From contig JAPPMP010000035.1 of assembly GCA_028819005.1 (NCBI GenBank), positions 9,501 through 73,500 of the forward strand: 64,000 bases of DNA, in the 5' to 3' direction. This DNA is from Acidimicrobiaceae bacterium (GTDB lineage Bacteria > Actinomycetota > Acidimicrobiia > Acidimicrobiales > Aldehydirespiratoraceae). Numbering within the stretch: position 1 is the stretch's first letter; every line of letters starts with the position of its first letter. The translations under genes and the position numbers were made by a program. Shown here piece after piece: positions 1-64,000 of this stretch. The notes below the pieces were generated by a model. The model had not been told where the DNA came from, made no database searches, and saw only the letters and a list, made by a program, of their open reading frames with translations.

Positions 1-131
1 AGAGCGGGGAGCGAAGCGCAGCGAACAAAGAGCGGGGAGCGAAGCGCAGCGAACAAAGAGCGGGGAGCGAAGCGCAGCGAACAAAGAGCGGGAGGCGAAG
101 CGCAGCGAACAAAGAGCGGGAGGCGAAGCGC
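1..131. repeat. 28-bp tandem repeat, about 4.6 copies
   Basis: A 28-bp unit (AGAGCGGGGAGCGAAGCGCA followed by GCGAACAA) is repeated head to tail at 1-28, 29-56 and 57-84 without change, at 85-112 with GGAG changed to GAGG, and partly at 113-131. It ends directly at the argF stop codon and may continue to the left of the window. The unit is not a multiple of three, so it is unlikely to encode protein. There are no spacers, so it is not a CRISPR array. Function unknown. Confidence 0.9.
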
Positions 132-1028
132 TCATCGATTCGCCTCCCCCAGCAGCCAGACGAGCAGGCCCCGCGCGGCATGCATCCGATTGGCAGCCTG
201 TGGCCAGATCCTGCTGTTGGGGCCGTCAAGGACGGCGTCGGTGACCTCTTCACCCCGATGTGCCGGCAAGCAGTGCAGGAAAATCGCGGTGCTCGCGGCT
301 GATTCCATCAGCTTCTCATCGACCTGGAAGCCCTCGAAATCGCGGGTGCGCGTCTCAGCTTCAGCTTCTTGTCCCATTGAAGTCCAAGCATCGGTGTACA
401 CCGCATCGGCACCGGTGACAGCAGCAATCGGGCTGTCGCAGACCAAGGGCTCGCGGAGGTTGCTGATCCGCGCCAAGTCGGCCTCGTCGAATTCGTAGCC
501 CGCGGGGCTGGCAATGCGAAACTCCATCTGAGCCAGACCGGCGCCGAGAGCCAACGAGAACGCGACGTTGTTGGCGTCACCCACATAGGCGACACTGCGC
601 CCCTTGAGCGTGCCGAACTCCTGATGAATCGTGAGCAGGTCAGCCAGGGCCTGCATCGGATGACCGATGTCGCTCAACAGATTGATCACAGGGACCTGAT
701 CGACAGCGGCCATTCGCTCCACGACCGAATGGGAATAAACACGCGCGCCGATCGCCGCGTGGAATCCGGCCATGGCTCTGGTGACGTCCTCGGTCGACTC
801 GCGCCGGTTCAGGCCGACCTCTTCGTTGCCGATGTACACCGGATGACCGCCCAGTTGCACGACCGCCATCTCCATCGAGTTGCGGGTTCGGGCCGACGGC
901 TTCTCAAAGATGAGCGCCACGCCCTTTCCTGCCAGCAGAGTGGGAGACGCGGACGCCGAAGACAGGTCGAGCACGCGCTCAAGCTCGGATGGCGAGAGAT
1001 CGTCGATCTCGGTGAAATGTCGCATCAC
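132..1028 (-). CDS. argF: Ornithine carbamoyltransferase
   Basis: Makes citrulline from ornithine and carbamoyl phosphate, in the cytoplasm, as the sixth step of arginine synthesis. The 298-residue protein has the carbamoyl-phosphate loop SARTR at 45-49, HPMQ at 123-126 and the catalytic HCLP at 252-255, in the family's usual order and length. The start is GTG at 1028, directly followed by ATG at 1025; the GTG overlaps the argD stop in a GTGA junction, so translation is probably coupled. It is the last arg gene seen on this strand and a tandem repeat begins right at its stop. The family call is certain; only the choice between two adjacent start codons is open. Confidence 0.97.
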   Translation of the reverse strand: MMRHFTEIDDLSPSELERVLDLSSASASPTLLAGKGVALIFEKPSARTRNSMEMAVVQLGGHPVYIGNEEVGLNRRESTEDVTRAMAGFHAAIGARVYSHSVVERMAAVDQVPVINLLSDIGHPMQALADLLTIHQEFGTLKGRSVAYVGDANNVAFSLALGAGLAQMEFRIASPAGYEFDEADLARISNLREPLVCDSPIAAVTGADAVYTDAWTSMGQEAEAETRTRDFEGFQVDEKLMESAASTAIFLHCLPAHRGEEVTDAVLDGPNSRIWPQAANRMHAARGLLVWLLGEANR

Positions 1029-2227
1029 GCCACCTCCAGGACTTTGGCGATCACCGCGACCGCTTCGTCGATCTCGTCGTCGGAGACTATGTAGGGAGGC
1101 GCGATCCGCAGCGCCGTGGGAGTGATCCCATTGAGGATCAGGCCCTTGTCGAGACAGGTTCTGGCAATCTCTGCCCCAGTCCGGCCGACACGGCTCTCTG
1201 CGGTGAGCTCGATGGCCAGAAGCAACCCCCGGCCTCTGACATGATCGACGCCGTCCAGGTCGGCGAGCCCGGCCCTTATCCTCGCTTCCTTGCTTCGAAC
1301 CACCGCCGGAGCATCCATGGCGATGTAGCTGTCGATGGTGGCTCTTGCCGCACAGAGCGCCAGAGCCTGCCCGGCGAACGTCGATCCGTGATCGCCCGGG
1401 CCGAAGCAGGCCGCCACGTCGTCACGGGCCCACACGGCTCCCACGGGCACACCGTTGGCTATGGCCTTTGCCAGCGTGACGATGTCTGGGGCGATTCCGC
1501 TGTGCTGGTACCCGAACCATTCGCCCGTGCGCCCGAAACCGGTCTGTATCTCGTCCATGATGAGCAGGATCCCCCTCTCATCACAGATCTTCCGGACAGC
1601 CTGGAGATAACCGTCGTCGGCAGGGTTGACGCCGCCCTCGCCTTGCACGGCTTCAAGCATGATGGCGCCCACCTCGGGGCCGAGTGCTTTTTCGAGTTCC
1701 GACACATCGTCGAAAACGACGTGACGGAACCCCTCGGGCAGCGGTTGGAACGGCTCGTGCTTCTCCGGTTGACCGGTGGCTGCCAGAGTGGCCAGGGTGC
1801 GGCCATGAAACGACCGCAGCGCGCTCAGGACCACATGACGACCCCTGCCCTGGTACTTGCGCGCCAATTTGATGGCGGCTTCGTTGGCCTCGGCCCCCGA
1901 GTTCTGGAACAGCACCTGGCCCCGGCCGGCGGCGATCAGTTCGCTGATCCGCTCCGCAACCGGTGCGGAGTGTTCGTTGGCGAACAGATTCGAGGTGTGT
2001 GTCAATGTGGCAGCTTGCGCGGCTATCGCTGCGGTCACAGCCGGATGCGCGTGCCCCAATGAGGTCACGGCCAGACCACAGAGGAAATCGAGGTGCCGCC
2101 GTCCTTCGACGTCCCATAACTCGGCGCCCCGACCGCGGACGAAGATGCGCGGCGGGGAACCGTAGTTGTCCATCAGCGGGCTGTGATCGCCTGTCGCTCC
2201 CCAGGCTTGGGCTTGCTCGACGGTCAT
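1025..2227 (-). CDS. argD: Acetylornithine aminotransferase
   Basis: PLP-dependent class III aminotransferase that converts N-acetylglutamate semialdehyde to N-acetylornithine. The 400-residue protein shows the SGAEANEAAIK segment near 110-120, the PLP-stacking DEIQTG at 225-230 and the PLP lysine K254 in TLAKAIANG. The ATG at 2227 overlaps the argB stop by four bases and its own stop overlaps argF, so argB-argD-argF are translationally linked. Such enzymes often also act on succinyl-diaminopimelate in lysine synthesis; nothing in the sequence decides that. Confidence 0.96.
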   Translation of the reverse strand: MTVEQAQAWGATGDHSPLMDNYGSPPRIFVRGRGAELWDVEGRRHLDFLCGLAVTSLGHAHPAVTAAIAAQAATLTHTSNLFANEHSAPVAERISELIAAGRGQVLFQNSGAEANEAAIKLARKYQGRGRHVVLSALRSFHGRTLATLAATGQPEKHEPFQPLPEGFRHVVFDDVSELEKALGPEVGAIMLEAVQGEGGVNPADDGYLQAVRKICDERGILLIMDEIQTGFGRTGEWFGYQHSGIAPDIVTLAKAIANGVPVGAVWARDDVAACFGPGDHGSTFAGQALALCAARATIDSYIAMDAPAVVRSKEARIRAGLADLDGVDHVRGRGLLLAIELTAESRVGRTGAEIARTCLDKGLILNGITPTALRIAPPYIVSDDEIDEAVAVIAKVLEVA

Positions 2228-3129
2228 GGCGTCACCATCGTGCCGATACCGGCGTCGGTGAACAGCTCCAGCAGCAGCACATGGGGGATCCGGCCGTCGA
2301 GCAGGTGCGCTGAGGCTGCCCCTGATTCGACTGCATCCATGCAGGCTCGGATCTTGGGAATCATTCCGCCTGAGATCGTTCCGTCGGCGATCATCGCCTC
2401 AAGGTCTTCGACCACGGCGTGGGTCACGATGGAACTGGGGTCGTCGGGGTCGGTCAACAAGCCGGCCACATCGGTGAGGTAGATCGCCTTCTCTGCTCCG
2501 AGCGCGCCCGCCAGCGCTCCCGCGACTGTGTCGGCGTTGATGTTGTATGCCTGCCCGGACTTGTCCGCGCCGATCGTCGACACGACAGGGATCATCCTCT
2601 CGGCCAGCAACCGTTTCAGTATCTGAGGCTGCACGGAGGCAACGTCGCCTACGAACCCGAGAGCCTCATCGGTCGGCGCCGCGGTGATCAGGCCTCCGTC
2701 CTCACCGGAGACTCCAACAGCGAAGGCCCCGTGAACGTTGATCGCGCCCACGATGTCGCGGCCGACCTTGCCCACGAGCACCATCCTGGCCACATCAAGC
2801 GTCTCAGCATCGGTGACCCGCAGGCCGTCTACGAACTCGGTCGATTTCCCGAGGCGACCCAGGAGCGCGCCTATTTGCGGGCCGCCCCCGTGCACGACCA
2901 CGGGCCTCAGCCCCACCGAGCGCAGCAACACCACGTCTTGGGCAAAGGAGGCAGACAGGGCGGGGTCGACCATGGCGTTGCCGCCGAACTTCACCACCAC
3001 GACCGCATCGCGGAACTGCTGTATGTAGGGCAGAGCCTCGATCAGAGCCGAGGCGCGCCGCTCTGGAGAGAACCCCCGTGGGGCGAAACCCGGCTCAGAG
3101 ATCAGGTCCTGTGCTGACGGATCGGTCAT
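2224..3129 (-). CDS. argB: Acetylglutamate kinase
   Basis: Phosphorylates N-acetylglutamate, usually the arginine feedback-controlled step. From the ATG at 3129 the protein has 301 residues, with VKFGGNAM near 47-53 and the glycine-rich GGGPQIG at 81-87, and a long N-terminal helix region (residues 1-40) of the kind seen in arginine-sensitive hexameric enzymes. The frame stays open further upstream to 3177, but 3129 makes an ATGA overlap with the argJ stop and begins at the conserved part, so I prefer it. In PII-regulated bacteria NAGK is a PII target; a PII gene is present at 62429-62767. Confidence 0.95.
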   Translation of the reverse strand: MTDPSAQDLISEPGFAPRGFSPERRASALIEALPYIQQFRDAVVVVKFGGNAMVDPALSASFAQDVVLLRSVGLRPVVVHGGGPQIGALLGRLGKSTEFVDGLRVTDAETLDVARMVLVGKVGRDIVGAINVHGAFAVGVSGEDGGLITAAPTDEALGFVGDVASVQPQILKRLLAERMIPVVSTIGADKSGQAYNINADTVAGALAGALGAEKAIYLTDVAGLLTDPDDPSSIVTHAVVEDLEAMIADGTISGGMIPKIRACMDAVESGAASAHLLDGRIPHVLLLELFTDAGIGTMVTP

Positions 3130-4367
3130 GACCGGTACCCCGCATTGATTTCGATGTAGCCGTGAGTGAGGTCGCATGTCCAGACGGTCGCTGCACCAGT
3201 GCCGATGCCGACATCGACCCGGAGTTCGATTTCGTCCTGTTTGAGGTGTTGCGTCGCCCGCGGCTCGCTGTAGTCCCGATGTTGCGCACCGCCCGCGGCG
3301 ACCAGCTCGTCGCCGATCCAGATTGAGAGCCGGTCGCGATCGGCTCTCTCTCCGGCCTTGCCGACTGCCATCACTATCCGTCCCCAGTTGGCGTCCTCAG
3401 CAGCCAGAGCGGTCGAGACCAGAGGTGACTCGGCTATAGACCTTGCGATGTTGTGCGCCGATTCATCGGATTCAGCGCCAGTGACGGTCACTTGCACGAA
3501 TTTCGTGGCGCCCTCGCCGTCGCGCACGACCTGGTGCGCCAGATCCAACAAGACACTGTCGAGCGCGCCTTGGAACTCATCCAGCCGTGAATCGGTCGGC
3601 GAGCTGATTTCGTCGTCGATCTGCTCGCCTGTGGCGAACAGCAGGACTGTGTCGCTGGTCGAGGTGTCGGAATCGACGGTTATGCAGTTGAAGCTCGCCG
3701 CGACGGACGTCGACAGGCAGCTCTGAAGGATCTCCGGGGCGACTGCAAGATCGGTGAAGACGAAGGCCAGCATCGTGGCCATATCGGGTGCGATCATGCC
3801 GCTTCCCTTGGCGATTCCGGCGATGTGCGCCGCGGTTGAATTGATGCGCGCCGCCGAGCCTTTGCTGAACGTGTCGGTTGTGCATATTGCTCCGGCTGCT
3901 TCAACCCAGGCTTCGGCACTGGCGACGCCGAGGTTGTCGACCAGTGCAGGGAGGCTGTCGCTCAGGATGTCGTCGGGCAGCGGCTCGCCAATGACGCCGG
4001 TGGAGGCCAGAAACACCCTCTCCGCGTCGACCCCGAGGGATCGAGCCACCACCTCCGCGGTGAGAGTCGCGCTGGCGGTCCCTGCCGCCCCGGTGAACGC
4101 GTTGGCATTGCCCGAGTTGCACACCAGTGCCCGCGCTGTGCGATTTCCTTGATTCAATATTCGCCGACACCATTCGACGGGTGCTGACGGGCACTTCGAA
4201 CTGGTGAACGCGGCGGCGACCGAGGTGCCTTCGGCAAGCGATGCAAGGAACAGATCCGGTCTGGATTCGTATTTGATTCCCGCGGCATATGTGGCCAATT
4301 GGACCCCCGCAATGGGGGGAATGTCAGGGAACGACGCCGGGGCCAAACGTGAAACTGATTCAGACAT
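3126..4367 (-). CDS. argJ: Bifunctional ornithine acetyltransferase / N-acetylglutamate synthase
   Basis: Recycles the acetyl group from N-acetylornithine to glutamate, giving the cyclic arginine pathway. The protein is a self-cleaving Ntn-type enzyme; the autoproteolysis site is MATML with the nucleophile threonine at T198, preceded by KGSGMIAPD. The chosen ATG at 4367 gives 413 residues and lies 13 bp after the argC stop; the open frame runs on to 4493 but that would overlap argC by more than 100 bp with a sequence unlike the family. The presence of argJ agrees with the absence of argE and of a separate argA here. Confidence 0.95.
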   Translation of the reverse strand: MSESVSRLAPASFPDIPPIAGVQLATYAAGIKYESRPDLFLASLAEGTSVAAAFTSSKCPSAPVEWCRRILNQGNRTARALVCNSGNANAFTGAAGTASATLTAEVVARSLGVDAERVFLASTGVIGEPLPDDILSDSLPALVDNLGVASAEAWVEAAGAICTTDTFSKGSAARINSTAAHIAGIAKGSGMIAPDMATMLAFVFTDLAVAPEILQSCLSTSVAASFNCITVDSDTSTSDTVLLFATGEQIDDEISSPTDSRLDEFQGALDSVLLDLAHQVVRDGEGATKFVQVTVTGAESDESAHNIARSIAESPLVSTALAAEDANWGRIVMAVGKAGERADRDRLSIWIGDELVAAGGAQHRDYSEPRATQHLKQDEIELRVDVGIGTGAATVWTCDLTHGYIEINAGYRS

Positions 4368-4380
4368 GACAATCTCGGGG

Positions 4381-5430
4381 CTAGGGGAAGAGTCCGGCGG
4401 TGGGCAGACCCGTGGTTTCGGGGAGTCCGAGCACCGCGTTGGCGCATTGGATGCCCTGTCCTGAAGCGCCCTTAACGAGGTTGTCGAGCGCACCGATTGC
4501 GATCACTGTCCGAGTCCGCTCATCGACTCTGGCGGTGAGGTGGACTGTGTTTGATCCAAGCGTGGCTTTAGTCGAGGGAGACCGCTCGGCGACCACCACG
4601 AACGGTTCGTCGGTGTACGCCTCGGCAAGGCATTCGAGGGCGGTTTCGGTCGTTGCGCCGATGTCGCTCAAGTTGCCGTAGCAGGTGGCGAGAATCCCCC
4701 GATTCATCGGGGCAAGGTGGGGTGTGAACAGCAGCTGCGCGTCGACGCCGGCATAACCTGATATCGCCATTTCGATCTCCGGGGTGTGCCGGTGGTTCAG
4801 CAGCCCGTAAGCGCTGAAGTCTTCGTCGACGGAGCAGAACGAAGTGTTGTCCTTGGGGGGCCGCCCGGCGCCGGAGACGCCGCTCGCCGCGTCGACGATG
4901 ATCCCCGTCGGTTCGATGATTCCGGCTTTCACCAACGGGGCGAGCGCCAGCGAAGCGGCGGTGACGTAGCAGCCGGCGACCGCGGTGAGTTCTGCACCCT
5001 GGAGCTGGTCCCGGAACAATTCCGGAAGTCCGAACACGAACTCTCCGAGCGTTTCAGGTGCCTGGTGTGCCTCGCCGTACCACTTCGGGTAGACGCTCGG
5101 GTCGTCGAAGCGAAAATCTGCCGAGAGATCGATGATGTGCTTGACCTTGCCCCAAAGCTGCGGCACGAGAGTCTGTGCATGCCCGTGGGGAAGCCCCATC
5201 AACACCAGGTCGACTGATGCTTCGATGGTGCTGATCAGTTCATCGTTGTGCGGCGTGAAAGCCATGTCGCCATATGCCGACGCGAGACTGGGATACAGGT
5301 CTGCGATCGGTCTATGCGCTTGGGTCTCGGCCGTGGCGATGACCACCTCGAAGTCGGGATGAACCGCGCACAAGCGCAGGAATTCCGCTCCAGTGAATCC
5401 TGAAGCGCCGATGATCGCGAGCTTGTGCAT
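4381..5430 (-). CDS. argC: N-acetyl-gamma-glutamyl-phosphate reductase
   Basis: NADPH-dependent reductase giving N-acetylglutamate semialdehyde. The 349-residue protein starts with the dinucleotide-binding GASGFTGAE at 8-16 and has the catalytic cysteine C154 in AGCYVTAAS. It is the first gene of the argCJBDF operon. There is hardly room for a Shine-Dalgarno sequence: the likely -10 hexamer lies only seven bases before the ATG (see the promoter entry), so the mRNA is probably leaderless. Confidence 0.96.
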   Translation of the reverse strand: MHKLAIIGASGFTGAEFLRLCAVHPDFEVVIATAETQAHRPIADLYPSLASAYGDMAFTPHNDELISTIEASVDLVLMGLPHGHAQTLVPQLWGKVKHIIDLSADFRFDDPSVYPKWYGEAHQAPETLGEFVFGLPELFRDQLQGAELTAVAGCYVTAASLALAPLVKAGIIEPTGIIVDAASGVSGAGRPPKDNTSFCSVDEDFSAYGLLNHRHTPEIEMAISGYAGVDAQLLFTPHLAPMNRGILATCYGNLSDIGATTETALECLAEAYTDEPFVVVAERSPSTKATLGSNTVHLTARVDERTRTVIAIGALDNLVKGASGQGIQCANAVLGLPETTGLPTAGLFP

Positions 5431-5437
5431 CCTGTTG

Positions 5438-5476
5438 ACTATAGCAATAAAGCATGTTTATGCAACATCTTGCAAA
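5438..5476 (-). promoter_or_regulatory. argC promoter with ARG-box-like operator
   Basis: On the minus strand a -35-like TTGCAT (5465-5460) is separated by 16 bp from a -10-like TATAGT (5443-5438). The argC ATG starts at 5430, so transcription would begin at or next to the start codon. The palindrome GCATAAACATGC (5463-5452) overlaps the -35 region, and a second TTGCAA half-site lies at 5476-5471. This resembles the TTGCATA/ATGCAA type of ArgR operator in actinobacteria. The region is clearly A/T-rich compared with its surroundings. ArgR itself is not in the window; binding is inferred. Confidence 0.55.
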
Positions 5477-5490
5477 TAAATTAGATAGGT

Positions 5491-6273
5491 TCAAGCAAAC
5501 AGCTCCATGACGATCGGGCATTCACGGCGGTAGCGGAGCTCACTCACCGGGTGCATCCCGGACGGACCGACAACAGTGTCAACGCGGTCGAGCGGAACCA
5601 CCTCATAGCCGGCAGAGCCATGATGACTGTCGGCCCCTGAGTGTTCGCGCATGGCCAGTTCCGTTGCACCGATCCACATCTGCTCCGGCAGCACCCGGCC
5701 CAGGCCGACAACGAGCCACACCGGAACCTCCATCTGCCGCGCTGCCGCAACGACCGGACCCGCGCCCGACCGAAGCAACGCCTCACTGTCGCTGACCGCC
5801 TCCGCTTCCAGCACCAGCAGGTCGACGGACTGCACGAGCGGGCCGATCGGGTGATCTTCGTCATCGGCAGCATCGACCGCAACCAGTTCAACATCCGGCC
5901 GCCACAGAGCCGCCTCTTCTCCGGCTTCGTCTCGTCCCACAACGAGCACCGACGCCTCGCTGGGAATCTGATCGGCCAACTCCTCACAAGTGCGGTCTCG
6001 CTCCAGAGCGGAAACACAGTCGTAGGCCTCCGCTGCGGGATCGCTTCCAGAGAGAATTCGGGCGCAAATCCATACCAGCGGCGCGCAGGCTGGACGGCGT
6101 TCAACCAGCCGCTTGCATGCGGTCAGCAGTTCCATCGGATCGCAGGCGAAATCAGCGAGCGCGAACGCCGCCTCACGCACTAGCGGTACCGTCGAAGTAT
6201 CACCAGCTCGAGCCACATATCGGAGGCGCTCCACCGGATGCACAGGGCCAATCGTAGCCTGCTGGTTGATCAC
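5491..6273 (-). CDS. Conserved hypothetical, possibly eIF2B/MtnA-like fold
   Basis: A 260-residue soluble protein. The N-terminal third is helical (VPLVREAAFALADFACDP, then RRPACAPLVWICARIL), the rest alternates strands and helices with VLVVGRDEAGEEA near 110-120 and GPVVAAARQMEVPVWLVV near 180-195. This pattern is reminiscent of the eIF2B alpha/beta/delta and methylthioribose-1-phosphate isomerase fold, but I see no diagnostic catalytic residues, so this is only a suggestion. A TTG at 6276 precedes the GTG at 6273 that I chose. The stop lies about 60 bp before argC on the same strand, but argC has its own promoter, so it need not be in the operon. Confidence 0.6.
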   Translation of the reverse strand: MINQQATIGPVHPVERLRYVARAGDTSTVPLVREAAFALADFACDPMELLTACKRLVERRPACAPLVWICARILSGSDPAAEAYDCVSALERDRTCEELADQIPSEASVLVVGRDEAGEEAALWRPDVELVAVDAADDEDHPIGPLVQSVDLLVLEAEAVSDSEALLRSGAGPVVAAARQMEVPVWLVVGLGRVLPEQMWIGATELAMREHSGADSHHGSAGYEVVPLDRVDTVVGPSGMHPVSELRYRRECPIVMELFA

Positions 6274-6328
6274 CAACTTCTGCTGCCTGATGTGACCAGC
6301 CCGGTCCGCGGAGCGCTAACGTTGCGGC

Positions 6329-6811
6329 GTGATTACCGCACCCGAGCTCGAACTCGATCCTCTCAACGGTGAAAGCCGCCCCCTTTCAGACTGGCTCACG
6401 ACTTTCCCGCTCGCATGCGTGGTGCTCGACCCTTTCACCCACGAGAGTGCCTGGATCCTCGACACCTCCAAGAGGATCCTGCAGGGGTTCCGAGAAGCCG
6501 ACTGTCGTCCCTGCTGGATCCTGACCTGCTCCCCCGACGACGCCAAGCGGTTCCTCGGACCATATGCTGAGGAGGTCTTGACGTTTTCGGACCCGTCACG
6601 TGCAATCGCCAGGGGCTTGGGCGTCGAGTCCGCTCCCTGTTTCCTGCTGGTCCGACAAGACGGTGCCGTTACCGCCAAAGCCGAAGGCTGGGATCCCGAC
6701 GCCTGGCGCGACGTGGCCGAAGCGATCGCTGATCTGGCTCACTGGTCCCGGCCACAGGTACCCGCCGAGGGCGACCCCGCGCCATATTCCGGCACCCCCA
6801 TCAACAGCTGA
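6329..6811 (+). CDS. Thioredoxin-fold-like hypothetical protein
   Basis: A 160-residue soluble protein starting at GTG 6329, with an in-frame TAA shortly upstream. It contains a CRPC pair (ADCRPCWILTC) around residues 58-66, then DPSRAIARGLGVESAPCFLLV, which looks like the cis-Pro strand region of thioredoxin-like proteins (APCFLLVRQDG). No close family is recognised and the CxxC is not in the standard WCxPC context. A redox or peroxiredoxin-like role is a guess. It is transcribed divergently from the preceding gene. Confidence 0.6.
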   Translation: MITAPELELDPLNGESRPLSDWLTTFPLACVVLDPFTHESAWILDTSKRILQGFREADCRPCWILTCSPDDAKRFLGPYAEEVLTFSDPSRAIARGLGVESAPCFLLVRQDGAVTAKAEGWDPDAWRDVAEAIADLAHWSRPQVPAEGDPAPYSGTPINS

Positions 6812-6999
6812 GTCTGGGTGATGGAATAATCGGTCGAATATCCTGCGACGAGTTCGTGGTCCATGGTACGACCATCCTCATTCACACAACCCATGGAATG
6901 CGTTTTATGTATGTGACGGGGACCCGGTACTAGGGCCAATTCCCGGTCTCATATGCAGCGCTGAGTTTATCCGGTACCAGAACTACGGGCACTAGCAAA

Positions 7000-7221
7000 C
7001 TACCAACCCCCACGGCGCTTCACCCAAGAAACGAATGTCAAACCGACGAGCGCGAATGTGGCAACAAGCAACACCGCTGATGACTTCAACCAACCGAGAT
7101 ACAAGAAGTAAGCAGCAAAAATACCTGTAAATGCCGCAAACCTCCTCGCAAGAACGAGAGTCGTTTTAGACAGCCAAAACCGCTGTAGGCGGGTCTTCTC
7201 GTCGCCGTGCGAGCCAGCCAT
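7000..7221 (-). CDS. Small two-helix membrane protein
   Basis: A 73-residue protein with a charged N-terminus (GDEKTRLQRF), two hydrophobic segments (about residues 22-42 and 46-65) and a basic C-terminus (VKRRGGW), which suggests a two-pass membrane hairpin with both ends in the cytoplasm. The start is ATG with a GAGGGG stretch a little far upstream. No family is recognised. The approximately 190 bp between this gene and the stop at 6811 hold nothing I can identify. Confidence 0.45.
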   Translation of the reverse strand: MAGSHGDEKTRLQRFWLSKTTLVLARRFAAFTGIFAAYFLYLGWLKSSAVLLVATFALVGLTFVSWVKRRGGW

Positions 7222-7371
7222 GAGTTGACTCTAGCCCCTCTTGTCGAAGACCACAGGCCGGCGCACACAAAGCCGTGCGGCAGAGCCGTCCGTAACCGTA
7301 GCAAGCTGCTTTCGGCCCTGCCGCACAACCAACAACCAACCTACGAATTGCAAAACAACGAGACAAGACGC

Positions 7372-7581
7372 ATGAACCAACAATCGAATCCAACTCGCAC
7401 AATCGGCGCGGCGGTGGCGGCAATCGTCTTGCTGAGCGCATGCTCCGGTGAACGGGACGCCGCAAAATGCGCTGACGCTGCCGAGACGCAAGCCCATGCC
7501 GAGAGCGACTGGGCGAAGCACTGCAAACGCACAATGCTGCGCACACCGAAGGACACGAGCATGGCACGCACGACGACTTGA
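7372..7581 (+). CDS. Small putative lipoprotein, possibly frameshifted
   Basis: From the ATG at 7372 the product has 69 residues: a lipoprotein signal peptide ending in the lipobox LSAC at about 21-24, then an alanine- and charge-rich region. The final 20 residues of this frame look unnatural. In another frame the downstream DNA encodes an alanine/glutamate-rich helix (EALQTHNAAHTEGHEHGTHD and LNALRARVITAEAEVRRVCG) that ends with TAG at 7638-7640, so the native protein may be about 20 residues longer and broken by a one-base indel near 7500-7520. Function unknown. Confidence 0.4.
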   Translation: MNQQSNPTRTIGAAVAAIVLLSACSGERDAAKCADAAETQAHAESDWAKHCKRTMLRTPKDTSMARTTT

Positions 7582-7679
7582 ACGCGCTCAGAGCACGAGT
7601 CATCACCGCCGAAGCTGAGGTCAGACGGGTTTGCGGTTAGCGGGCAACTCGGGTCGGCATCGGCGAGTAGCGTGGAGGC

Positions 7680-9314
7680 ATGACCGAGTTCGCCTACTCC
7701 GATCTGTTGCCGCTCGGAGTCGACACCACCGAGTACCGCCTGATCTCAACTGAGGGAGTCTCCACCTTCGAAGCCGACGGGCGCACGTTCGTCAGAGTCG
7801 AGCCCACTGCAATTCGCCTGCTCACCCGAGCTGCGATGAACGACATCGCCCACTACCTCCGCACCGAGCACCTCGAACAGCTGGCCGGCATTCTTGAAGA
7901 CCCCGAGGCCTCCGGCAACGACGTCTTCGTAGCCCATGAACTGCTGCTCAACGCCAACATCGCCGCCGCAGGCGTCCTCCCCATGTGCCAGGACACCGGC
8001 ACCGCCATCGTGATGGGCAAGAAGGGTGATCAAGTCGTCACCTACGGAGACGACGGCGAGGCGATCTCGGCAGGGGTGTTCGACACCTTCACCGAAACCA
8101 ACCTGCGCTATTCGCAGCTGGCACCGGTGTCGATGTTCGAGGAGCGCAACACTCAAAACAACCTTCCGGCACAGATCGAGCTCTACTCCAAGCCTGGGAG
8201 CAGCTACGAGTTCCTGTTCATGGCCAAAGGCGGAGGATCGGCCAACAAGTCCTTCCTGTTCCAGAAGACCAAGGCCCTGTTGAACGAGGAATCACTGCTG
8301 GATTTCCTTGATGAGTCGCTGCGCGCGGTCGGCACCTCGGCTTGCCCCCCGTATCACCTCGCTTTGGTTGTCGGAGGAACCTCAGCGGAGTTCAACCTCA
8401 AGACCGCCAAGCTCGCCTCCGCCCACTATCTCGACACGCTGCCGACCTCAGGCAGCGCCGACACCGGCCACGGCTACCGCGACGTCGAGTGGGAGAACAA
8501 GGTGCTCCAACAGACCCGCGAGTTCGGCATCGGCGCTCAATTCGGAGGCAAGTACTTCTGCCACGACGTGCGGGTGATCCGCCTCCCTCGCCACGGCGCC
8601 TCGAACCCTGTGGGGATCGCGGTCAGCTGCTCGGCCGACCGCCAGGCCAAAGCCAAGATCACCGCTGACGGGATCTTTCTAGAACAGCTCGAAACCGATC
8701 CGGCTCGTTTTCTGCCCGACGCCGCCGAAGACGACCTGTCGAGCGAGGTCGTCAACGTTGATCTAAACCAACCGATGGACGAGATTCGCAACCAGTTGAC
8801 TCAACATCCGGTGAAGACACGGCTGTCTCTCAACGGCACACTCGTCGTGGGCCGTGACATCGCCCACGCCAAGATCGCCGAACGGCTCAGCCGAGGCGAG
8901 TCGATGCCGCAGTACCTCCGCGACCATGCGATCTACTATGCGGGCCCGGCCAAGACGCCAACCGGGTACGCCTCGGGCTCCTTCGGGCCCACGACCGCGG
9001 GACGCATGGACTCCTACGTTGACGAATTCCAGGCCGCGGGAGGCTCGATGGTGATGCTGGCCAAGGGCAACCGCTCCAGGGAAGTGACCGAGGCGTGTGC
9101 TCGTCATGGCGGTTTCTACCTGGGTTCCATCGGTGGAGCCGCGGCTCGCTTGGCCCAGGACTCAATCCGCGCCGTGGAGGTCCTCGAGTATCCGGAGCTC
9201 GGCATGGAGGCGATCTGGAAGATCGAGGTGGAGGACTTCCCTGCGTTCATCGTCATCGACGACAAGGGCAACGATTTCTACTCAGAGGTCAGCACCCCCG
9301 TGAGACTGCGCTGA
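7680..9314 (+). CDS. Fumarate hydratase, class I
   Basis: Interconverts fumarate and malate in the TCA cycle; class I enzymes carry an oxygen-sensitive [4Fe-4S] cluster. The 544-residue length is that of the single-chain FumA/FumB type. The likely cluster cysteines are C103 (PMCQDTGT), C222 (TSACPPYH) and C317 (VSCSADRQ). The C-terminal domain holds [12 protein letters not shown] and the GSIGGAAA loop. The gene stands alone between a small lipoprotein gene and a convergent thioesterase gene. A GGAGG lies only one base from the ATG, too close for a normal ribosome binding site. Confidence 0.93.
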
Positions 9315-9361
9315 AGCTGCGGGTGCACCTCTGACTGTCATCAGCCAGGGAGCCAGGGCCG

Positions 9362-10141
9362 TCAACGGTGATCGATCAACAGCGACTTGATCGACCTGCC
9401 GATCACACCGTGTTCGTCGAAGAGTTGCGCGTCTGTCTGGCCGACGCCGCCCGGGGCGGTCCGCACAACCGCCAACGATCCAACCCAACCACCTTGGGGC
9501 AGTCTCGAAATGGCGATGTTGAGATCCGGGTTCACCGACAGGTACTCGCTGTAGTCCAGCACCGAATTAGCGCTCGGGATCATGTCTGCGACAGCCGCCA
9601 GCAGGATCAACGGTGTGTTGCGTTCGCCTGCTACGAACTGGCGGTCAAGGCGGGCCCAGGTCATCGCTCCACCCGACTCCGTCTGTTCTCGGCGCATCAC
9701 AAAGTTGCGGACAAAGTCGAAGCCGACGAACAGACCCTCCATGACAGGCACTTCTTCCGGCCGCATCGGGGGTCGGTCTTCGGGGCGGGAGCTAACCCCG
9801 ATCTTCTCAGACGAGAGCTCCTCGTCAACGCGGATCCGGGTCGCCGTGGCGCGGGCCGTGACCTCGTCGGAAACGATGTAACGCGCTTCGATCGCCTGCA
9901 CACGACGACCGTTTCTCACCACATCGGTCTCAACCTTGGTCGGTCCCATTGGGACCTTACGGCTCATGTCGATGCTGATCCGCGTCGTGAACATCTCCAC
10001 ATCAGACTCGACCCGTTCGATCGCTCTCGCGAACAACCCCGCGATTGATCCCCCATGCTGCACCCCCGGAAACCAAGGTCCGCAGGCGTTCGGTTGGGGG
10101 ATCAGCCATTCACCGTCGGGCACGAAGATAGCTTGGCTCAC
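9362..10141 (-). CDS. Thioesterase family protein (double hotdog)
   Basis: Probably hydrolyses acyl-CoA esters. The N-terminal hotdog begins with the family pattern GPWFPGVQHGGSIAGLFARA, followed by the substrate-binding second half with SVNPDLNIAISRLPQGGWVG near the C-terminus. I chose GTG at 10141, which gives MSQAIFVPDGEWLIPQP, the usual N-terminus of this family; a TTG at 10177 would add 12 residues with no family likeness. It lies next to an acyl-CoA dehydrogenase gene on the other strand, which fits a role in acyl-CoA catabolism. The substrate is unknown. Confidence 0.75.
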   Translation of the reverse strand: MSQAIFVPDGEWLIPQPNACGPWFPGVQHGGSIAGLFARAIERVESDVEMFTTRISIDMSRKVPMGPTKVETDVVRNGRRVQAIEARYIVSDEVTARATATRIRVDEELSSEKIGVSSRPEDRPPMRPEEVPVMEGLFVGFDFVRNFVMRREQTESGGAMTWARLDRQFVAGERNTPLILLAAVADMIPSANSVLDYSEYLSVNPDLNIAISRLPQGGWVGSLAVVRTAPGGVGQTDAQLFDEHGVIGRSIKSLLIDHR

Positions 10142-10335
10142 GCAGTCGCACGCTAGCGCTGAACCCGTGCCGCTCAACGCCGACTATCAGTTGCCCCGAC
10201 AAATCGCCGGACTCGGGGTCTCGCAGCCGACTCAGTAGTCTTAACGCAGACCTGCAGAAAGAAACGTGTCGTGAGCGCTTCCGAGGAATCAATGGTCAAA
10301 GTCTCGCGTGGCCAACAAGGGACGGCTCGGCAATC

Positions 10336-11451
10336 ATGGGCCTCGATTTCCGCTTGACGCCCGAACTCGAGGCCCTGAGAGCGAGAGCCCAAGCGGTGGC
10401 TGCCGCTGGAGTCGCGGTCCACGGTGTGCACAGCGACAGTTGGATCAACGGGTTCTCAAAAGAGTTCAGCGCGACCATCGCGTCCGAGGGTTGGGTCGGC
10501 ATGACCTGGCCGACCGAGCACGGAGGCGGCGGCCGCTCCGCTCTCGAACGGGTGATCGTGGCCGAGGAGTTGATCTCGGTCGGCGCGCCGATCGCCGCCA
10601 GCTGGTTCGCTGACCGGCAGTTCGGTCCGTCGCTCATCCGCTACGGCACACCCGACCAACAAGCGGCTTATCTGCCCGACATGCTCTCGGGCGTAACGAC
10701 ATGGTCGATCGGCATGAGCGAACCCGAAGCCGGCTCCGACCTCGCCGCCATACAGACCTCAGCCCAACGCGACGGCGACGTCTTCGTGGTGAACGGCCAG
10801 AAGATCTGGACTTCGGGAGCAGCGCTCGCCGACTATTGCTACCTGATCTGTCGGACCGACTCGACCGGACGGCCTCATGAGGGCGTCAGCGAGCTGATCG
10901 TGCCCATGGGCCTGCCCGGTATCGAAGTGCGGACCATCCGCGACATGGTCGACAACACCCACTTCTGCGAGACGTTCTTCACTGACGTTCGTGTTCCCGT
11001 AGAGAATCTCGTCGGTGTCGAAGGTCAAGCATTCCGCCAGACGATGACCCAACTTGAACACGAGAGAGGAGGAATCGACCGCCTCGTCTCCAACAGACCG
11101 CTGTACGAGCATGCCCGGTCGATGGCCGATGTCGGCGATCCGCGTATCCGTCAAGAGATAGCCCTGCTTGAGACGGGCTATCGCCTCGGCAGGCTCCTCG
11201 TCTACCGTGAGACCCTGAAACAGGCGCCGCAGGGGTTCAGTGCTGCCACCAAAGCGTTCTGCACCGAGCATCAGCAGCGTGTGGCGGAATTCGCGGCTCG
11301 GGTGCTCGGCCCGGAGATGACCCTTGACTCATCCCAAAGCCGGGCCTTCGCATATGCGCCCGCGTACACGATCATGGCCGGCACCTCGAACATCATGCGC
11401 AACATTCTCGGCGAACGAGTCCTCAAGCTCCCCCGCGAACCCCGATCCTGA
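10336..11451 (+). CDS. Acyl-CoA dehydrogenase
   Basis: FAD-dependent alpha,beta-dehydrogenation of an acyl-CoA. The 371-residue protein has the ACAD order: helical N-domain (GWVGMTWPTEHGGGGRS), middle beta domain with the FAD/substrate motif WSIGMSEPEAGSDLA near 125-140 and GQKIWTSGA near 155-163, and a C-terminal helical domain ending with IMAGTSNIMRNILGERVL. No clear catalytic glutamate context can be assigned by eye. Lengths of this kind are typical of steroid- and branched-chain-type actinobacterial ACADs. It is followed in the same direction by an LLM oxidoreductase 106 bp away. Confidence 0.92.
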   Translation: MGLDFRLTPELEALRARAQAVAAAGVAVHGVHSDSWINGFSKEFSATIASEGWVGMTWPTEHGGGGRSALERVIVAEELISVGAPIAASWFADRQFGPSLIRYGTPDQQAAYLPDMLSGVTTWSIGMSEPEAGSDLAAIQTSAQRDGDVFVVNGQKIWTSGAALADYCYLICRTDSTGRPHEGVSELIVPMGLPGIEVRTIRDMVDNTHFCETFFTDVRVPVENLVGVEGQAFRQTMTQLEHERGGIDRLVSNRPLYEHARSMADVGDPRIRQEIALLETGYRLGRLLVYRETLKQAPQGFSAATKAFCTEHQQRVAEFAARVLGPEMTLDSSQSRAFAYAPAYTIMAGTSNIMRNILGERVLKLPREPRS

Positions 11452-11557
11452 CCGACCGCAAAGCACCGCTTTTTGATTGCGAACAATCCAGTCTGAGACG
11501 ACTGTTGCGGAAACACGACGATTAGCCACAGCTCAAGGGGCGTGCGAACCTCTGGGG

Positions 11558-12478
11558 ATGAAAATACGAATCGGGTACGGCATCGGAGTGGTACCGAAGC
11601 TGCTGAGCAGGCCGGACGGTCTTGGCGCTGTGGTCGACGACCTCGATCGGCTCGGCTTCGACTCTCTGTGGTTTCCGGAGCGCGTGAACAGTCCACAACT
11701 CGATCCAATCGTGGCCATGGCCTTCGTGGCGGGACGCAGCACCCGGTTGAAGTTCGGACCCGCCGTTTCGGTACTGCCGGGCCGCAACCCGGTGCTGATG
11801 GCCAAGATGCTGGCCAGTCTGGATGTGATATCTGGCGGGCGTTGCCTCCCCGCGTTCGGGCTTGGTATCGCCAACACCGCCGAGCACCAGGCGTTCGGCG
11901 TCGAGCGCATGCAGCGCGCTCCCTGGCTGAACGAAGCAATGCCGCTGATGCGCCGCCTCTGGTCCGAAGACGAAGTCGACCACGAAGGCGAGCGTTTCTC
12001 GCTGCGCGGCGCACGAGTCCTTCCCAAACCGATCCAGCAACCCTTCGAGGTGTGGCTAGGCGGCCGAGCGCCCTCGGAACTTCGCCGCACGGGTCGACTC
12101 GCCGATGGCTGGCTCGGTTCATTCACCACGCCGGAACTAGTCGCAGAGTCGATCACGGTCATCGACCAAGCAGCCCGAGACGCGGGCCAGTCGATGGACC
12201 CCGAGCACTATGGCGTCCTGATCCCCTACCTGCCGGACCCTCCGAGCCGCGGAGAACCCGACATTCCCACCGCTGTGAGCCAGTTGGTGGCCAGCCGCAT
12301 GCCGGACACTGACCCGCGCGAAATCGTGGCCACCTCCCACAAACGGATTGTGGAGATGCTCAACGAGTACATTTCCGTTGGCGCCTCGAAATTCGTGCTG
12401 TTCCCCTTCACCGAACCTGCCGACTGGCACCGCGAACTCGACACCGTCGCACAGCTGGCGATGCCGCTGCAAACCTGA
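11558..12478 (+). CDS. LLM-class flavin (probably F420)-dependent oxidoreductase
   Basis: A 306-residue luciferase-like TIM-barrel protein. From the ATG at 11558 it begins MKIRIGYGIG and shows the family features FDSLWFPERV, the SGGRCLPAFGLG strand-loop and PFEVWLGGRAPSELRRTGRLADGW. The open frame extends upstream to 11477, but those 27 residues do not belong to the family and TGGGG lies just before 11558. In actinobacteria most of these proteins use coenzyme F420. The substrate is unknown; neighbours suggest lipid or aromatic breakdown. Confidence 0.88.
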   Translation: MKIRIGYGIGVVPKLLSRPDGLGAVVDDLDRLGFDSLWFPERVNSPQLDPIVAMAFVAGRSTRLKFGPAVSVLPGRNPVLMAKMLASLDVISGGRCLPAFGLGIANTAEHQAFGVERMQRAPWLNEAMPLMRRLWSEDEVDHEGERFSLRGARVLPKPIQQPFEVWLGGRAPSELRRTGRLADGWLGSFTTPELVAESITVIDQAARDAGQSMDPEHYGVLIPYLPDPPSRGEPDIPTAVSQLVASRMPDTDPREIVATSHKRIVEMLNEYISVGASKFVLFPFTEPADWHRELDTVAQLAMPLQT

Positions 12479-12484
12479 CCGGCA

Positions 12485-12592
12485 GATCGACGGTAACTGT
12501 CTGTTCAACGATGGTGCTACCCCCCGATGTCTGACCCGACCGACGCCCTCGTCGCGGATCGACGGTAACTGTCTGTTCAACGATGGTGCTAC
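12485..12592. repeat. 36-bp perfect direct repeat with 36-bp spacer
   Basis: The same 36 bases (beginning GATCGACGGTAACTGTCTGT and ending GATGGTGCTAC) occur at 12485-12520 and 12557-12592, separated by exactly 36 bp of G/C-rich unrelated sequence. The second copy contains the stop codon of the cystathionine lyase gene, so the element starts at the end of that gene and is repeated once in its 3' region. It lies between two convergent genes. It could be a duplicated 3' element; only two copies are present here. Confidence 0.85.
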
Positions 12593-13755
12593 AGCTGGTC
12601 GAAGGCTTGCGTGAGATCGGCGATCAGGTCGTCAATGGCTTCCAAACCAACGCTGAGCCGGATCAGGTCATCGGAGACTTCCAAGGGCGAACCCGCCGCC
12701 GACGCGTGGGTCATCGCCCCGGGATGTTCGATCAGCGACTCGACCGCCCCGAGCGACTCAGCCAGCACGAACACTTGGGTGGCTGCTGCGAGGCGCATCG
12801 CAGGACCGACACCGCCCGCCACCCGAAACGACACCATCCCGCCGAAGTCTTTCATCTGGCGGACCGCGATCTCATGGCCCGGATGGTCCACCAGACCGGG
12901 GAAGAACACCTCAACCACCTCAGGCCTGCTGGTCAAGAACTCCGCGACCGCGCGGGCGCTCTCGCAATGGCGATCCATCCGCACTGCCAGCGTCTTGAGC
13001 CCGCGCAGCGTGAGGTAGTTGTCGAACGGGCTGCCGACCGCGCCCACCGCCTTCTGCAGGAACTCGAGTTCTTCGGCGAGCTCGGCGTCGTTCAACGCCA
13101 GGAAACCTCCGACCACATCTGAGTGACCACCGCAGTACTTGGTGGTCGAGTGGACCACCACATCGGCCCCAAGGCTCAGAGGCTGTTGCAGATATGGCGT
13201 GGCGAAGGTGTTGTCGACAACGAGCCGGGCACCGACGCTGTGGGCGACCTCTGCCACCGCGGCTATGTCGATCACCGTGAGGGAGGGATTGGTCGGGGTC
13301 TCCACCCACACCACCTTCGTGGACGACGGCATCGCCTCACGCAACCCGTCCACATCGGTCAAGTCGACCGCAGACCAGGTGATCCCCATCGGGACCAGCA
13401 CATGCGCGATCAGACGAAACGTCCCGCCGTACGCATCGTCTCCCAACACGATGTGGTCACCCGGTGCCAAAGTGCGCAAAAAAGTGTCTTCAGCTGCCAT
13501 TCCGGAAGCGAAAGCCAAACCGTGACTGGCGCCTTCCAGCGAAGCCAGGCAGTCCTGTAGAGCGGTCCTGGTCGGGTTGGAGACACGGGCATACAAGTAG
13601 CCCCGATTCACGCCCACTTCCTCCTGCACAAAGGTCGTGGCCAAAGAGATCGGGGTGACCACAGCACCGCTGCTCACATCGTGCGGCTGTCCCGCCCTGA
13701 TGGCACGGGTCTCGAAACCCCAGGCGTTCGGGTCGGCAAAAATATCATCGGCCAA
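12589..13755 (-). CDS. Cystathionine gamma-lyase / gamma-synthase family enzyme
   Basis: PLP enzyme of the Cys/Met metabolism family, 388 residues. The PLP lysine is K206 in STTKYCGGHSDVVGG; YARVSNPTRTALQ at 55-67, FASGMAAED at 82-90 and DNTFATPYLQ at 181-190 are standard. Sequence alone does not separate gamma-lyase from gamma-synthase, but its start lies inside the 3' end of a cystathionine beta-synthase gene (11-bp overlap), so a role as the second enzyme of reverse transsulfuration (cystathionine to cysteine) is the best inference. Confidence 0.9.
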   Translation of the reverse strand: MADDIFADPNAWGFETRAIRAGQPHDVSSGAVVTPISLATTFVQEEVGVNRGYLYARVSNPTRTALQDCLASLEGASHGLAFASGMAAEDTFLRTLAPGDHIVLGDDAYGGTFRLIAHVLVPMGITWSAVDLTDVDGLREAMPSSTKVVWVETPTNPSLTVIDIAAVAEVAHSVGARLVVDNTFATPYLQQPLSLGADVVVHSTTKYCGGHSDVVGGFLALNDAELAEELEFLQKAVGAVGSPFDNYLTLRGLKTLAVRMDRHCESARAVAEFLTSRPEVVEVFFPGLVDHPGHEIAVRQMKDFGGMVSFRVAGGVGPAMRLAAATQVFVLAESLGAVESLIEHPGAMTHASAAGSPLEVSDDLIRLSVGLEAIDDLIADLTQAFDQL

Positions 13756-15121
13756 GAGAGGCGCCTTTCGAAAGGAACGACAACACGTCGCTCGAAGAGA
13801 TCACCGCGCGGGGTCGCCCGCCATCGAGCACCAACAGGGCCGAGCACGACTCCAGCATCTCGACGGCCAGGGCGATCGGCTGCCCCGAGCCGACGGTACG
13901 CAGCTTGGAACCCATGACGTCCTCGACCGTCTTGTCCAGCACCGAATCGTTGTCGAACGCCAGATCCATGATCCGCAGCTCACTGACCGAGCCCATGACC
14001 TCCGCATTTGCCAACGGCATCTCGCCCTTGGCCACCGGCAACTGTGAGACTCCGTGGTCGCTCATCATCTGCACCGCCTCGCGCACCGTTGCTGAGGGCT
14101 GCACATACAACAGGTCCGGGACGTCCCCTCGGCGTGAGTCGAGCACATCGGCCACCACGGGCCCCGAGCCTCGCAGGAATCCGAAACCGGCCATCCATTC
14201 ATCGTTGAACACCGTGCTCAAGTAGAGCCGACCGTTGTCGGGAAGCAGCACCACCACCAGATCGTCGGGTCCGCACTCGCGGGCGACCTGGACCGCGGCG
14301 TTGACCGCCGTGCCGCAGGACCCGCCGATCAGCAGGCCCTCCGACTCGGTCACCTCACGAGCGGTGAGAAAGGAGTCCCGGTCGCTCACCGCGATGGTGC
14401 GGTCGACAATCGACATGTCGTAGGTGTCGGGGAAGAAATCCTCGCCGATGCCCTCGACGAGGTACGGGCGTCCGCTGCCTCCCGAATAAACCGATCCTTC
14501 AGGATCAGCGGCGATTATCTGCACCTCGGGATTCTTGCCCTTCAGATATCTGCCGACGCCGGTGAGCGTGCCGCCGGTCCCCGCACCAGCAACGAAATGG
14601 GTGATCTTTCCTTCGGTCTGACTCCACAACTCCGGACCAGTCGTATCGAAGTGAGCTTGCGGGTTGGCGAGATTGTGGTACTGGTTGGGCCGAAACGCCC
14701 CAGGGATCTCCTTCACCAACCGCTCGGCCGTCGAGTAGTACGAGGCCGGGTCTTCAGGAGCCACAGCAACCGGGCAGATGACAACCTCTGCGCCGTAGGC
14801 ACGGAGCAGATCGACTTTCTCGGCCCCCACCTTGCTGGTCAGCACGAAAATACAGCGATACCCGCGCTGGGCCGCGACGATCGCCAGACCGATCCCGGTG
14901 TTGCCCGAAGTCGGCTCCACAATCGTGCCGCCCGGTTTGAGCAGTCCCGCTTCCTCGGCGGCGTCGATCATGGCGACAGCGGGCCTGTCCTTGGAACTGC
15001 CTCCCGGATTGACGGTCTCGATCTTTGCCGCGACCGGACACGGCAGGTCTTCGCTTATGCGACGGAGTTTGACCAAAGGGGTGTTGCCGACCAAGTCAAG
15101 TACTGAGTCGTGAATCTCCAT
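13745..15121 (-). CDS. Cystathionine beta-synthase with C-terminal CBS domains
   Basis: Condenses serine (or an activated serine) with homocysteine to cystathionine. The 458-residue protein has the PLP lysine K44 in NPGGSSKDRPA, the SGNTGIGLA loop, and the phosphate-binding GAGTGGTLTGVG. After about residue 330 follow two CBS repeats (VREAVQMMSDHGVSQLPV and VEDVMGSKLRTVGSGQPIAL), which set it apart from simple cysteine synthases and may bind an adenosyl regulator. There is no haem-binding N-terminal extension as in the mammalian enzyme. It is the first gene of a two-gene transsulfuration operon. Confidence 0.93.
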   Translation of the reverse strand: MEIHDSVLDLVGNTPLVKLRRISEDLPCPVAAKIETVNPGGSSKDRPAVAMIDAAEEAGLLKPGGTIVEPTSGNTGIGLAIVAAQRGYRCIFVLTSKVGAEKVDLLRAYGAEVVICPVAVAPEDPASYYSTAERLVKEIPGAFRPNQYHNLANPQAHFDTTGPELWSQTEGKITHFVAGAGTGGTLTGVGRYLKGKNPEVQIIAADPEGSVYSGGSGRPYLVEGIGEDFFPDTYDMSIVDRTIAVSDRDSFLTAREVTESEGLLIGGSCGTAVNAAVQVARECGPDDLVVVLLPDNGRLYLSTVFNDEWMAGFGFLRGSGPVVADVLDSRRGDVPDLLYVQPSATVREAVQMMSDHGVSQLPVAKGEMPLANAEVMGSVSELRIMDLAFDNDSVLDKTVEDVMGSKLRTVGSGQPIALAVEMLESCSALLVLDGGRPRAVISSSDVLSFLSKGASLGR

Positions 15122-15252
15122 CGCAGTCCCTTGGATTCGTGACGGTGGCCCGATCGTGGCATCAACTTTTGGTGCCGGACCCGAACCAGCGTATGCCCCT
15201 CGAGCGCCTTCACGATAGTTTCTGATCGCTTGCCAACAGAAGAGGTGCCAGA

Positions 15253-16488
15253 ATGTCGAACAAATCAGGGCTGCTGTCGGGTGTGCGTGTTATTGAGTCG
15301 AGCCTTCTGGGGCCTGGACATGTGGCCACTTTCCTCGCGGACCTCGGCGCCGACGTCATAAAAGTCGAGTCACCCGCCGGAGACTACATCCGGCAGATGA
15401 CCTGGCCGATCATCAACGGCGTGTCGTTGCTCCATTTGCACACACACCGCGGCAAACGAAGTGTGACGCTCAACTTGAAGACCGACGAAGGCAAACAGCT
15501 CTACCGCGATCTCGTGGCCACGGCGGACGTGGTGTTGGAGGCGATGCGCCCCGGCACGTTGGCCCGACTTGGGCTCGGCTACGAAGACCTGAAGACGGTC
15601 AACCCCAAGATCATTTTCGCCACCCTCTCGGGTTACGGATCGACCGGCCCCTATCGGGACATGCCGAGCCACGGCATCGCATACGACACCTGGTCCGGCA
15701 TTGTTCAGCCGGTCATCGACGACGAGGGCTTCACCCGGATACCCCCGACGATGCCCAATGTGGGGATCAACGTCGGTCCGATGGTCGCCGCCATGGCGAT
15801 ACTGGCGGGGATCGTCTCTGCACGCGAGACCGGTGAGGGCTGCTCTATGGAGATGGCCCAATCCGACGCGGCCGCTTACATGGACTGGTACCGGATCGAA
15901 TCCGAGCGGGCATATCTGCGCCCCGAAGACGAGGTGACCGGCAACCCCGCAGACGACTATGTGCGCCGCCCCGCCGGCCTGGCAGGAATGTGGGAGGGGG
16001 TCCGCTATCAGATGTACGAATCGAGCGACGGCCATGTCCTTTTCATGGCTTCTGAACAGGCGTTCTGGCGGAACTTCTGTGAGGGAATCGAGCGCATGGA
16101 CCTGTTCAAGCGTTGGCCCGGTTCCACTTATGCAGACCACGCTCGCGGCAACACCGAACTGCAGCGCGAGCTCCAACAGATCTTCCTAACTCGCAGCAGT
16201 GAGGAGTGGCTCGACTTCGCCAACGAGCACAACACGACGATTGCTCCGGTGAACACCCCGGCCAACATCGGCGACGACCCGCAGTTCCAGGCTAGAATGG
16301 GTTTCTTCCCGACCGAGATCCTGGGATGCGAGCAGTTGCCGCTGCCCGTGTTCGTCGACGGTGAAGCACTGCCGTGCCCGACCATGGCCCCCACCGTCGG
16401 AGAGCACAACGACGACGTCATGACCACGGTTCTCGGCAAATCCCCCTCCGAGATCGCTGCGCTGCGAACCGCCGGCGCCTTCGGTTAG
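15253..16488 (+). CDS. CaiB/BaiF family III CoA transferase
   Basis: Moves CoA between carboxylic acids. The 411-residue protein opens with GVRVIESSLLGPGHVATFLADLGADVIKVE, split here into recognisable parts LLSGVRVIE and LGADVIKVESPAGD, followed by the family's hinge RGKRSVTLNLKTDEGK and the DVVLEAMRPGTLARLGLGYEDL segment. The catalytic aspartate probably lies in the SDAAAYMDWYR region. ATG with a GAGG eight bases upstream. The gene is divergent from the CBS gene and convergent with a 2-keto-4-pentenoate hydratase gene, suggesting a catabolic pathway of unknown substrate. Confidence 0.88.
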   Translation: MSNKSGLLSGVRVIESSLLGPGHVATFLADLGADVIKVESPAGDYIRQMTWPIINGVSLLHLHTHRGKRSVTLNLKTDEGKQLYRDLVATADVVLEAMRPGTLARLGLGYEDLKTVNPKIIFATLSGYGSTGPYRDMPSHGIAYDTWSGIVQPVIDDEGFTRIPPTMPNVGINVGPMVAAMAILAGIVSARETGEGCSMEMAQSDAAAYMDWYRIESERAYLRPEDEVTGNPADDYVRRPAGLAGMWEGVRYQMYESSDGHVLFMASEQAFWRNFCEGIERMDLFKRWPGSTYADHARGNTELQRELQQIFLTRSSEEWLDFANEHNTTIAPVNTPANIGDDPQFQARMGFFPTEILGCEQLPLPVFVDGEALPCPTMAPTVGEHNDDVMTTVLGKSPSEIAALRTAGAFG

Positions 16489-16501
16489 GGACGGAGACTG
16501 A

Positions 16502-17323
16502 CTAAACAAGCATCGTCGAGACAGTTCCCAGCGGTCCCATGTCGGCTTCGGCCCGGTCGTTGGCGGCAATCGGCACCATCGCACCGAGAGAACCCGTCAT
16601 CAGGCAATCACCAGCGCGAAGCGGGGTGCCCACACGACACATCGTGTCAGCCAGCCAGATCACTGCTTGCAGGGGATTGCCCATGCAAGCCGACCCCTGC
16701 CCAGTTGTGGCTATCTCGCCGTTGACAGTGAGCGTCATGGAGATTTCTCTCACATCGACCGAACCCAGCGATACCGGGCGAGAACCCAACACATACAAAC
16801 CGCAACTCGCATTGTCTGCGATGGTGTCGACGATTGTGATGTCCCAGTCGGCCACACGGCTTGCCACAATCTCCAGCGCTGGCAGCACGTAAGCGGTGGC
16901 ACCGATGATGTCAACCACGCAGTGCTCCCCCTTGTCGAGATCGTCCTCCAGAACAAAGGCGATCTCCGCTTCGGCGCGTGCTTGCAGCAGTCTGCTCTCT
17001 GAAATGGTGAGTCCGTCAGCGATGCACATGTCGGCGAACAACGTGCCGTAATCGGGTTGAGACACGCCCAGTTGCTGTTGAGTGGCGGATCCGGTCAGCC
17101 CTATCTTGCGGCCGCTGACCCTGCGACCAGCGGCGACGTCAAGGTTGATGTTGTGTTGCGCAACCGCGTAGGCAAGCTCCACGTCGCTGTCCGTACCGAG
17201 AATCTCGCGCACCGGTGAACACGGAACGCCGGATTGCGACGCGGTGCGCAGATGCTGCGCCGCCGTCTCGATGAGGACTCGATTGGGGTCTTGGTCCACG
17301 GTGCTCACCTCGATCCTCGCCAA
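16502..17323 (-). CDS. 2-keto-4-pentenoate hydratase family protein
   Basis: Likely hydrates a 2-oxopent-4-enoate (or decarboxylates 4-oxalocrotonate) in the lower meta-cleavage pathway of aromatics or sterols. The 273-residue protein shows GRKIGLTGSATQQQLGVSQP near 70-90, the metal-site glutamates in ARAEAEIAFVLEDDL near 113-127, and the C-terminal LRAGDCLMTGSLGAMVP. No aldolase or aldehyde dehydrogenase partner is seen next to it. The start at 17323 is chosen because it gives a normal N-terminal helix. Confidence 0.85.
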   Translation of the reverse strand: MARIEVSTVDQDPNRVLIETAAQHLRTASQSGVPCSPVREILGTDSDVELAYAVAQHNINLDVAAGRRVSGRKIGLTGSATQQQLGVSQPDYGTLFADMCIADGLTISESRLLQARAEAEIAFVLEDDLDKGEHCVVDIIGATAYVLPALEIVASRVADWDITIVDTIADNASCGLYVLGSRPVSLGSVDVREISMTLTVNGEIATTGQGSACMGNPLQAVIWLADTMCRVGTPLRAGDCLMTGSLGAMVPIAANDRAEADMGPLGTVSTMLV

Positions 17324-17373
17324 ACCAGAGTCAACCTACCCGACACAACCCACACCGAGACCCGAACGGTGAC

Positions 17374-17460
17374 ACTCGACCCCGACCTGTGCGGCCGGCA
17401 TGCCGAGATCCTGGTGCTCGGGCTGGAGCAGGTGACTCGACCCCGACCTGTGCGGCCGGC
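17374..17460. repeat. 26-bp direct repeat pair
   Basis: The sequence ACTCGACCCCGACCTGTGCG followed by GCCGGC is present at 17374-17399 and 17435-17460, 61 bp apart, in the gap between the hydratase gene and the LLM oxidoreductase gene. It may reflect a local duplication; no role is evident. Confidence 0.8.
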
Positions 17461-17536
17461 GTCCTCGACACCGGACAACTTCGACGGACTTGTCCCAGGG
17501 TTGGCGGTCGAGGCGTCGGCCTGCGAACGTAAGGAC

Positions 17537-18427
17537 ATGTCGATCACAGAACAACTGGCCGTGCCCGGTGTGTGGCAGTTCACCGATGCCCATGGAGCCC
17601 AGCAAGCCCAGGAGACTGCCGCCCGAATCGAGTCGCTCGGGTACTCCGCCCAATGGATCGGAGAAGCAATGGGCAAGAACGCATTCGTCAACGCCGCGAC
17701 CCTGCTCTTCGGCACCCAGCGGCTGATCGTCGCCACCGGCATCGCCAACATCCATATGCGCCATCCTGCGGCAATGCAACAGGCAGGACTCGACCTCGCC
17801 GAGCTGTCGGGGGGTCGCTTCGTGCTGGGTATCGGAGTGTCACACGCACCGATGGTCGAGGGACTTCGCAACCTTCCCTACGACAAACCCCTCGCCACGA
17901 TGCGCACCTACCTCGAAGCCATGCAGGCAGCGTTGATCATGCCCGCTCCGAAGACCGAACCGCCGCCAGTCGTGCTCGCAGCCCTCGGCCCCAAAATGCT
18001 GGCGTTGTCCGCTGAACTGGCCGCCGGCGCCCACCCCTACTGGACAACACCCGAACACACGGCCCAAGCTCGCCAGACAATGGGATCCGATGCTCTTTTG
18101 TGCGTGGAACAGAAGTGCATTCTGACCACAGACCGAGAACTGGCCCACGCCAAGGCCGATGAACAGCTGAAGATCTACGACTCCCTGCCCAACTACCGCA
18201 ACAGCTGGCTGCGCCTCGGTTTCACCGACGACGAGATCGACTCCCGTGCCGGGCGCTTCGTGGATGCGGTCGTGGCCTGGGGCACCGCGGACGACATCGC
18301 CGCGCGCATCAACGCCCATTACGACGCCGGAGCCTCTCACGTCTGCATCCAGGCTGTGCCGACCGACGACAACCGCGGCGACCCCGACTGGAACCTGCTC
18401 GAAGCGCTCGCCCCCAACGCCCGATGA
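17537..18427 (+). CDS. LLM-class F420-type oxidoreductase
   Basis: A 296-residue luciferase-like protein with family features: TAARIESLGYSAQWIGEAMG, VATGIANIHMRHPAAMQQAG near 72-91 and SGGRFVLGIGVSHAPMVEGL near 98-117. The frame is open back to 17234, but the ATG at 17537 matches the normal N-terminus (VWQFTDAHGA). The TGA overlaps the ATG of the phosphotransferase gene (ATGA), so the two are co-translated. Substrate unknown. Confidence 0.88.
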   Translation: MSITEQLAVPGVWQFTDAHGAQQAQETAARIESLGYSAQWIGEAMGKNAFVNAATLLFGTQRLIVATGIANIHMRHPAAMQQAGLDLAELSGGRFVLGIGVSHAPMVEGLRNLPYDKPLATMRTYLEAMQAALIMPAPKTEPPPVVLAALGPKMLALSAELAAGAHPYWTTPEHTAQARQTMGSDALLCVEQKCILTTDRELAHAKADEQLKIYDSLPNYRNSWLRLGFTDDEIDSRAGRFVDAVVAWGTADDIAARINAHYDAGASHVCIQAVPTDDNRGDPDWNLLEALAPNAR

Positions 18428-19461
18428 ACCCCGCACCGACCGGAATCAACGCTGACACGGTTACGCAATGGATTCTGGCTAGGCGACCCGACCTCGTCAC
18501 CCCTCTGGACTTTGAGCTGATCACCGGCGGTGCGTCCAATCTCACGTTCAAAGCAACCGATCAGTCAGGCACGAAGTTGGTGCTGCGACGCCCCCCGACA
18601 GGCCATATCCTGCCCCGCGCCCACGACATGGGCCGCGAACATCGCATCATCTCTGCGCTACGCGGCACTGACGTGCCTGTCCCGAACGCCATCGGCTTGT
18701 GTACCGACGACTCCGTCAACGGCGCCGACTTCTACGTGATGGACTTCGTCGAGGGAGCGATCATCTTCAATGAGGCCGACGGCAACGCCGTGGACCTCGA
18801 ACTGCGACCGGTTATGGCTAATTCGCTCACCGACACGCTTGCGGCGTTGCACCGGATCGATCCGTCGGCGGTCGGCCTCGCTGACCTCGGACGCACCGAT
18901 GACTACTGCGCCCGACAGCTGCGGCGTTGGAAACGCCAAGTCGACGACGGTTCGGATCGAGTGATGCCACTGTTCGACGAGCTGCACCAGCGGCTGGCTC
19001 AAGACATTCCTCCCCAGCAGGGCGCCGGGATCGTCCATGGCGACTATCGCTTGGACAACACGATGATGGGCCACGACGGAACCGTCGCCGCGGTCCTTGA
19101 CTGGGAACTCTGCACCCTGGGCGACGTGCTCGCCGATGTGGCCGGCATGGCTATGTGGTGGGGTGACGATCCCCGCGCCACCGGTCGCCTGCGCGATGTC
19201 CCCACCAAGGCTGTCGGGTTCGGCTCGCGCGCTGAGATGCTCGAGCGCTATGGACAGAATTCAGACCGGGACGTCTCCGATCTTCCCTGGTATGTGGCCT
19301 TTCAGTTCTGGCGACTTGCCGCGATCAGCGAAGGTGTGCGTGTGCGTTACGCGGCCGGCGCGATGGGCGATCAGGACGGCAGCGCCGACAGCGACGCCCG
19401 CTTTGCCACCGATTCGATGCTGCTGATCGGCGACGAGATCCTCCGCACCAACCAGCTCTGA
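18424..19461 (+). CDS. APH-fold phosphotransferase (ACAD10-like family)
   Basis: A 345-residue protein of the aminoglycoside/choline kinase fold. It has the nucleotide-binding region ITGGASNLTFKA near 38-49 with K in KLVLRRPP, the catalytic loop IVHGDYRLDNTM near 201-212 and the metal site VLDWELCTLGD near 222-232. In actinobacterial catabolic operons such genes sit beside acyl-CoA dehydrogenases and LLM proteins; the human ACAD10/11 kinases phosphorylate 4-hydroxyacyl-CoAs, so a hydroxyacyl substrate is possible. Coupled to the preceding LLM gene by an ATGA overlap. Confidence 0.88.
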   Translation: MNPAPTGINADTVTQWILARRPDLVTPLDFELITGGASNLTFKATDQSGTKLVLRRPPTGHILPRAHDMGREHRIISALRGTDVPVPNAIGLCTDDSVNGADFYVMDFVEGAIIFNEADGNAVDLELRPVMANSLTDTLAALHRIDPSAVGLADLGRTDDYCARQLRRWKRQVDDGSDRVMPLFDELHQRLAQDIPPQQGAGIVHGDYRLDNTMMGHDGTVAAVLDWELCTLGDVLADVAGMAMWWGDDPRATGRLRDVPTKAVGFGSRAEMLERYGQNSDRDVSDLPWYVAFQFWRLAAISEGVRVRYAAGAMGDQDGSADSDARFATDSMLLIGDEILRTNQL

Positions 19462-19484
19462 TCAAACGCGCGCCGGCTCCGACT

Positions 19485-19505
19485 GCGCCCGGCAACAAGC
19501 AACGC
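19485..19505. repeat. 21-bp dispersed repeat, copy 1 (downstream of tpx)
   Basis: The sequence GCGCCCGGCAACAAGCAACG plus C occurs here and again at 20158-20178, so the thiol peroxidase gene is flanked by two direct copies in its non-coding borders. A shorter relative (CTACGCCCGGCAACAA) is at 20139-20152. Confidence 0.75.
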
Positions 19506-19511
19506 GCACCG

Positions 19512-20012
19512 CTAGCCCAACGCGGCCAGCGCTGCGTCGTAGTCAGGCTCTTGTGCGATTTCGGGAACAAGTTCGGAGTGGACAACGGTTCCCGATCCGT
19601 CAATCACCACCACTGCTCGCGCAGCAAGACCCGCCAGCAGTCCATCGAGGATTCGCACTCCATAGTCGTCGAGCACTTCGGGGTTCTTGAAAGTCGAACC
19701 AGTCTTCACGCCCTCAATTCCCTCGGTACCGCAGAACCGACCGGCAGCCGGCGGAAGGTCCGCTGACACACACAGCACGGTCGCGTTGTCGAGACCAGCG
19801 GCTCGCTCGTTGAAGGTGCGGACACTCGTCGCACAGACACCGGTATCGATCGAGGGAAAGATGTTGAGCACGACGCTCTGCCCAGCAAAGTCCGACAACG
19901 AAACCGAGCCGAAATCGGCGCCGGTTAGGACGAACGACGGCGCTGCGCTGCCCACTGCGGGCAGGGAACCGCTGGTGTTGATTGGGTTGCCGCCAAGGGT
20001 GATTTCAGCCAT
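19512..20012 (-). CDS. tpx: Thiol peroxidase (atypical 2-Cys peroxiredoxin)
   Basis: Thioredoxin-dependent reduction of peroxides. From the ATG at 20012 the protein has 166 residues, the family length. The peroxidatic cysteine is in SIDTGVCATSVRTFN and the resolving cysteine in LPPAAGRFCGTEGI, the typical spacing of Tpx. Twelve or so extra residues upstream (to 20051) are not conserved. Flanked by short intergenic repeats and next to a SelW-like redox selenoprotein candidate transcribed divergently. Confidence 0.95.
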   Translation of the reverse strand: MAEITLGGNPINTSGSLPAVGSAAPSFVLTGADFGSVSLSDFAGQSVVLNIFPSIDTGVCATSVRTFNERAAGLDNATVLCVSADLPPAAGRFCGTEGIEGVKTGSTFKNPEVLDDYGVRILDGLLAGLAARAVVVIDGSGTVVHSELVPEIAQEPDYDAALAALG

Positions 20013-20157
20013 TAGATCTGCTCCAGTTCGAGACTCGCACGAGAATTGCAATCAGGAGCCTATCCGCCCGCGGCACGGGCTACGCCCGCCCAGAACACCC
20101 GCATCAAGCGGTCGCGAACCCAGCCCCGCGGCTCCGGCTACGCCCGGCAACAACACA

Positions 20158-20178
20158 GCGCCCGGCAACAAGCAACGC
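20158..20178. repeat. 21-bp dispersed repeat, copy 2 (upstream of tpx)
   Basis: Perfect second copy of the repeat at 19485-19505, in the divergent region between tpx and the SelW-like gene. The surrounding 20080-20180 stretch has several imperfect CGGCTACGCCCGGCAACAA motifs and looks like non-coding repeat DNA. Confidence 0.75.
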
Positions 20179-20195
20179 CCGATAACCTCCACATC

Positions 20196-20462
20196 ATGGG
20201 ACATATCATCGACATCAAATATTGCGTTCCCTGAGACTATTCGAGCTACGCCGTGAGCGCAGCAAAAGATCTTCTCTCGAACTATCAGCACGTCATTGAA
20301 CGGTTGACGCTGACCACCGGATCTCAAGGAGTTTTCGATGTCACAGTGGACGGCGATCTCATCTACTCCAAGGACCAAACCGGGCGCCACGACGAACCCG
20401 GAGAGGTTCTCGGCCTCTTTGAACAAAAAGTAGGCGAGGTCACCCGCTACGGTCAGGGTTGA
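20196..20462 (+). CDS. SelW-like Rdx-family selenoprotein candidate (in-frame UGA)
   Basis: Read through the TGA at 20232-20234, the frame from ATG 20196 gives 88 residues that fit the whole Rdx (SelT/SelW/SelH) family: IDIKYCVP then UGA at residue 13, making a CxxU motif (C10-V-P-U13) where relatives have CxxC or CxxU, then a helix, the GVFDVTVDGDLIYSK strand pair and TGRHDEPGEVL. The part after the TGA alone (GTG 20253) lacks the redox motif and its GTG would fall within the SECIS loop. A SECIS-like hairpin follows the TGA (separate entry). Role: probably a small thioredoxin-fold redox protein. The neighbouring tpx is also a thiol redox gene. The end lies four bases before the decarboxylase start. 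Selenocysteine is inferred; no selA/B/C/D in the window. Confidence 0.8.
20235..20263 (+). promoter_or_regulatory. Bacterial SECIS-like hairpin of the SelW-like gene
   Basis: Ten bases after the UGA, GCUACGC (20245-20251) pairs with GCGCAGC (20257-20263) with one A-C mismatch, enclosing the loop CGUGA (20252-20256). The loop starts 17 nt after the UGA and has a G in its second position. Both agree with the published bacterial SECIS rules (loop 16-37 nt after UGA, G in the first two loop bases). Confidence 0.65.
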
Positions 20463-20466
20463 GACG

Positions 20467-21885
20467 ATTTCAGACCCACTCGACCTCAATGAGTTCCGCG
20501 CCAACGGGCATGCGTTAGTCGACTGGATCACCGACTACCTGGCAAGCATCGAAGAGCGTCCAGTACAGGCCCAAGTCTCGCCGGGCGAGGTGAGAGCCAT
20601 GCTCGGTGACGCGGCCCCCGAGACAGCCGAGCCCTTCGCTGCTTTGCTGCGCGATCTCGACGAAGTGGTCGTGCCGGGCCTGGCCCAATGGCAGCACCCC
20701 GGATGGTTCACCTACTTTCCGGCCCAGTCGTCGCCGCCTTCGATTCTTGGGGAGATGGCGTCGGCCGCATTGGGCGCGCAGGGGATGATGTGGGTCACCT
20801 CGCCCGCTGTCACCGAGATCGAATCCCACGTTCTGGACTGGTTCGTAGACCTGACCGGCGCGCCGCAGGACTGGAAGACGACCGGTCCGGGCGGTGGCGT
20901 GATCCAGATGAGCGCTTCGGACTCGACCCACACCGCCCTCGTCGTGGCCCGCGAGGAATGCCGAGGCCGAACCGGGGCGACCGCCGAGCACATGGTCGCT
21001 TACACCTCAGCCCAAGCCCACTCTTCGATAGAGAAGGGCGCACGAGTGGCGGGCATCGGCCATGTGCGTCTCGTCGAAGTCGACGATTGCTTCGCCGCGC
21101 GCCCCGAGGTGCTCGCCCGAACAATCACCGATGACCTCGCCTCGGGACTGGCGCCGATGTTCGTGGGCGCCTCAGTCGGCACCACGGCAACCACCGCTGT
21201 CGACCCGATTCGGGCCATCGGGGAGATCGCTGCCCAGCACAACCTGTGGTTCCATGTCGACGCCGCCTACGCCGGCGCCGCAATGATCTGCGAAGAGTTC
21301 CGCCACCATCAGGACGGACTCGAACTGGTTGACAGCTACACGTTCAATCCCCACAAATGGCTGGCAACAAACTTCGACTGCTCGGTTTTCTGGGTGGCTG
21401 ACCGCAAGCCGTTGATCGACACTCTCGCAATCACACCCCCTTATCTGGCCAACGCCGCTTCCGACGCCGGCGAGGTGATCGACTATCGGGACTGGCATGT
21501 GCCCCTTGGAAGGCGATTTCGGGCGCTCAAGCTGTGGTGGGTGCTTCGCAGTTTCGGGGTCGAGGGCCTGCGCGAGCGAATCCGCGCCAACGTGAGACAG
21601 GCCCGCGGTCTGGCCGAGTGGATCGAACAACAACCAGAGTTGACCGTCATCGCTCCAACTCCTTTCGCGCTGGTCTGTTTCGCTCATGTCGACGGCGACG
21701 ACGCAACTCAGAGGCTGCTTGCTGTGCTCAACTCCGACGCGGACGTCTACGTGTTGGGTTCGTCAATCAATCAACAGGCTTTTATCAGAGTGTCGATCGG
21801 TTCGACCTGGACCACCGACCGCCATGTCGCCGTACTGCAGGAGCGCATCGAAAGCGCTCTGGCAACGCCGCAGGCGGGCGCCTAA
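20467..21885 (+). CDS. PLP-dependent aromatic-L-amino-acid decarboxylase family protein
   Basis: Group II amino acid decarboxylase, 472 residues. The PLP lysine is K297 (NPHKWLATNFDC) and the preceding HVDAAYAGAA holds the aspartate that binds the pyridine nitrogen. The annotated-looking GTG at 20590 would remove the conserved N-terminus: the frame upstream reads SDPLDLNEFRANGHALVDWI, then ASIEERPVQAQVSPGEV, which is the normal start of the family. Between the upstream TAG and this region there is no ATG, GTG or TTG; the first plausible codon exactly where homologues start is ATT at 20467, five bases after the SelW-like stop. Substrate (Trp, Tyr, Dopa or other) cannot be told. Stop overlaps the convergent rseP stop. 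Confidence 0.88.
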   Translation: MSDPLDLNEFRANGHALVDWITDYLASIEERPVQAQVSPGEVRAMLGDAAPETAEPFAALLRDLDEVVVPGLAQWQHPGWFTYFPAQSSPPSILGEMASAALGAQGMMWVTSPAVTEIESHVLDWFVDLTGAPQDWKTTGPGGGVIQMSASDSTHTALVVAREECRGRTGATAEHMVAYTSAQAHSSIEKGARVAGIGHVRLVEVDDCFAARPEVLARTITDDLASGLAPMFVGASVGTTATTAVDPIRAIGEIAAQHNLWFHVDAAYAGAAMICEEFRHHQDGLELVDSYTFNPHKWLATNFDCSVFWVADRKPLIDTLAITPPYLANAASDAGEVIDYRDWHVPLGRRFRALKLWWVLRSFGVEGLRERIRANVRQARGLAEWIEQQPELTVIAPTPFALVCFAHVDGDDATQRLLAVLNSDADVYVLGSSINQQAFIRVSIGSTWTTDRHVAVLQERIESALATPQAGA

Positions 21886-23429
21886 ATGTTGATCGGGTCG
21901 ATGATGTCGCGGAACACGGCAAGCAGACCGACTCCCAGAAGCAGCACGACCACGCCATACGCGACCGGCAGCAGCTTGGCGTAGTCGACCTGGTGGCGAC
22001 GCCCGCCGATTGAGCGAATCCGTTCATAGATCGCCACGGCCACGTGGCCGCCATCAAACGGCGGAAGGGGAATCAGGTTGATCAGACCGATGGAGATGTT
22101 GAGTCCAGCCAAAAAGATCAGCACAGAGTCGAATCCGTCGTCGGTCAACTGTGTGCCCAAACGGGCCGCACCATAGATCGAGATGATTCGCTGTTCATCC
22201 GGATCCCGAGTGTCAAGTGACCGGATTGCCACCTCGCGCTCCGCGGCAACGTTGGACGACACCTGTTCGGCAGGGCTGTCCACCTCGCCTGTCAAAGTGT
22301 CAGAGACAAAGTCCTGGAGACCGCCGCCCGCAACCAGCTCTCCCATTCCCGCCAGAATGAGCTTGGTGTAGGAGCCGAACCCGCCGACCGCATCAATGGC
22401 GCTGTTCAGCAACCCGGTCGGTTCCCGGTATCGCTGGGGACCAACACCGAAGAAACCCGAGGTCGCTACGCCCGCCGGGGGCAGCTCCAGCACTACCGCC
22501 TCGTCGACGACAAGCAACTCAGAACCGCCGGCAGGATCAACGATGAACTGCAGCGGCTCACCGAAGCGATCGCCGACAGCTGCTGTGACCTCGTCCCAGC
22601 CGAACACCTCGATCCCGTCGATCGCCAGGATCCGATCTCGCGGCACAAGGCCTTCGATCCCGTTCGCTCCAGCATCGCTCAGCCGAGATCCCAGCACCAC
22701 CGTCCCGGTCGAGGTTTCGCGGCCCCGCTGGTACACAACGTCGACCTCCTGGCCGCCGCGGGCTGTCACAACCTCTCCGAACTGAGCGAAATCGGTTATC
22801 TCGACGCCGTCGACCGAGACGATCTCATCTCCGGGTTCGATCCCCAACTCGGCCGCGGCACTGCGATCGCTGACAGCTGAAACCGACCAACGATCATCGT
22901 CGGTTGGCAGGCCGTAGAACAACAGAACCAGGAACAACAAAGCGATCGCCAGCAGAAAGTGCATGGCTGAACCAGCACTGACCACCAGCAGTCGTTTGGG
23001 AAACGACTTGACGCGATAGGTGCGGTGCTCGTCTGAAGGAGGGACAAGGTCCAGATTGTTCATCCCGATGATGCGGATATAGGCGCCCCCTGGGATCGCC
23101 TTCACGCCGAAAGTGGTCTCGCCTCTGCGCATCGACCACAGCCGGGGACCGAATCCAATGAAGAACTCGACGACTTTCATGCCAGTCCAGCGCGCCGTCA
23201 AGTAGTGCCCCATCTCATGCATGAAGATCATGAACACGATGAACCCCACAATGAACACCCAGCTCCAGCTGGCGAAAACCCCGAGGGCGACCAGCGCCGC
23301 GAGCAGGATCGCCAACCCGATGAAATCAGTTGAGGCGTCGAGTTCGGGGGGCGCGCCTGAGCCTTCGGGGACTGCTCGGCCGCGTGCCGGCAGCGGCAAC
23401 CGGGGTGCAGGGGACGGTCGATCAGCCAT
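21882..23429 (-). CDS. rseP: Site-2 protease (RseP/M50 family) with PDZ domain
   Basis: Intramembrane zinc metalloprotease that cleaves membrane-bound anti-sigma factors and remnant peptides. The 515-residue protein has a 30-residue proline-rich cytoplasmic N-terminus, a membrane helix carrying the zinc motif HEMGH (71-75), one PDZ domain (IEPGDEIVSVDGVEI) and what looks like a second repeat (VPRDRILAIDGIEVFGWDEV), and the third zinc ligand in NLIPLPPFDGGH near the C-terminal membrane helix. Overlaps dxr by 8 bp; frr-cdsA-dxr-rseP is the usual order. A possible substrate type, a membrane anti-sigma-like protein, is encoded at 56332-57063, but linkage is only speculative. Confidence 0.93.
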   Translation of the reverse strand: MADRPSPAPRLPLPARGRAVPEGSGAPPELDASTDFIGLAILLAALVALGVFASWSWVFIVGFIVFMIFMHEMGHYLTARWTGMKVVEFFIGFGPRLWSMRRGETTFGVKAIPGGAYIRIIGMNNLDLVPPSDEHRTYRVKSFPKRLLVVSAGSAMHFLLAIALLFLVLLFYGLPTDDDRWSVSAVSDRSAAAELGIEPGDEIVSVDGVEITDFAQFGEVVTARGGQEVDVVYQRGRETSTGTVVLGSRLSDAGANGIEGLVPRDRILAIDGIEVFGWDEVTAAVGDRFGEPLQFIVDPAGGSELLVVDEAVVLELPPAGVATSGFFGVGPQRYREPTGLLNSAIDAVGGFGSYTKLILAGMGELVAGGGLQDFVSDTLTGEVDSPAEQVSSNVAAEREVAIRSLDTRDPDEQRIISIYGAARLGTQLTDDGFDSVLIFLAGLNISIGLINLIPLPPFDGGHVAVAIYERIRSIGGRRHQVDYAKLLPVAYGVVVLLLGVGLLAVFRDIIDPINI

Positions 23430-24600
23430 CGGCAGTTCTTTCGATCACGCCGCGAGCGACCTCGCGGGCCCTGCGATCGGCGTCGAGCACAACATCGACA
23501 TCGCTAGCGGCATCCCCGGGCCACTGCTGCATCGCTTCTTCCACCACTTCTGCAATGCCGATCCAGGGGATCAAACCGCCAAGAAACGCATCGACCGCGA
23601 CCTCGTTGGCCGCGCTCAACCATGCAGGGGCAGTCTCGGCCGCCTGTCCTGCTTCATAGGCCAAGCCCAAACACCTGAACGCGTCCAGGTCCGGTGGATG
23701 AAATTCCAGTTGCGGCACATCGGCCCAATCAACGGCACCATAGGGAACCGCCAGTCGATCTGGATACGCCAAGGCATAACCGATGCACAAACGCATGTCT
23801 GGCAGCGAGAGCTGTGCCATGGTAGCACCATCGCAATAGCTGACCATCGAATGCACGATCGACTGAGGATGAATCACGACCTCGATCTGTCCATAATCGA
23901 CGCCGAACAATTCATGGGCTTCGATGACTTCGAGACCCTTGTTCATCAGAGTGCTCGAATCGATTGTGATCTTCGGCCCCATCGACCAGGTCGGATGCGA
24001 GAGCGCGTCGTCGATGTCGACGCCGGCCAGATCTTCTCGGGATCGACCCCGAAACGGACCGCCGCTGGCCGTCAACACAACCCGCGCCACACGGTCGGTC
24101 GCTTCGACCTTGCCTGCGACATCGTCAGCGCGCAGGCACTGGTGGACCGCGCAGTGTTCACTGTCAACCGGTATCAGCTCCGCGCCCTCGGTCGACCAGG
24201 CCCGCTGCACCACCGGACCCGCTGCGATCAGCGACTCCTTGTTTGCCAGGCCCAGCCGTTTCCCCGCCTCAAGCGTTGCCAGCGTGACCGGCAACCCTGC
24301 AAACCCGACCACACCGTTGATGACCGTCTCGGCACACGACACCGCTGCAGCCATGGCGTCGGGACCGACCAACAGTTCCGTGCACGACGGGAGTCGGCCG
24401 CGGATCTCGTCGGCGCAAGCGCGGTCGGCGACCGCCACAACGTCGGGCCGGAACTCCGCGGCCTGTGCCAGAACCGCAGCCGCCGATGTGTCGACGCCGA
24501 GCGCGGCCACGTGGTAGCGATCCGGCTCAGCCCGAATGACGTCGAGCGTCTGAGTCCCGATCGAGCCAGTCGAACCGAGAATGGCGACAGATCTGGTCAC
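23422..24600 (-). CDS. dxr: 1-deoxy-D-xylulose 5-phosphate reductoisomerase
   Basis: Second step of the MEP isoprenoid pathway (NADPH, divalent metal). From the GTG at 24600 the 392-residue protein begins TRSVAILGSTGSIGTQTLDV, the NADPH-binding loop. Other family marks are AGLPVTLATLEAGKRLGLANKE in two parts, IPVDSEHCAVHQCL (metal site) and the LTASGGPF stretch with the FRG loop. The frame is open to 24801, but that would run through the gap to cdsA with non-family sequence. Uses GTG; only 46 bp follow cdsA. Confidence 0.95.
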   Translation of the reverse strand: MTRSVAILGSTGSIGTQTLDVIRAEPDRYHVAALGVDTSAAAVLAQAAEFRPDVVAVADRACADEIRGRLPSCTELLVGPDAMAAAVSCAETVINGVVGFAGLPVTLATLEAGKRLGLANKESLIAAGPVVQRAWSTEGAELIPVDSEHCAVHQCLRADDVAGKVEATDRVARVVLTASGGPFRGRSREDLAGVDIDDALSHPTWSMGPKITIDSSTLMNKGLEVIEAHELFGVDYGQIEVVIHPQSIVHSMVSYCDGATMAQLSLPDMRLCIGYALAYPDRLAVPYGAVDWADVPQLEFHPPDLDAFRCLGLAYEAGQAAETAPAWLSAANEVAVDAFLGGLIPWIGIAEVVEEAMQQWPGDAASDVDVVLDADRRAREVARGVIERTADG

Positions 24601-24646
24601 ATCCTTGACGCTACCGGTCGCGACCTGTTCGCGAACGGCAACCGAA

Positions 24647-25909
24647 CTAGGGCAGAACGAAACGCGACACGTAGAACGTTGTCGGCAGCACGAAAAGCAG
24701 GCTGTCGAATCGATCAAGAACTCCGCCGTGGCTGGGCAGTATCGAGCCCATGTCCTTGATGCCCAAATCCCGTTTGACCTGGGACTCTGCGAGATCGCCA
24801 ACCGGGGCCGCGATCGCTGCCGCGATCCCGAGGATCATGATGTCGGCGAATCCTCCGCCGGTGGAGACGTCGGCCAAAGGCGAAGGCTGGGACAGGACCC
24901 CCATCACGAACGCCGCTACTATAGCTGCGACGACGCCTCCGACCAGTCCCTCCAGCGTCTTGTTGGGGCTCGCTGCGGACAGCGGCGAGCGACCCATTGT
25001 CCGTCCGACCACCAGTCCACCGGCGTCATAGGCGACTGTCACAATGATCGCCGCGGTCAGCAATCCTGTGCCGTGGTCTGGAATCGAGAGCATCAGAGCC
25101 GCGTAAGACCCCAGTAAACCAACGTGGAGTATTCCGAGCATGGTGGATCCGAGGCCGCGCACCGGCGAATCGCTCGGCGCGACAAGCAGATACCACAACG
25201 CCCCGAAGACAACCGACAACACCAGGACAAGCCCTGCCGCCGATTCGCCTCGCCAATAGACGGCGAGGGGCATCGACACAACGCTCGCGAGTCCGAGCAG
25301 TACCGCAGGCTGAAGGCCGGCAACCCGAACAGCGTTGAAGAACTCGACCGCTGCAACCGCCAGAACCACTGTCACCACCGCAACCGCAACCCATTCGCGG
25401 TATGCCATCGCGGCGAGAATCAACACCGCCAATCCGACTCCGACAACTGTCGCTGTGAAGAAGTTCCGGTCGCCGGCACCCGACACGCCCAGAGCCGCGC
25501 TCAACGACGGCGGCGGGGCTGTGTGGGGTGGCGGAGACTCATCGTCATCGTGGGCAAAAAAAGCGTCTGCGTCCATATCGGCGGAGCGAGTCGGTTGTGC
25601 GGGCGGTCGGGTCTGGGCCTCTCCGGCCCAAGTCGGTCCTGTCGATTCCGCCGTCCATCCGGAATGATCCTCGGCGCCAGGCTCGAACCTCTCGGGCTCG
25701 GATTGAGGATTGAAGGTAACGCTCTCGGCGGGCGTTCCTACCTTCGGCACCGACCCAGTGGGCGGTTGGCTCCAATGTGGAACAGCCGCATCGTCATCCT
25801 CGAAGGAGATCTCATTGTCACCGAACACTGACCTACCGGGAGCCACATCGTCATCAATCGGGTCGGTGCGCTGAATGCGAAAGCCCTCGTTGTCTTGTTC
25901 GTTGCTCAT
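24647..25909 (-). CDS. cdsA: Phosphatidate cytidylyltransferase with long acidic N-terminus
   Basis: Makes CDP-diacylglycerol for phospholipid synthesis; integral membrane protein. The C-terminal 270 residues hold about eight membrane helices and the signature SQVKRDLGIKDMGSILPSHG followed by GVLDRFDS. The first 145 residues are hydrophilic, rich in Asp, Glu and Pro (HDDDESPPPHTAPPP) and probably disordered in the cytoplasm; such extensions occur in actinobacterial CdsA but this one is long. Lies in the frr-cdsA-dxr-rseP order. Confidence 0.93.
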   Translation of the reverse strand: MSNEQDNEGFRIQRTDPIDDDVAPGRSVFGDNEISFEDDDAAVPHWSQPPTGSVPKVGTPAESVTFNPQSEPERFEPGAEDHSGWTAESTGPTWAGEAQTRPPAQPTRSADMDADAFFAHDDDESPPPHTAPPPSLSAALGVSGAGDRNFFTATVVGVGLAVLILAAMAYREWVAVAVVTVVLAVAAVEFFNAVRVAGLQPAVLLGLASVVSMPLAVYWRGESAAGLVLVLSVVFGALWYLLVAPSDSPVRGLGSTMLGILHVGLLGSYAALMLSIPDHGTGLLTAAIIVTVAYDAGGLVVGRTMGRSPLSAASPNKTLEGLVGGVVAAIVAAFVMGVLSQPSPLADVSTGGGFADIMILGIAAAIAAPVGDLAESQVKRDLGIKDMGSILPSHGGVLDRFDSLLFVLPTTFYVSRFVLP

Positions 25910-25940
25910 GGCATCGCTCTCTTGGGGGAGTAACCGGCGA

Positions 25941-26507
25941 TCAGACCTCCATCAACTCCTGCTGCTTGTTGGCCTGCGCCTGATCAATCATAGCGACATG
26001 CGCGTTCTTGAGCGCGTCAAGCCTCCCTTCCGCGCGCTGGATCTCGTCTTTGGACACTCCCCCGTCGCTGTCGAGTTCGTCGAGGTTCTTGCGCGCCGCC
26101 CTGCGCACGGCGTTGACTCTCTGTTTGCCGTCTTCGCTCATCGCGCCCACAACCTTGGAGAGTTCACGACGTCGTTCCTCGGTCAGAGGCGGAAACCCCA
26201 GGCGGATCACGCGGCCGTCGTTGCTGGGAGTCAGGCCCATATTGCTGTTGGTGATTGCCTTCTCGATCGCATTGAGGTTCGCGGCGTCATGAGGGGTGAC
26301 GATGAGCAAACGAGCTTCGGGAACCGAGAAGCTCGCCAACTCCTGAATTCGCATCTCGACGCCGTAGGCCTCTACGGTGAGGCGCTCCAACAGACTCGAA
26401 GAAGCACGGCCGGTGCGCACGCTCGAGAATTCTCTGCGAGTGTGATCCACCGCACTCTGCATGCTCTCGCCGGCGTCCTCGACGACCAGTTCAATCATCT
26501 CGTTCAC
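25941..26507 (-). CDS. frr: Ribosome recycling factor
   Basis: Splits post-termination ribosomes together with EF-G. The 188-residue protein has the RRF pattern [20 protein letters not shown] near 18-37, [20 protein letters not shown] near 44-63 and the C-terminal helices [15 protein letters not shown] and [18 protein letters not shown] overlaps the pyrH stop by four bases, as is usual in the rpsB-tsf-pyrH-frr order. Confidence 0.97.
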
Positions 26508-27274
26508 GGATTCCCCTTGCCGGCATCGACGAGGGTGCCGATTGCCTCTCCTTCAAGTAGAGATCGCAGGTTGCCCGGACCCATCAGATCGAACACCACG
26601 ATCGGCATGTCGTTGTCCATACACAAGGTGATAGCGGTTGCGTCCATCACTTTCAGGCCGCGGTTGAGGACGTCAAGGTAGGTCACATGGTCGAGTTTCG
26701 TGACCGCGCCGTCGACGCTCGGATCGCCCGTGTAGACGCCGTCAACGGCGCCGTGGGTTCCCTTCAACACCGCTTTCGCCTCAATCTCAACGGCGCGCAG
26801 GCTCGCCGCGGTGTCGGTCGTGAAGCCCGGGTTGCCGGTTCCGCTCGCCAGAATCACGATCCGACCCTTCTCCAGGTGGCGGATCGCCCGACGGCGGATG
26901 TACGGCTCGGCAATCTGGGCCATGTGGACTGCGCTCTGAACCCGAGTGGCTGCCCCCAGGCGTTCCAAGGTGTCTTGCAGGGCCAGGCTGTTCATGACCG
27001 TCGACAACATTCCCATGTAGTCGGCTTGAGCGGGATCCATACCCTCGCCCGCGCCCTGAATACCCCGCCAGATGTTGCCGCCGCCGACGACGACGGCAAT
27101 ATCGATGTCGAAGTGTTTCTTCGCTGCGACGATGTCCTCGGCGATTCTGCCGACCGTCTCGCCGTGGATTCCGTGTTCGAGCGGACCCGAGAAAGCCTGG
27201 CCCGAAAGCTTCAACAGGACCCGGTTCCATCTGGGGGGATTCGGTCCTCGAAGAGCTTCGGTGGCGTGACTCAC
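26504..27274 (-). CDS. pyrH: UMP kinase
   Basis: Amino-acid-kinase-fold enzyme making UDP from UMP. The 256-residue protein starts its core with [14 protein letters not shown] near 17-30, followed by [13 protein letters not shown] near 61-73, [19 protein letters not shown] near 146-164 and the TALCMDND-like [16 protein letters not shown]. Two bases separate it from the tsf stop. Roughly 15 residues before the core are variable, so the exact ATG is slightly uncertain. Confidence 0.97.
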
Positions 27275-27276
27275 AG

Positions 27277-28065
27277 CTACGTACCGATCACAACCTGAAC
27301 GAAGCGGGCAATCGATCCACCGCCGAGACTGCTCTTCACCGGGGTCTTGTCACCATGCAATCCCTGCTCGAGCAGGACGCGCTCGGCGTACCAGCCGCGC
27401 ATTCTGCCATCCACAATCTTGTCCCACGCCTGTTCGGGTTTCCCCTCGGCCTTGGTGATTTCGAGCAACGACGCACGCTCTTTGTCGGACTCGGCGTCCG
27501 GCACCTCGTCGCTGGACAGATACGAGGGTTTCGCGAAGGCAATATGCAACGCGACCTGGTGCAGGTCGTCACGGCTCACGCCCGAACCCTCAACGACAAC
27601 AGCATTCACTCCACGGCCATCCTGACTATGCAGATACGTGTCGATGGTATTTCCTTGTGCGCCTTCGATCCGTTCAACGGTTCCGAGTTCGACATTCTCC
27701 TTGATCGTGACGCGGAGGTCTTCAATGGCCGCGGAATGCTCCTTCGCAGCGCCCAGCCCCTTGTTCAACACATCATCGGCTATCGCAGAAGCCAGCGAGG
27801 TGACCGCGTCGCTCTTGGCCGAGAAGTCGGTCTCAGTCTTTATCTGAACTATCGCAGCCACATTGTCGGCCGCGGCCAGAGCGATCGTGCCCTCGTCGTT
27901 GTCACGGTCGCTGCGAGCCGCCGCTTTGGCCAGACCCTTCTCGCGAAGGATCTGGGTCGCGGCTTCCATGTCGCCGTCGCACTCCACGAGAGCTTTCTTG
28001 GCATCCATCATGCCCGCACCGGTGGCATCGCGCAGTGCCTTTACATCCTTGGCCGAAATCGACAT
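27277..28065 (-). CDS. tsf: Elongation factor Ts
   Basis: Guanine-nucleotide exchange factor for EF-Tu. The 262-residue protein has the UBA-like N-terminus [20 protein letters not shown] (5-24), followed by the TDF signature of the core domain ([17 protein letters not shown]) and the dimerisation subdomain [20 protein letters not shown] near the C-terminus. Directly follows rpsB. Confidence 0.97.
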
Positions 28066-28086
28066 CTTGTGTTGTCTCCGAGGGAT

Positions 28087-29115
28087 CTATTGTGGGGTTT
28101 CAACCGGGTCGGTTGGCGTGTCTGAATCTTCGCCCGGTTCGGTTGCATCGCTTGCTTCGACAGCTTCGCCGGTTGCTGTGGCAGCTCCGTCGAGTTCTTG
28201 GACCGGGTTCGCATCGTCATCGGCCTCATCTCGAGTCGGCCCGTCTTCAGCCGACTCGTCGACTTGGTCTAGTTGCGCTTGTTGGTCTAGTTGCGCTTGA
28301 TCAATGCGGGCTTCCCTGATTGCAGCCTGGGCGGCAGCTTCGCTACGAGCCTTCTCTTGTTGCGCAGCGATCTCGGCCTCCTGTTGCGCGTTGCGATTGG
28401 GACCTGCGCCATCGACCTCGACACGCTTGAATCGAATGAAACGACCCTCCTGCACGGCGTCGGAGATCACACGGCACATCAACTGACCGGCACGAATCGC
28501 GTCGTCGTTGCCGGGGATGGCGTAGTCGATGAGGTCCGGATCGCAGTTCGTGTCGACCACAGCAACGATCGGCACACCGACTTTGCGAGCCTCGGTGACC
28601 GCGATGTGCTCCTTCTTGGTGTCGAGGACGAAGATCGCCTCGGGCAGACGCTCCATGTCGCGGATTCCCCCGAGGTTGCGCTCGAGTTTCGTCAGTTCAC
28701 GGGCGATGAGCAGCGCTTCCTTCTTGGGCATTGCTTCAAACTCGCCCGAGTCGCGCATTCGCTGGTATTCCTTCATCTTGCTGACACGCTTCGAGATGGT
28801 CTGGAAGTTGGTGAGCATGCCGCCCAACCAGCGTTCGTTGATATAGGGCATGTTGCATCGCTCCGCGTAGGACTGGATCGAATCCTGCGCCTGCTTCTTG
28901 GTCCCGATGAACAGCACCGTTCCACCGTCCGCTACGAGATCGCGAACGAAGATGTACGACTGCTCAAGATGACTGAGAGTTTGATGCAGATCCACGATGT
29001 GGATCCCTGAGCGCTCACCGTGGATGAAGCGCTTCATCTTCGGATTCCAGCGGCGAGTCTGATGCCCGAAATGAAGGCCGGCCTCCAACAGTTGCTTCAT
29101 GGAAATTACAGCCAT
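28087..29115 (-). CDS. rpsB: 30S ribosomal protein S2 with acidic C-terminal tail
   Basis: Small-subunit protein needed for S1 binding. Residues 1-240 are typical: [20 protein letters not shown] near 6-25, [19 protein letters not shown] and [20 protein letters not shown]. After that come about 95 residues of low complexity, first charged and Gln/Ala rich (with the repeat AQLDQ), then very acidic ([16 protein letters not shown]). Actinobacterial S2 often has such a tail, here rather long. First gene of the rpsB-tsf-pyrH-frr group; the 136 bp upstream probably carry its promoter, but I could not pick a convincing one. Confidence 0.97.
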
Positions 29116-29251
29116 GTTCGTTCCTTCTTCCCGGTTGGAAACCTATGTCGGACACCGAAGCGACCGGGAGTGACACGGGTAGACACTTGTTCGTCGACAC
29201 CGATCTGATGTCGTCCGAGGCTCGTCGAACCGGGAGGTAGTGTAGCGGCGC

Positions 29252-29791
29252 TCAGCGAAAGCCCACGCTTCTGCGAACCTGAACAGGATGCGGCACCAAT
29301 CGCACCACGACGCGCCGCGACCCGAAGAGCGGTTCAGGATCGACATATTCACCGTGGAGGCGCACGCTGAAGTGAAAAGGCCCTTCGGCCAAGGCGACCA
29401 AGTCACCGCCTGCGACTTCCTCTCCCTCTCGGACGAGGATGTGGCCGACGAACCCGTAGGACGACACCAACCCGCTGCCGTGGTCAACCGTCACGAACAG
29501 CGAACGCGCAACCGGTCCGGCGAACACAACGGTTCCGCGCGCTGCGGCAAAGATGCGGTCGAATTCACCCGTGTCGTACTCGATGCCGCGATTTCCTGGG
29601 CCGTACTTTCCGTCGGGCAGGCGAAAAGGATCGAGGACCGGGGCCGAGGACGGGCGCCGGAAGAGCGCCTCCGCGGCTCCCGCCGGTTGCGGCACACCGG
29701 AGCCCAGCAGCATGAGGGCCGTTAGTACGACCACGATGATTCGCCGGGCAACGCGCGCCGGCGGCTTAGACACAATCGGCACAATCGACAC
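29252..29791 (-). CDS. Secreted LytM/M23-fold protein without metal site
   Basis: A 179-residue exported protein: signal sequence (residues 15-40, ending PAGAAEA) and a single M23 (LytM) beta domain. The fold marks are there (AAARGTVVFAGPVARSLFVT, VDHGSGLVSSYGFVGHILVR, VREGEEVAGGDLVALAE), but the metal ligands are not: the usual HxGxD motif reads N67-R-G-I-E71 and the usual HLHFE reads P138-F-H-F-S, leaving one histidine of the set. This makes peptidoglycan hydrolysis unlikely; an EnvC-like activator role is possible. A LytM-type gene beside rpsB and xerC is known in other actinobacteria. Confidence 0.8.
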   Translation of the reverse strand: MSIVPIVSKPPARVARRIIVVVLTALMLLGSGVPQPAGAAEALFRRPSSAPVLDPFRLPDGKYGPGNRGIEYDTGEFDRIFAAARGTVVFAGPVARSLFVTVDHGSGLVSSYGFVGHILVREGEEVAGGDLVALAEGPFHFSVRLHGEYVDPEPLFGSRRVVVRLVPHPVQVRRSVGFR

Positions 29792-29852
29792 GACGGCCCT
29801 TCCCCGAGAGCTTGAGATTCTTCGGGGGAAGTTGCGTCTTCGACTCTAGCGA

Positions 29853-30752
29853 CTAGGCCCGCGGGTGCGTCGATCGGTGAACTTCGCGCATTCGCTCTCT
29901 GCTCACTCGCGTGTAGATCTGGGTGGTGGCGAGGTCTGCGTGACCCAACAGTTCCTGCACGCTGCGCAGATCAGCTCCCCCGTCGAGGAGGTGTGTGGCA
30001 TAGGTGTGCCGCAGGGCGTGGGGGTGCGTGGGCGACAGCGATCTCCGGTCGAGCAAACGCCTGACGTCTCGAGGTGAGAGCGCTTTGCCACGGCGGTTCA
30101 GGAACACTCGATCATCAGGAGACGCCTCGGTGACCATCTCTGGGCGTCCTCGCTGAATCCAGGCGCTCAATGCAGCAGCCGCGGGCTCGGAAATCGGCAC
30201 TCGTCTCTGCTTTGAGCCTTTTCCCCAAACGACGATTGAGTCACTGGGGCCGGCCAGATCTTCATGACGAAGTCCGCACAGCTCACTGACGCGCAAACCG
30301 CTGCCGTACAGCAATTCGACGATGGCCCGGTCACGCAATTCGATCTCCGGTTCCACTGCGGCGACTGCGGCAGCTGCCGCGGATCCCTCGAGCAAGCCGT
30401 CCAATTCCCGGGCATTGAGAACCGCGGGCAGAGTGGCTTCCCCGCGGGGCGCCGACAAAGACGCGCTCGGATCTGTGTCGAGGCGTTCTGAGCGACACGC
30501 CCAGCCGAAATACCTGCGAATAACCGATGCCTTGCGGGCAGTTGTTCTTCGCGCATAACCTGCGCTGTGCAGCGACGAAAGATAGCTGCGGAGATCCCGG
30601 CGGGTGACGGCCTCCGGTGTGGAGACGCCGATGGCCTCGAACCACTCGGCAACTGCCCGCATGTCACGTTCATAGACAGCTCTCGTCGAAGGCGCTACAC
30701 GATTGAGCGAGTCGAGCCAAACCTCAAGGCTCCAAGCGTTCACACTGTCCAC
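29853..30752 (-). CDS. xerC: Tyrosine recombinase XerC
   Basis: Resolves chromosome dimers at dif. The 299-residue protein has the N-terminal SAM-like domain (VAPSTRAVYERDMRAVAEWF) and the catalytic domain with R154 (GSGLRVSEL), K181 (GKGSKQRRVP), H245-x-x-R248 (HALRHTYATHLL), H271 (LLGHADLATTQ) and the nucleophile Y280 (IYTRVS). The length and the xerC-dprA-comM-yraN neighbourhood mark it as the chromosomal Xer protein rather than a phage integrase. Confidence 0.95.
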   Translation of the reverse strand: MDSVNAWSLEVWLDSLNRVAPSTRAVYERDMRAVAEWFEAIGVSTPEAVTRRDLRSYLSSLHSAGYARRTTARKASVIRRYFGWACRSERLDTDPSASLSAPRGEATLPAVLNARELDGLLEGSAAAAAVAAVEPEIELRDRAIVELLYGSGLRVSELCGLRHEDLAGPSDSIVVWGKGSKQRRVPISEPAAAALSAWIQRGRPEMVTEASPDDRVFLNRRGKALSPRDVRRLLDRRSLSPTHPHALRHTYATHLLDGGADLRSVQELLGHADLATTQIYTRVSRERMREVHRSTHPRA

Positions 30753-30837
30753 CCTACTGCCCCACCGCAGCCGAGAGCGCTACCCCGGCTCACCCCCGAC
30801 TCGAGGCCCCTCGCGTCGACCGCCCTAAGGTTGTCAG

Positions 30838-31233
30838 ATGGAATCCGCTCAACTGCGCCACTACAAGAACAAACTCGACTTTGAAATGGATTCGTGGGAT
30901 GTCCATGACGCTCTCAACAATGGTGAATCACTCGCAGTTGTCGACGGCCGGTCCGCCGAAGCGCACGCAGTTGAACACATCCCCGGTTCGCTCAACATCC
31001 CCCATAGAGAGATAAACGCCGATTCGACAGCGTCGCTCAGCCCTTCACTTACCTATGTCTGCTATTGCGACGGAATCGGATGCAACGCGTCAACAAAGAC
31101 CGCTATGAAACTTCTCATGCTCGGTTTCGAGGTTCGCGAGCTCATCGGCGGTCTCGACTGGTGGAAACGCGACGGCTACGCGACTGCCGGTTCCAGCCCT
31201 CAACCGGGCAAACAGATTGAATGCGGTTGCTGA
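30838..31233 (+). CDS. Rhodanese-like protein
   Basis: A 131-residue single rhodanese domain, probably a sulfur carrier or sulfurtransferase in the cytoplasm. It has AVVDGRSAEAHAVEHIPGSL near 33-52 (the usual DxR...H-I-P-G pattern) and the active loop CYCDGIGCNAST with the likely catalytic C77; C82 and the unusual GCNAS replace the normal G-x-R-S. It ends in ECGC, adding two more cysteines. The only plus-strand gene in a long minus-strand block; starts at ATG 30838. Confidence 0.85.
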   Translation: MESAQLRHYKNKLDFEMDSWDVHDALNNGESLAVVDGRSAEAHAVEHIPGSLNIPHREINADSTASLSPSLTYVCYCDGIGCNASTKTAMKLLMLGFEVRELIGGLDWWKRDGYATAGSSPQPGKQIECGC

Positions 31234-31277
31234 ACCCCTGAGGTGTCGCATGGTTGCGCGCGTCGCCATATGCCGCG

Positions 31278-32435
31278 TTAGTGCTGTCGGCGAACTCGGG
31301 AACCGTCATGCACCACCAGACCCAAAGCGACCAGTTCTTCCACCAGTCCATAGACCTCGATCACGTCCAGACCGCTCCGATCGACCACCTCGTCCACCGA
31401 TGTTGGTCCGTCGTCGATCGCATCGAGCACCACCGCAGTGCGCCCGACCACTGCGGCACTGTCCCCGATTCCCGCTGCACGGTGCGCTGGCGAAGCTCGA
31501 GTGCCGAGCGGTGATTCGGGTGCATTCACCTCAGGCTCGTTGCGGCGGGATGCGACCGCAATCACCGATAGACCCAAAGCAACCAGCACGTCAGTGACAT
31601 CACGGGCCGGCGCACAACCGTCGACCAGCAACTGGTTTGTGCCGCTCGCGGCCTTGTTGCGCACCGAGCCGGGCACCGCCATAACTTCAATGTCTCTGCG
31701 AAGCGCCTGTTCGACAGTCAAAAGCGACCCTCCGTAGTCGCGCGATTCGACAACCACGAGCAGGTCCGAAAACGCCGCGATAAGCCGATTGCGTGCAGGA
31801 AATCGCCAAGGTTCGGGCCGCGCGCCCAACGGTGCTTCGCTGACCAGCGCACCGGCAGAGGCCACCTCCTCCCAGAGGTCGCTGTGTCGCTTCGGGTAGA
31901 CCACATCAACCCCGCTGCCCACAACCGCCAACGGCGGAACTGCACCTGCTAGCAACGCGCCACGGTGCGCCTCGCCGTCGATGCCCAGGGCCAACCCCGA
32001 GACCACCACGACTCCCGCTTGGGCCAGACCGAAACCAAGTTCTCGCGCCACCTCTCGGCCAATGGCCGATGCGCGCCGGGTACCGACCACCGCCACGTGG
32101 AGCAGCGACGGATCCGGCAGCCTTCCACGACGAAATAGCAGAGGAGCTGGATCAATGTCGTTGGTGAGCTGGGGAGGATGGATCGGCTCGTGCAACGTGC
32201 TCACATGCGCGCCGAGTTCATCGAGTCGTGCCGACGCCGACGGCAGATCGAGCCGACTGATCTCTCGCTGCCACTCGGCGAGCGCCTCAGGCGGCGCAAC
32301 CTCGGCGCCGATCGAAGCGGACTCAATCGCTCGGAGTGCCTCGCGCGCCGACCTGGAGCGAAGCAGATTGTGCAGGCGCAACGGGGTAGCTCCAGACAAG
32401 CCGCCAAGAGCCGCTGCATACGCATCCTCACGCAT
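31278..32435 (-). CDS. dprA: DNA-processing protein A
   Basis: Loads RecA on incoming single-stranded DNA during natural transformation. From the ATG at 32435 the product has 385 residues: a helical N-terminal domain, the extended Rossmann fold with AVVGTRRASAIGREVARELG near 113-132, VSGLALGIDGEAHRGAL near 142-158, PARNRLIAAFSDLLVVVES and a C-terminal winged-helix-like domain. The frame extends to 32546, but 32435 makes an 8-bp overlap with comM. Together with comM it suggests competence functions, though no com pilus genes are in the window. Confidence 0.93.
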   Translation of the reverse strand: MREDAYAAALGGLSGATPLRLHNLLRSRSAREALRAIESASIGAEVAPPEALAEWQREISRLDLPSASARLDELGAHVSTLHEPIHPPQLTNDIDPAPLLFRRGRLPDPSLLHVAVVGTRRASAIGREVARELGFGLAQAGVVVVSGLALGIDGEAHRGALLAGAVPPLAVVGSGVDVVYPKRHSDLWEEVASAGALVSEAPLGARPEPWRFPARNRLIAAFSDLLVVVESRDYGGSLLTVEQALRRDIEVMAVPGSVRNKAASGTNQLLVDGCAPARDVTDVLVALGLSVIAVASRRNEPEVNAPESPLGTRASPAHRAAGIGDSAAVVGRTAVVLDAIDDGPTSVDEVVDRSGLDVIEVYGLVEELVALGLVVHDGSRVRRQH

Positions 32436-33936
32436 CGCAACCCCCGAGCGGAGGACGGACGCGAAAGCCGATGGCGCAGTAGATGTCGCGGGCTCTGATC
32501 GTGGGGCCCGCGTCGTCGAGGTCGCGAATGGTCCGCGCGACGGCACGGACTCTCATTGCTCCACGCGCACTCAAGCGGCCGTCCACCAGCGCCTGGTGCA
32601 ACACGTCTGTCGCTTCGGAATCCAAAGGAGCGGCGTCTTCGAGCTGCTCACGATTCAGCGCCGCATTGGTGCGCGCTCCACGGCTCGCTGCGAGCTCACG
32701 CACACGCGCCACTCGCTCTGCCACCACGCTGGAGGACTCCCCCGGTTCGCGTTCCAAAAGTGCGGTAGGAGACGGGCGGTCAACATGCACCATAACATCG
32801 AGCCGATCCAGCACGGGACCCGAGATCCGCCGCGAATAGCGCAAGCGGGATGAAGGCCCGCAACGACAACTAACCGAGCCGCCCTCGCCACAGGGGCACG
32901 GATTCATCGCCGCAACGAGCAGCACGTTCGCCGGATGTTCGCGCATGGCTCCGCTACGCGCCACCCGCACCACACCCTCCTCGAGAGGTTGACGCAGCCC
33001 GTCGAGAACACTCGGGGCGAACTCTCCCAGCTCATCGAGAAACAGGACGCCTTCGGTGGCGATGCTCATCTCGCCCGGCGACACTCGCCCCGACCCTCCA
33101 CCCACCAACGCAGCCATCGACGCCGAGTGATGGGGTGCGCGGAAGGGTGGGCGGCGAACCAGGCCGGACCCAGGGAGTCGAATCGCCGCGGCACTGTGGA
33201 CTCTGGTGACCATACGAGCCGCTTCAGGCGAGAGATCAGGCAACAACCCCGCAAGCCGACGCGCCAGCATCGTCTTTCCGCCTCCCGGCGGCCCGATCAA
33301 CAAAAGGTGATGGCCTCCCGCCGCGGCAATCTCAAGACCCCAGCGGGCGCTCGCTTGCCCCCGGACATCGGCCAGGTCCGGTTCGTCGACAATCTCGTCG
33401 TCGTACGGCGGCGGTTCCACGTGGGGCCAGGGCAACCCGTCTGAGACCACATCAACGATGTCGCGCAGACGGCGGACAGGACGAACCCGGTCTCCCGCTC
33501 CGAGCGCTGCGACCCCGGCGTCGGCCGCCGCAACGATCACCCTGCCGGTCTCAAGTACATCAACCATCGGCAGGATTCCGGGAACCGGGCGCAGCGAACC
33601 ATCGAGCCCCAACTCCCCCACCGCAGAAATGTCTGCGAGCGATTCCAGCGGGATCTGCTCAGAAGCAGCCAGGATTCCTAGCCCGATAGGCACATCCAGG
33701 CCCGCCCCGACCTTGCGCACACAGGTCGGGGCCAGGTTGACCGTGATTCGCTGCATCGGCCAGGACAGATCGCTGGACTCGATGGCCGCGCGCACACGGT
33801 CTCGAGCCTCGCGGCACGACGCATCGGGCAACCCCACGATCGTGAAAGCCGGGAGTCCGTTGGTGACATGAACCTCCACATCGACGACAGCGCCATCGAT
33901 CCCGTCGAGTGTGGAAGAGCGAACAGAAGCAAGCAT
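32428..33936 (-). CDS. comM: YifB/ComM-type Mg-chelatase-like AAA ATPase
   Basis: Helicase that promotes branch migration during transformation. From the ATG at 33936 (AAAGG seven bases upstream) it has 502 residues: Lon-like N-terminal domain (VHVTNGLPAFTIVGLPDASC), Walker A GPPGGGKTMLARRL, Walker B ATEGVLFLDELGEF, and a cysteine cluster NPCPCGEGGSVSCRCGPS that may bind zinc, then the C-terminal Mg-chelatase domain. Placed between yraN/cytochrome genes and dprA as in other actinobacteria. Confidence 0.94.
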   Translation of the reverse strand: MLASVRSSTLDGIDGAVVDVEVHVTNGLPAFTIVGLPDASCREARDRVRAAIESSDLSWPMQRITVNLAPTCVRKVGAGLDVPIGLGILAASEQIPLESLADISAVGELGLDGSLRPVPGILPMVDVLETGRVIVAAADAGVAALGAGDRVRPVRRLRDIVDVVSDGLPWPHVEPPPYDDEIVDEPDLADVRGQASARWGLEIAAAGGHHLLLIGPPGGGKTMLARRLAGLLPDLSPEAARMVTRVHSAAAIRLPGSGLVRRPPFRAPHHSASMAALVGGGSGRVSPGEMSIATEGVLFLDELGEFAPSVLDGLRQPLEEGVVRVARSGAMREHPANVLLVAAMNPCPCGEGGSVSCRCGPSSRLRYSRRISGPVLDRLDVMVHVDRPSPTALLEREPGESSSVVAERVARVRELAASRGARTNAALNREQLEDAAPLDSEATDVLHQALVDGRLSARGAMRVRAVARTIRDLDDAGPTIRARDIYCAIGFRVRPPLGGCDA

Positions 33937-34021
33937 GAGACAACCTTTGAAAGAGAAATGAAGGCTGTCTTTCGCACACAGCGAGCGTCTGAACGACACT
34001 AGGCAGAGCGTGTGACACCGC

Positions 34022-34366
34022 TCAGCTCAGCACCTCTCTTGTATACCGGGTAACCGACTCGATCTGCGCTTGAGTCAACCGCTTGGAGAAAGAGGGCATC
34101 GAACCCTTGCCGTCAAACACCACCGCAACCTGGTCTTCGATGTTCTGATAGGCCTCGAGAACCGCCCCGTCATTCAACTTCGGCCCCTGTCCACCACCGC
34201 CGCCTCGGCCGTGACACGAAGCGCAATGCTCGGCATAGACGGCCCGGCCCTGAACCAGGACAGGGTCCGGCTGCCCATCGGGCCCCAACGGCACTTCCGG
34301 GGGGTTCCCCGCGCAGGAGACGACGAGAATGCCGACAGCCAGCAATTTGAACAGGTTGCGACGCAC
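34022..34366 (-). CDS. Membrane-anchored class I cytochrome c lipoprotein
   Basis: An electron-carrying c-type cytochrome of 114 residues from the GTG at 34366. The lipoprotein signal ends with VVSCAG (lipid cysteine C18). The single haem motif is C48-A-S-C51-H52 and the likely axial methionine is M90 in GKGSMPSF, giving a small cbb3-type or caa3-type carrier. A longer frame to 34429 exists but lacks a signal peptide shape. Its redox partner is not in the window. The insertion between comM and yraN is unusual for this gene order. Confidence 0.88.
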   Translation of the reverse strand: MRRNLFKLLAVGILVVSCAGNPPEVPLGPDGQPDPVLVQGRAVYAEHCASCHGRGGGGGQGPKLNDGAVLEAYQNIEDQVAVVFDGKGSMPSFSKRLTQAQIESVTRYTREVLS

Positions 34367-34412
34367 CGCGGCTCCAACAGGTAATTCCAGTTCGACAGAC
34401 CATACTGACAAG

Positions 34413-34523
34413 ATGGGTATGGACCCCACTCGCCCACACCGTCGCCGACCGACCGACTACCTGTACGTGGGCGCCGGCCTTCTGGTCGCCGCACTGCTGG
34501 TTGTCTGGGCGATCTTCGGCTGA
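34413..34523 (+). CDS. Tiny single-pass membrane protein
   Basis: A 36-residue ORF: a short basic N-terminus (DPTRPHRRRPTDY) followed by one hydrophobic helix (YVGAGLLVAALLVVWAIFG). Its TGA overlaps the ATG of the next gene (TGATG), so the two are likely coupled. It is divergent from the cytochrome c gene. No family recognised; the basic-in, helix layout predicts a cytoplasmic N-terminus. Confidence 0.5.
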   Translation: MGMDPTRPHRRRPTDYLYVGAGLLVAALLVVWAIFG

Positions 34524-34732
34524 TGCACGACCCGGAGGCCTACGGCGAGGTCGACGTCAAGTTCTTGCAGCCGTACCAAGCGAACAAAAGCTACATCTGC
34601 CCGAACTGCAACCGCGAGATCCCAGCCGGCGCCGGCCATTACGTGGTCGTTCCCGTCGACACGCCCGATCTGCGCAGACACTGGCACCGCGGCTGCTGGA
34701 CAGGGCGCAAGACCCGCTCCCAACGCCGCTAG
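34523..34732 (+). CDS. Small zinc-ribbon-like actinobacterial protein
   Basis: A 69-residue soluble protein with a C-P-N-C pair (YICPNCNREI) and a later H-W-H-R-G-C (DLRRHWHRGCW), which could hold one zinc ion. It resembles short actinobacterial proteins often labelled ATP/GTP-binding, beginning MHDPEAYGEVDVKFLQPYQA; no P-loop is visible here, so I do not use that label. Coupled to the tiny membrane protein gene before it. Function unknown. Confidence 0.7.
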   Translation: MHDPEAYGEVDVKFLQPYQANKSYICPNCNREIPAGAGHYVVVPVDTPDLRRHWHRGCWTGRKTRSQRR

Positions 34733-34764
34733 CGAAGACGGGATCCTTTCACGCCTCTCATCGA

Positions 34765-35106
34765 TCAGAATGCCGAGGTGATGACTGTGACTCGCCCCGC
34801 GACGACTGAGGCGACGTCGAACCGCAAACGACCACCGGAGGGGTGCTGTTCCAGCCACGACAGGGCGGTGCGGCGCAAGAGCTGTTGCTTGTGCGGCCCG
34901 ACGGCTTCAACGGCGCTCCCGAACCGATCCGTCGAGCGGGTCTTGACTTCGCAGAAGACGATCTCGTCTCGGCGGCTCAGCACGAGATCGAGCTCCCCGC
35001 CCTTGATCTGCCAGTTGCGGTCCAATACTTCGTAGCCGGCGGATTCGTACTTTCTGGCGACGAGCTCTTCACCCCAGCGCCCCATAGCGACCCGTGATTT
35101 GTCCAT
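34765..35106 (-). CDS. UPF0102 (YraN) endonuclease-fold protein
   Basis: A 113-residue protein of the YraN family, a restriction-endonuclease-like fold of unsettled function. Visible marks are GRWGEELVARKYESAGYEVL (7-26), WQIKGGELDLVLSRRDEIVF with the E-L-D core, and VKTRSTDRFGSAVEAVGPHK (the E-V-K-T-R catalytic strand). Its place near comM and rplS is the normal actinobacterial one, except that lepB and rnhB, which often lie in between, are absent. Confidence 0.92.
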   Translation of the reverse strand: MDKSRVAMGRWGEELVARKYESAGYEVLDRNWQIKGGELDLVLSRRDEIVFCEVKTRSTDRFGSAVEAVGPHKQQLLRRTALSWLEQHPSGGRLRFDVASVVAGRVTVITSAF

Positions 35107-35173
35107 CCACTGACAATAGGGGCGCGCTGTGACAGCGCTTCAGGAGAGACTCACCGCTGGTCCGACCGCGGGT

Positions 35174-35521
35174 TCAGTTGTCGCGCTTCTCCTTGACCCG
35201 CGCGGCTTTGCCGATCCGGTCGCGGAGGTAGTACAGCTTGGCGCGGCGAACATCGCCGCGAGTGACTCGCTCAATCCGCTCCACGATCGGCGTGTACAGC
35301 GGGAACGTCCGTTCAACACCGACGCCGAAGCTCAGCTTGCGCACCGTGTAGGTCTCGCGGATGCCGCTTCCCTGACGACGGATCACAACACCCTCGAAAA
35401 CCTGGGTGCGGGCGCGGTTGCCCTCCATGACGCGAACATGAACCTTGAGCGTGTCACCCGGACCGAAATCCGGGACGTCTTCTGACTCAATGAGGTTGTC
35501 GACGACATCTGTGGGCTGCAT
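35174..35521 (-). CDS. rplS: 50S ribosomal protein L19
   Basis: Large-subunit protein at the 30S-50S interface. The ATG at 35521 (GGAG six bases upstream) gives 115 residues; family marks are [37 protein letters not shown] and the [18 protein letters not shown] block. The frame is open back to 35668 but the extra 49 residues are not conserved. Follows trmD with a 156-bp gap, so it may have its own promoter. Confidence 0.97.
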
Positions 35522-35677
35522 CGCAAGCTCCGTGCGGTGAGAACAAGAGAACTGACCGCTCGAACACCGAACGGACCGAGAAGCAAGCCTAGAGGGGACT
35601 TGTCCAAGCAACACCCTCACAGCCGCGCGATGATCGAAATATTCGCCGCATACCAGTCGCTGCGACAAGTTGGCTCT

Positions 35678-36415
35678 CTAGGGATCCAGGAGCCCGAATT
35701 CTGCCAACAGTTGCGAGTCGGCTTCGCTCAGACCCCCGCGTCGTGCGATCAGATCGGGGCGGCGGTCCATGGTGCGTCGCAGCGACTGGGCCTTTCGCCA
35801 ACGTTGAACCCGACCATGGTCGCCCGAGCGCAGCACTTCCGGAACCGGCCAGTCCCTGAACTCTGCGGGCCGCGTGTAGTGGGGATACTCGAGCAGCCCA
35901 TCGGCGAACGACTCTTCGGTGGTGCTCTCAGCGTTGCCCAGGACTCCCGGCACGAGTCGGCCCACCGCCTCGACGATCAGCAGCGCCGGGGCCTCACCAC
36001 CGGCAAGCACGACATCGCCGACCGACACTTCCCCGTCGACGAGATGCTGCCGAACCCGCTCATCAACGCCCTCATAACGGCCGCACAGGAGGGAGAACCC
36101 CCCGGAGTCGGCCAATTCCCGGGCCATCGACTGCTCGAAGCGCCGCCCCGCGGGAGACAGGTACAACAGGGGCCGTGCCGGCTCGGCCGCCTCGACTGCA
36201 GCGAACAGCGGAGCGGGTGACATGACCATCCCCGCTCCTCCTCCGAACGGGGCGCCATCAACGGACTGATGCACCCCGGTGGCGTGCGCGCGCAGGTCAT
36301 GGATGCGCACATCAAGATGACCGTCGCGGCGCCCCCTGCCGATCACCGATTCATCGACGACCGAGTCGAGCAGCTTCGGGAAGATCGTGAAGACGTCGAT
36401 CCGAAACCCGCTCAC
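35678..36415 (-). CDS. trmD: tRNA (guanine-37-N1)-methyltransferase
   Basis: SAM-dependent methylation of G37 in tRNAs; prevents frameshifting. The 245-residue protein has the knotted SPOUT domain: LCGRYEGVDERVRQHLVDGE and VGDVVLAGGEAPALLIVEAV, plus the N-terminal IDVFTIFPKLLD and APFGGGAGMVMSPAPLF. The ATG overlaps the rimM stop by four bases. Confidence 0.97.
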   Translation of the reverse strand: MSGFRIDVFTIFPKLLDSVVDESVIGRGRRDGHLDVRIHDLRAHATGVHQSVDGAPFGGGAGMVMSPAPLFAAVEAAEPARPLLYLSPAGRRFEQSMARELADSGGFSLLCGRYEGVDERVRQHLVDGEVSVGDVVLAGGEAPALLIVEAVGRLVPGVLGNAESTTEESFADGLLEYPHYTRPAEFRDWPVPEVLRSGDHGRVQRWRKAQSLRRTMDRRPDLIARRGGLSEADSQLLAEFGLLDP

Positions 36416-36936
36416 GACGACCCCCCGGCCTCGTCGTGGTGGCCTTCGGTTTGACCAACGTCGCCAACGTCGCCCGCCAGATCGAAAATACCGTCGGGCG
36501 CGTCCACGGTGATTCGCTCCGCCGGCAACAAATCGGTCACGAATCTGACCGGCACAAGCGCCCCGCTCTCAAGTTCCAAGAGGTCGCTCGCAGGATTTTC
36601 GACCACTCCGACAACCGTGCCCCTCGAAATCCCATGCTGGTCGACCACCACAGCACCGATCAGCTCGTGGACCCACAACTCGTCCGGGTCATTGATCGGC
36701 TCCGCATACAGAATCGTGCCGCTGACGGCCTCGGCGGCATTGCGGTCGCTCACACCCTCGAAGTCGACGATCCATCCGCGCCTGTGCGGCCTGCTGGCAC
36801 GAACAACGAGCTCACGGTCTCTTGAGGCCAGGACAGCCCCCGTTTCCAAACGCTCCGCGCGGTTGGTTGTCAACGAGACCAGCACATCGCCGCGTACACC
36901 GTGCGGGCGGGTGATGCGTCCGATTTCCAGCATCAA
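36412..36936 (-). CDS. rimM: 16S rRNA processing protein RimM
   Basis: Assembles the 30S head with S19. The 174-residue protein has the N-terminal beta barrel (EIGRITRPHGVRGDVLVSLT) and the PRC-barrel domain (ELWVHELIGAVVVDQHGISR, ALVPVRFVTDLLPAERITVD), followed by a short acidic tail. Twelve bases after khpA, overlapping trmD. Confidence 0.95.
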   Translation of the reverse strand: MMLEIGRITRPHGVRGDVLVSLTTNRAERLETGAVLASRDRELVVRASRPHRRGWIVDFEGVSDRNAAEAVSGTILYAEPINDPDELWVHELIGAVVVDQHGISRGTVVGVVENPASDLLELESGALVPVRFVTDLLPAERITVDAPDGIFDLAGDVGDVGQTEGHHDEAGGSS

Positions 36937-36948
36937 AGCCCGCGCGCG

Positions 36949-37194
36949 CTAGTCGACAAACTCGACCTCGATAGAGGTGCCCTCTTCATAGCCGGCGGCC
37001 CGAACAACAGTCCGGATCGCTCCGGCCACACGGCCGCGTCTGCCGATCACGCGGCCCATGTCCCCTTCGCCGACGGTCACATCGAGGCGAAGCGTGCCGT
37101 CGTATCTGGAAGCCTCCACACACACCGCATCGGGGTTGTCGACCATCTGCTTGACGACGTACTCACAAACTGCCTGGGCTGACTCTGCCGACAT
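36949..37194 (-). CDS. khpA: KH-domain RNA-binding protein KhpA
   Basis: An 81-residue type II KH domain: VTVGEGDMGRVIGRRGRVAG holds the G-x-x-G loop (IGRRG). In other bacteria KhpA pairs with KhpB to bind RNA and influence cell elongation. The position between rpsP and rimM is the conserved one. Two bases separate it from the rpsP stop. Confidence 0.93.
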   Translation of the reverse strand: MSAESAQAVCEYVVKQMVDNPDAVCVEASRYDGTLRLDVTVGEGDMGRVIGRRGRVAGAIRTVVRAAGYEEGTSIEVEFVD

Positions 37195-37196
37195 TG

Positions 37197-37565
37197 CTAG
37201 TCACCTCCATCGGCTTCGGAACGGCCTTCAGAATCCTCAGCCTCAGCGATGCTCGGAGATGCAGCCGGCTTTGCCGCCACGGCCGCAGCGACTGGTTCAG
37301 AGACGGGATCGTCCGCGTGCAGTTCCCAAGCGCCGGAGATCTTCAGCAGCTTCTCGACCCGATCGGTGGGTTGAGCGCCGTGACGCAGCCAGTGGAGCGC
37401 ACGGTCGTTGTCGATCTTGATCACCGAAGGTTCCTGACGGGGCTCGTATGTCCCGATGATCTCGATGAAACGCCCATCGCGGGGCGAGCGCGAGTCGGCG
37501 GCGACAACGCGATAAGTGGGCTGCTTCTTCTTGCCCATCCGCATGAGGCGGAGCTTGACGGCCAT
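37197..37565 (-). CDS. rpsP: 30S ribosomal protein S16
   Basis: The 122-residue protein opens [20 protein letters not shown] and holds [20 protein letters not shown] and the [20 protein letters not shown] block of S16. About 40 extra residues at the end are Ala/Glu rich ([13 protein letters not shown]...), a common actinobacterial tail. Upstream lies a tandem 18-bp duplication that carries A/G-rich sequence near its ribosome binding site. Confidence 0.97.
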
Positions 37566-37576
37566 TTGTTCTCTGT

Positions 37577-37612
37577 TTCTCTTTAGGACTTGTCTTCTCT
37601 TTAGGACTTGTC
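37577..37612. repeat. 18-bp perfect tandem duplication
   Basis: TTCTCTTTAGGACTTGTC occurs twice without gap at 37577-37594 and 37595-37612. On the minus strand each copy reads GACAAGTCCTAAAGAGAA, that is, a TAA stop followed by a purine-rich stretch. It duplicates the end of a possible 40-residue ORF and sits just before rpsP. Confidence 0.9.
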
Positions 37613-37723
37613 GTCATTGACTGCTGAATCAGCGAGCGCGGCCTCAGCCGAGCGGCCGCTCAATTCAATCTTCGGAACCGCATCAATTCCAACCTTGCGA
37701 GCCAACAACGCCGAAGTGTCCAT
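37601..37723 (-). CDS. Possible 40-residue protein between ffh and rpsP
   Basis: Thirteen bases after the ffh stop, an ATG at 37723 preceded by GGGAACAGG with five bases spacing opens a frame of 40 codons. The product is [20 protein letters not shown] followed by [20 protein letters not shown]: no hydrophobic segment, mildly acidic. It is followed by a second copy of its own stop region (18-bp duplication). No homologue is recognised; the position inside a conserved translation operon with a good ribosome binding site is the only support. Confidence 0.35.
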
Positions 37724-37736
37724 CAAAACCTGTTCC

Positions 37737-39167
37737 CTAGAACCCGCCGACCCGATCTTCGAGACCCGGCAGCGATAGCGGAGTCTTCGGCGCCTTGGCG
37801 GGGCCCTTCTCGGTGACGCGTCCGCCGCGCCTCTGCTTCCCCTTCCTGCCCCTGCTGCGGGCTTTCGGGTTCATCTTCTTGGAACCGAGGCCTGCGAATT
37901 GCTTCATCATCTGACGCATCTGAGAGAACTGATCGATCAGCTGCTTAACCTCGGTGGGCTGCACGCCCGAGCCGTTCGCGATCCGCAGCCGCCGAGACCC
38001 GTTGATGATGTCGGGCTGGATCCTCTCGGCCGGAGTCATCGAGCGGATTATCCCCTCGATGCGTGCCAAGTGCCGGTCGTCTATCTCTGCGTCACGGGCC
38101 TCTTTGGGGATTCCCGGCATCATTCCCACGAGGTTCCCCAGCGGGCCCATCTTCTTGATCTGCTGCATCTGCTCGAGAAAGTCCTCAAGGGTGAAGGTTC
38201 CTTCGAGCAGACGAGCGGCCGCCTGTTCAGCCTGCTCGGCCTCGAACGCCTCCTCTGCTTTTTCAATGAGGGTCTCAACGTCTCCCATGCCGAGGATGCG
38301 GCCGGCCAACCGGTCTGGATGGAACGTGTCGAAGTCTTCGATCTTCTCCCCCGTCGACGCGAACGCAATCGGCTTGCCGACGACTTCTTTCACCGACAAC
38401 GCCGCTCCCCCGCGGGCGTCACCGTCGAGTTTGGTGAGAATCACCCCGTCGAGAGAAAGTGTCTCGTCGAACGATCTGGCCATGGTGACGGCGTCCTGGC
38501 CGGTCATGGCGTCTACGACCAGGAACGTGTAGTGGGGTTGGACCGCTGAGGAGATGTCACCGATCTCGGCCATCAGCTCTTCGTCGATTGCGAGTCGCCC
38601 GGCGGTGTCGACGATCACCACATCTCGAGCGGTGCGGGCGGCTTCTTTGATCGCTCTGCGAGCCACCCTTGTCGGCCTGCTCGTCTCGGAGAAAACCGGA
38701 ACGTCGATCTGTTCGCCCAAGGTGCGGAGCTGTTCAACGGCTGCGGGGCGTTGCAGATCCGCGCCCACGAGCAGCGGATGGCGGCCCTGTTTCTTGAACC
38801 ATTGCGCCAATTTGGCGGAGTTTGTGGTCTTTCCCGAACCTTGAAGACCGGCCATCAGCACGACAGTCGGAGGTTTGGACGCGTAGCTGAGCCTCATCGC
38901 TTCGCCGCCGAGGCTGACTGTCAACTCGTCGAGAACGATCTTGACGACCTGCTGGTGAGGATTGAGGGCCTTGGAGAGCTCCTGGCCTGCCGCACGTTCT
39001 CGGATCCGTCCCACCAACGAGTCGACCACGTCGAGGTTCACGTCGGCTTCAAGCAGGGCGAGCCGAATCTCGACCAGCGTCTGATCGACGTCGGTCTGGG
39101 TGAGCTTGCCTCTGCCCCTGATGCCTTTGAAGATGCCTTCAAAGCGGTTTGAGAGCGTTTCGAACAT
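37737..39167 (-). CDS. ffh: Signal recognition particle protein Ffh
   Basis: SRP54 GTPase for co-translational membrane targeting, 476 residues. N domain to about 85, G domain with GLQGSGKTT (107-115), the DTAGR of G3 (VVIVDTAGRLAIDEELMAEI) and TKLDGDARGGAAL, and a methionine-rich M domain (FLEQMQQIKKMGPLGNLVGM, QFSQMRQMMKQFAG) that binds SRP RNA. The tail is basic then ends in PGLEDRVGGF. SRP RNA is not found in the window. Works with FtsY encoded upstream. Confidence 0.97.
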   Translation of the reverse strand: MFETLSNRFEGIFKGIRGRGKLTQTDVDQTLVEIRLALLEADVNLDVVDSLVGRIRERAAGQELSKALNPHQQVVKIVLDELTVSLGGEAMRLSYASKPPTVVLMAGLQGSGKTTNSAKLAQWFKKQGRHPLLVGADLQRPAAVEQLRTLGEQIDVPVFSETSRPTRVARRAIKEAARTARDVVIVDTAGRLAIDEELMAEIGDISSAVQPHYTFLVVDAMTGQDAVTMARSFDETLSLDGVILTKLDGDARGGAALSVKEVVGKPIAFASTGEKIEDFDTFHPDRLAGRILGMGDVETLIEKAEEAFEAEQAEQAAARLLEGTFTLEDFLEQMQQIKKMGPLGNLVGMMPGIPKEARDAEIDDRHLARIEGIIRSMTPAERIQPDIINGSRRLRIANGSGVQPTEVKQLIDQFSQMRQMMKQFAGLGSKKMNPKARSRGRKGKQRRGGRVTEKGPAKAPKTPLSLPGLEDRVGGF

Positions 39168-39246
39168 GGTCCGCTCAGGCTAGCGGCGCCGGCCCATTCT
39201 CAGGCTGGGAAGACTAGCCTCAGAGCGGGCGGACTGGCCGGTGGCG

Positions 39247-40326
39247 CTACTCGAAGAGCGCGTCGACGAACTCAACGGGATCGAAGTCGACCAGGTCGCC
39301 AATACCCTCGCCGAGACCTGCGAGTTTGACCGGAATCCCCAGTTCTGAGTGGATCGCGACCACAATCCCGCCTTTGGCCGAACCGTCGAGCTTGGTGAGG
39401 ATCACGCCGGTCACGTCCACGGCTTCAGTGAACTGCCGCGCCTGCGACAGCCCGTTCTGGCCGGTTGTCGCATCGATCACCAAGAGGGTCTCGGTGACAG
39501 TCCCGGATCCCTTCTCGGCCACGCGGCGCACCTTGCGCAACTCCTCCATCAGGTTCGTCTTGGTCTGGAGTCGCCCGGCGGTGTCGGCCATGACCAGCGG
39601 GACCGAACGCGCGGCGGCGTGCTCGATCGCGTCGAACACGACCGACGAAGGATCCGCTCCTTTCGAGCCCCGCACTATCTCGACATGGCTGCGCTCAGAC
39701 CAGACCGCCAGCTGCTCGACAGCGGCGGCGCGGAACGTGTCGCCCGCGGCGAGCACGACGGAACGACCCGCAAGCGACTGACGTTGGGCCAATTTGCCGA
39801 TGGTGGTGGTCTTGCCGACGCCGTTGACGCCGACGAACAGCCATACCGCAGGGGTGGGTTCTCCTTGCGCGGTCGCAACGTCAAGGCTCAAGGAGCGATC
39901 AAATCCATCAAGGCGGGAGACGATCTCAGCCTTCACCAGATCAGCGAGCTCCGACGCGTCGTCGAAGCCTTCGTCGGCTGCTCTGGCACGTACCACCGAG
40001 ATGATCCCAGCTGCTGTGGAGACGCCGACATCGGCGCGGATCAACGCATCTTCAAGGTCGTTCCAGGTCTGTTCGCTGATAGCTCCACGACCGAACACTG
40101 AACCCAGATAACCGCCGAGGGCAGAACGCGCGGTGCCTAGGCGGTCCCTGAATGTGGGTGCCGGCCCAGCAGTCTCGGCCGAAGGCGCAACCACCACTGA
40201 CTCCTGGTCAGGCGCTTCGACCTCCGAGGGGTCGCGTCGCTCGAGACGGCGGTCTCGGGCGAGAAAATACCAGGAGAATCCGATGAGAATCAGCGCCGCT
40301 ACGGCAACGATTACGACGAGGAACAT
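39247..40326 (-). CDS. ftsY: SRP receptor FtsY
   Basis: Membrane receptor GTPase for SRP. The 359-residue protein begins with a membrane helix ([20 protein letters not shown]), then a short charged linker and the NG domain with [17 protein letters not shown] near 168-184, [16 protein letters not shown] and [15 protein letters not shown]. The linker is much shorter than the acidic A domain of E. coli. The N-terminal helix is typical of actinobacteria. About 80 bp before ffh. Confidence 0.96.
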
Positions 40327-40359
40327 TGCCGCTGGATTCTACCTGCTCTGCCTGCCGAC

Positions 40360-41766
40360 TCAGGCAGAGGTGAGAATCGCCCGCACAGTCAGCCGGGCGC
40401 CGTCGCGTAGCAACAAGACGTCGACCGCTTCGCCTGGGCGGAAGAGTTTGATCTCCGCGGCCAGATTGGCCATCGAAGAAATCTCCTTGCCATTGACCGC
40501 AACGATGAGGTCGCCGGCCTTTATCCCGCTGTCGTCGGCAGGCGAACCGTCGACGACTGATGTCACCAGGGCGCCCGGCGAGCCGTCGGTGGGCGTCTCA
40601 CCTTGAATCCCTAGGAAGCCCACTTCAAGCGACTCGCCACTGACGATCCGACGAGCGATCAACACGATGGTGTCCGACGGAATTGCGAATCCCACACCGA
40701 TGTTGCCGCCTGACGGCCCCGAAGTCACTATCTGAGTGTTGATGCCAATTACCCGACACTCACGGTCGGCGAGAGCGCCGCCGGAGTTGCCCGTGTTGAT
40801 AGGCGCATCAGTCTGGATCATCTCTACGGGACCAGAATTCTCTGGGTCTGAGCCTCCCTCGGCAACTCGGTCGATCGCGCTCACTACGCCTGCGGTGACG
40901 CTCTGCTCAAGTCCGAAGGGGCTCCCGATTACAACTGCCAACTGCCCCACTCGGACTTCGGAAGTAGGAGCAAATACTGCTTGTACCAGGGAATTGACCT
41001 CGTCGGGATCAACGCCTACCACCGCCACGTCACGAAAGGAATCGCCACCAATGACAGTTCCAACGACTGTCTGCCCATCGGGGAACTCAACATCGACGTT
41101 GGTGCTGAGTTCAACCACATGGTTGTTGGTAACGATGTATCCGTTCTCAGCGTCCCACACAACGCCAGAGCCTTGACGATCCTCCGTTTTGATCACTACT
41201 ATTGAGGGGCTGACTGCGTTCGCGACTTCGGCCACCGGCTCTGGAGAGGCCTCTCGGCACGGCAAGCTGGTCTTTGGTTCAAAAAGAGAATCTGAATCTA
41301 CAGTCTCAACGGCTGGCTCTGAGTCGACAGAAGAAATCTCGCGGTCGTCTATTGGATCCTCCGAACCGGCGTTCCCAGTAGCTGACCGAGACACGGACGA
41401 GTTGTCGTCAGTCCACATCTGTCCGACAACAAAACCTGCTACGAGCAGCATGAATACCGCAAGCAGAACAAAGATCCCCCTGAGCCAAGCTGAAGCATCC
41501 CAACGTTTCTGAGCAGGCCCTGAGTCTGTGGGCGGCCTGGTGTGTGGCGCAGCAACCGGCTGTGACAGCACCGGCCGAGGCGAGCCGGGAGGCGCTGGAG
41601 GGGGCGGCACCCGAGTAGGCGGAGTCGCCCCTGTCGGCGGCACCCGAGTCGGCGGAGTCGCCCCTGATGAACCGGGGGGCGCCGCCGGCAGCGGAGCGTC
41701 CGCAGGCGGCGGGGACGGCACGCGGCGAGGCGGGGGCGGAGGAGGCGGCGGGACCGGGCGATCCAT
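40360..41766 (-). CDS. Membrane HtrA/DegP-like serine protease with PDZ domain
   Basis: Envelope quality-control protease, 468 residues. Residues 1-88 are proline-rich cytoplasmic (with the repeat ATPPTRVPP), 94-115 are a membrane helix, 120-175 an acidic linker, then a chymotrypsin-like domain with H216 (TNNHVV), D246 (RDVAVV) and S328 (TGNSGGAL), and a C-terminal PDZ domain (DDSGIKAGDLIVAVNGKEIS). Substrates unknown. Sits 33 bp before ftsY in the same direction; co-transcription possible. Confidence 0.93.
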   Translation of the reverse strand: MDRPVPPPPPPPPRRVPSPPPADAPLPAAPPGSSGATPPTRVPPTGATPPTRVPPPPAPPGSPRPVLSQPVAAPHTRPPTDSGPAQKRWDASAWLRGIFVLLAVFMLLVAGFVVGQMWTDDNSSVSRSATGNAGSEDPIDDREISSVDSEPAVETVDSDSLFEPKTSLPCREASPEPVAEVANAVSPSIVVIKTEDRQGSGVVWDAENGYIVTNNHVVELSTNVDVEFPDGQTVVGTVIGGDSFRDVAVVGVDPDEVNSLVQAVFAPTSEVRVGQLAVVIGSPFGLEQSVTAGVVSAIDRVAEGGSDPENSGPVEMIQTDAPINTGNSGGALADRECRVIGINTQIVTSGPSGGNIGVGFAIPSDTIVLIARRIVSGESLEVGFLGIQGETPTDGSPGALVTSVVDGSPADDSGIKAGDLIVAVNGKEISSMANLAAEIKLFRPGEAVDVLLLRDGARLTVRAILTSA

Positions 41767-41944
41767 ACGGTTAACGGTAGGGCCTTCAGCAGAAAGGAAC
41801 AGTGCGAAAAGGTCAAAAACTGGGAGCCTTCGCGAATTCGTGGGGTGGGGGGTGGTTGAGGGTCCCTGGGTGGGGACGGGGTCCTGCTGGGATCGGTGAG
41901 GTGTTTCTGACTCTTCGCGACGGTTTGGGCTGGTCGAATGTGTT

Positions 41945-42726
41945 GTGCGCTATCTCGGCAAGGATCCCGTGCGGGAACGCTTCGCAACTGATGGGGTCCG
42001 CCGTATTCCAGCGAGGCTCAACGGATCGCTTTGGTCGCCAGGGATCAACACTGCATCGGCTGTGAAGCCAACCCGCTGTGGTGCCGAGCCCATCACATCA
42101 TCTGGTGGCGCAACGGCGGAGCAACCGACTTGGACAACCTGGTGCTGGTATGCGACGACTGCCACCACAAAATCCACGACCACGGCTGGCAAGTCCACCG
42201 ACACCCCGACACAGGTAAATTCCATCTCAAACCCCCCGCCACGAGACCAGTCCCGACCCCAACCCCGGCCAAACAACCGAGCCTCAACCCGAAATCCCCT
42301 CCCAACACGCCCTTCACCGATCACGGTGCCATCACCATCACCTGCCGCCCACCACCAACACCACCGCCTGCCGAGCAGAAAGGCACCGGCGAACAAACTT
42401 CCCCAAACAACAGAACGGCGCGGTCAATTAGGTGCCGAATCACCCGCTCAGAGAGTGACGGCTCCGCCAAAGAACCAAATCGGATCCACGCACAAGGCCA
42501 GGCAAACGCCAACACGGTGCCAGAAGCGCTTCGTGAGACCCCTCCGATTATTGATGGCGGACAAACCAGAGCCCAACCAAACCAAAGCCTCAACCAGGCT
42601 CAACCCCCACATTCATCACCGGACTCGGGGCGCCGGATCGGCGTTACCCGAACCCGGTCCCGATTCCCGATCTCCCACCGCACGCCGATCCCCCACCGCA
42701 CCCCGATCCCTCAGCGCACAAGGTGA
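41945..42726 (+). pseudogene. DUF222/HNH endonuclease remnant
   Basis: From about 42007 to 42230 the frame reads EAQRIALVARDQHCIGCEAN, then CRAHHIIWWRNGGATDLDNL and CDDCHHKIHDHGWQV, a full HNH domain of the 13E12/DUF222 type. The N-terminal DUF222 part is missing. A short piece before it (KDPVRERFATDGVRRIPA) matches the expected linker in a different frame, so there is a frameshift near 42000. The tail is a long proline-rich, low-complexity stretch ending in PHRTPIPQRT-like repeats. The remnant may also be a decayed mobile-type family member. Convergent with the thiolase operon. Confidence 0.7.
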
Positions 42727-42746
42727 CCACGGACGGCGTTACGGGG

Positions 42747-43907
42747 CTACTTGTCTTTTGAGACGATCCACATTGCGAAGTACTGGGCTCCCCCTCCGTA
42801 GGCATGGCCGAAGGCGGTGCGAGCACCGTCGACCTGATGCTCTCCGGCTTCGCCCATCACCTGCAGCGCGGCCTCAGCGAATCGGATCATCCCGGAGGCC
42901 CCGATGGCGTTGGACGACAACACTCCACCCGAGCAGTTCACCGGCAGATCACCGCCATCGAGGGTCGTGGCACCGGATTCGACCAGTTGCCAACCCTTGC
43001 CCTTCTCGGCGAAGCCGAGAGACTCGAGCCACATCGGCTCATACCAGGAGAACGGCACGTACATCTCCACCGCGTCGATCTCCGCACGCCGGTCATGGAT
43101 GCCGGCCTGGGCGAACACATCATCAGCACACTGCTCACTGGCCGCCGGCGACACCATGTTGCGTCCGCCGTACGAGTTCGACTCCGAGCGCATGGCGGCG
43201 CCGGCGACCCACGCCACGGGTCCGTCATGGGCATCACCGCCCGCTTCGTCGGTGAGAACCATTGCACAAGCGCCGTCTGACGACGGGCAGGTCTCGGAAT
43301 AGCGGATCGGGTCCCACAGCATCGGCGACTCGACAACCTGCTCGAAGGTCAGATCATGTTGGTGAAGGTGCGCGTATGGGTTCTTCAGGGCGTGCTGACG
43401 GTCCTTGAAGGCCACCAGACATCCGATCAGCTCTGGAGCGTCGCTCATAGCCATGTAGCGGCGCATTATCGGCGAGAAGTAGCCGCCCGCTCCCGCGTTG
43501 ACCGAGGTGGTGAACGGCTGCGGAAGCGACAGCGCCCACATCGCGTTGGACTCCGACTGCTTCTCCCAAGCAATGGTCAGCACAGTGGAATGCACCCGGC
43601 TCTGCACCATCGAAGCGGCGACACAGGCTGTCGACCCTCCGACCGAGCCGGCGGTGTGGACCCGCATGATGGGTTTGCCGACACATCCGAGGGCCTCAGC
43701 GAGATATATCTCCGGCATCATCACACCCTCGAAGAAATCGGGGGCCTTGCCCATGACCACAGCGTCGACGTCGGACCAGGTCTTGTGGGCAGAATCCAGC
43801 GCGCGCTGCGCGGCTTCGCGCAACAGCCCGGCCATCGACACGTCACCACGGGTCGACGCGTACTTGGTCTGGCCGACGCCGATCACCGCAGTTCGCTCCT
43901 TGCCCAT
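42747..43907 (-). CDS. Thiolase-fold (lipid-transfer-type) protein, partner 1
   Basis: A 386-residue protein of the thiolase superfamily, SCP-x/Ltp branch: ERTAVIGVGQTKYASTRGDV at the start, VNCSGGVLSSNAIGASGMIR and FGHAYGGGAQYFAMW at the end. The position that normally holds the nucleophilic cysteine reads TAGSVGGSTA, so it is probably not a normal thiolase. The ATG at 43907 has GGAGGGGG seven bases upstream; a GTG at 43913 overlaps the previous stop. Last gene of a three-gene operon with another thiolase-like and a DUF35 protein; such trios act as retro-aldolases on sterol side-chain CoA thioesters in actinobacteria. Confidence 0.85.
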   Translation of the reverse strand: MGKERTAVIGVGQTKYASTRGDVSMAGLLREAAQRALDSAHKTWSDVDAVVMGKAPDFFEGVMMPEIYLAEALGCVGKPIMRVHTAGSVGGSTACVAASMVQSRVHSTVLTIAWEKQSESNAMWALSLPQPFTTSVNAGAGGYFSPIMRRYMAMSDAPELIGCLVAFKDRQHALKNPYAHLHQHDLTFEQVVESPMLWDPIRYSETCPSSDGACAMVLTDEAGGDAHDGPVAWVAGAAMRSESNSYGGRNMVSPAASEQCADDVFAQAGIHDRRAEIDAVEMYVPFSWYEPMWLESLGFAEKGKGWQLVESGATTLDGGDLPVNCSGGVLSSNAIGASGMIRFAEAALQVMGEAGEHQVDGARTAFGHAYGGGAQYFAMWIVSKDK

Positions 43908-43909
43908 GA

Positions 43910-44962
43910 TCACTCCCCCTCCAGCACCGCGACCAGGTTCTGTTGCAGACAGGGGCCGGAGGCCGCGTGGGCGACACCACGATCGCCGTCGCCCCGGGCG
44001 ATCCGCTCGAAAATCTCACCGAACCGGATGAGGCCCGCAGCCATCATCGTGTTGGCCGCCAACGCTCCTCCGGAAGGATTCACATCCACGCTGTCGCCGA
44101 GGCCCAGAGCTTCGGTCAATACGGCCTCGGAGGTGGTGAACGGTGCGGCCAGCTCCGCCAAGTCGATTCGATCGGCTCGAACGCCGGACTTCTCGGCCGC
44201 GATCGTCGCGGACATTGCCGAGGTCAGGTCCCTGGCGCCGAGAGTATGGGCGTCGCTGCGGTGGTCGATCCCGCGGATCCACACCGGCCGCTCACACAAC
44301 GAGCGCGCTCTGTCGCCGGTGGCCAGAACCATCGCCGCCCCGCCGTCCGCGATGGCGCCGATGTCGGATGGCCGCAGCGGATCCGCCAGATAGGGCTCCG
44401 CCAGAATCTCTTCAACAGACTTTTTCTCGTTGCGAACGGCGTGCGGGTTCGTGGCCGCGTTCAGACGCGAGCGGCAGGCGATCTCGGCCAACCGCTGTTC
44501 GCTCACCTTGCCCGACTCAAGCAGCATCCGAGCCGCGAGACCCTCGACCGCGTACGCATCGGGCCAGAGCGGCGCCACATAGTAGGGATCCATCTGGGTC
44601 GCCAATACATCGCGCAGCGAACCCGGCGAGGACTTCCCGTACGAGTAGACGAACGCAGTGTCGATGTCTTCGCACTGCAGCTTGACCCAGGCTTCATACA
44701 GCGCCCAAGCGCCGTCCTGTTCAACATGGCTCTCGCTGATCGGAGGCACTGGCCCTGTGCCGTCGATTGTCATCACGAAGGAGAATGCCTGGCCGGCCAG
44801 AAAATCCGAGGAACCAGAACAGGTGAAACCCATGTCCTGCTGCGACAGGCCCACCGCGCCCTTGGCCTTTTCCATCAACGGGATCATCATCTCGACTTCG
44901 GACTCGTCGGGTATCTGTGCCTCCTGGCGCTGAGCGAACGAGACAATGGCAACGTCTTTCAT
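43910..44962 (-). CDS. Thiolase-fold protein, partner 2
   Basis: A 350-residue thiolase-like protein (KDVAIVSFAQRQEAQIPDES at the start, NPSGGALAANTMMAAGLIRF and ASGPCLQQNLVAVLEGE at the end). The nucleophile region reads SHVEQDGAWALYEAW, again without the expected cysteine. The final histidine motif (GxGG) is replaced by AASGPCLQQ. With partner 1 it may form a heteromer. It overlaps the DUF35 gene by four bases upstream. Confidence 0.83.
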   Translation of the reverse strand: MKDVAIVSFAQRQEAQIPDESEVEMMIPLMEKAKGAVGLSQQDMGFTCSGSSDFLAGQAFSFVMTIDGTGPVPPISESHVEQDGAWALYEAWVKLQCEDIDTAFVYSYGKSSPGSLRDVLATQMDPYYVAPLWPDAYAVEGLAARMLLESGKVSEQRLAEIACRSRLNAATNPHAVRNEKKSVEEILAEPYLADPLRPSDIGAIADGGAAMVLATGDRARSLCERPVWIRGIDHRSDAHTLGARDLTSAMSATIAAEKSGVRADRIDLAELAAPFTTSEAVLTEALGLGDSVDVNPSGGALAANTMMAAGLIRFGEIFERIARGDGDRGVAHAASGPCLQQNLVAVLEGE

Positions 44963-45963
44963 GATGCGCCTCTCTGGGTTTGTTGGGTGCCAGCTCTGCC
45001 GATGCGTTCAATGTCGGCGATCACTTCATCGGGCTCACCGGTCGGTTCCCAGCCCAGGATGTTGGTTGCGGAAATCTCGAGCTCATCGTCCGGTTTCCAG
45101 ACCGCCCTGACCCGCATACCCAGGCGCACGGACTCCGGTTCACAATTGACGACCAGTCCCATGAAGCCGACCGAGGCCCCGTCGAGCACGATCCACGCCG
45201 AGCAGTACGGCGGGTGGAGGTCTGGTCGGGTGGCGATCGGCACCCGGGTGATGTTGAACGACTCCACGTAACCCACATCGGGCAAGTCGACCGTTTCAGT
45301 TGTCGCTTTCCCGGCCACTGGACTGACGCCTCGGGGAGGCACGAACACCTGACCGGTGTCGCCGCAGCGGTCGCCGATTATGCGTTTTTCCCTCATCGCA
45401 TACAGGTATTCCGAAAGCGCCCGACCCGGCGTGTAGGAGTAGTTCAAGCGAATCGGCGTGCGCACGCTCTGCACAGCTTCGACAGAGTCGAGATCCACCG
45501 CGGCGGCTTGAGAGCCGGCCTCGCCATTCTCTGGCACGAATCCGCAGATGTCGGTGATGTGCCCCTCGCGTTCGTCGCGCCATTCGATCTGCACACGCAT
45601 CCCGGTCGACATCTGCTCGGGCCCGTCCACAAGCACGGCGTGCAGCATCGGCGTGTCCGCGCCGTCAAGCTGAACCAGGGCCCAGGCGACGGGTTGATCG
45701 AAAGGCTGCTGTTCACGCCGCGGCCCACCCCACGACCACGAGACAACCTCTCCGCTTTGACCTACTTCCACCATTTCGCCGAGGGGCAGCGCGTCGGCAG
45801 GATCGTATTCCAAAGGTGGGCACATCACTGTACCGTCGCTCCGCCTGACGCCGAGCACGACGCCCTCGCGCAGGCCGGTGAGAAATCGCCCGACCACCGG
45901 CCCAGTGGTGCGGGTGAACGGATACTCGAGCACAAGTGGTGCTTGCAGCACTTCTTCGGGCAT
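44959..45963 (-). CDS. Tandem DUF35 OB-fold protein
   Basis: A 334-residue protein that contains two DUF35-type OB-fold units in one chain (residues about 1-150 with EVVSWSWGG...AWALVQLDGADTPMLHAVLV, and about 170-325 with LPDVGYVESFNITRVPIATR and AWIVLDGASVGFMGLVVNCE). DUF35 partners normally bring a zinc ribbon with four cysteines; here only single cysteines remain (VMCPPLE and DRCGDTGQVFVPP), so zinc binding seems lost. It likely forms a complex with the two thiolase-like proteins. The ATG at 45963 is preferred to the GTG at 45972. Confidence 0.83.
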   Translation of the reverse strand: MPEEVLQAPLVLEYPFTRTTGPVVGRFLTGLREGVVLGVRRSDGTVMCPPLEYDPADALPLGEMVEVGQSGEVVSWSWGGPRREQQPFDQPVAWALVQLDGADTPMLHAVLVDGPEQMSTGMRVQIEWRDEREGHITDICGFVPENGEAGSQAAAVDLDSVEAVQSVRTPIRLNYSYTPGRALSEYLYAMREKRIIGDRCGDTGQVFVPPRGVSPVAGKATTETVDLPDVGYVESFNITRVPIATRPDLHPPYCSAWIVLDGASVGFMGLVVNCEPESVRLGMRVRAVWKPDDELEISATNILGWEPTGEPDEVIADIERIGRAGTQQTQRGAS

Positions 45964-46177
45964 ACGGCCCACCCCCGGAGTTCGTTGACAGCGGCGCCGA
46001 ACCTACAACGGTTCGCTCGTCCGACGCTAATGCGAGCACCGGGTTCGACCGAACACGCCACGCGCACTACAACTTCGGCGCGGCTCCGCGCGGGTCCGCT
46101 CACAAAACGCCGAACCGGCGCCAGTGGAGGGGAGTGCGCCCCACTGACGCCCCGGGTTCCTCGGGAAGCCTCCTAGG

Positions 46178-47224
46178 TCAGCCTCTGGCCAACTCCAGCC
46201 AACCGTCCACCGTGGAGCGATTGGCCTCGATCCAAGCGTCGGCGTCCGCCCGGATCTCCTCTTCGGAGTAGTCGTCAGCGTCAGCCATCTTTGCGTTCTG
46301 CTCGACTATGTCGGCCAATGGGATGACAACCTGCTCGAGCAAGCGCTCGACGTCCGGGTTGTCGTTGAGGAAGTCTTTGTTGCCGACCGCTCGGATGCTG
46401 CTGACCGCCCAGCCGAGATTGCAAGGGTCCGAAGCGCAGCCACGGAGACCCCGAACTTCCGTCGTTCCCTCTTCGTCCTCAACCGCGTCAGCCTCGAGCC
46501 ACACCACCTCGGTTCCCGGTCTCAGCACCTCATAGGTCCAGTTGGGCGTCCAAGCGTAGAACAGGGTTGGCTGGCCGTCGGCCACCCTTTGGCGGACTCC
46601 GCTGATCAGATCGTTGTAGTCGCCCGAGATCTGCTCGACGTTGCTGCCCCAGTCGTGTTCGCTGATGTGCGTGTTGATGGTCCTGTGACAGGCCCATCCC
46701 TCGTTGCATCCGTTCAGGTCGGCGAGGCCGTCGCCATCGTGATCGAAGAGTTGCGCAACTGAAGCGTCGGACAACTGATTCATCGAGGTGATGTCGTGGG
46801 CGTCCGCTGTCGCCTTGTCGATCAGGTACCCCTGAAGCGCCCCTGATCGCACCTGGTAGCCGACCGGTTCGATATCTGTGTCGACCGACAGCCCGCTGAC
46901 CAGCTCTGCCTCCAGATAGATGTCGTGGAGCGGGAACCAGCCGTTGACCCACAGATCGTACTGGCCGCTGTCCAGAGCGGGATAGAAGCCGTTCGGATCG
47001 AGGGTGCCGGCGGCCGGGTCGCTGACCGTGTAGCCGAGTTCGCCAATGAGCTGGGCATAGATCGCCGCCTGCATGTAGCCGCTGTCCCAAGTCGCGCGTG
47101 CCATTGTCACAGTGCCGTCGTCATCGTCGTCGGAAGCGCAGGCAGTCAGCAGAAGCGACGTGACGGTCAGTATGCCCACAGCCAAGGTTGTGGTTCTTGT
47201 GAAGATCTTGCGGTTCTTCATCAT
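46178..47224 (-). CDS. Glycine-betaine-type substrate-binding lipoprotein (OpuAC family)
   Basis: A 348-residue lipoprotein: signal with lipobox LLTACAS, then an acidic linker and the OpuAC fold. Aromatic residues that could cage a quaternary amine are in MARATWDSGYMQ, DLWVNGWFP and YAWTPNWTY. Two cysteine pairs (GCNEGWAC and GCASDPC) could form disulfides. The ATG at 47224 has GAGGG six bases upstream; a GTG at 47257 overlaps the BCCT stop. No ABC permease or ATPase follows; its operon partner is a BCCT transporter. About half of its residues match the N-terminal domain of the channel-like receptor at 49274-51352. Confidence 0.9.
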   Translation of the reverse strand: MMKNRKIFTRTTTLAVGILTVTSLLLTACASDDDDDGTVTMARATWDSGYMQAAIYAQLIGELGYTVSDPAAGTLDPNGFYPALDSGQYDLWVNGWFPLHDIYLEAELVSGLSVDTDIEPVGYQVRSGALQGYLIDKATADAHDITSMNQLSDASVAQLFDHDGDGLADLNGCNEGWACHRTINTHISEHDWGSNVEQISGDYNDLISGVRQRVADGQPTLFYAWTPNWTYEVLRPGTEVVWLEADAVEDEEGTTEVRGLRGCASDPCNLGWAVSSIRAVGNKDFLNDNPDVERLLEQVVIPLADIVEQNAKMADADDYSEEEIRADADAWIEANRSTVDGWLELARG

Positions 47225-47253
47225 TGGTGCCCTCGCGTTCTCATGTGTGCCGG

Positions 47254-49083
47254 TCACGTCTTGGTCCTCTCACTGAGACGCGATCCGACCTTTTCAATCA
47301 GTCCCTTATGGCGGTTGCGGAAGATCACATCGTCATAGTGATCCTCAAGCATGTCGAGCTCTTCCTTGAATGCAATGAGGAGGCTCCAGCACATCACCAG
47401 AAGGATCAGCGCGAACGGGAGCCCCGTTGCGACCGCAGCGGTCTGGAGCGCTCCGAGGCCTCCGCCGAGCAACAACACCACGGCCACCGCGCCTTCCATG
47501 ATCGCCCAGAACACCCGCTGGGGTTTGGGAGAGTCGAGCTTGCCTCCCGAAGTCAGGTGGTCGACGACCAACGAACCCGAGTCCGAGGAGGTCACGAAGA
47601 ACGAGATCAACAACAGCACCCCGATGAACGACACGAGTCCGGTCAGCGGGAACGCCTCGAGCATGTCGAACAGGGCTGTCGCAACATTGTCATTGACGGC
47701 CGACGCCACATCGCGTTCGCCGCTGATCTGCAGGTCGATCGCTGATCCGCCGAAGACGGCCATCCACAAGAAGCACAGGATCGACGGCAGGAAGATGACG
47801 CCCAAGAGCAGCTCTCGCACGGAACGCCCTTTTGAGATCCGCGCGATGAACATCCCGACGAAGGGAGACCAGGAAATCCACCATCCCCAGTAGAAGATGG
47901 TCCAACCTGCCTGCCAGGAAGTGCCTGTGAGGGCCTCGTTCCAGAACGAGAGCTCCGGCAGGACCTGCACGTAGTACCCCACACTCTGCGTGTACAGCGA
48001 GAGGATGAACAGCGTCGGGCCGACCAGCAGCACGAAGAGCAGGAAAGCCGCCGCCAACCAGATGTTGAGCTCGCTGAGACGTTTCACGCCGGCGTCGAGC
48101 CCCGCGACCACCGAAATGGTGGCCAAGCCCGTAATGGCCGCGATGAGCAATATCTGGAAGGTCGTGTTGTCGGGCGTGCCGAACAGCTTGTTGAGTCCGG
48201 CCGAAGCCTGGCCCGCTCCGAAGCCGAGCGACGTCGCCAACCCGAACAGGGTCGCCACCACAGTCAGCGTGTCGATGGCGTTGCCCCAGTTTCCGTAGAT
48301 CTTCGGACCGAGGATCGGGTAGAAGATCGAGCGGAAGGTGAGCGGCAGGCCGCGGTTGTAGGCGAAGAAGCCCAATGCCAGCGCGACCAGGGCGTACAGC
48401 GACCAGCCGTGAATGCCCCAATGCAAGTAGGTCGTCGCCATCGCCGCTTTGGCAGCTTCTCCGGTGTTGGCCTCCACACCGAAGACCGGTGGCGGTGAAC
48501 TGAGATGGAAGATCGGCTCGGCGACCCCCCAGAACATCAGGCCGATGCCGAGTCCTGCCGACAACAACATCGCGTACCAGGACACCGTCGAGAACTCTGG
48601 TCTGGCGAAGGGTCCCCCGAGCCGGATCTTGCCGAACCGGCTGAGAGCGAAGAACAGCGCCACACCGACGAAAATGTTGAAGTCGATGATGTAGAGCCAA
48701 CCCAGGCTGCTGTTGATGAAGTCGAGGATCGAACTGAACGCGTCCGAGGTTCTCTCCTCGAAGATGAGCGACAGCGCGATGAAGACCGAAAGGAAACCAG
48801 CAGCCGAGAATGTCACCTGCGGATGGATGTCGAACCCGGCCCGGACGATGTTGCGGTCCCCCGGCTCGCGGTCCGCGACTTCAGGGTAGAAGTCGATGTC
48901 GGGATCGATCTGGAGCCCTTCGAACTTGGCGCGGTTGTGGATTGCCGCCTCGCGCGCCCGTTCTTCTTCCTCCTCCCAGTCATGGAGGGCCAACGTGGCC
49001 TCTGTGAGATCAATGTCCGTGTCGTCGGGACTTCGATGAATCCGCGGATTCCCAGCTCCCGTGCTCTCTCCGGCCTCGTCCAT
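47254..49083 (-). CDS. BCCT-family betaine/carnitine/choline transporter
   Basis: Sodium- or proton-coupled uptake of a quaternary amine. The 609-residue protein has a hydrophilic, acidic N-terminus of about 80 residues and roughly 12 membrane helices. Characteristic parts are MFWGVAEPIFHLSSPPP, YLHWGIHGWSLYALVALALG and the signature WTIFYWGWWISWSPFVGMFI. The ATG at 49083 has GGAGGG five bases upstream. The end overlaps the possible GTG start of the binding-protein gene, so the two are likely one operon. The C-terminal tail is charged (EELDMLEDHYDDV...), where osmosensing resides in BetP-type carriers. Confidence 0.94.
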   Translation of the reverse strand: MDEAGESTGAGNPRIHRSPDDTDIDLTEATLALHDWEEEEERAREAAIHNRAKFEGLQIDPDIDFYPEVADREPGDRNIVRAGFDIHPQVTFSAAGFLSVFIALSLIFEERTSDAFSSILDFINSSLGWLYIIDFNIFVGVALFFALSRFGKIRLGGPFARPEFSTVSWYAMLLSAGLGIGLMFWGVAEPIFHLSSPPPVFGVEANTGEAAKAAMATTYLHWGIHGWSLYALVALALGFFAYNRGLPLTFRSIFYPILGPKIYGNWGNAIDTLTVVATLFGLATSLGFGAGQASAGLNKLFGTPDNTTFQILLIAAITGLATISVVAGLDAGVKRLSELNIWLAAAFLLFVLLVGPTLFILSLYTQSVGYYVQVLPELSFWNEALTGTSWQAGWTIFYWGWWISWSPFVGMFIARISKGRSVRELLLGVIFLPSILCFLWMAVFGGSAIDLQISGERDVASAVNDNVATALFDMLEAFPLTGLVSFIGVLLLISFFVTSSDSGSLVVDHLTSGGKLDSPKPQRVFWAIMEGAVAVVLLLGGGLGALQTAAVATGLPFALILLVMCWSLLIAFKEELDMLEDHYDDVIFRNRHKGLIEKVGSRLSERTKT

Positions 49084-49135
49084 CACGACCCTCCGATTTT
49101 CTTGGCGGCAATTTAAAAACCCACGACGAGATAAC

Positions 49136-49164
49136 TGCTATCACGCATACAGATCATTCGTCAA
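49136..49164 (-). promoter_or_regulatory. Possible promoter of the BCCT/binding-protein operon
   Basis: On the minus strand TTGACG (49164-49159) is followed after 17 bp by ATAGCA (49141-49136), about 50 bp before the transporter start. The divergent region 49087-49273 is A/T-rich near the transporter. No operator could be named. Confidence 0.35.
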
Positions 49165-49273
49165 GCACAAACCGATGCCGTCCCGAACAACCCCCCGCGG
49201 ACCACCCTGAACGCCCGTCAGGTTGCGCGACCATGAGCGGGCTAGCGTTGGTCGTGTCCAAGGGGGTTAAACC

Positions 49274-51352
49274 ATGCGCCGAGCCGCCAGCGCAGTTCTG
49301 ACGATCCTTGTTCTCGTGGTGCTCCTGCAGCTGCCGGGCGGAGCGACCAACCATGGACAGTCGACCGGGACTGCGGTGCGCATGGCGCGCGCCACCTGGG
49401 ACACCGGCTGGTTCCAGGCCGAGGTCTACCGGCTGCTGCTAGAGCGCTTGGGCTACGAAGTCGAAGGGCCGGTGACAATGAACAACCCGGAGTTCTACGA
49501 CGCCGTCGACGCCGGAGATGTGGACCTCTGGGTCAACGGCTGGTTCCCGGCGCACGATGTGTTCGTCGCCGACCGTGAAACGGTCGAAAAAGTCGGCACA
49601 GCCGTAGACGACGGAGCGCTGCAAGGCTATTTCGTCGACGCTGCCACCGCCGAAGCCCACGGAATAACGAACCTGGGCGACTTGGCCGATCCCGAAATCG
49701 CTGCCCTGTTCGACCATGACGGCGACGGGCGGGCCGACCTGGTGGGATGCGAGCACGGCTGGTCCTGCGCGATGACAATAGACCATCACCTGGAGGTCTA
49801 TGGACTGAACCGCACAGTTGAGCACGTTCAGGGCCAGTATTCACCCCGGATAGCCGAGACCATCGCCCGCCAGCGAGCCGGAGAACCCGTCCTCTACTAC
49901 ACATGGACCCCCAACTGGACGGTGGGCGTGTTGGCCCCCGGTCGGGAGGCGGTGTGGTTGGAGACTCCGTTCCCATCGCTCCCCGAGAGCACCGCTGCCG
50001 AGTTCGAACAGGGCTCCATTGCCGGGATTCCGGGATGCGCCAGCGATCCCTGCGCCACGGGCTGGCCCCCCAATGACATCAGGGCGGTGGCCAACTCCGA
50101 GTTTCTCGACGCCAACCCGTCAGTGCGACGGCTCTTGGAGCAAGTGGTCATCCCCCTTGATGACATTTCTGCACAGAACGCGAGGCTGGTGAGAGAAGGC
50201 GGAGACCCCGAGGACATACAACGTCACGCCCAAGAGTGGATTGACGCCAACTCGGCGTCGGTGGATCAATGGATCTTCGCAGCCGATCCCGACGCGGTCG
50301 CGCTGACGGACTCAACAGGCGACGACGCGGTCAGAGCCGGGACCCTGAGTGTTGCGGCGCGTCCCGTCGCTCCGTTCGTGATTTACGACAATGGCTCCTA
50401 CAGCGGATACGAAGTGGAACTCGTCCGGTTGCTCGCCGCCAATCTCGGTATGTCGGTTGAGATCTACGCGGTCGACACCGTCGCCAAACAGATCGACGAC
50501 ATAGACCGCGGGATCGCCAGAGTCGGGCTCGGAGGGGTGTCGATCACCGAGTCGCGCGAGGAAGTGGTCGATTTCACGCTGCCTGTGCTCGACTCGGGCC
50601 TGACCATCCTGACGCCAACGCGGGACTCGCGAGATATAGGTGATCGGATATTGGCCTTCTTCGACGCCATCGCCTCGTCGGACCTTCCCTGGTTGTTGGC
50701 AGTCTTCGGAATCGCGGTGCTCGTCGCCGCACACCTGGTCTGGTTCTTGGAGCGCCATCACAATCCCGATTTCGCGGTCCCCTACCGCCGAGGCATCTGG
50801 GACTCTTTCTATTGGTCGGTGGTGACGATGAGCACCGTCGGCTACGGAGACAAGGTTGCCCGCCGCACCAGTGGCCGCGTGCTGGCGTTGGTCTGGATTG
50901 CCCTGGGGACCTTGGTCTTTGCCAGCTTCACCGCGGCCATCGCCTCTTCGTTGGCGGTCAGCGAACTCAGATCAGACATCTCCGGGCCTTCGGATCTGCA
51001 CGGCCGCAGGGTAGCGACTGCCACTAACTCCGCTGCTGAGGCATACCTTCCCTCTATCGGAGTGGGTCCTGTGCTCGTTGACAACATAGACGACGCCTAC
51101 CCTCTGATGTTGGAGGGCGAAGTCGACGCGATTGTGTTCGACGCCCCGGTGCTGGACTTCCATGCGGCCCGAGAAGGCGCAGGGGAGGTGACAACGCTCG
51201 GAACAGACTTTGAGAGAGTCCAATACGGGCTGATGCTCAATGAGGACGATCCTGGGCTGCGAGAGAGCCTCAACCTCGCGCTGCTCGACCTGATCGAGAA
51301 CGGCGTTCACGGCCGACTGCACGACACCTGGTTCGGAGCGGAGAAAAACTAG
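49274..51352 (+). CDS. Betaine-binding-domain / GluR0-like ligand-gated K+ channel fusion
   Basis: A 692-residue membrane protein. Residues 1-25: signal or anchor helix. About 33-335: OpuAC-type domain with aromatic residues in RATWDTGWFQ (W42, W46), DLWVNGWFP (W86, W90) and YTWTPNW (W211, W215), like the nearby lipoprotein. About 352-450: first lobe of an SBP_bac_3 fold (YSGYEVELVRLLAANLGMSV, GGVSITESREEVVDFTLPVL). 471-492: membrane helix. 506-528: re-entrant pore with potassium selectivity filter TVGYGD (521-526). 534-560: second membrane helix. 568-690: second SBP lobe (GRRVATATNSAAEAYLPS, AIVFDAPVLDFH). This S1-TM-P-TM-S2 order is that of prokaryotic glutamate receptors (GluR0), here with an extra betaine-type domain in place of an amino-terminal domain. 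AAGGGGG seven bases before the ATG. Ligand and gating are inferred. Confidence 0.9.
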   Translation: MRRAASAVLTILVLVVLLQLPGGATNHGQSTGTAVRMARATWDTGWFQAEVYRLLLERLGYEVEGPVTMNNPEFYDAVDAGDVDLWVNGWFPAHDVFVADRETVEKVGTAVDDGALQGYFVDAATAEAHGITNLGDLADPEIAALFDHDGDGRADLVGCEHGWSCAMTIDHHLEVYGLNRTVEHVQGQYSPRIAETIARQRAGEPVLYYTWTPNWTVGVLAPGREAVWLETPFPSLPESTAAEFEQGSIAGIPGCASDPCATGWPPNDIRAVANSEFLDANPSVRRLLEQVVIPLDDISAQNARLVREGGDPEDIQRHAQEWIDANSASVDQWIFAADPDAVALTDSTGDDAVRAGTLSVAARPVAPFVIYDNGSYSGYEVELVRLLAANLGMSVEIYAVDTVAKQIDDIDRGIARVGLGGVSITESREEVVDFTLPVLDSGLTILTPTRDSRDIGDRILAFFDAIASSDLPWLLAVFGIAVLVAAHLVWFLERHHNPDFAVPYRRGIWDSFYWSVVTMSTVGYGDKVARRTSGRVLALVWIALGTLVFASFTAAIASSLAVSELRSDISGPSDLHGRRVATATNSAAEAYLPSIGVGPVLVDNIDDAYPLMLEGEVDAIVFDAPVLDFHAAREGAGEVTTLGTDFERVQYGLMLNEDDPGLRESLNLALLDLIENGVHGRLHDTWFGAEKN

Positions 51353-51441
51353 TCTGCGTCGACTGCTACGACCGGCCTGACAGCCGATTCGTTGCCGCGA
51401 CGAGTGGCCGTGGGCAACGTTGTCTGTGCAACACTCGCGCC

Positions 51442-52188
51442 GTGGAATATGAGCCGACAGCCGACTTGGCTGTTCGCGGTCGCGAGATCAGCGCAGTGGT
51501 CCGGTCGGCGCCTGAGCGTCGGGCGATTGCGAGCGTCCACGGCGATCTGACCTTCGCTGAGCTGGACCGGATGTATGCCGCCACAGAAGGCCCGGGAACC
51601 TGGATCCAACCCCAGGAGTGGCTCGACCATCCCGGAAGCGTCGGACGGACCGATCCAACCCGGTTGCAGATCCGGCTCGACGCCGGCGAAGTCGCGGAAC
51701 CGCTCCAAGACGGCACTGTCTGGTCACGAGCCACGACCCCGTTCCACTATCACGACGACCCGGACAAGACCGCCGCGACTTTTGACGCCTCCGGTGAGTG
51801 GTACACCGTCGGGGACCGCGGCCACGTCGACGAAGACGGCTACCTGTACCTCACCGGACGCACCGCCGAGTGTGTGGTTTCGGGCGGTGTGAACCTCTAC
51901 CCGGCTCGCGTCGACGAGGCGCTCATCAGCCATCCGGACGTTCGTGACGGCGCTGCTTTCGCGCTTGGGGACGCCGAACTCGGGGAGGTGATGGCTGCTG
52001 CGGTCATTCCCGCCGCCGGAGCCTCAAGCGACGGTCTGATTGAATCGATCATCGCTCATTGCCGAGAGACCATCGGCTCGCAGCTCACACCGCGACAGGT
52101 GTTCATCGTCGACGATCTACCTCGCACAGAAGCCGGAAAGCTCTACCGCCACCGACTCGTCGAACAGTTCTCGGACCACGATCAATAG
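51442..52188 (+). pseudogene. AMP-dependent acyl-CoA ligase with large internal deletion
   Basis: Reading from GTG 51442 the first 44 residues match the N-terminus of an acyl-CoA ligase (SAPERRAIASVHGDLTFAEL). They jump directly to YAATEGPGTW, the A5-like motif normally some 250 residues further on, and continue with the C-terminal parts GEWYTVGDRGHVDEDGYLYL, TGRTAECVVSGGVNLYPARV and PRTEAGKLYRHRL. The ATP-binding SGTTGxPKG motif is missing. The frame is intact across the junction near 51571, so a shortened protein of 248 residues could be made, but not an active ligase. Confidence 0.8.
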
Positions 52189-52249
52189 GCCTTGGGGGAT
52201 GCCGCCTCGTACTGGGCGGGCTAGGCCTCGGATTCGAAGCCAATGCTGA

Positions 52250-52510
52250 TCATTCTTCTTTGGTGAGCAGGTCTTTGATGCTGAAGGAGGACGATCCGGT
52301 GACAGGCGAGTCGTCAGTAGGGTCGTTGCGGTAGATCGATGATCGCACCTGCGAGTCGGGGTGAGCATCGTTTCGCAGTTCGGTGGGTTCTGTGGTCAGG
52401 CCCAGATCGTCGACCAGTTGATCCAGCGCATAATCTGAGTTGCTGATCACCAAAGTGAGGTTGTCGTTGATCAGAAGCGACAGCGCTGCCTCGACTTCGT
52501 CGTTGGTCAT
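52250..52510 (-). CDS. Small acidic hypothetical protein
   Basis: An 86-residue acidic protein from ATG 52510, overlapping the stop of the membrane protein gene before it (ATGA). It shows MTNDEVEAALSLLINDNLTL, a SNSDYALDQLVDDLGL helix and a polar tail ending in SFSIKDLLTKEE. No family recognised. Last gene of the subtilisin operon. Confidence 0.5.
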   Translation of the reverse strand: MTNDEVEAALSLLINDNLTLVISNSDYALDQLVDDLGLTTEPTELRNDAHPDSQVRSSIYRNDPTDDSPVTGSSSFSIKDLLTKEE

Positions 52511-52845
52511 ATCGTTCCTGGTGCCCCCGTACACCGTTGGAATCTTGAACTGTGGATTGCAGGCAGTCCAGACACCGACGCGAGCATGCCCAACTGTTGA
52601 AGGTCGCCCAACTCCTCACCAGGCTGTGTGAGATTCAAGATTTCGCCGCAAGGTTTGGGGACACCCTCCCACAGGCGTGGATACAACGCCGCCGAGTCGG
52701 ACTCGGTCCCGGCTCCATTGCCAACACCGTCGTCGTGGCCGTCCACAATGCCGGTGACAACAATCGCAACAACGACCACTGCGACAACTCCCACCACAAA
52801 CCAGATCACCTTGCGACCGATGTCAGCTCGTGAAGCATTTGACAT
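52507..52845 (-). CDS. Single-pass membrane protein with extracytoplasmic domain
   Basis: A 112-residue protein from ATG 52845: short cytoplasmic start (SNASRADIGRK), a long hydrophobic helix (VIWFVVGVVAVVVVAIVVTG) and an outside domain of about 75 residues with two cysteines (KPCGEILNL and RFQRCTGAP). It begins 11 bp after the subtilisin stop and overlaps the next gene by four bases. It could be a substrate, inhibitor or partner of the protease; no family recognised. Confidence 0.55.
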   Translation of the reverse strand: MSNASRADIGRKVIWFVVGVVAVVVVAIVVTGIVDGHDDGVGNGAGTESDSAALYPRLWEGVPKPCGEILNLTQPGEELGDLQQLGMLASVSGLPAIHSSRFQRCTGAPGTI

Positions 52846-52856
52846 CTCTTCCACCC

Positions 52857-53780
52857 CTACTCCGAGCCTTCGTCGAGCGACTCCAAAACCATCAGTGGCT
52901 GCACAACTCCGGCACCGGCCGCGGAATAGCGTTGGTCGAGGGGTTGAGCAGTGGCGACAACAAGTCGCCGGAGCTCCGCAGCCGAAAGATCTGGGGCTAT
53001 CCAACGAGCGATGGCGGCAATCGCTGCGACTTGTGGAGCCGCGTAGCTAGTACCGGTTAGCTCAATCTCGGCAAAAAGTTCTTCAGGAAGGAATAGCGAG
53101 GTTCCAGGAGCGGCCACATCTACGTAAGGCAAGTCTTGGCTAAAGTCAGCCGACCTCAGATGGTCAGCGTCCAAAGCTCCGACGGCTATGACCGTATCGT
53201 AGGCTGCTGGGTATATCGGTTCGTTCCATTTGTATAAAGGAACACCTTGGCGGTCTCCCAAAAGAGCAGACGGAGCACGAGTATTCCCGGCGGGCGCGAC
53301 AATTAGGACATCGTTCGCTTCCGCGCTAGCAACCGCTGCCCGCAACGCCGTGCTATCGACCGGCGTGCCGAACCCGACAAGAACCACATGAGGCTTGAGT
53401 TCGATCGCGCGACGGAGTGAAGCGACAGCATCTACACCGAACTGGAATTCCTGATTCCCTGACGCAATGGCTATTATCCTTGCGTCGGGAGCACAAGCAC
53501 TGACCAACGAAGCCATAGCAGTCGCATGGAGTGAAATCTGCCGACCATTCGTGTTTGGTCTTGGGTACTGACTCTCAACATCGACCACATCCGGGTCGAC
53601 CATGCCGGCTGAGTCGATCAACACAATCGTCGGAGACGCTCCCGACTCGGGCACCGCGATCGGACAACGACCGGACGCAATGCCTCCCGAGTCGATCACC
53701 TTTGGTGTCATCCACGCGATAAGCCCACCGGCAACTACAGCGAACATAACCAAAGAAAACTTCGCTCTTCGGAGAGTCAT
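52857..53780 (-). CDS. Membrane-anchored subtilisin-like (S8) serine protease
   Basis: A 307-residue protein with an N-terminal membrane helix or uncleaved signal (residues 8-25) and a compact S8 domain. The triad is visible: D56 in VLIDSAG, H85 in LHATAMASLV, S245 in TGTSYAAPQVAA, with the oxyanion N166 in APAGN. The histidine motif HATAMA differs from the usual HGTHVAG. There is no propeptide and no C-terminal membrane helix, unlike mycosins. Overlaps the 67-residue membrane gene by four bases. Substrate unknown; see findings. Confidence 0.85.
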   Translation of the reverse strand: MTLRRAKFSLVMFAVVAGGLIAWMTPKVIDSGGIASGRCPIAVPESGASPTIVLIDSAGMVDPDVVDVESQYPRPNTNGRQISLHATAMASLVSACAPDARIIAIASGNQEFQFGVDAVASLRRAIELKPHVVLVGFGTPVDSTALRAAVASAEANDVLIVAPAGNTRAPSALLGDRQGVPLYKWNEPIYPAAYDTVIAVGALDADHLRSADFSQDLPYVDVAAPGTSLFLPEELFAEIELTGTSYAAPQVAAIAAIARWIAPDLSAAELRRLVVATAQPLDQRYSAAGAGVVQPLMVLESLDEGSE

Positions 53781-53980
53781 CCGAGTCGAGTACGCCTTCG
53801 GTACACGCGGTGTCTAACGTACGCTACTCCGACCGCTATCAGAGCAATGATACCTACCTCACTGCTACTGATAGCAGCAGCAAAAATTGTCACCGTGATG
53901 AGAAGAAAAAAGAATACTGTAAATCCAATCAATACTGATATCAGAATCTGCAGCATATATTTTGAGCGCTCAGAGAACAT
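53777..53980 (-). CDS. Small two-helix membrane protein
   Basis: A 67-residue protein with a strong ribosome binding site (GGAGG six bases before the ATG). Two hydrophobic helices (QILISVLIGFTVFFFLLITV and SSEVGIIALIAVGVAYV) and a very basic end (RHRVYRRRTRLG). First gene of the subtilisin operon, ATGA overlap with the protease. Possibly a membrane partner; no family recognised. Codon use is A/T-rich compared with the housekeeping part. Confidence 0.6.
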   Translation of the reverse strand: MFSERSKYMLQILISVLIGFTVFFFLLITVTIFAAAISSSEVGIIALIAVGVAYVRHRVYRRRTRLG

Positions 53981-54042
53981 TGACTTCCTCCAATTACGTT
54001 ATGTATATGAATAAGTTTTCTTCTTGCTCGCATCCCCGTTGC

Positions 54043-54768
54043 TCAGTCAGAAGTGGACCAACTCCAAGTTCCGTTTGAATGGGACCATAGAACATTTCTT
54101 GGATATACATTACCACAAGCCCAGGTAATGCACCATTGGAAGTGGCCCTGCTTTTCATGCTTGTACCCACTTTTTGGATATCCAGAATACCAACTATAAT
54201 ATTCTGTGTTATCGACAATCAACCCTTTCCAAGTGTACAGCGGGTCTATATCTTCAATATACCATCCGGTAGATACACCATTGATTGTCTTTGCAGCACG
54301 ATTCCAACACCATCTCGTCCATGTGTTGAACCAGAAAACAGTCTCTCCAAGAATATCTGATTCCTTCTCATTACGCACAGTAACCTTTACGCATCCAGTC
54401 GACGATGACGATCCGCCATGTCCACCACCAAGAGCGGTCAATTCACCGCCTGATCGTGAATTCAGCAATTCTATCTCAGCGAGTACCTCGCCATCCGCAG
54501 ACACAGTACCTTGAGACTGAAAGCCTTCGGGAACAGGTATTTCTTCGTTGTCTAGCAAGTACGCTTTAGTAGAGACATGTTCTCCGGTGATCGTGAACAT
54601 TTCCACGACGATGTGGTCTTCATCTACAAACCGACCGTCCTCCGGGTCGACCAACTCGATAGTCGGCTCAACACTTGCCGAAACCGGATTTGCCACAACC
54701 ACAATTCCCGCGACAAGTGAGACTGCCAACACAGCTACGACGCTTGCAGCATATTTTCCAAACATCAT
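54043..54768 (-). CDS. Secreted A/T-rich hypothetical protein
   Basis: A 241-residue exported protein: signal peptide (VVAVLAVSLVAGIVVVANPV, cut near SASVEP), a beta-rich N-terminal half, a Gly/Ser linker (LGGGHGGSSSS), and a Trp/Tyr/Cys-rich C-terminal domain (WFNTWTRWCWNRAAKTINGV, YYSWYSGYPKSGYK, FQWCITWACGNVYP). The four cysteines probably form disulfides. Base composition is clearly lower in G+C than that of the neighbours, which suggests recent transfer. It lies 62 bp before the subtilisin operon on the same strand and could be a substrate. Function unknown. Confidence 0.65.
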   Translation of the reverse strand: MMFGKYAASVVAVLAVSLVAGIVVVANPVSASVEPTIELVDPEDGRFVDEDHIVVEMFTITGEHVSTKAYLLDNEEIPVPEGFQSQGTVSADGEVLAEIELLNSRSGGELTALGGGHGGSSSSTGCVKVTVRNEKESDILGETVFWFNTWTRWCWNRAAKTINGVSTGWYIEDIDPLYTWKGLIVDNTEYYSWYSGYPKSGYKHEKQGHFQWCITWACGNVYPRNVLWSHSNGTWSWSTSD

Positions 54769-55081
54769 TTTCTCTATTCGCTAAGCGCTCTTCACGACCG
54801 AAGAGCGGTCTGTAGTTCGTGTTTTGCCTACTGGGGTTCTCGTGAGTCGGGAATTTCCTGACGCAGCAATTGCCTGTTACTCCCCTACGTGTCCGGATCG
54901 GCGGATTGGTCGCGGGAAATCTTCCTTTTTCAACTATCGCCCTACGAGCACCAATGCCGCCCGCTGTTGAATTTCAACAATTCCTAAAATTGTCGCGACG
55001 AACAGCCTGAGCCGGACACATACAGGTGGTCGGGTAGCTGTGTCAGCGGCCGAGGGACGACCACGAGACTAGGAGCAAGGC
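54769..55081. promoter_or_regulatory. Divergent intergenic region with palindromes
   Basis: The 313 bp hold no gene. An 8-bp hairpin CGCTCTTC/GAAGAGCG with a 6-base loop is at 54786-54807, just upstream of the minus-strand secreted-protein gene. A 13-bp palindrome GTTGAATTTCAAC is at 54966-54978 and overlaps a second inverted repeat ACAATT/AATTGT at 54977-54993. These may be operators or part of the promoters for the two divergent exported-protein genes. Confidence 0.45.
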
Positions 55082-55687
55082 ATGAGTCCGAACACACCCA
55101 AGAACATCAGGAAAATAGGTTGGTGCGCTGTTACCGTGCTCGCATTCGCCTTGGTAGCCAGCGCCACCACGGCAGCGTCTGCGGGGAGCGATCCAGGTTC
55201 GACGGGGACCGGCGGCAACACCGCGGTGTTCGGCAGCGAAGCGATCGACATCTCCGAGGACTGGGGGGACGCAACGGCATGCCTTGTGTGGCCCGATCAA
55301 CTCGATGTGCCGGAGTGTTTCGCCACCGAAGCAGAACTCGCGCAACGGGTGGCCAGCATCGAAGCCGAACAGGCGGCGGGGTTCCAGCACGGCGCATCGG
55401 CAGCGAGCGGTGCGAACTGTTCTGGGTACCTCAAACTTTATGACGGAACGTCGTACACTGGATCGGCCCTCTGGTTGAGAGGACGCCTCCAGTGGTTCAA
55501 TCTTGCATCGTTCAACTTCGACCAGAAAACCTCTTCGTTCAAGATTGGTCCCTGCTCGGCTTATTTCGCGGATCTCGCCTCTGGGGGCGGGTCGTGGTAC
55601 CCCACGAGCGACACCGAGGCTTACGATGTCGCCTCAACGATGCTCAGCGGCTGGGACAACGACGTGAGTTCGGTCTACATCACCTAA
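55082..55687 (+). CDS. Secreted beta/gamma-crystallin-like protein
   Basis: A 201-residue exported protein: signal peptide (VTVLAFALVASATTAASA), a polar linker with one Cys pair, and a C-terminal domain from about residue 112 (CSGYLKLYDGTSYTGSALWL, LASFNFDQKTSSFKIGPCSA, MLSGWDNDVSSVYI) that fits a beta/gamma-crystallin or I36-inhibitor Greek-key fold with YxGxxxxL and D-x-x-S-S patterns that often bind calcium. ATG preceded by AGGAG. Just upstream of an ECF sigma gene, so it may be its target. Confidence 0.75.
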   Translation: MSPNTPKNIRKIGWCAVTVLAFALVASATTAASAGSDPGSTGTGGNTAVFGSEAIDISEDWGDATACLVWPDQLDVPECFATEAELAQRVASIEAEQAAGFQHGASAASGANCSGYLKLYDGTSYTGSALWLRGRLQWFNLASFNFDQKTSSFKIGPCSAYFADLASGGGSWYPTSDTEAYDVASTMLSGWDNDVSSVYIT

Positions 55688-55747
55688 AACTCAAAGAGCG
55701 TGCCCACGGCGATGTCCGCGACCAGGACGCTCGAACTCGGTACGCGG

Positions 55748-56335
55748 ATGACTAGTGCTTCGTCAGACCGCGCGACTATTCGATCGTTCGACCGCTTGTA
55801 CGACGAAACGTTCCAAGACGTCCTCTCCTATTGCCGTCGCCGGGCACAGAGCCCCGAAGACGCCGATGAAGCTGCTGCTGAGGTCTACCTGATTGCATGG
55901 CGCAAGTTCGCAGAAGTTGAAGAAACGGCCAAACCCGTCGCATGGCTTCTCGCCACAGCGCGACGAGTTCTGCTTAACCAGCAGCGAAGCATCGCTCGCC
56001 GCGGCAGATTGGTCAACCGCATTCGGCAACACCCACAAGCTCTGACGGCCGAAATTTCGAAGGGCCTTGAAGACTCGGCAGATTTGGCCGCCGTATTGGC
56101 GTCACTCAATCGTCTCGAACCGCTCGACCAAGAGATCGTGGCGCTGGCCGCGTTCGAGAGACTCAGCTACGAGGAGATTGGCATGGTCGTGAACAAACGC
56201 ATTACGACCGTGAAGAGCAGGCTCTACCGTGCCAGAAAACAACTCAGACTCGACTTGGACAATCCCGGCCACACGGCAAGCAACAACAAAAATCCGACTC
56301 CGCCTCGAGGCTCTGAACAGCGGAGAACGCCATGA
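55748..56335 (+). CDS. ECF-type RNA polymerase sigma factor
   Basis: A 195-residue sigma-70 family protein: region 2 (SFDRLYDETFQDVLSYCRRR, then YLIAWRKFAEVEETAKPVAW) and region 4 (LEPLDQEIVALAAFERLSYE, MVVNKRITTVKSRLYRARKQ). Starts at 55700 (GTG), 55712 or 55748 are possible; the conserved part begins soon after 55748. The stop overlaps the next gene's ATG by four bases, so a coupled anti-sigma is likely. Confidence 0.88.
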   Translation: MTSASSDRATIRSFDRLYDETFQDVLSYCRRRAQSPEDADEAAAEVYLIAWRKFAEVEETAKPVAWLLATARRVLLNQQRSIARRGRLVNRIRQHPQALTAEISKGLEDSADLAAVLASLNRLEPLDQEIVALAAFERLSYEEIGMVVNKRITTVKSRLYRARKQLRLDLDNPGHTASNNKNPTPPRGSEQRRTP

Positions 56336-57063
56336 ACATCCATGAGAACGACCCCCTCGAACTGATCCGACAGGCCGATCCGGCACCACGTGACAGCATG
56401 CCAACTGCGATGTCTCCGTTGGGCCGCTCGATCCGTGCTCGGGTCGCAGAGGAGATGCTCGCCGAGCGACAACCCGATCACCGACGTCTAGTCGTGCGTG
56501 TGGTCATAGCTCTGGTGGTCGCCGCTCTCGCCACGGCGGCGACATGGATCATCACCCGAGACGCCTCTGACCCCAGCGGAGTGGTCTGCTACGAGGAAGC
56601 GTCGCTGCAATCAACAGGCATCGTCGTCGCAGCAGCTCCCTTGGACGCATCGCTTTGCGCCTCGCTGTGGGCCGAGGGAGCACTGCAGAATCCCGCAGTC
56701 GAGCGGGGAGCGGCACCACAGCTCGTCGCTTGCGTGAATGCCCACGGAGTCCTCGTCGTCTTCCCCGCCTCAGACAACAGCGACGTGTGCCGTGACCTCA
56801 ACCTCGCACGCCACCAATCCTCAACCTCTGAACAACTGCTCGTGGACATGAACAGCAGGCTCAACCGTCTGTTCGCCGATGCCCCATGCCTGGAACTCGA
56901 CGACGCGAAACTCAAGGCAACCGAGATTGTCCGCGCCACTGGTCTTGAGGACTGGACCGTCGCCGTCCCAACCTCAGCCACCGAGGAACGGCCATGCGCC
57001 AGCTATGGAATCGATGCCGGATCCGAGACCGTCGTACTGGTCCCCGTTCCCGACCGGCGTTGA
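56332..57063 (+). CDS. Probable membrane anti-sigma-like protein
   Basis: A 243-residue single-pass protein: about 55 cytoplasmic residues (no zinc-type HxxxCxxC motif), a membrane helix (LVVRVVIALVVAALATAATW) and an outside domain with six cysteines (VVCYEE, SLCASL, VACVNA, DVCRDL, APCLEL, RPCASY). Its place, overlapping an ECF sigma gene, suggests regulation of that sigma factor; a site-2 protease for such proteins is encoded at 21882-23429. Cysteines could sense redox. Family not recognised. Confidence 0.65.
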   Translation: MNIHENDPLELIRQADPAPRDSMPTAMSPLGRSIRARVAEEMLAERQPDHRRLVVRVVIALVVAALATAATWIITRDASDPSGVVCYEEASLQSTGIVVAAAPLDASLCASLWAEGALQNPAVERGAAPQLVACVNAHGVLVVFPASDNSDVCRDLNLARHQSSTSEQLLVDMNSRLNRLFADAPCLELDDAKLKATEIVRATGLEDWTVAVPTSATEERPCASYGIDAGSETVVLVPVPDRR

Positions 57064-57174
57064 GCATCGTCGGCGACACGATATCCCAATCCGCGGGTTG
57101 CAAATCCAATTATCTGCTGGTTGACACCTCTATATTGTGCGGTTTCGAATCGCTTGTGGGGTACCCGAATCAGG

Positions 57175-57759
57175 TTAGGGATCGCCGGCGAGGAAGAGTT
57201 CGGCTGCGTCCTCCAACTCGCGCACGCTCTGCTCGAAGGGGTTCCAGCCGTTCTTCCAGCCGATCAGTTCTGAGAACCAGATGTGCTCTAGGGAACGAAT
57301 GATCTTGTCGCGGCGGTCACGCGGATAGTCGGGCGGAAACGCCGTTCCTAGCATCGCGCTGAACATCTCGTGCATCTCCTGCTGACAGGCCGCTACCTGC
57401 TCCCCCTCGGCCACCAACCCGCCGATGAGAGCGGCGCTGACCTTCTGATTGCTTTGCATGGCCCGCGTTGTTCGCCGCAACAGGTCAAGCACCCGTTCGA
57501 GCGTCGTGTCGCCTCGTGCAGGATCGCGCGCGACGTTGGCTTCAAGCCCGCGGAGCCATTCGGCGAGGGTTTCAGCCAGCAGGTGGTCTTTGGATGTGAA
57601 GTAGTGGTAGACGGTGCCCAATGCGACGTCGGCTCGTTCAGCCACCTCGCGCATCTGCACTCCCTCATAGCCTCCTTCGCCGGCGAGTTCCAGCGCCGTA
57701 AGCAACACTCGCTGGCGGCGCTGTGCCTGTCTTTGGGTAAGGGTTCGCTCTGAACGCAC
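57175..57759 (-). CDS. TetR-family transcriptional regulator
   Basis: A 194-residue regulator: helix-turn-helix at about residues 30-55 (VQMREVAERADVALGTVYHY, then FTSKDHLLAE) and a helical ligand domain. The pattern resembles KstR-like TetR proteins that control lipid or steroid catabolism. It is divergent from an LLM oxidoreductase gene, 96 bp apart, a likely target. No clear palindrome was found in that gap. Confidence 0.88.
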   Translation of the reverse strand: MRSERTLTQRQAQRRQRVLLTALELAGEGGYEGVQMREVAERADVALGTVYHYFTSKDHLLAETLAEWLRGLEANVARDPARGDTTLERVLDLLRRTTRAMQSNQKVSAALIGGLVAEGEQVAACQQEMHEMFSAMLGTAFPPDYPRDRRDKIIRSLEHIWFSELIGWKNGWNPFEQSVRELEDAAELFLAGDP

Positions 57760-57855
57760 GCCGAGATGCTAGCGAAGCACCCTTGCGCACCAGAATTCGA
57801 CGACGCGGAGAGTGCCGACTTACAGAGAATGCGCCTTCTGGAATAGCGTCAACAC

Positions 57856-58932
57856 ATGCTGATCGACGTTTCTGTGACCGGCGACCTGTCGGGAGCGGCC
57901 GAAGGCGCCAGCGAGCTTGCGGCAACCGGGATAGACGGTCTGTTCACCTTCGAGGGAAACAGCGATGTCTTCTTTCCGCTGATCCACGCAACCGAACTCG
58001 ACGTGGACCTCTATACCAACGTGGCGATTGCATTCCCGCGTTCACCAATGCACCTCGCCTATTCGGCATGGGATCTGCAGCGGGCCTGCGGCGGTCGATT
58101 CGCGCTCGGACTGGGTACTCAGATCAAGCCACACATCGAACGGCGCTTCTCGTCGCAATGGAGCCGTCCTGTTGACCGCATGGTCGAGTTGATCACCGTA
58201 TTGCGGGCGATCTACGCCAACTGGGGTGACGGGACTCCGCTCGACCACCACGGCGAGTTCTACAGGGTGGACCTGATGACCCCGATCTTCGTGCCGGCAC
58301 CGCTCGGGCATCCGACTCCGGAGATCTGGGTCGGAGCGCTCGGACCCCGCATGACGCAGGCGATGGCCGCGCATGCCGACGGTATCATCATCCATCCGTT
58401 CAACACTGGTGCGTTCTTGGCCGACAAGACGATGCCGATGATCGAGACGGGCCTTGCCGAGAGTGGCCGGGAGCGGTCATCGCTGGTGCTCAACGTCGGT
58501 TGTATAGCGGCGCCGTGCCTCACCGACGAGCAGTACGATCGGGCAACCACGGCAATCCGATTCAACCTCGCCTTCTATGGTTCTACGCCCGCCTACCGAG
58601 TGGTGCTCGACCACCACGGACTCGGCGATCTGCAACCGCGGCTGCGTGACGCGACCAAGACCGGCGACTGGGCGACGCTGGGCGAGCTCGTCGACGATGA
58701 TGTCGTCGACCTGTTGGCTGTGCGAGGGACGCCTGCCGATTGCGCCGAGCGGCTGACCGAAGAATACGGGAACCACGCCGACCGCATGTCGCTGACCGTC
58801 TCCACACCGGCCTCCACATCAACCTCCTCATCGGCAGGCGAGGCCCTCGCCGCGATGGTTCAGGCCATGCGGGCCTTGCAAGAAGCTGAGCCCGGCACGC
58901 AGGCCGACCAGCCCCCTGCTCAGTCCTCGTAG
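57856..58932 (+). CDS. LLM-class F420-type oxidoreductase
   Basis: A 358-residue luciferase-like protein (GIDGLFTFEGNSDVFFPLIH, RACGGRFALGLGTQIKPHIE, PTPEIWVGALGPRMTQAMAA). The tail of about 45 residues is Ser/Thr/Ala rich and non-conserved. Its stop overlaps the end of the convergent Rieske gene by 13 bp. Substrate unknown; controlled perhaps by the adjacent TetR protein. Confidence 0.88.
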   Translation: MLIDVSVTGDLSGAAEGASELAATGIDGLFTFEGNSDVFFPLIHATELDVDLYTNVAIAFPRSPMHLAYSAWDLQRACGGRFALGLGTQIKPHIERRFSSQWSRPVDRMVELITVLRAIYANWGDGTPLDHHGEFYRVDLMTPIFVPAPLGHPTPEIWVGALGPRMTQAMAAHADGIIIHPFNTGAFLADKTMPMIETGLAESGRERSSLVLNVGCIAAPCLTDEQYDRATTAIRFNLAFYGSTPAYRVVLDHHGLGDLQPRLRDATKTGDWATLGELVDDDVVDLLAVRGTPADCAERLTEEYGNHADRMSLTVSTPASTSTSSSAGEALAAMVQAMRALQEAEPGTQADQPPAQSS

Positions 58933-60266
58933 GAGAGATCGAGACCGGAATCACATCCCGTCACCCGGTCGAGGTTGCGGTGCAGGTTGATTATCCGACA
59001 CTCCTCACCCGACAGTGTGAGATGGGTCAAACCCGGTGCGTGAAGCCCGCGCTGGGCGCGCCCCAAGTTGGTCACGTCTTGGTCCAGGACGAGACCCAAG
59101 CTGTAGGAACCCGGCTCCATCTCTGCTGTCAGGGGTTCTCGGCGCGCGGCATCGGGGTTGACCCGGTCGAAGGCGATGACGTCCATGTACCCGTCGTCGG
59201 GCGTCGCTCCGGGGCGGGCGCGCACCACTTGCAGCAGATCGCCGAACACCAGCACCGTGATGTTGGGAAACAGGTTGTACTGCTGCATGGTCATCATCTC
59301 GTCGGGTCCGAACCGGCTGAGATCCACGCCCTCGGCGTCACGGAAGTGATCCACGATCATGTCTGAGAGGACCTCGCGCAGCGTCGAGCCGGGCGGCACT
59401 TCGGGGCAGACGCCCGCATCGGTCGGCTCGCTCAGGCCGACACGGCCTCCCATCACCTCCACAAACCCCTCCCAGATCTCCTGGTCGGTGGCGCCGCCGC
59501 GCAGGCGGGGACTGGCCAGGCCGTAGGGCTGCACGAGCTTGCCGTGACGTTCCCAAATCGTCTGGGGACTGTTGACGTCGTCGACCATGCGCAACATCTC
59601 GGGGTGAATACCCTGCACATGGTAGGTCTCGCTGAAACCGTCGATGATCGTCTTCCAGTTGGAAGGCACCGGAATCGATATCAAGGCCTTGCAGCGGAAA
59701 TCGTCCAGGTCGGCCCAGGCGATGTCATCTGGGACAGGCGCCAGGAAATCGGCCAGCGATTCGGCGTCGGGATCAGGATTGACGAACACCATCGGACCCC
59801 AGGCATCGACCGCGATGGCGAACAGGGGGAAATCATCGTTGCGCAGCGCGCCGAAACCCTTTCGCGAGGGAACCTCGCAGAGCTCGCCCGCCAGATTCCA
59901 CGACCAGCGGTGGAACCCACAGCGCAGTTCGGCGAGTCCGGTTTGATTCTCGTTGCAGAGTTGCATCCCGCGGTGCCTGCACACGTTCTGGAAGGCGCGA
60001 AGCTCACCGTCATCGCCGCGCACTATCAGAATCGACAGGCGGCCGACATCGTACACGTGCACATCCCCCGGCTCGGAGACATGGTCCAATGTGCAGGCCA
60101 GTTGCCACGTGGTCGGCCAGAGTCTCTCCTCTTCGATTCGGGCCCAAGCCACCTCGGTGTAGCGTCCGGCGTCGACCTGCACGGGTTTGCTCACTCGACC
60201 GACCGAGACGATGGTCTCGCCAACGGGCGCATCGTTGGTGTGGACGTCGGGAGCGGTGATCGCCAT
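58920..60266 (-). CDS. Rieske aromatic-ring-hydroxylating oxygenase, alpha subunit
   Basis: A 448-residue non-haem oxygenase. The Rieske [2Fe-2S] ligands are C96/H98 (VCRHRGMQLC) and C116/H119 (LRCGFHRW). The mononuclear iron site is in GFSETYHVQGIHPEM (H216, H221) with a later Asp (not assigned). No beta subunit, ferredoxin or reductase gene is next to it, so it is probably an alpha-only enzyme that uses general partners. Substrate unknown; the operon holds an ArsC-like selenoprotein candidate and an acyl-CoA ligase upstream. Confidence 0.9.
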   Translation of the reverse strand: MAITAPDVHTNDAPVGETIVSVGRVSKPVQVDAGRYTEVAWARIEEERLWPTTWQLACTLDHVSEPGDVHVYDVGRLSILIVRGDDGELRAFQNVCRHRGMQLCNENQTGLAELRCGFHRWSWNLAGELCEVPSRKGFGALRNDDFPLFAIAVDAWGPMVFVNPDPDAESLADFLAPVPDDIAWADLDDFRCKALISIPVPSNWKTIIDGFSETYHVQGIHPEMLRMVDDVNSPQTIWERHGKLVQPYGLASPRLRGGATDQEIWEGFVEVMGGRVGLSEPTDAGVCPEVPPGSTLREVLSDMIVDHFRDAEGVDLSRFGPDEMMTMQQYNLFPNITVLVFGDLLQVVRARPGATPDDGYMDVIAFDRVNPDAARREPLTAEMEPGSYSLGLVLDQDVTNLGRAQRGLHAPGLTHLTLSGEECRIINLHRNLDRVTGCDSGLDLSYED

Positions 60267-60273
60267 CGCTGAC

Positions 60274-60657
60274 TCAGGCCGCGCTTGAACTGAGCATCTC
60301 GGCCACTCGAGTCTTGGCCATCACACCGTCGAAGGGGCGTCCGATTATGGCTTTGTCGGGTCCGACGAGGATCGGACGCTGAAGCAGTCGGTGGTACTTG
60401 TTGAGCACCTCCACCACGGCGTCCACGTTGCCGACGTAGTCGTCTTCGTTGAGGCCGAGTTTGGCGAACTGGGCGTCCTTGCGCACCAGGTTCTCGACTG
60501 GTTCCTCAAGCTTGGCGATCAGATCCCGCAGGGTCTGTTCGTCGGGGAAGTCCTTCATGTAGCGGACTTCGGTGAAGTCGACTCCCATCTCCGTGGCGAC
60601 CGCCACGGCGTTGCTCGACGAGTTTCAATGCTGGTTGTGGTAGATGGTCAGGGCCAT
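60274..60657 (-). CDS. ArsC/Spx-family selenoprotein candidate (in-frame UGA at active site)
   Basis: From the ATG at 60657 (AAGG seven bases upstream) the frame reads MALTIYHNQH, UGA at 60627-60625, then NSSSNAVAVATEMGVDFTEV. Arsenate-reductase-like proteins have MxxTIYHNPxCSxSR, with the catalytic cysteine exactly where the UGA lies, so residue 11 would be selenocysteine. The rest fits the family: RYMKDFPDEQTLRDLIAKL, the R60 in NLVRKD, and RPILVGPDKAIIGRP (R94, R107), 127 residues in all. Translation from GTG 60606 alone would lose the whole active loop. A perfect SECIS-like hairpin follows (own entry). Lies 7 bp before the Rieske gene. Function likely a selenol/thiol reductase; whether it acts on arsenate is unknown. 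Confidence 0.85.
60591..60608 (-). promoter_or_regulatory. Bacterial SECIS element of the ArsC-like gene
   Basis: On the minus strand, 16 bases after the UGA, CCGUGGC (60608-60602) and GCCACGG (60597-60591) form a perfect 7-bp stem around the loop GGUC (60601-60598). The loop lies 23 nt after the UGA and has the same GGUC sequence as the E. coli fdhF SECIS loop. Confidence 0.85.
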
Positions 60658-62231
60658 TGTCTGTCCTTGGATTGCCATTGTCTGTCTTTGTATTGATCGC
60701 GAAGCTCGTATTTGAGGATCTTCATGGTGGCGTTGCGGGGCAGCGGTCCGTCGTAGATCTCGAGTTGCTCGGGGGTTTTCTGAACCATGAGCCCAGCTTC
60801 TCTGCAAGCAGCTGACATCTCCTCAAAGGTCAGATCGGAGTGTCCCGCTGCGGTCTCGATCACCGCGCAGACGCGTTCGCCCCGATCTGGGTCGGGCAGT
60901 CCGATCACGGCCGCGTTCTCCACCGACGGCAGCGAGTAGAGCACATCCTCGACTTCCTTGGCCGAGATGTTCTCGCCTTTGCGGATGATGACGTCCTTGA
61001 CACGCCCGGTCAGCGTCACATGGCCGTCGGCATGGGCCACTCCGAGGTCTCCGGTGCAGAACCGGCCCTGGTCGTCGAACGCCTCGACGTCGAGGCTCGG
61101 GTCGGTGTAACCCATGAACAACATTGGCCCCTTGACACGGACTTCGCCTTCGACCCCATGCTCTGCAACGGCGCCGTCGGCGGTCACGATCGCCACTTCA
61201 CACCCTCTGATCGGAGCGCCCTCGGTGTGGGCGAGTTGTTCGTCGGTGTCCGACGGCGAACCCTGGCTGATCATCGGGCATTCGGTCATGCCGTAGCCGT
61301 GCGCGATCGGTATGCCCATCTTCTCTTTGACTTCGAAGAAGATCTCAGGGGGTTTGGGGGCGCCGCCGCCGGCCATGGCCCGCAAGAGAGGCATGGATCC
61401 GCCGCCGAGTTGTTGATCCCGGGCCAAGAACATCTGGTAGAAGGCAGTCGACCCGCCGACGATCGTCGCTCCGTGCTCGGCGCATGCCGCCACCGCCCCC
61501 GCGGGGGTGAACTTCTCGATCAGGATCGCTCCGAAGCCGTCTGTCAGCAGCATCACGATGAAGTCCGGGCCGCCGATATGGGCGTACGGGAAGGCGATCG
61601 TGCCCATGTCGTCAGCGTTGGTCTCCAGCGCCAGTGCGAGCCCGGTTCCCGCCGCCATCAGGGTCTTGTCGGAATGCTTGACTCCTTTCGGATCCGATGT
61701 GGTGCCCGAGGTGTAGTAGATCCAGCGCACGGCGGCGCCATCGTTCGGCGCTGGTGGCAGATCGCGGGGGTCGCCTTCGGGGAGATTCGCATATCCGTCG
61801 AGGATCTGCGGACGGGGGTGAAGATCTCGGCTTACTTCGGTTGCCATCGCGTGGTAGTCGAAATCGCCCCAGACTCCCGGGGTGAAGACGAAGCGCGCTC
61901 CTGTTTGAGCGATGCAGAACCCGACCTCTCGGTGCCGGTAGATGTGAATGATCGGGTTCTGGACAGCGCCGAGCCGCGACAGAGCAAAACTCAAGACGAT
62001 TGTCTCTATCCGTGTGGGCAGCTCCCATGTGACCGGGGCGCCTTCGGTTATTCCCAAGCCGTGCAGGCCTGCCGCAACTCTCTCAGCCTTGTCGCGGAAC
62101 TCGCAATAAGTGAGTTGCCGGCCGGCGTCGTCGATCAGGAACAGCCGGTCAGGCGAAAGCGCAGTCCGGCGTTCGAGCAGTTCCCAGAACGTCGCGGCAT
62201 CGAGAATCTGTTCGGTCACTTCGCCTCCCAT
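60648..62231 (-). CDS. AMP-dependent acyl-CoA synthetase/ligase
   Basis: A 527-residue ANL enzyme that activates a carboxylic acid to its CoA thioester. P-loop YTSGTTSDPKGVKHS, GYGMTECPMISQG (A5), RFCTGDLGVAHADGHVTL (A7), GRVKDVIIRKGENISAKEVE (A8) and the C-terminal lysine in RNATMKILKYELR. The C-terminus ends YKDRQWQSKDRQWP, an internal seven-residue repeat made by a 21-bp DNA duplication. The end overlaps the start of the ArsC-like gene by 10 bp. Substrate unknown. Confidence 0.92.
   Translation of the reverse strand: MGGEVTEQILDAATFWELLERRTALSPDRLFLIDDAGRQLTYCEFRDKAERVAAGLHGLGITEGAPVTWELPTRIETIVLSFALSRLGAVQNPIIHIYRHREVGFCIAQTGARFVFTPGVWGDFDYHAMATEVSRDLHPRPQILDGYANLPEGDPRDLPPAPNDGAAVRWIYYTSGTTSDPKGVKHSDKTLMAAGTGLALALETNADDMGTIAFPYAHIGGPDFIVMLLTDGFGAILIEKFTPAGAVAACAEHGATIVGGSTAFYQMFLARDQQLGGGSMPLLRAMAGGGAPKPPEIFFEVKEKMGIPIAHGYGMTECPMISQGSPSDTDEQLAHTEGAPIRGCEVAIVTADGAVAEHGVEGEVRVKGPMLFMGYTDPSLDVEAFDDQGRFCTGDLGVAHADGHVTLTGRVKDVIIRKGENISAKEVEDVLYSLPSVENAAVIGLPDPDRGERVCAVIETAAGHSDLTFEEMSAACREAGLMVQKTPEQLEIYDGPLPRNATMKILKYELRDQYKDRQWQSKDRQWP
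60653..60694. repeat. 21-bp imperfect tandem duplication at the selenoprotein start
   Basis: GCCATTGTCTGTCCTTGGAT plus T (60653-60673) and GCCATTGTCTGTCTTTGTAT plus T (60674-60694) differ at two positions. Each copy holds a start-like GACAATGGC on the minus strand; the downstream copy carries the ATG at 60657 used by the ArsC-like gene, the upstream one lies in the ligase gene. Confidence 0.8.
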
Positions 62232-62324
62232 CGCCGCTCAAGCTGACGCGGCGCTACCAGATATTACTCGCGCCTTCAACGGAGGCGAATCGGCGGTTCC
62301 GTGCGGCTTCAGGAAATTCCGGTA

Positions 62325-62414
62325 ATCCAGGTCCAACAAGGTGGGTGTCCGGTTTCGGCGGGGGTGTGGACGGTCAAGACCAGGCGATTACGGCGATCCA
62401 GGTCCAACAAGGTG
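62325..62414. repeat. 19-bp direct repeat pair
   Basis: ATCCAGGTCCAACAAGGTG is present at 62325-62343 and 62396-62414 in the 200-bp gap between the acyl-CoA ligase start and the PII gene end. Flanking bases (GGTAATCC, GGCGATCC) are also similar. Non-coding; no function evident. No gene is seen between 62232 and 62428. Confidence 0.75.
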
Positions 62415-62428
62415 AGTCCGGCCGGCTC

Positions 62429-62827
<399 letters not shown>

Positions 62828-62882
62828 TTATTTTGCCAATTTTCCATAATATTTCGCCCGATAGGGGCCTTAATATTGTTAT

Positions 62883-62896
62883 TTGTATTGATACAA
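62883..62896. promoter_or_regulatory. 14-bp palindrome upstream of the GntR gene
   Basis: TTGTATTGATACAA, a perfect inverted repeat seven bases before the GntR ATG. A further half-site TGTATCAA lies at 62808-62815. The sequence is of the kind bound by small GntR (YtrA-type) repressors and probably serves autoregulation. Confidence 0.6.
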
Positions 62897-62903
62897 TAAT
62901 CAG

Positions 62904-63389
62904 ATGACCGATCCTGAGAGTGCACCAATCGTCACCTATCGCGACCATCGAGGGGACGAGAGACGGCTCATAATCAGGCTCGAAACAGGAACCAATATCC
63001 CGGCTTTCGAACAACTCCGCGCCCAACTGTCGGTGATGGCCGCTGTTGGACGCCTAGAGCCCCAGAGCAAACTGCCCACAGTGCGCGAACTGGCAGCCGC
63101 GCTGGACTTGGCTCCCGGCACCGTGGCCCGCGCCTACCGAGAACTCGAGAACGACGGGATCGTGGAGGGCCGCGGTCGCCGCGGAACTTTTGTGGTCGAT
63201 GAGCCGCCCCACAGCGAGCCGCTCCAGGAGCGTCGCGAGAGGGTGGCCGCCGCGGCTGGCCGCTTCATCTTTGAACTTCGCATGCTCGGAGTCGGACTCG
63301 ACGACGCACTGGAAGCGGCAAAGGCAGCAGACCGCCGACACGACGCCAAAACACACGACCCCAAAACAAAGGCGGCGCCCGCTCAATGA
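62904..63389 (+). CDS. GntR-family (YtrA-like) transcriptional regulator
   Basis: A 161-residue regulator: winged helix at about residues 25-95 (IPAFEQLRAQLSVMAAVGRL, KLPTVRELAAALDLAPGTVA, RAYRELENDGIVEGRGRRGT) and only a short helical tail, as in the YtrA subfamily; there is no large ligand-binding domain. Divergent from the PII gene with shared palindromes in the 136-bp A/T-rich gap, so it may control both. Confidence 0.88.
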   Translation: MTDPESAPIVTYRDHRGDERRLIIRLETGTNIPAFEQLRAQLSVMAAVGRLEPQSKLPTVRELAAALDLAPGTVARAYRELENDGIVEGRGRRGTFVVDEPPHSEPLQERRERVAAAAGRFIFELRMLGVGLDDALEAAKAADRRHDAKTHDPKTKAAPAQ

Positions 63390-63401
63390 GGCGGGCGCCG
63401 C
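63372..63401. terminator. Strong hairpin, possible bidirectional terminator
   Basis: GCGGCGCCCGC (63372-63382) and GCGGGCGCCGC (63391-63401) form a perfect 11-bp G/C stem around TCAATGAG. It covers the GntR stop codon and lies between two convergent genes. There is no clear T-run, so it may act without one, as is usual in high-GC actinobacteria. Confidence 0.55.
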
Positions 63402-63421
63402 ATACACCTCTGGCCGGGATT

Positions 63422-64000
63422 TCAGCCCCAGAGTCCGGCGATCGGTACTGCTTCGATACGGTCGCCCAGCCAGTAGCGTCGTGGGCCGGTGTGGAACACG
63501 ACTCCGCCCGCGAACTGCTCGGGCGGAAGTTGGTCCCGCAGCCAGGCGATATGGCGGGCATCGCGGGGCCTGGGGGCACTGGAGGTCTTGATTTCCAGTG
63601 CTGCGACCTGCCGTCCGAACTCGACCACTAGATCGATTTCGTGTTCCCCGCCCTGGGTGCGCAAGTGGTAGAGGTGGGCTCGCCCGCCCGCTGCCTCGAC
63701 CTCGACGCGTAGTTGGGCGGCCACATAGGTGTCGATGATCCGAGCGCGGGTATGGGCATCGCGTGCCAGTGCCTCGCGTCCGACGCCGATCAGCCACGCA
63801 GCGAGTCCGGCGTCACTGAGGTAGCGCTTCGGTGTCGAGGTGAGCCGCTTGAGTCGGTTGGAGTGCCAAGCCGGCACATCGTCGATCAGGCGCATCACGG
63901 TCACCATCTCGTGGTAGCCCAACCCTGTGCGCCTGTCGACGCCCGCGGCTCGTGCCAGAGCAGTGTCTGGGACCACGCCAGACGTGTGTGTCGCGCAGGC
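63422..64000 (-). CDS. DUF4143 ATPase, C-terminal part (cut by window edge)
   Basis: The frame is open from the window end to the stop at 63422, 192 residues. It matches the C-terminal half of AAA_14/DUF4143 ATPases: NRLKRLTSTPKRYLSDAGLA, ARIIDTYVAAQLRVE, and the nuclease-like core HEIDLVVEFGRQVAALEIKT (E-D-K-x type). The ATPase half with the P-loop would lie outside the window. These proteins are often solitary, toxin-like or mobile genes of unknown role. A GTG at 63976 is in frame but is unlikely to be the start. Confidence 0.8.
   Translation of the reverse strand, partial: ACATHTSGVVPDTALARAAGVDRRTGLGYHEMVTVMRLIDDVPAWHSNRLKRLTSTPKRYLSDAGLAAWLIGVGREALARDAHTRARIIDTYVAAQLRVEVEAAGGRAHLYHLRTQGGEHEIDLVVEFGRQVAALEIKTSSAPRPRDARHIAWLRDQLPPEQFAGGVVFHTGPRRYWLGDRIEAVPIAGLWG

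What the first reader, a model, noticed from the sequence alone, without database searches (positions are those of the whole stretch)
49274..51352. Betaine-binding-type domain fused to a GluR0-like potassium channel
One 692-residue chain holds, in order, an OpuAC-type domain (aromatic residues in ATWDTGW, DLWVNGW, YTWTPNW), the first lobe of an amino-acid-type binding fold, a membrane helix, a pore loop with the K+ filter TVGYGD, a second membrane helix, and the second lobe. Known prokaryotic glutamate receptors (GluR0 type) have the last five parts only. The extra domain stands where animal receptors have their amino-terminal domain, and its closest visible relative is the binding lipoprotein encoded 2 kb away. 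A betaine-modulated K+ channel would connect the two main osmolytes, K+ and betaine, in one molecule. The architecture is read directly; ligand identity, gating and ion selectivity are inferred. I do not know of a described example of this fusion.
Basis: partly seen in the sequence, partly recalled or inferred. Interest (0 to 1): 0.96.

Follow-up and report, generated by a model that had tools for sequence, protein, structure and literature searches.

The report
Betaine-sensor domain on glutamate-receptor channel
A group of mostly sponge-dwelling bacteria carries a potassium channel of the primitive glutamate-receptor type with a betaine-binding domain fused to its outer end, always encoded beside a betaine importer, which suggests one protein that links the cell's two main osmotic solutes; binding and channel activity are not yet tested.

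Summary
One uninterrupted 692-aa ORF (49274-51352, +) encodes signal peptide, ProX/OpuAC domain, GluR0-type S1, membrane helix, pore loop with TVGYGD, second helix, S2. It is not an assembly join: 40 distinct fusion sequences occur in independent assemblies (Acidimicrobiia, plus three genomes of one sister class). Each half gives one clade (single origin) under purifying selection. The betaine-box residues of E. coli ProX, the amino-acid-binding Arg/Asp of GluR0 and the K+ filter are conserved. A whole-chain model matches betaine-bound ProX (Z 37) and the Nostoc GluR0 ligand core (Z 26.5). In 33/33 Acidimicrobiia loci with sufficient flank, and in three sister-class loci, a BCCT transporter lies beside it (with its own ProX where the contig reaches), in three gene arrangements. 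No description of this architecture was found in the searched library. Best reading: a betaine-responsive K+ channel working with the BCCT betaine importer, exchanging K+ for betaine. Architecture and partnership are shown; ligands, gating direction and conductance are inferred. The resemblance to animal receptors is positional only: their amino-terminal domain is a different binding-protein type. New variant of a known kind.

The parts
49274..51352 (+). fusion gene, 692 aa: signal peptide, OpuAC/ProX domain, GluR0-type ligand-gated K+ channel
   Evidence: full-length orthologues
49260..49266 (+). ribosome-binding-site-like AAGGGGG, 7 nt before the ATG
   Evidence: sequence
49274..49348 (+). 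signal peptide region (residues 1-25, hydrophobic stretch 4-22)
49364..50293 (+). OpuAC/ProX domain (residues 31-340) with conserved betaine-box residues W90, H94, W163, W211 and C159/C165
   Evidence: Pfam PF04069 E 9e-48; 1r9l E 5.5e-60, Z 37.0; residue map
50294..50341 (+). low-confidence linker (residues 341-356)
   Evidence: model pLDDT below 50 at 343-354
50342..50638 (+). S1, first lobe of the amino-acid-type ligand-binding domain (residues 357-455), Arg428
   Evidence: 2pyy Z 26.5
50684..50752 (+). first membrane helix (residues 471-493)
50783..50851 (+). pore helix and K+ selectivity filter TVGYGD (residues 504-526; filter 521-526 = 50834-50851)
   Evidence: Ion_trans_2; filter identical in 41/41 fusion rows
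50867..50968 (+). second membrane helix (residues 532-565)
50969..51343 (+). S2, second lobe of the ligand-binding domain (residues 566-690), Asp623
47254..49086 (-). BCCT-family betaine/choline/carnitine transporter, 610 aa, the only BCCT of the genome; cassette partner
   Evidence: Pfam PF02028 E 8e-190; one hit in the genome; linkage
46178..47257 (-). ProX lipoprotein (359 aa), start overlaps the BCCT stop by 4 nt; cassette partner
   Evidence: linkage
49087..49273 (.). 187-bp region between the divergent BCCT and fusion genes (no sigma-70-like site found)

Best explanation
The protein is a K+-selective, GluR0-type ligand-gated channel, presumably a tetramer with both ends outside, that has gained a ProX-type betaine-sensing domain at its N-terminus. 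It belongs to a three-gene unit: a BCCT betaine importer, a membrane-anchored ProX, and the betaine-sensing channel. Proposed mechanism: outside, betaine or a close quaternary-ammonium osmolyte closes the OpuAC domain, while an amino acid, possibly glutamate released with K+, closes the S1-S2 domain. Together they open or prime the K+ pore. K+ then leaves as the BCCT (presumably Na+-coupled) brings betaine in, which offsets the charge carried by uptake and lets the cell replace K+ with the compatible solute. Shown: architecture, intact pockets and filter, single origin, selection on all parts, strict gene linkage. Inferred: tetramer, ligand identities, direction of gating, K+ flux and osmotic role.
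For: Domains. Whole-chain model (pLDDT 80.2) matches E. coli ProX with betaine (Z 37.0, rmsd 2.0 over 304 residues) and the Nostoc GluR0 core with glutamate (Z 26.5, 2.1 over 214), and animal receptor LBD-membrane chains. Pocket: Trp65, Trp140, Trp188, His69 equivalents W 40/40, W 41/41, W 36 + F 5, H 36 + Q 4; cysteines 41/41. Arg428, Asp623 and TVGYGD 41/41. One clade for each half. dN/dS 0.03-0.37 in every segment. BCCT adjacent in 33/33 Acidimicrobiia loci with flank and in three sister-class loci, in divergent, convergent and co-directional order; no other gene of the window is shared by all. In three genomes BCCT, ProX and fusion follow one another on one strand. Physiology: hyperosmotic cells take up K+ first, then import compatible solutes and export K+ (PMC8844918); Synechocystis GluR0 conducts K+ with both ends outside and affects cell volume under KCl shock (PMC13099474).
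Against: No binding, current or flux data exist for any member. A conserved pocket does not separate glycine betaine from proline betaine, DMSP, TMAO or choline. The glutamate side-chain site has drifted (Thr of Nostoc GluR0 is Ala587 in 36/41), so the S1-S2 ligand may not be glutamate. Gene linkage shows partnership, not direction of coupling. The model's mutual domain placement is poor (pTM 0.51), so no allosteric contact is shown.
Confidence: 0.6

Rival explanations
1. The OpuAC domain captures and hands over betaine to the neighbouring BCCT, or holds the channel next to it; the channel is gated by the S1-S2 ligand alone and serves to balance charge during uptake.
For: Linkage to BCCT is strict; the BCCT-ProX pair already exists without the fusion in the sister class, so binding proteins of this type appear to serve BCCT.
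Against: A separate anchored ProX is already present in the unit, so a second capture domain would be redundant; the position before S1 is the classic site for a regulatory domain.
Confidence: 0.2
2. The first domain senses another methylated solute (proline betaine, choline, DMSP, TMAO, carnitine), perhaps as a host or food signal in sponges, not an osmotic one.
For: The model also matches choline-, DMSP- and TMAO-binding proteins; five members have Phe for Trp188 and four Gln for His69; most genomes appear to be sponge-derived.
Against: Best match by far is betaine-bound E. coli ProX (Z 37 vs about 24-25) with the same Trp box.
Confidence: 0.12
3. The OpuAC domain is only an assembly or stabilising module that no longer binds ligand.
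For: In artificial receptor-channel chimeras amino-terminal domains proved less important for assembly than expected and partly dispensable (PMC12332018).
Against: Pocket residues and the two cysteines are kept in nearly all of 40 distinct sequences across two classes, and the domain is under purifying selection.
Confidence: 0.06
4. Assembly or gene-calling artefact that joins a ProX gene to a GluR0 gene.
For: None beyond the unusual order.
Against: Same full-length frame in dozens of independent assemblies.
Confidence: 0.01

Closest known systems
GluR0 of Synechocystis and Nostoc (prokaryotic K+-selective glutamate receptors)
   Same: signal peptide, S1-helix-pore loop-helix-S2 order, TVGYGD-type filter, ligand Arg and Asp, two membrane helices, no M4
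   Different: [quoted passage not shown] here a 300-residue OpuAC domain precedes S1, and the Thr of the glutamate side-chain site is mostly Ala
ProX, glycine betaine-binding protein of the ProU ABC transporter (E. coli, 1r9l)
   Same: whole domain, Trp box, His69, two cysteines
   Different: fused to a channel, encoded with a BCCT and not beside ABC subunits
Animal ionotropic glutamate receptors
   Same: an extra binding-protein-like domain before S1; pore between S1 and S2
   Different: their amino-terminal domain is LIVBP type (ANF_receptor), they have M4 and a different filter; the similarity of position is independent in origin (inference)
BCCT transporter with ProX in the sister class (L107, L108, L110, L111)
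   Same: same BCCT and ProX side by side
   Different: no channel fusion

Membership tests
prokaryotic ionotropic glutamate receptor (GluR0 type) | S1, membrane helix, pore loop, membrane helix, S2 in one chain | tested here: met
prokaryotic ionotropic glutamate receptor (GluR0 type) | K+ selectivity filter TVGYG | tested here: met
   41/41 fusion rows TVGYGD
prokaryotic ionotropic glutamate receptor (GluR0 type) | Arg in S1 and Asp in S2 for the ligand's carboxylate and amino groups | tested here: met
   Arg428 and Asp623, 41/41; rule from PMC2950845
prokaryotic ionotropic glutamate receptor (GluR0 type) | no further extracellular domain before S1 (as in described members) | tested here: not met
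   OpuAC at 35-324; this is the novelty, so it is filed as a variant
prokaryotic ionotropic glutamate receptor (GluR0 type) | glutamate-gated K+ current, tetramer | not testable with these tools
   needs expression and electrophysiology
ProX / OpuAC betaine-binding proteins | family profile above curated cut-off | tested here: met
   PF04069 163.5 vs 21.2 bits; NF008334 343.7 vs 215 bits
ProX / OpuAC betaine-binding proteins | aromatic box Trp65, Trp140, Trp188 (E. coli numbering, from memory of the 1r9l study) | tested here: met
   W90, W163, W211
ProX / OpuAC betaine-binding proteins | free or lipid-anchored protein serving an ABC transporter | tested here: not met
   fused to a channel; no ABC genes in the conserved unit; ProV-type ATPases lie on other contigs
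animal-type receptor with amino-terminal domain | LIVBP-type (ANF_receptor) amino-terminal domain | tested here: not met
   only OpuAC and a weak Phosphonate-bd match in residues 1-340
animal-type receptor with amino-terminal domain | third membrane helix (M4) after S2 | tested here: not met
   chain ends at residue 692 after S2, no further helix

The most novel reading that the evidence does not exclude
A bacterial glutamate-receptor channel with a working allosteric amino-terminal domain: a coincidence detector in which external betaine (OpuAC) and an amino acid (S1-S2) together open a K+ pore, so that K+ release is directly coupled to betaine import by the BCCT partner. Bacteria would thus have evolved a ligand-binding amino-terminal receptor domain independently of animals and plants.
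Probability: 0.4. Interest if true: 0.94.

Novelty: new variant of a known kind. Interest (0 to 1): 0.88.

Why it matters
Prokaryotic glutamate receptors are described as lacking the amino-terminal domain that tunes animal receptors. A conserved, naturally two-sensor member gives a simple system for studying how such a domain controls a channel, and shows the step taken independently with a different binding protein. It also offers a candidate molecular link for a long-known but loosely explained event, the exchange of K+ for compatible solutes after osmotic shock, and a first idea of what glutamate-receptor channels do in non-photosynthetic bacteria.

Tried and rejected
Assembly join or frameshift: rejected. 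Recent fusion from the adjacent ProX: not supported by the tree, though its root is uncertain (midpoint, one distant outside row). Fusion on plasmids: none covers 80% of the query. Viral collection: mostly short K+ channel matches and two plain GluR0-like proteins, no fusion seen. Other phyla could only be searched by the one genome-contig scan, whose peptide patterns (IWDSFYW, AVDT[VT]AKQ) reach close relatives only (the sister-class members have IWDSFWW), so fusions outside Actinomycetota are not excluded. The first structure model was weak (pLDDT 65) and was replaced by one with neighbouring ProX and GluR0-like rows added. Promoter and terminator scans gave nothing. L083, which seemed a plain channel inside the fusion clade, is a fusion cut by a contig end. 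L019 was a chance GYGD match. Literature: no paper combines the two domains in the library searched, but most subscription journals are not held.

Full report
What is there. The ORF at 49274-51352 (+) is continuous, 692 codons, ATG start with AAGGGGG seven bases before it. Pfam finds OpuAC at residues 35-324 (E 9e-48), SBP_bac_3 split over 361-688 (E 1.4e-22), Ion_trans_2 at 483-560 (E 1.4e-14) and Lig_chan at 478-578 (E 4e-13). NCBIfam places the first part in ProX above its curated cut-off. In the PDB sequences the best matches are E. coli ProX (1r9l, E 5.5e-60, residues 32-336) and the Nostoc GluR0 ligand core (2pyy, E 1.7e-34); no listed chain covers both parts. Apart from the signal peptide there are two membrane helices, with TVGYGD between them.

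Structure. A model built with 38 related sequences has mean pLDDT 80.2 and pTM 0.51. Residues 27-341 superpose on betaine-bound ProX with Z 37.0, rmsd 2.0 over 304 residues; residues 357-691 on the Nostoc GluR0 core with Z 26.5, rmsd 2.1 over 214. Foldseek adds ligand-binding plus membrane parts of animal AMPA and delta receptors. The relative placement of the domains and the tetramer are not determined.

Not an artefact, not unique. In the same family 13 of 51 genomes hold the protein, 74-93% identical (one is cut by a contig end). A scan of 84,980 species genomes with the channel half returned 38 loci, all Acidimicrobiia or unnamed MAGs; 35 encode both halves in a complete frame, L063 and L083 are cut by contig ends and L088 is a broken remnant. 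A search across the phylum found three more, 49-56% identical over the searched part, all in one other class of the phylum. I hold 40 distinct fusion sequences (41 rows in the residue counts, because the window gene occurs twice). The isolate prefixes RHO, COS, APA and CO match sponge species sampled in PMC8163846, so most hosts are probably sponges; this is an inference from names.

One origin, kept by selection. OpuAC domains of the fusions and 48 stand-alone ProX proteins fall on opposite sides of one branch (98/95). The channel halves form one clade against plain GluR0 proteins (100/99), the single exception being L083, a fusion cut by a contig end. dN/dS is 0.03-0.37 for all segments in five pairs.

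Working parts. The residues aligned with E. coli ProX Trp65, His69, Trp140 and Trp188 are W90, H94, W163 and W211. Over the fusion rows they are W 40/40, H 36 and Q 4, W 41/41, W 36 and F 5; both cysteines are 41/41. That these residues form the betaine pocket is from my knowledge of the 1r9l study. In the second sensor Arg428 and Asp623, which hold the ligand's carboxylate and amino groups in GluR0 (PMC2950845), are 41/41, and TVGYGD is 41/41. The Thr near the glutamate side chain in Nostoc GluR0 is Ala in 36/41, so the amino-acid ligand may differ from glutamate.

Partners. On the opposite strand, 187 bases away, lie a BCCT transporter (47254-49086) and a ProX lipoprotein (46178-47257) whose start overlaps the BCCT stop by four bases. 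All 33 Acidimicrobiia fusion loci with enough flank have this BCCT beside the fusion, with its ProX wherever the contig reaches (L052 is cut inside the BCCT); so do the three sister-class loci. The arrangement varies: divergent in most, BCCT-ProX-fusion on one strand in L055, L058 and L084, convergent in L080, L081 and the three sister-class loci. Across the window and 16 loci compared, these were the only window genes shared by all. The BCCT is the only one in this genome, while ProV-type ATPases are on other contigs. Linkage that survives rearrangement is strong evidence of joint function. The BCCT-ProX pair also exists without the channel in the sister class, so the channel may have joined an older pair.

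How it probably works. After osmotic upshift bacteria take up K+, then import or make compatible solutes and export K+ (PMC8844918). Synechocystis GluR0 conducts K+, has both ends outside and affects cell volume under KCl shock; its authors suggest activation by effluxed glutamate (PMC13099474). BCCT betaine importers are commonly Na+-coupled and electrogenic (general knowledge). A channel that senses external betaine, encoded with the importer, would let K+ out when betaine is available and balance the charge of uptake. The direction of gating, the ligands and the K+ flux are inferred. The main rival is a capture or tethering role for the extra domain.

Novelty. Published accounts and a survey of 100 prokaryotic sequences describe no such domain before S1 (PMC6385376; PMC2950845), and searches for the combination returned nothing. 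The library lacks most subscription papers. The similarity to animal receptors is one of position: their amino-terminal domain is another binding-protein type. [quoted passage not shown]

Noticed in passing
46178-49086: A BCCT secondary transporter overlaps by 4 nt with its own anchored ProX binding protein; the pair is conserved with and without the fusion (L107, L108, L110, L111). BCCT carriers are not known to me to use binding proteins, so this pair deserves study in itself.
   Followed up: partly
L053, L054, L057, L061, L062, L064, L066, L085, L086 (ProX genes): The cassette ProX is a lipoprotein in most genomes but in these it has an N-terminal membrane helix (VVALVVIFSGEEED-like) and no lipobox: the anchor type changes, anchoring itself is kept.
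   Followed up: no
L102:6584-7468 (G632 contig 33): Remnant of the fusion lacking the OpuAC domain, first membrane helix and pore helix, while BCCT and ProX beside it are intact; deletion or assembly collapse.
   Followed up: partly
L088:7767-8833: Broken fusion gene (two frames, only the end of OpuAC) without BCCT or ProX within 8 kb: apparently decays where the partners are absent.
   Followed up: no
L038:1501-2493 and relatives: GluR0-like proteins of the same order in which the filter GYGD is replaced (TGGEAV in L038; 5 of 19 plain rows), so probably not K+-selective.
   Followed up: no
51442-52188: Short AMP-binding enzyme (248 aa) with the C-terminal domain but apparently most of the N-terminal domain missing: an internally deleted acyl-CoA synthetase-like gene.
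   Followed up: no

Follow-up and report, generated by a model that had tools for sequence, protein, structure and literature searches.

Relatives of the arsenate reductase ArsC that contain selenocysteine (Sec) are a known kind of protein, in print since 2005, when 14 arsenate reductase sequences with a UxxS motif from the Sargasso Sea metagenome were reported as a new selenoprotein family (PMC1088965). The GOS metagenome contributed 77 Sec-containing arsenate reductase sequences (PMC2398784), and PMC9312934 and PMC13188914 also list Sec-ArsC; as far as the available portions of these papers go, the last assigns model TIGR00014 to Sec-ArsC and calls it, like similar selenoproteins, largely uncharacterised in function. 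The literature that we searched, with most subscription journals outside its coverage, yielded no paper on selenoproteins of Acidimicrobiia. Here we describe a Sec-ArsC gene in a 64,000-nucleotide stretch of an Acidimicrobiaceae genome (the window), together with its relatives across that class.

An ArsC-family gene with UGA at the catalytic position

A reading of the sequence alone had proposed that the frame MALTIYHNQH-UGA-NSSSN, at 60657-60274, places a UGA at the catalytic Cys position of the ArsC/Spx loop. Our analysis bears out the frame, which lies on the minus strand, runs from ATG 60657 to a terminal TGA at 60276-60274 and continues past the UGA, with the motif U-N-S-S, into an ArsC-fold protein (Table 1). 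As that reading had foreseen for gene callers, the mechanical ORF begins at GTG 60606 and the active loop is missing from it, such that gene calling from this GTG drops the Sec-ArsC active site. The N-terminus 5′ of the UGA is conserved among relatives, and the Shine-Dalgarno-like AAGGA is retained at the same spot in relatives L020-L024.

Table 1. Features of the Sec-ArsC locus in window coordinates, with the selD gene found elsewhere in the same genome.
Feature	Position	Strand	Remarks
Sec-containing ArsC-like gene (predicted)	60274..60657	minus	127 residues + stop; Sec at codon 11; UxxS motif
In-frame UGA, very probably read as selenocysteine	60625..60627	minus	84 TGA, 62 Cys, 0 other (146 readable rows)
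AAGGA, Shine-Dalgarno-like	60664..60668	minus	6 nt 5′ of ATG
SECIS upper stem-loop	60591..60608	minus	CCGUGGC-GGUC-GCCACGG; 7-bp stem, 16 nt 3′ of UGA
Acyl-CoA (AMP-forming) ligase	60648..62231	minus	PF00501, E 1.2e-60
Rieske ring-hydroxylating oxygenase alpha subunit	58920..60266	minus	PF00355, PF00848; 7 nt 3′ of Sec-ArsC
LLM-class F420-dependent oxidoreductase	57856..58932	plus	convergent; TIGR03617, 375 bits, above cut-off
TetR regulator, KstR-like	57175..57759	minus	below that model's cut-off
PII signal protein	62429..62815	minus	only PF00543 match in genome
GntR-type regulator, Rv1152-like	62904..63389	plus	below cut-off; upstream of PII
ORF at window edge	63425-63976		no NCBIfam match
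selD with in-frame TGA	L018, G000:C34:31354-32271	minus	

The protein matches PF03960 (E 6.6e-10, 39.6 bits) above the gathering cut-off of 24, and its best-matching model is TIGR00014 (E 4.3e-20, 72.3 bits, below the equivalog cut-off of 106.05). An AlphaFold2 model (pLDDT 89.6) finds ArsC structures as its best PDB matches, at a TM (query length) of 0.74-0.79 to the E. coli chains, with Spx next. His8, Cys12, Arg60, Arg94 and Arg107 have their roles in the active site of the glutaredoxin-linked arsenate reductase ArsC; H7, S14, R59, R94 and R107 of the query align with His8, Ser15, Arg60, Arg94 and Arg107, and Sec11 replaces Cys12. All three arginines are kept in 84/84 Sec and 62/62 Cys proteins. 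Spx regulators, by comparison, carry a CxxC redox switch. If the UGA were read as Sec in an Spx-like regulator with no enzymatic activity, the presence of Spx structures among the fold matches and the weak matches to Spx models would be expected, but the Spx/MgsR model TIGR01617 reaches just 47.8 bits (cut-off 75.05) and is outscored by ArsC, the motif is UNSS and the ArsC arginines are invariant. On the lower model score, the fold ranking and these arginines we reject an Spx identity, which we consider highly improbable, and the earlier description of the protein as ArsC-like stands.

To place the gene in its family we drew on two scans. Relatives were found in 130 of the 395 Acidimicrobiia genomes (136 rows), and the second scan gave 14 loci, every one in a MAG labelled Acidimicrobiia, Acidimicrobiales, Acidimicrobiaceae, Actinomycetota or Microthrix; five of these (L020, L021, L022, L024, L029) repeat whole-genome rows, so that the 150 rows represent 145 places. 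Four rows that start past the active site (G321, G162, G209, G178) were left out. Among the 146 readable rows every catalytic codon that is not TGA encodes Cys (55 TGC, 7 TGT), and none is TAA, TAG or another residue; UGA is found in the near relatives of the query and Cys in those further off, and the distinct places number 79 with Sec and 62 with Cys. The query has no cysteine at all, Sec11 being its only thiol or selenol, and 15 of the 84 Sec rows have a cysteine elsewhere in the protein.

Possession of the UGA form goes together with the means to decode it. The query's own genome (3.06 Mb, 52 contigs, 98% complete) holds the complete set of selA, selB, selC and selD: selA (402.6 bits) adjoins selB (276 bits), the tRNA-Sec scores 64 bits over its cut-off with the anticodon tca (ARAGORN), and selD (358 bits) itself has one in-frame TGA in its GAG-U-GCK loop, which makes it the second predicted selenoprotein of the genome. 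Across the class the search for selA succeeded in 258 of 395 genomes; the gene is present in 64/65 genomes with the TGA form versus 29/61 with the Cys form only (Fisher p 7.6e-12, in a test that ignores relatedness). The one Sec genome in which selA was not found, G379, is 82% complete and in 410 contigs. Among Cys genomes of the sister Sec clade, G338 has selA, and G019 and G297 are missing from the selA list.

A quick tree of 141 rows and 118 columns, built after masking the catalytic column, places the query in an all-Sec set of 44 rows (SH-aLRT 97; the query clade). The whole tree implies at least five Sec/Cys changes, of which the starred branches force two, and this minimum is rough because the tree is quick and 47 of its 138 inner branches are open. 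Such a natural series of Sec and Cys forms (79 versus 62 places) within one bacterial class should lend itself to studies of Sec gain and loss. A second, distant Sec-ArsC group, mostly with HNPGUGxS or HNPGUGxA and without the hairpin register of the query clade, was also seen (L096, L109, L113, L118, L125, L126, L132, L133, L135, L136, L142, L144, L147, L148, L152, L160, L166); four genomes (G184, G244, G312, G334) each carry one Sec-ArsC of this group and one NSSxNA-like gene.

The hairpin 3′ of the UGA

The perfect 7-bp stem with a GGUC loop that had been claimed 16 nt after the UGA is confirmed, and its loop is presumably the same as that of E. coli fdhF. The hairpin is part of the minimum-energy structure (RNAfold) and has the small apical loop with a G, just 3′ of the UGA, that marks a bacterial SECIS element under the definition used here, which follows PMC1088965 as given in its available part. 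From the window alone it is weak evidence: with fold z values of -1.05 and -1.44, and with 692 of 20,000 synonymous recodings scoring as well, it is moderately unusual and could arise by chance at a level of a few percent.

What makes the hairpin decisive is covariation across the family, not the window sequence. The loop is GGTC in 41/41 sequences of alignment A1, and over these 41 distinct 48-nt sequences the stem pairs are standard in 99.7% of 287 pair cells. Both sides are altered in 22 stem cells, versus 0-2 when the partners are slid by 1-3 columns, the double changes being a GC-to-UA switch in pair three and a GC-to-AU switch in pair five. The stem retains rare codons in spite of their background frequency: TTG fills 21 of 23 Leu codons, against a background share of 0.13. 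At the same register none of the 62 Cys genes reaches 7/7 pairs, and the best of them (5/62) reach 6/7.

The sister Sec clade (L051, L052, L053, L056, L059, L063, L065, L069-L074, L078, L080, L086, L087, L090) keeps a different, near-invariant hairpin, CAAUGC/GCAUUG with the loop CGUG(C/A), in 18 distinct sequences; our hairpin scan, restricted to GG at the loop start, missed it. As this hairpin hardly varies, pair counts speak neither for nor against it. Three Cys rows of the clade lose it, G019, G338 and G297 keeping 4, 1 and 0 of its 6 pairs. The CGUGC/CGUGA hairpin is a possible second SECIS type, which related SelB proteins may read.

The UGA might conceivably be a nonsense mutation, or a sequencing or assembly error, in a Cys gene whose product is made from GTG 60606 or lost, a reading that would fit the mechanical ORF and the chance level of the window hairpin taken alone. 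Against it stand the 84 rows, spread over many genera, that share TGA at this codon, the absence of TAA and TAG there, the conserved N-terminus, the covarying hairpin and the co-occurrence with selA; we therefore reject a pseudogene or sequencing error as extremely improbable. Conversely, the site that is UGA or Cys only, the Sec machinery, the selA co-occurrence and the covarying stem together lead us to regard the gene, with high confidence, as encoding a true ArsC-family selenoprotein.

Gene neighbours and the question of arsenic

The acyl-CoA ligase gene, whose nearest NCBIfam model is cyclohexanecarboxylate-CoA ligase (below cut-off), shares its last 10 nt, stop codon included, with the start of Sec-ArsC. 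With flanks of only 1.5 kb at many loci, extended for 20, and neighbours identified by tblastn with the window's own proteins (one cluster being checked by Pfam and identity), the ligase lies directly upstream in 14 of 44 query-clade places including the window (51-94% identity at the 13 others), and a full Rieske gene follows in 6 of the 44 including the window, with a fragment in one more. At 24/44 places a PII gene with the orientation of Sec-ArsC stands upstream, adjoining it in seven; none was found upstream outside the query clade within the flanks examined. The sequence-only reading had set the gene in a Rieske/acyl-CoA ligase cluster and in no arsenic operon. This holds at the window; as deep context it does not, the setting being recent and local, with PII/GntR conserved more deeply. 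PII together with GntR occurs upstream of Sec-ArsC across several bacterial families, and the pairing looks older than the ligase/Rieske setting.

A further acyl-CoA gene appears away from the query clade. In 14 distant rows, with Sec as well as Cys forms among them, the ArsC-family gene is followed in the same orientation by that of an acyl-CoA dehydrogenase (L140, L132, L163, L134, L148, L146, L147, L127, L142, L137, L157, L130, L169, L156). These 14 dehydrogenases share a median 66% identity among themselves and 35% with the cluster's other dehydrogenases.

The selenoprotein could also be a true arsenate reductase, in which Sec11 would attack arsenate held by the three arginines and arsenite would leave through an exporter other than those searched. 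Fold and family are those of ArsC, every site residue of R773 ArsC is present, the arginine pocket shows the full conservation that an arsenate substrate would lead one to expect, and the sister Sec clade has acr3 in 13 of its 18 genomes, which speaks for an arsenic role. The genomic record points the other way. Glutaredoxin-linked arsenate reductases usually neighbour arsenic resistance genes, although such linkage is no strict requirement. The query's own genome gave no match to acr3 or arsB, none to TIGR02691 at E 1e-15, and no second PF03960 gene, the single match being Sec-ArsC itself; and acr3 is absent from 11/11 genomes of the query's family. Over the 395 genomes acr3 is uncorrelated with ArsC relatives (33/130 genomes with a relative versus 63/265 without; odds ratio 1.09, p 0.80). 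On no contig does any of the 136 ArsC-relative rows come closer than 170 kb to acr3, whereas matches to the LMW-type arsC model TIGR02691 lie within 1.2 kb of acr3 in at least seven genomes of the class; fragmented assemblies limit both counts, and the second, which used matches below that model's cut-off and close pairs picked by eye, is a lower bound. The suggestion that the role may be other than arsenate reduction is strengthened by the missing exporters, the single PF03960 match, the absent correlation with acr3 and the 0/136 count. An arsenic role for Sec-ArsC looks doubtful on these genomic grounds, and we judge arsenate reduction unlikely, if far from negligible.

Predicted role and relation to known systems

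We suggest that SelB would bind the hairpin and bring Sec-tRNA to the UGA to give the 127-residue protein, and that the acyl-CoA ligase and the Rieske oxygenase would be co-translated with it. R59, R94 and R107 would form an oxyanion pocket. Because the protein has no cysteine to partner its lone selenol, an outside thiol or reductant would probably be needed, and, on the pattern of glutaredoxin-linked ArsC, a low-molecular-weight thiol and/or a redoxin may resolve oxidised or substrate-bound Sec.

Sec-ArsC here appears to be tied to fatty-acid-type metabolism, not to arsenic. We give about even chances to its being a monoselenol thiol/oxyanion oxidoreductase of acyl-CoA or alicyclic/aromatic acid metabolism, a predicted role with a putative substrate. 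More tentatively, and with the balance somewhat against so wide a claim, the Acidimicrobiia ArsC-fold family in its Sec and Cys forms may be a monothiol/monoselenol reductase of acyl-CoA metabolism and no arsenic enzyme, its old oxyanion pocket now accepting the CoA phosphate or another oxyanion; it might, for example, repair an oxidised or persulfidated CoA-type thiol, or the ligase or oxygenase. The restriction of the ligase/Rieske setting to close relatives counts against an acyl-CoA role, and adjacency to acyl-CoA genes may mislead, because the neighbours differ between clades and such genes are probably abundant in these genomes. A role that is neither that of an acyl-CoA oxidoreductase nor plain arsenate reduction seems improbable, though worth keeping in mind. 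Should Sec-ArsC indeed serve for something other than reducing arsenate, a known selenoprotein family would bear a misleading name in 'arsenate reductase', and its substrate would still have to be found.

Among ArsC-superfamily proteins, E. coli plasmid R773-type ArsC (PDB 1I9D, 1JZW) shares the fold and the equivalents of His8, Ser15, Arg60, Arg94 and Arg107 with the query, which differs in having Sec for Cys12, in its 27-29% identity and in lacking arsenic genes nearby. The Spx and ArsC-related regulators (TIGR01617) share superfamily and fold with a query that scores lower against their model and lacks CxxC. Sec-containing arsenate reductase 2 (cd03032), as described in the available part of PMC2398784, is likewise an ArsC-superfamily selenoprotein, with UxxC in contrast to the UxxS seen here. 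Closest of all is the metagenomic UxxS Sec-ArsC (PMC1088965, PMC2398784), which, likened by description from the available parts of both papers, agrees in COG1393/pfam03960/TIGR00014, in UxxS and in a SECIS element just 3′ of the UGA; by contrast, the present family sits in assembled Acidimicrobiia genomes, with gene context, host machinery and a Sec/Cys history. What our study adds to this known kind of selenoprotein is proof at the level of the genome, covariation in the SECIS element, a Sec/Cys series and evidence against a tie between this branch and arsenic.
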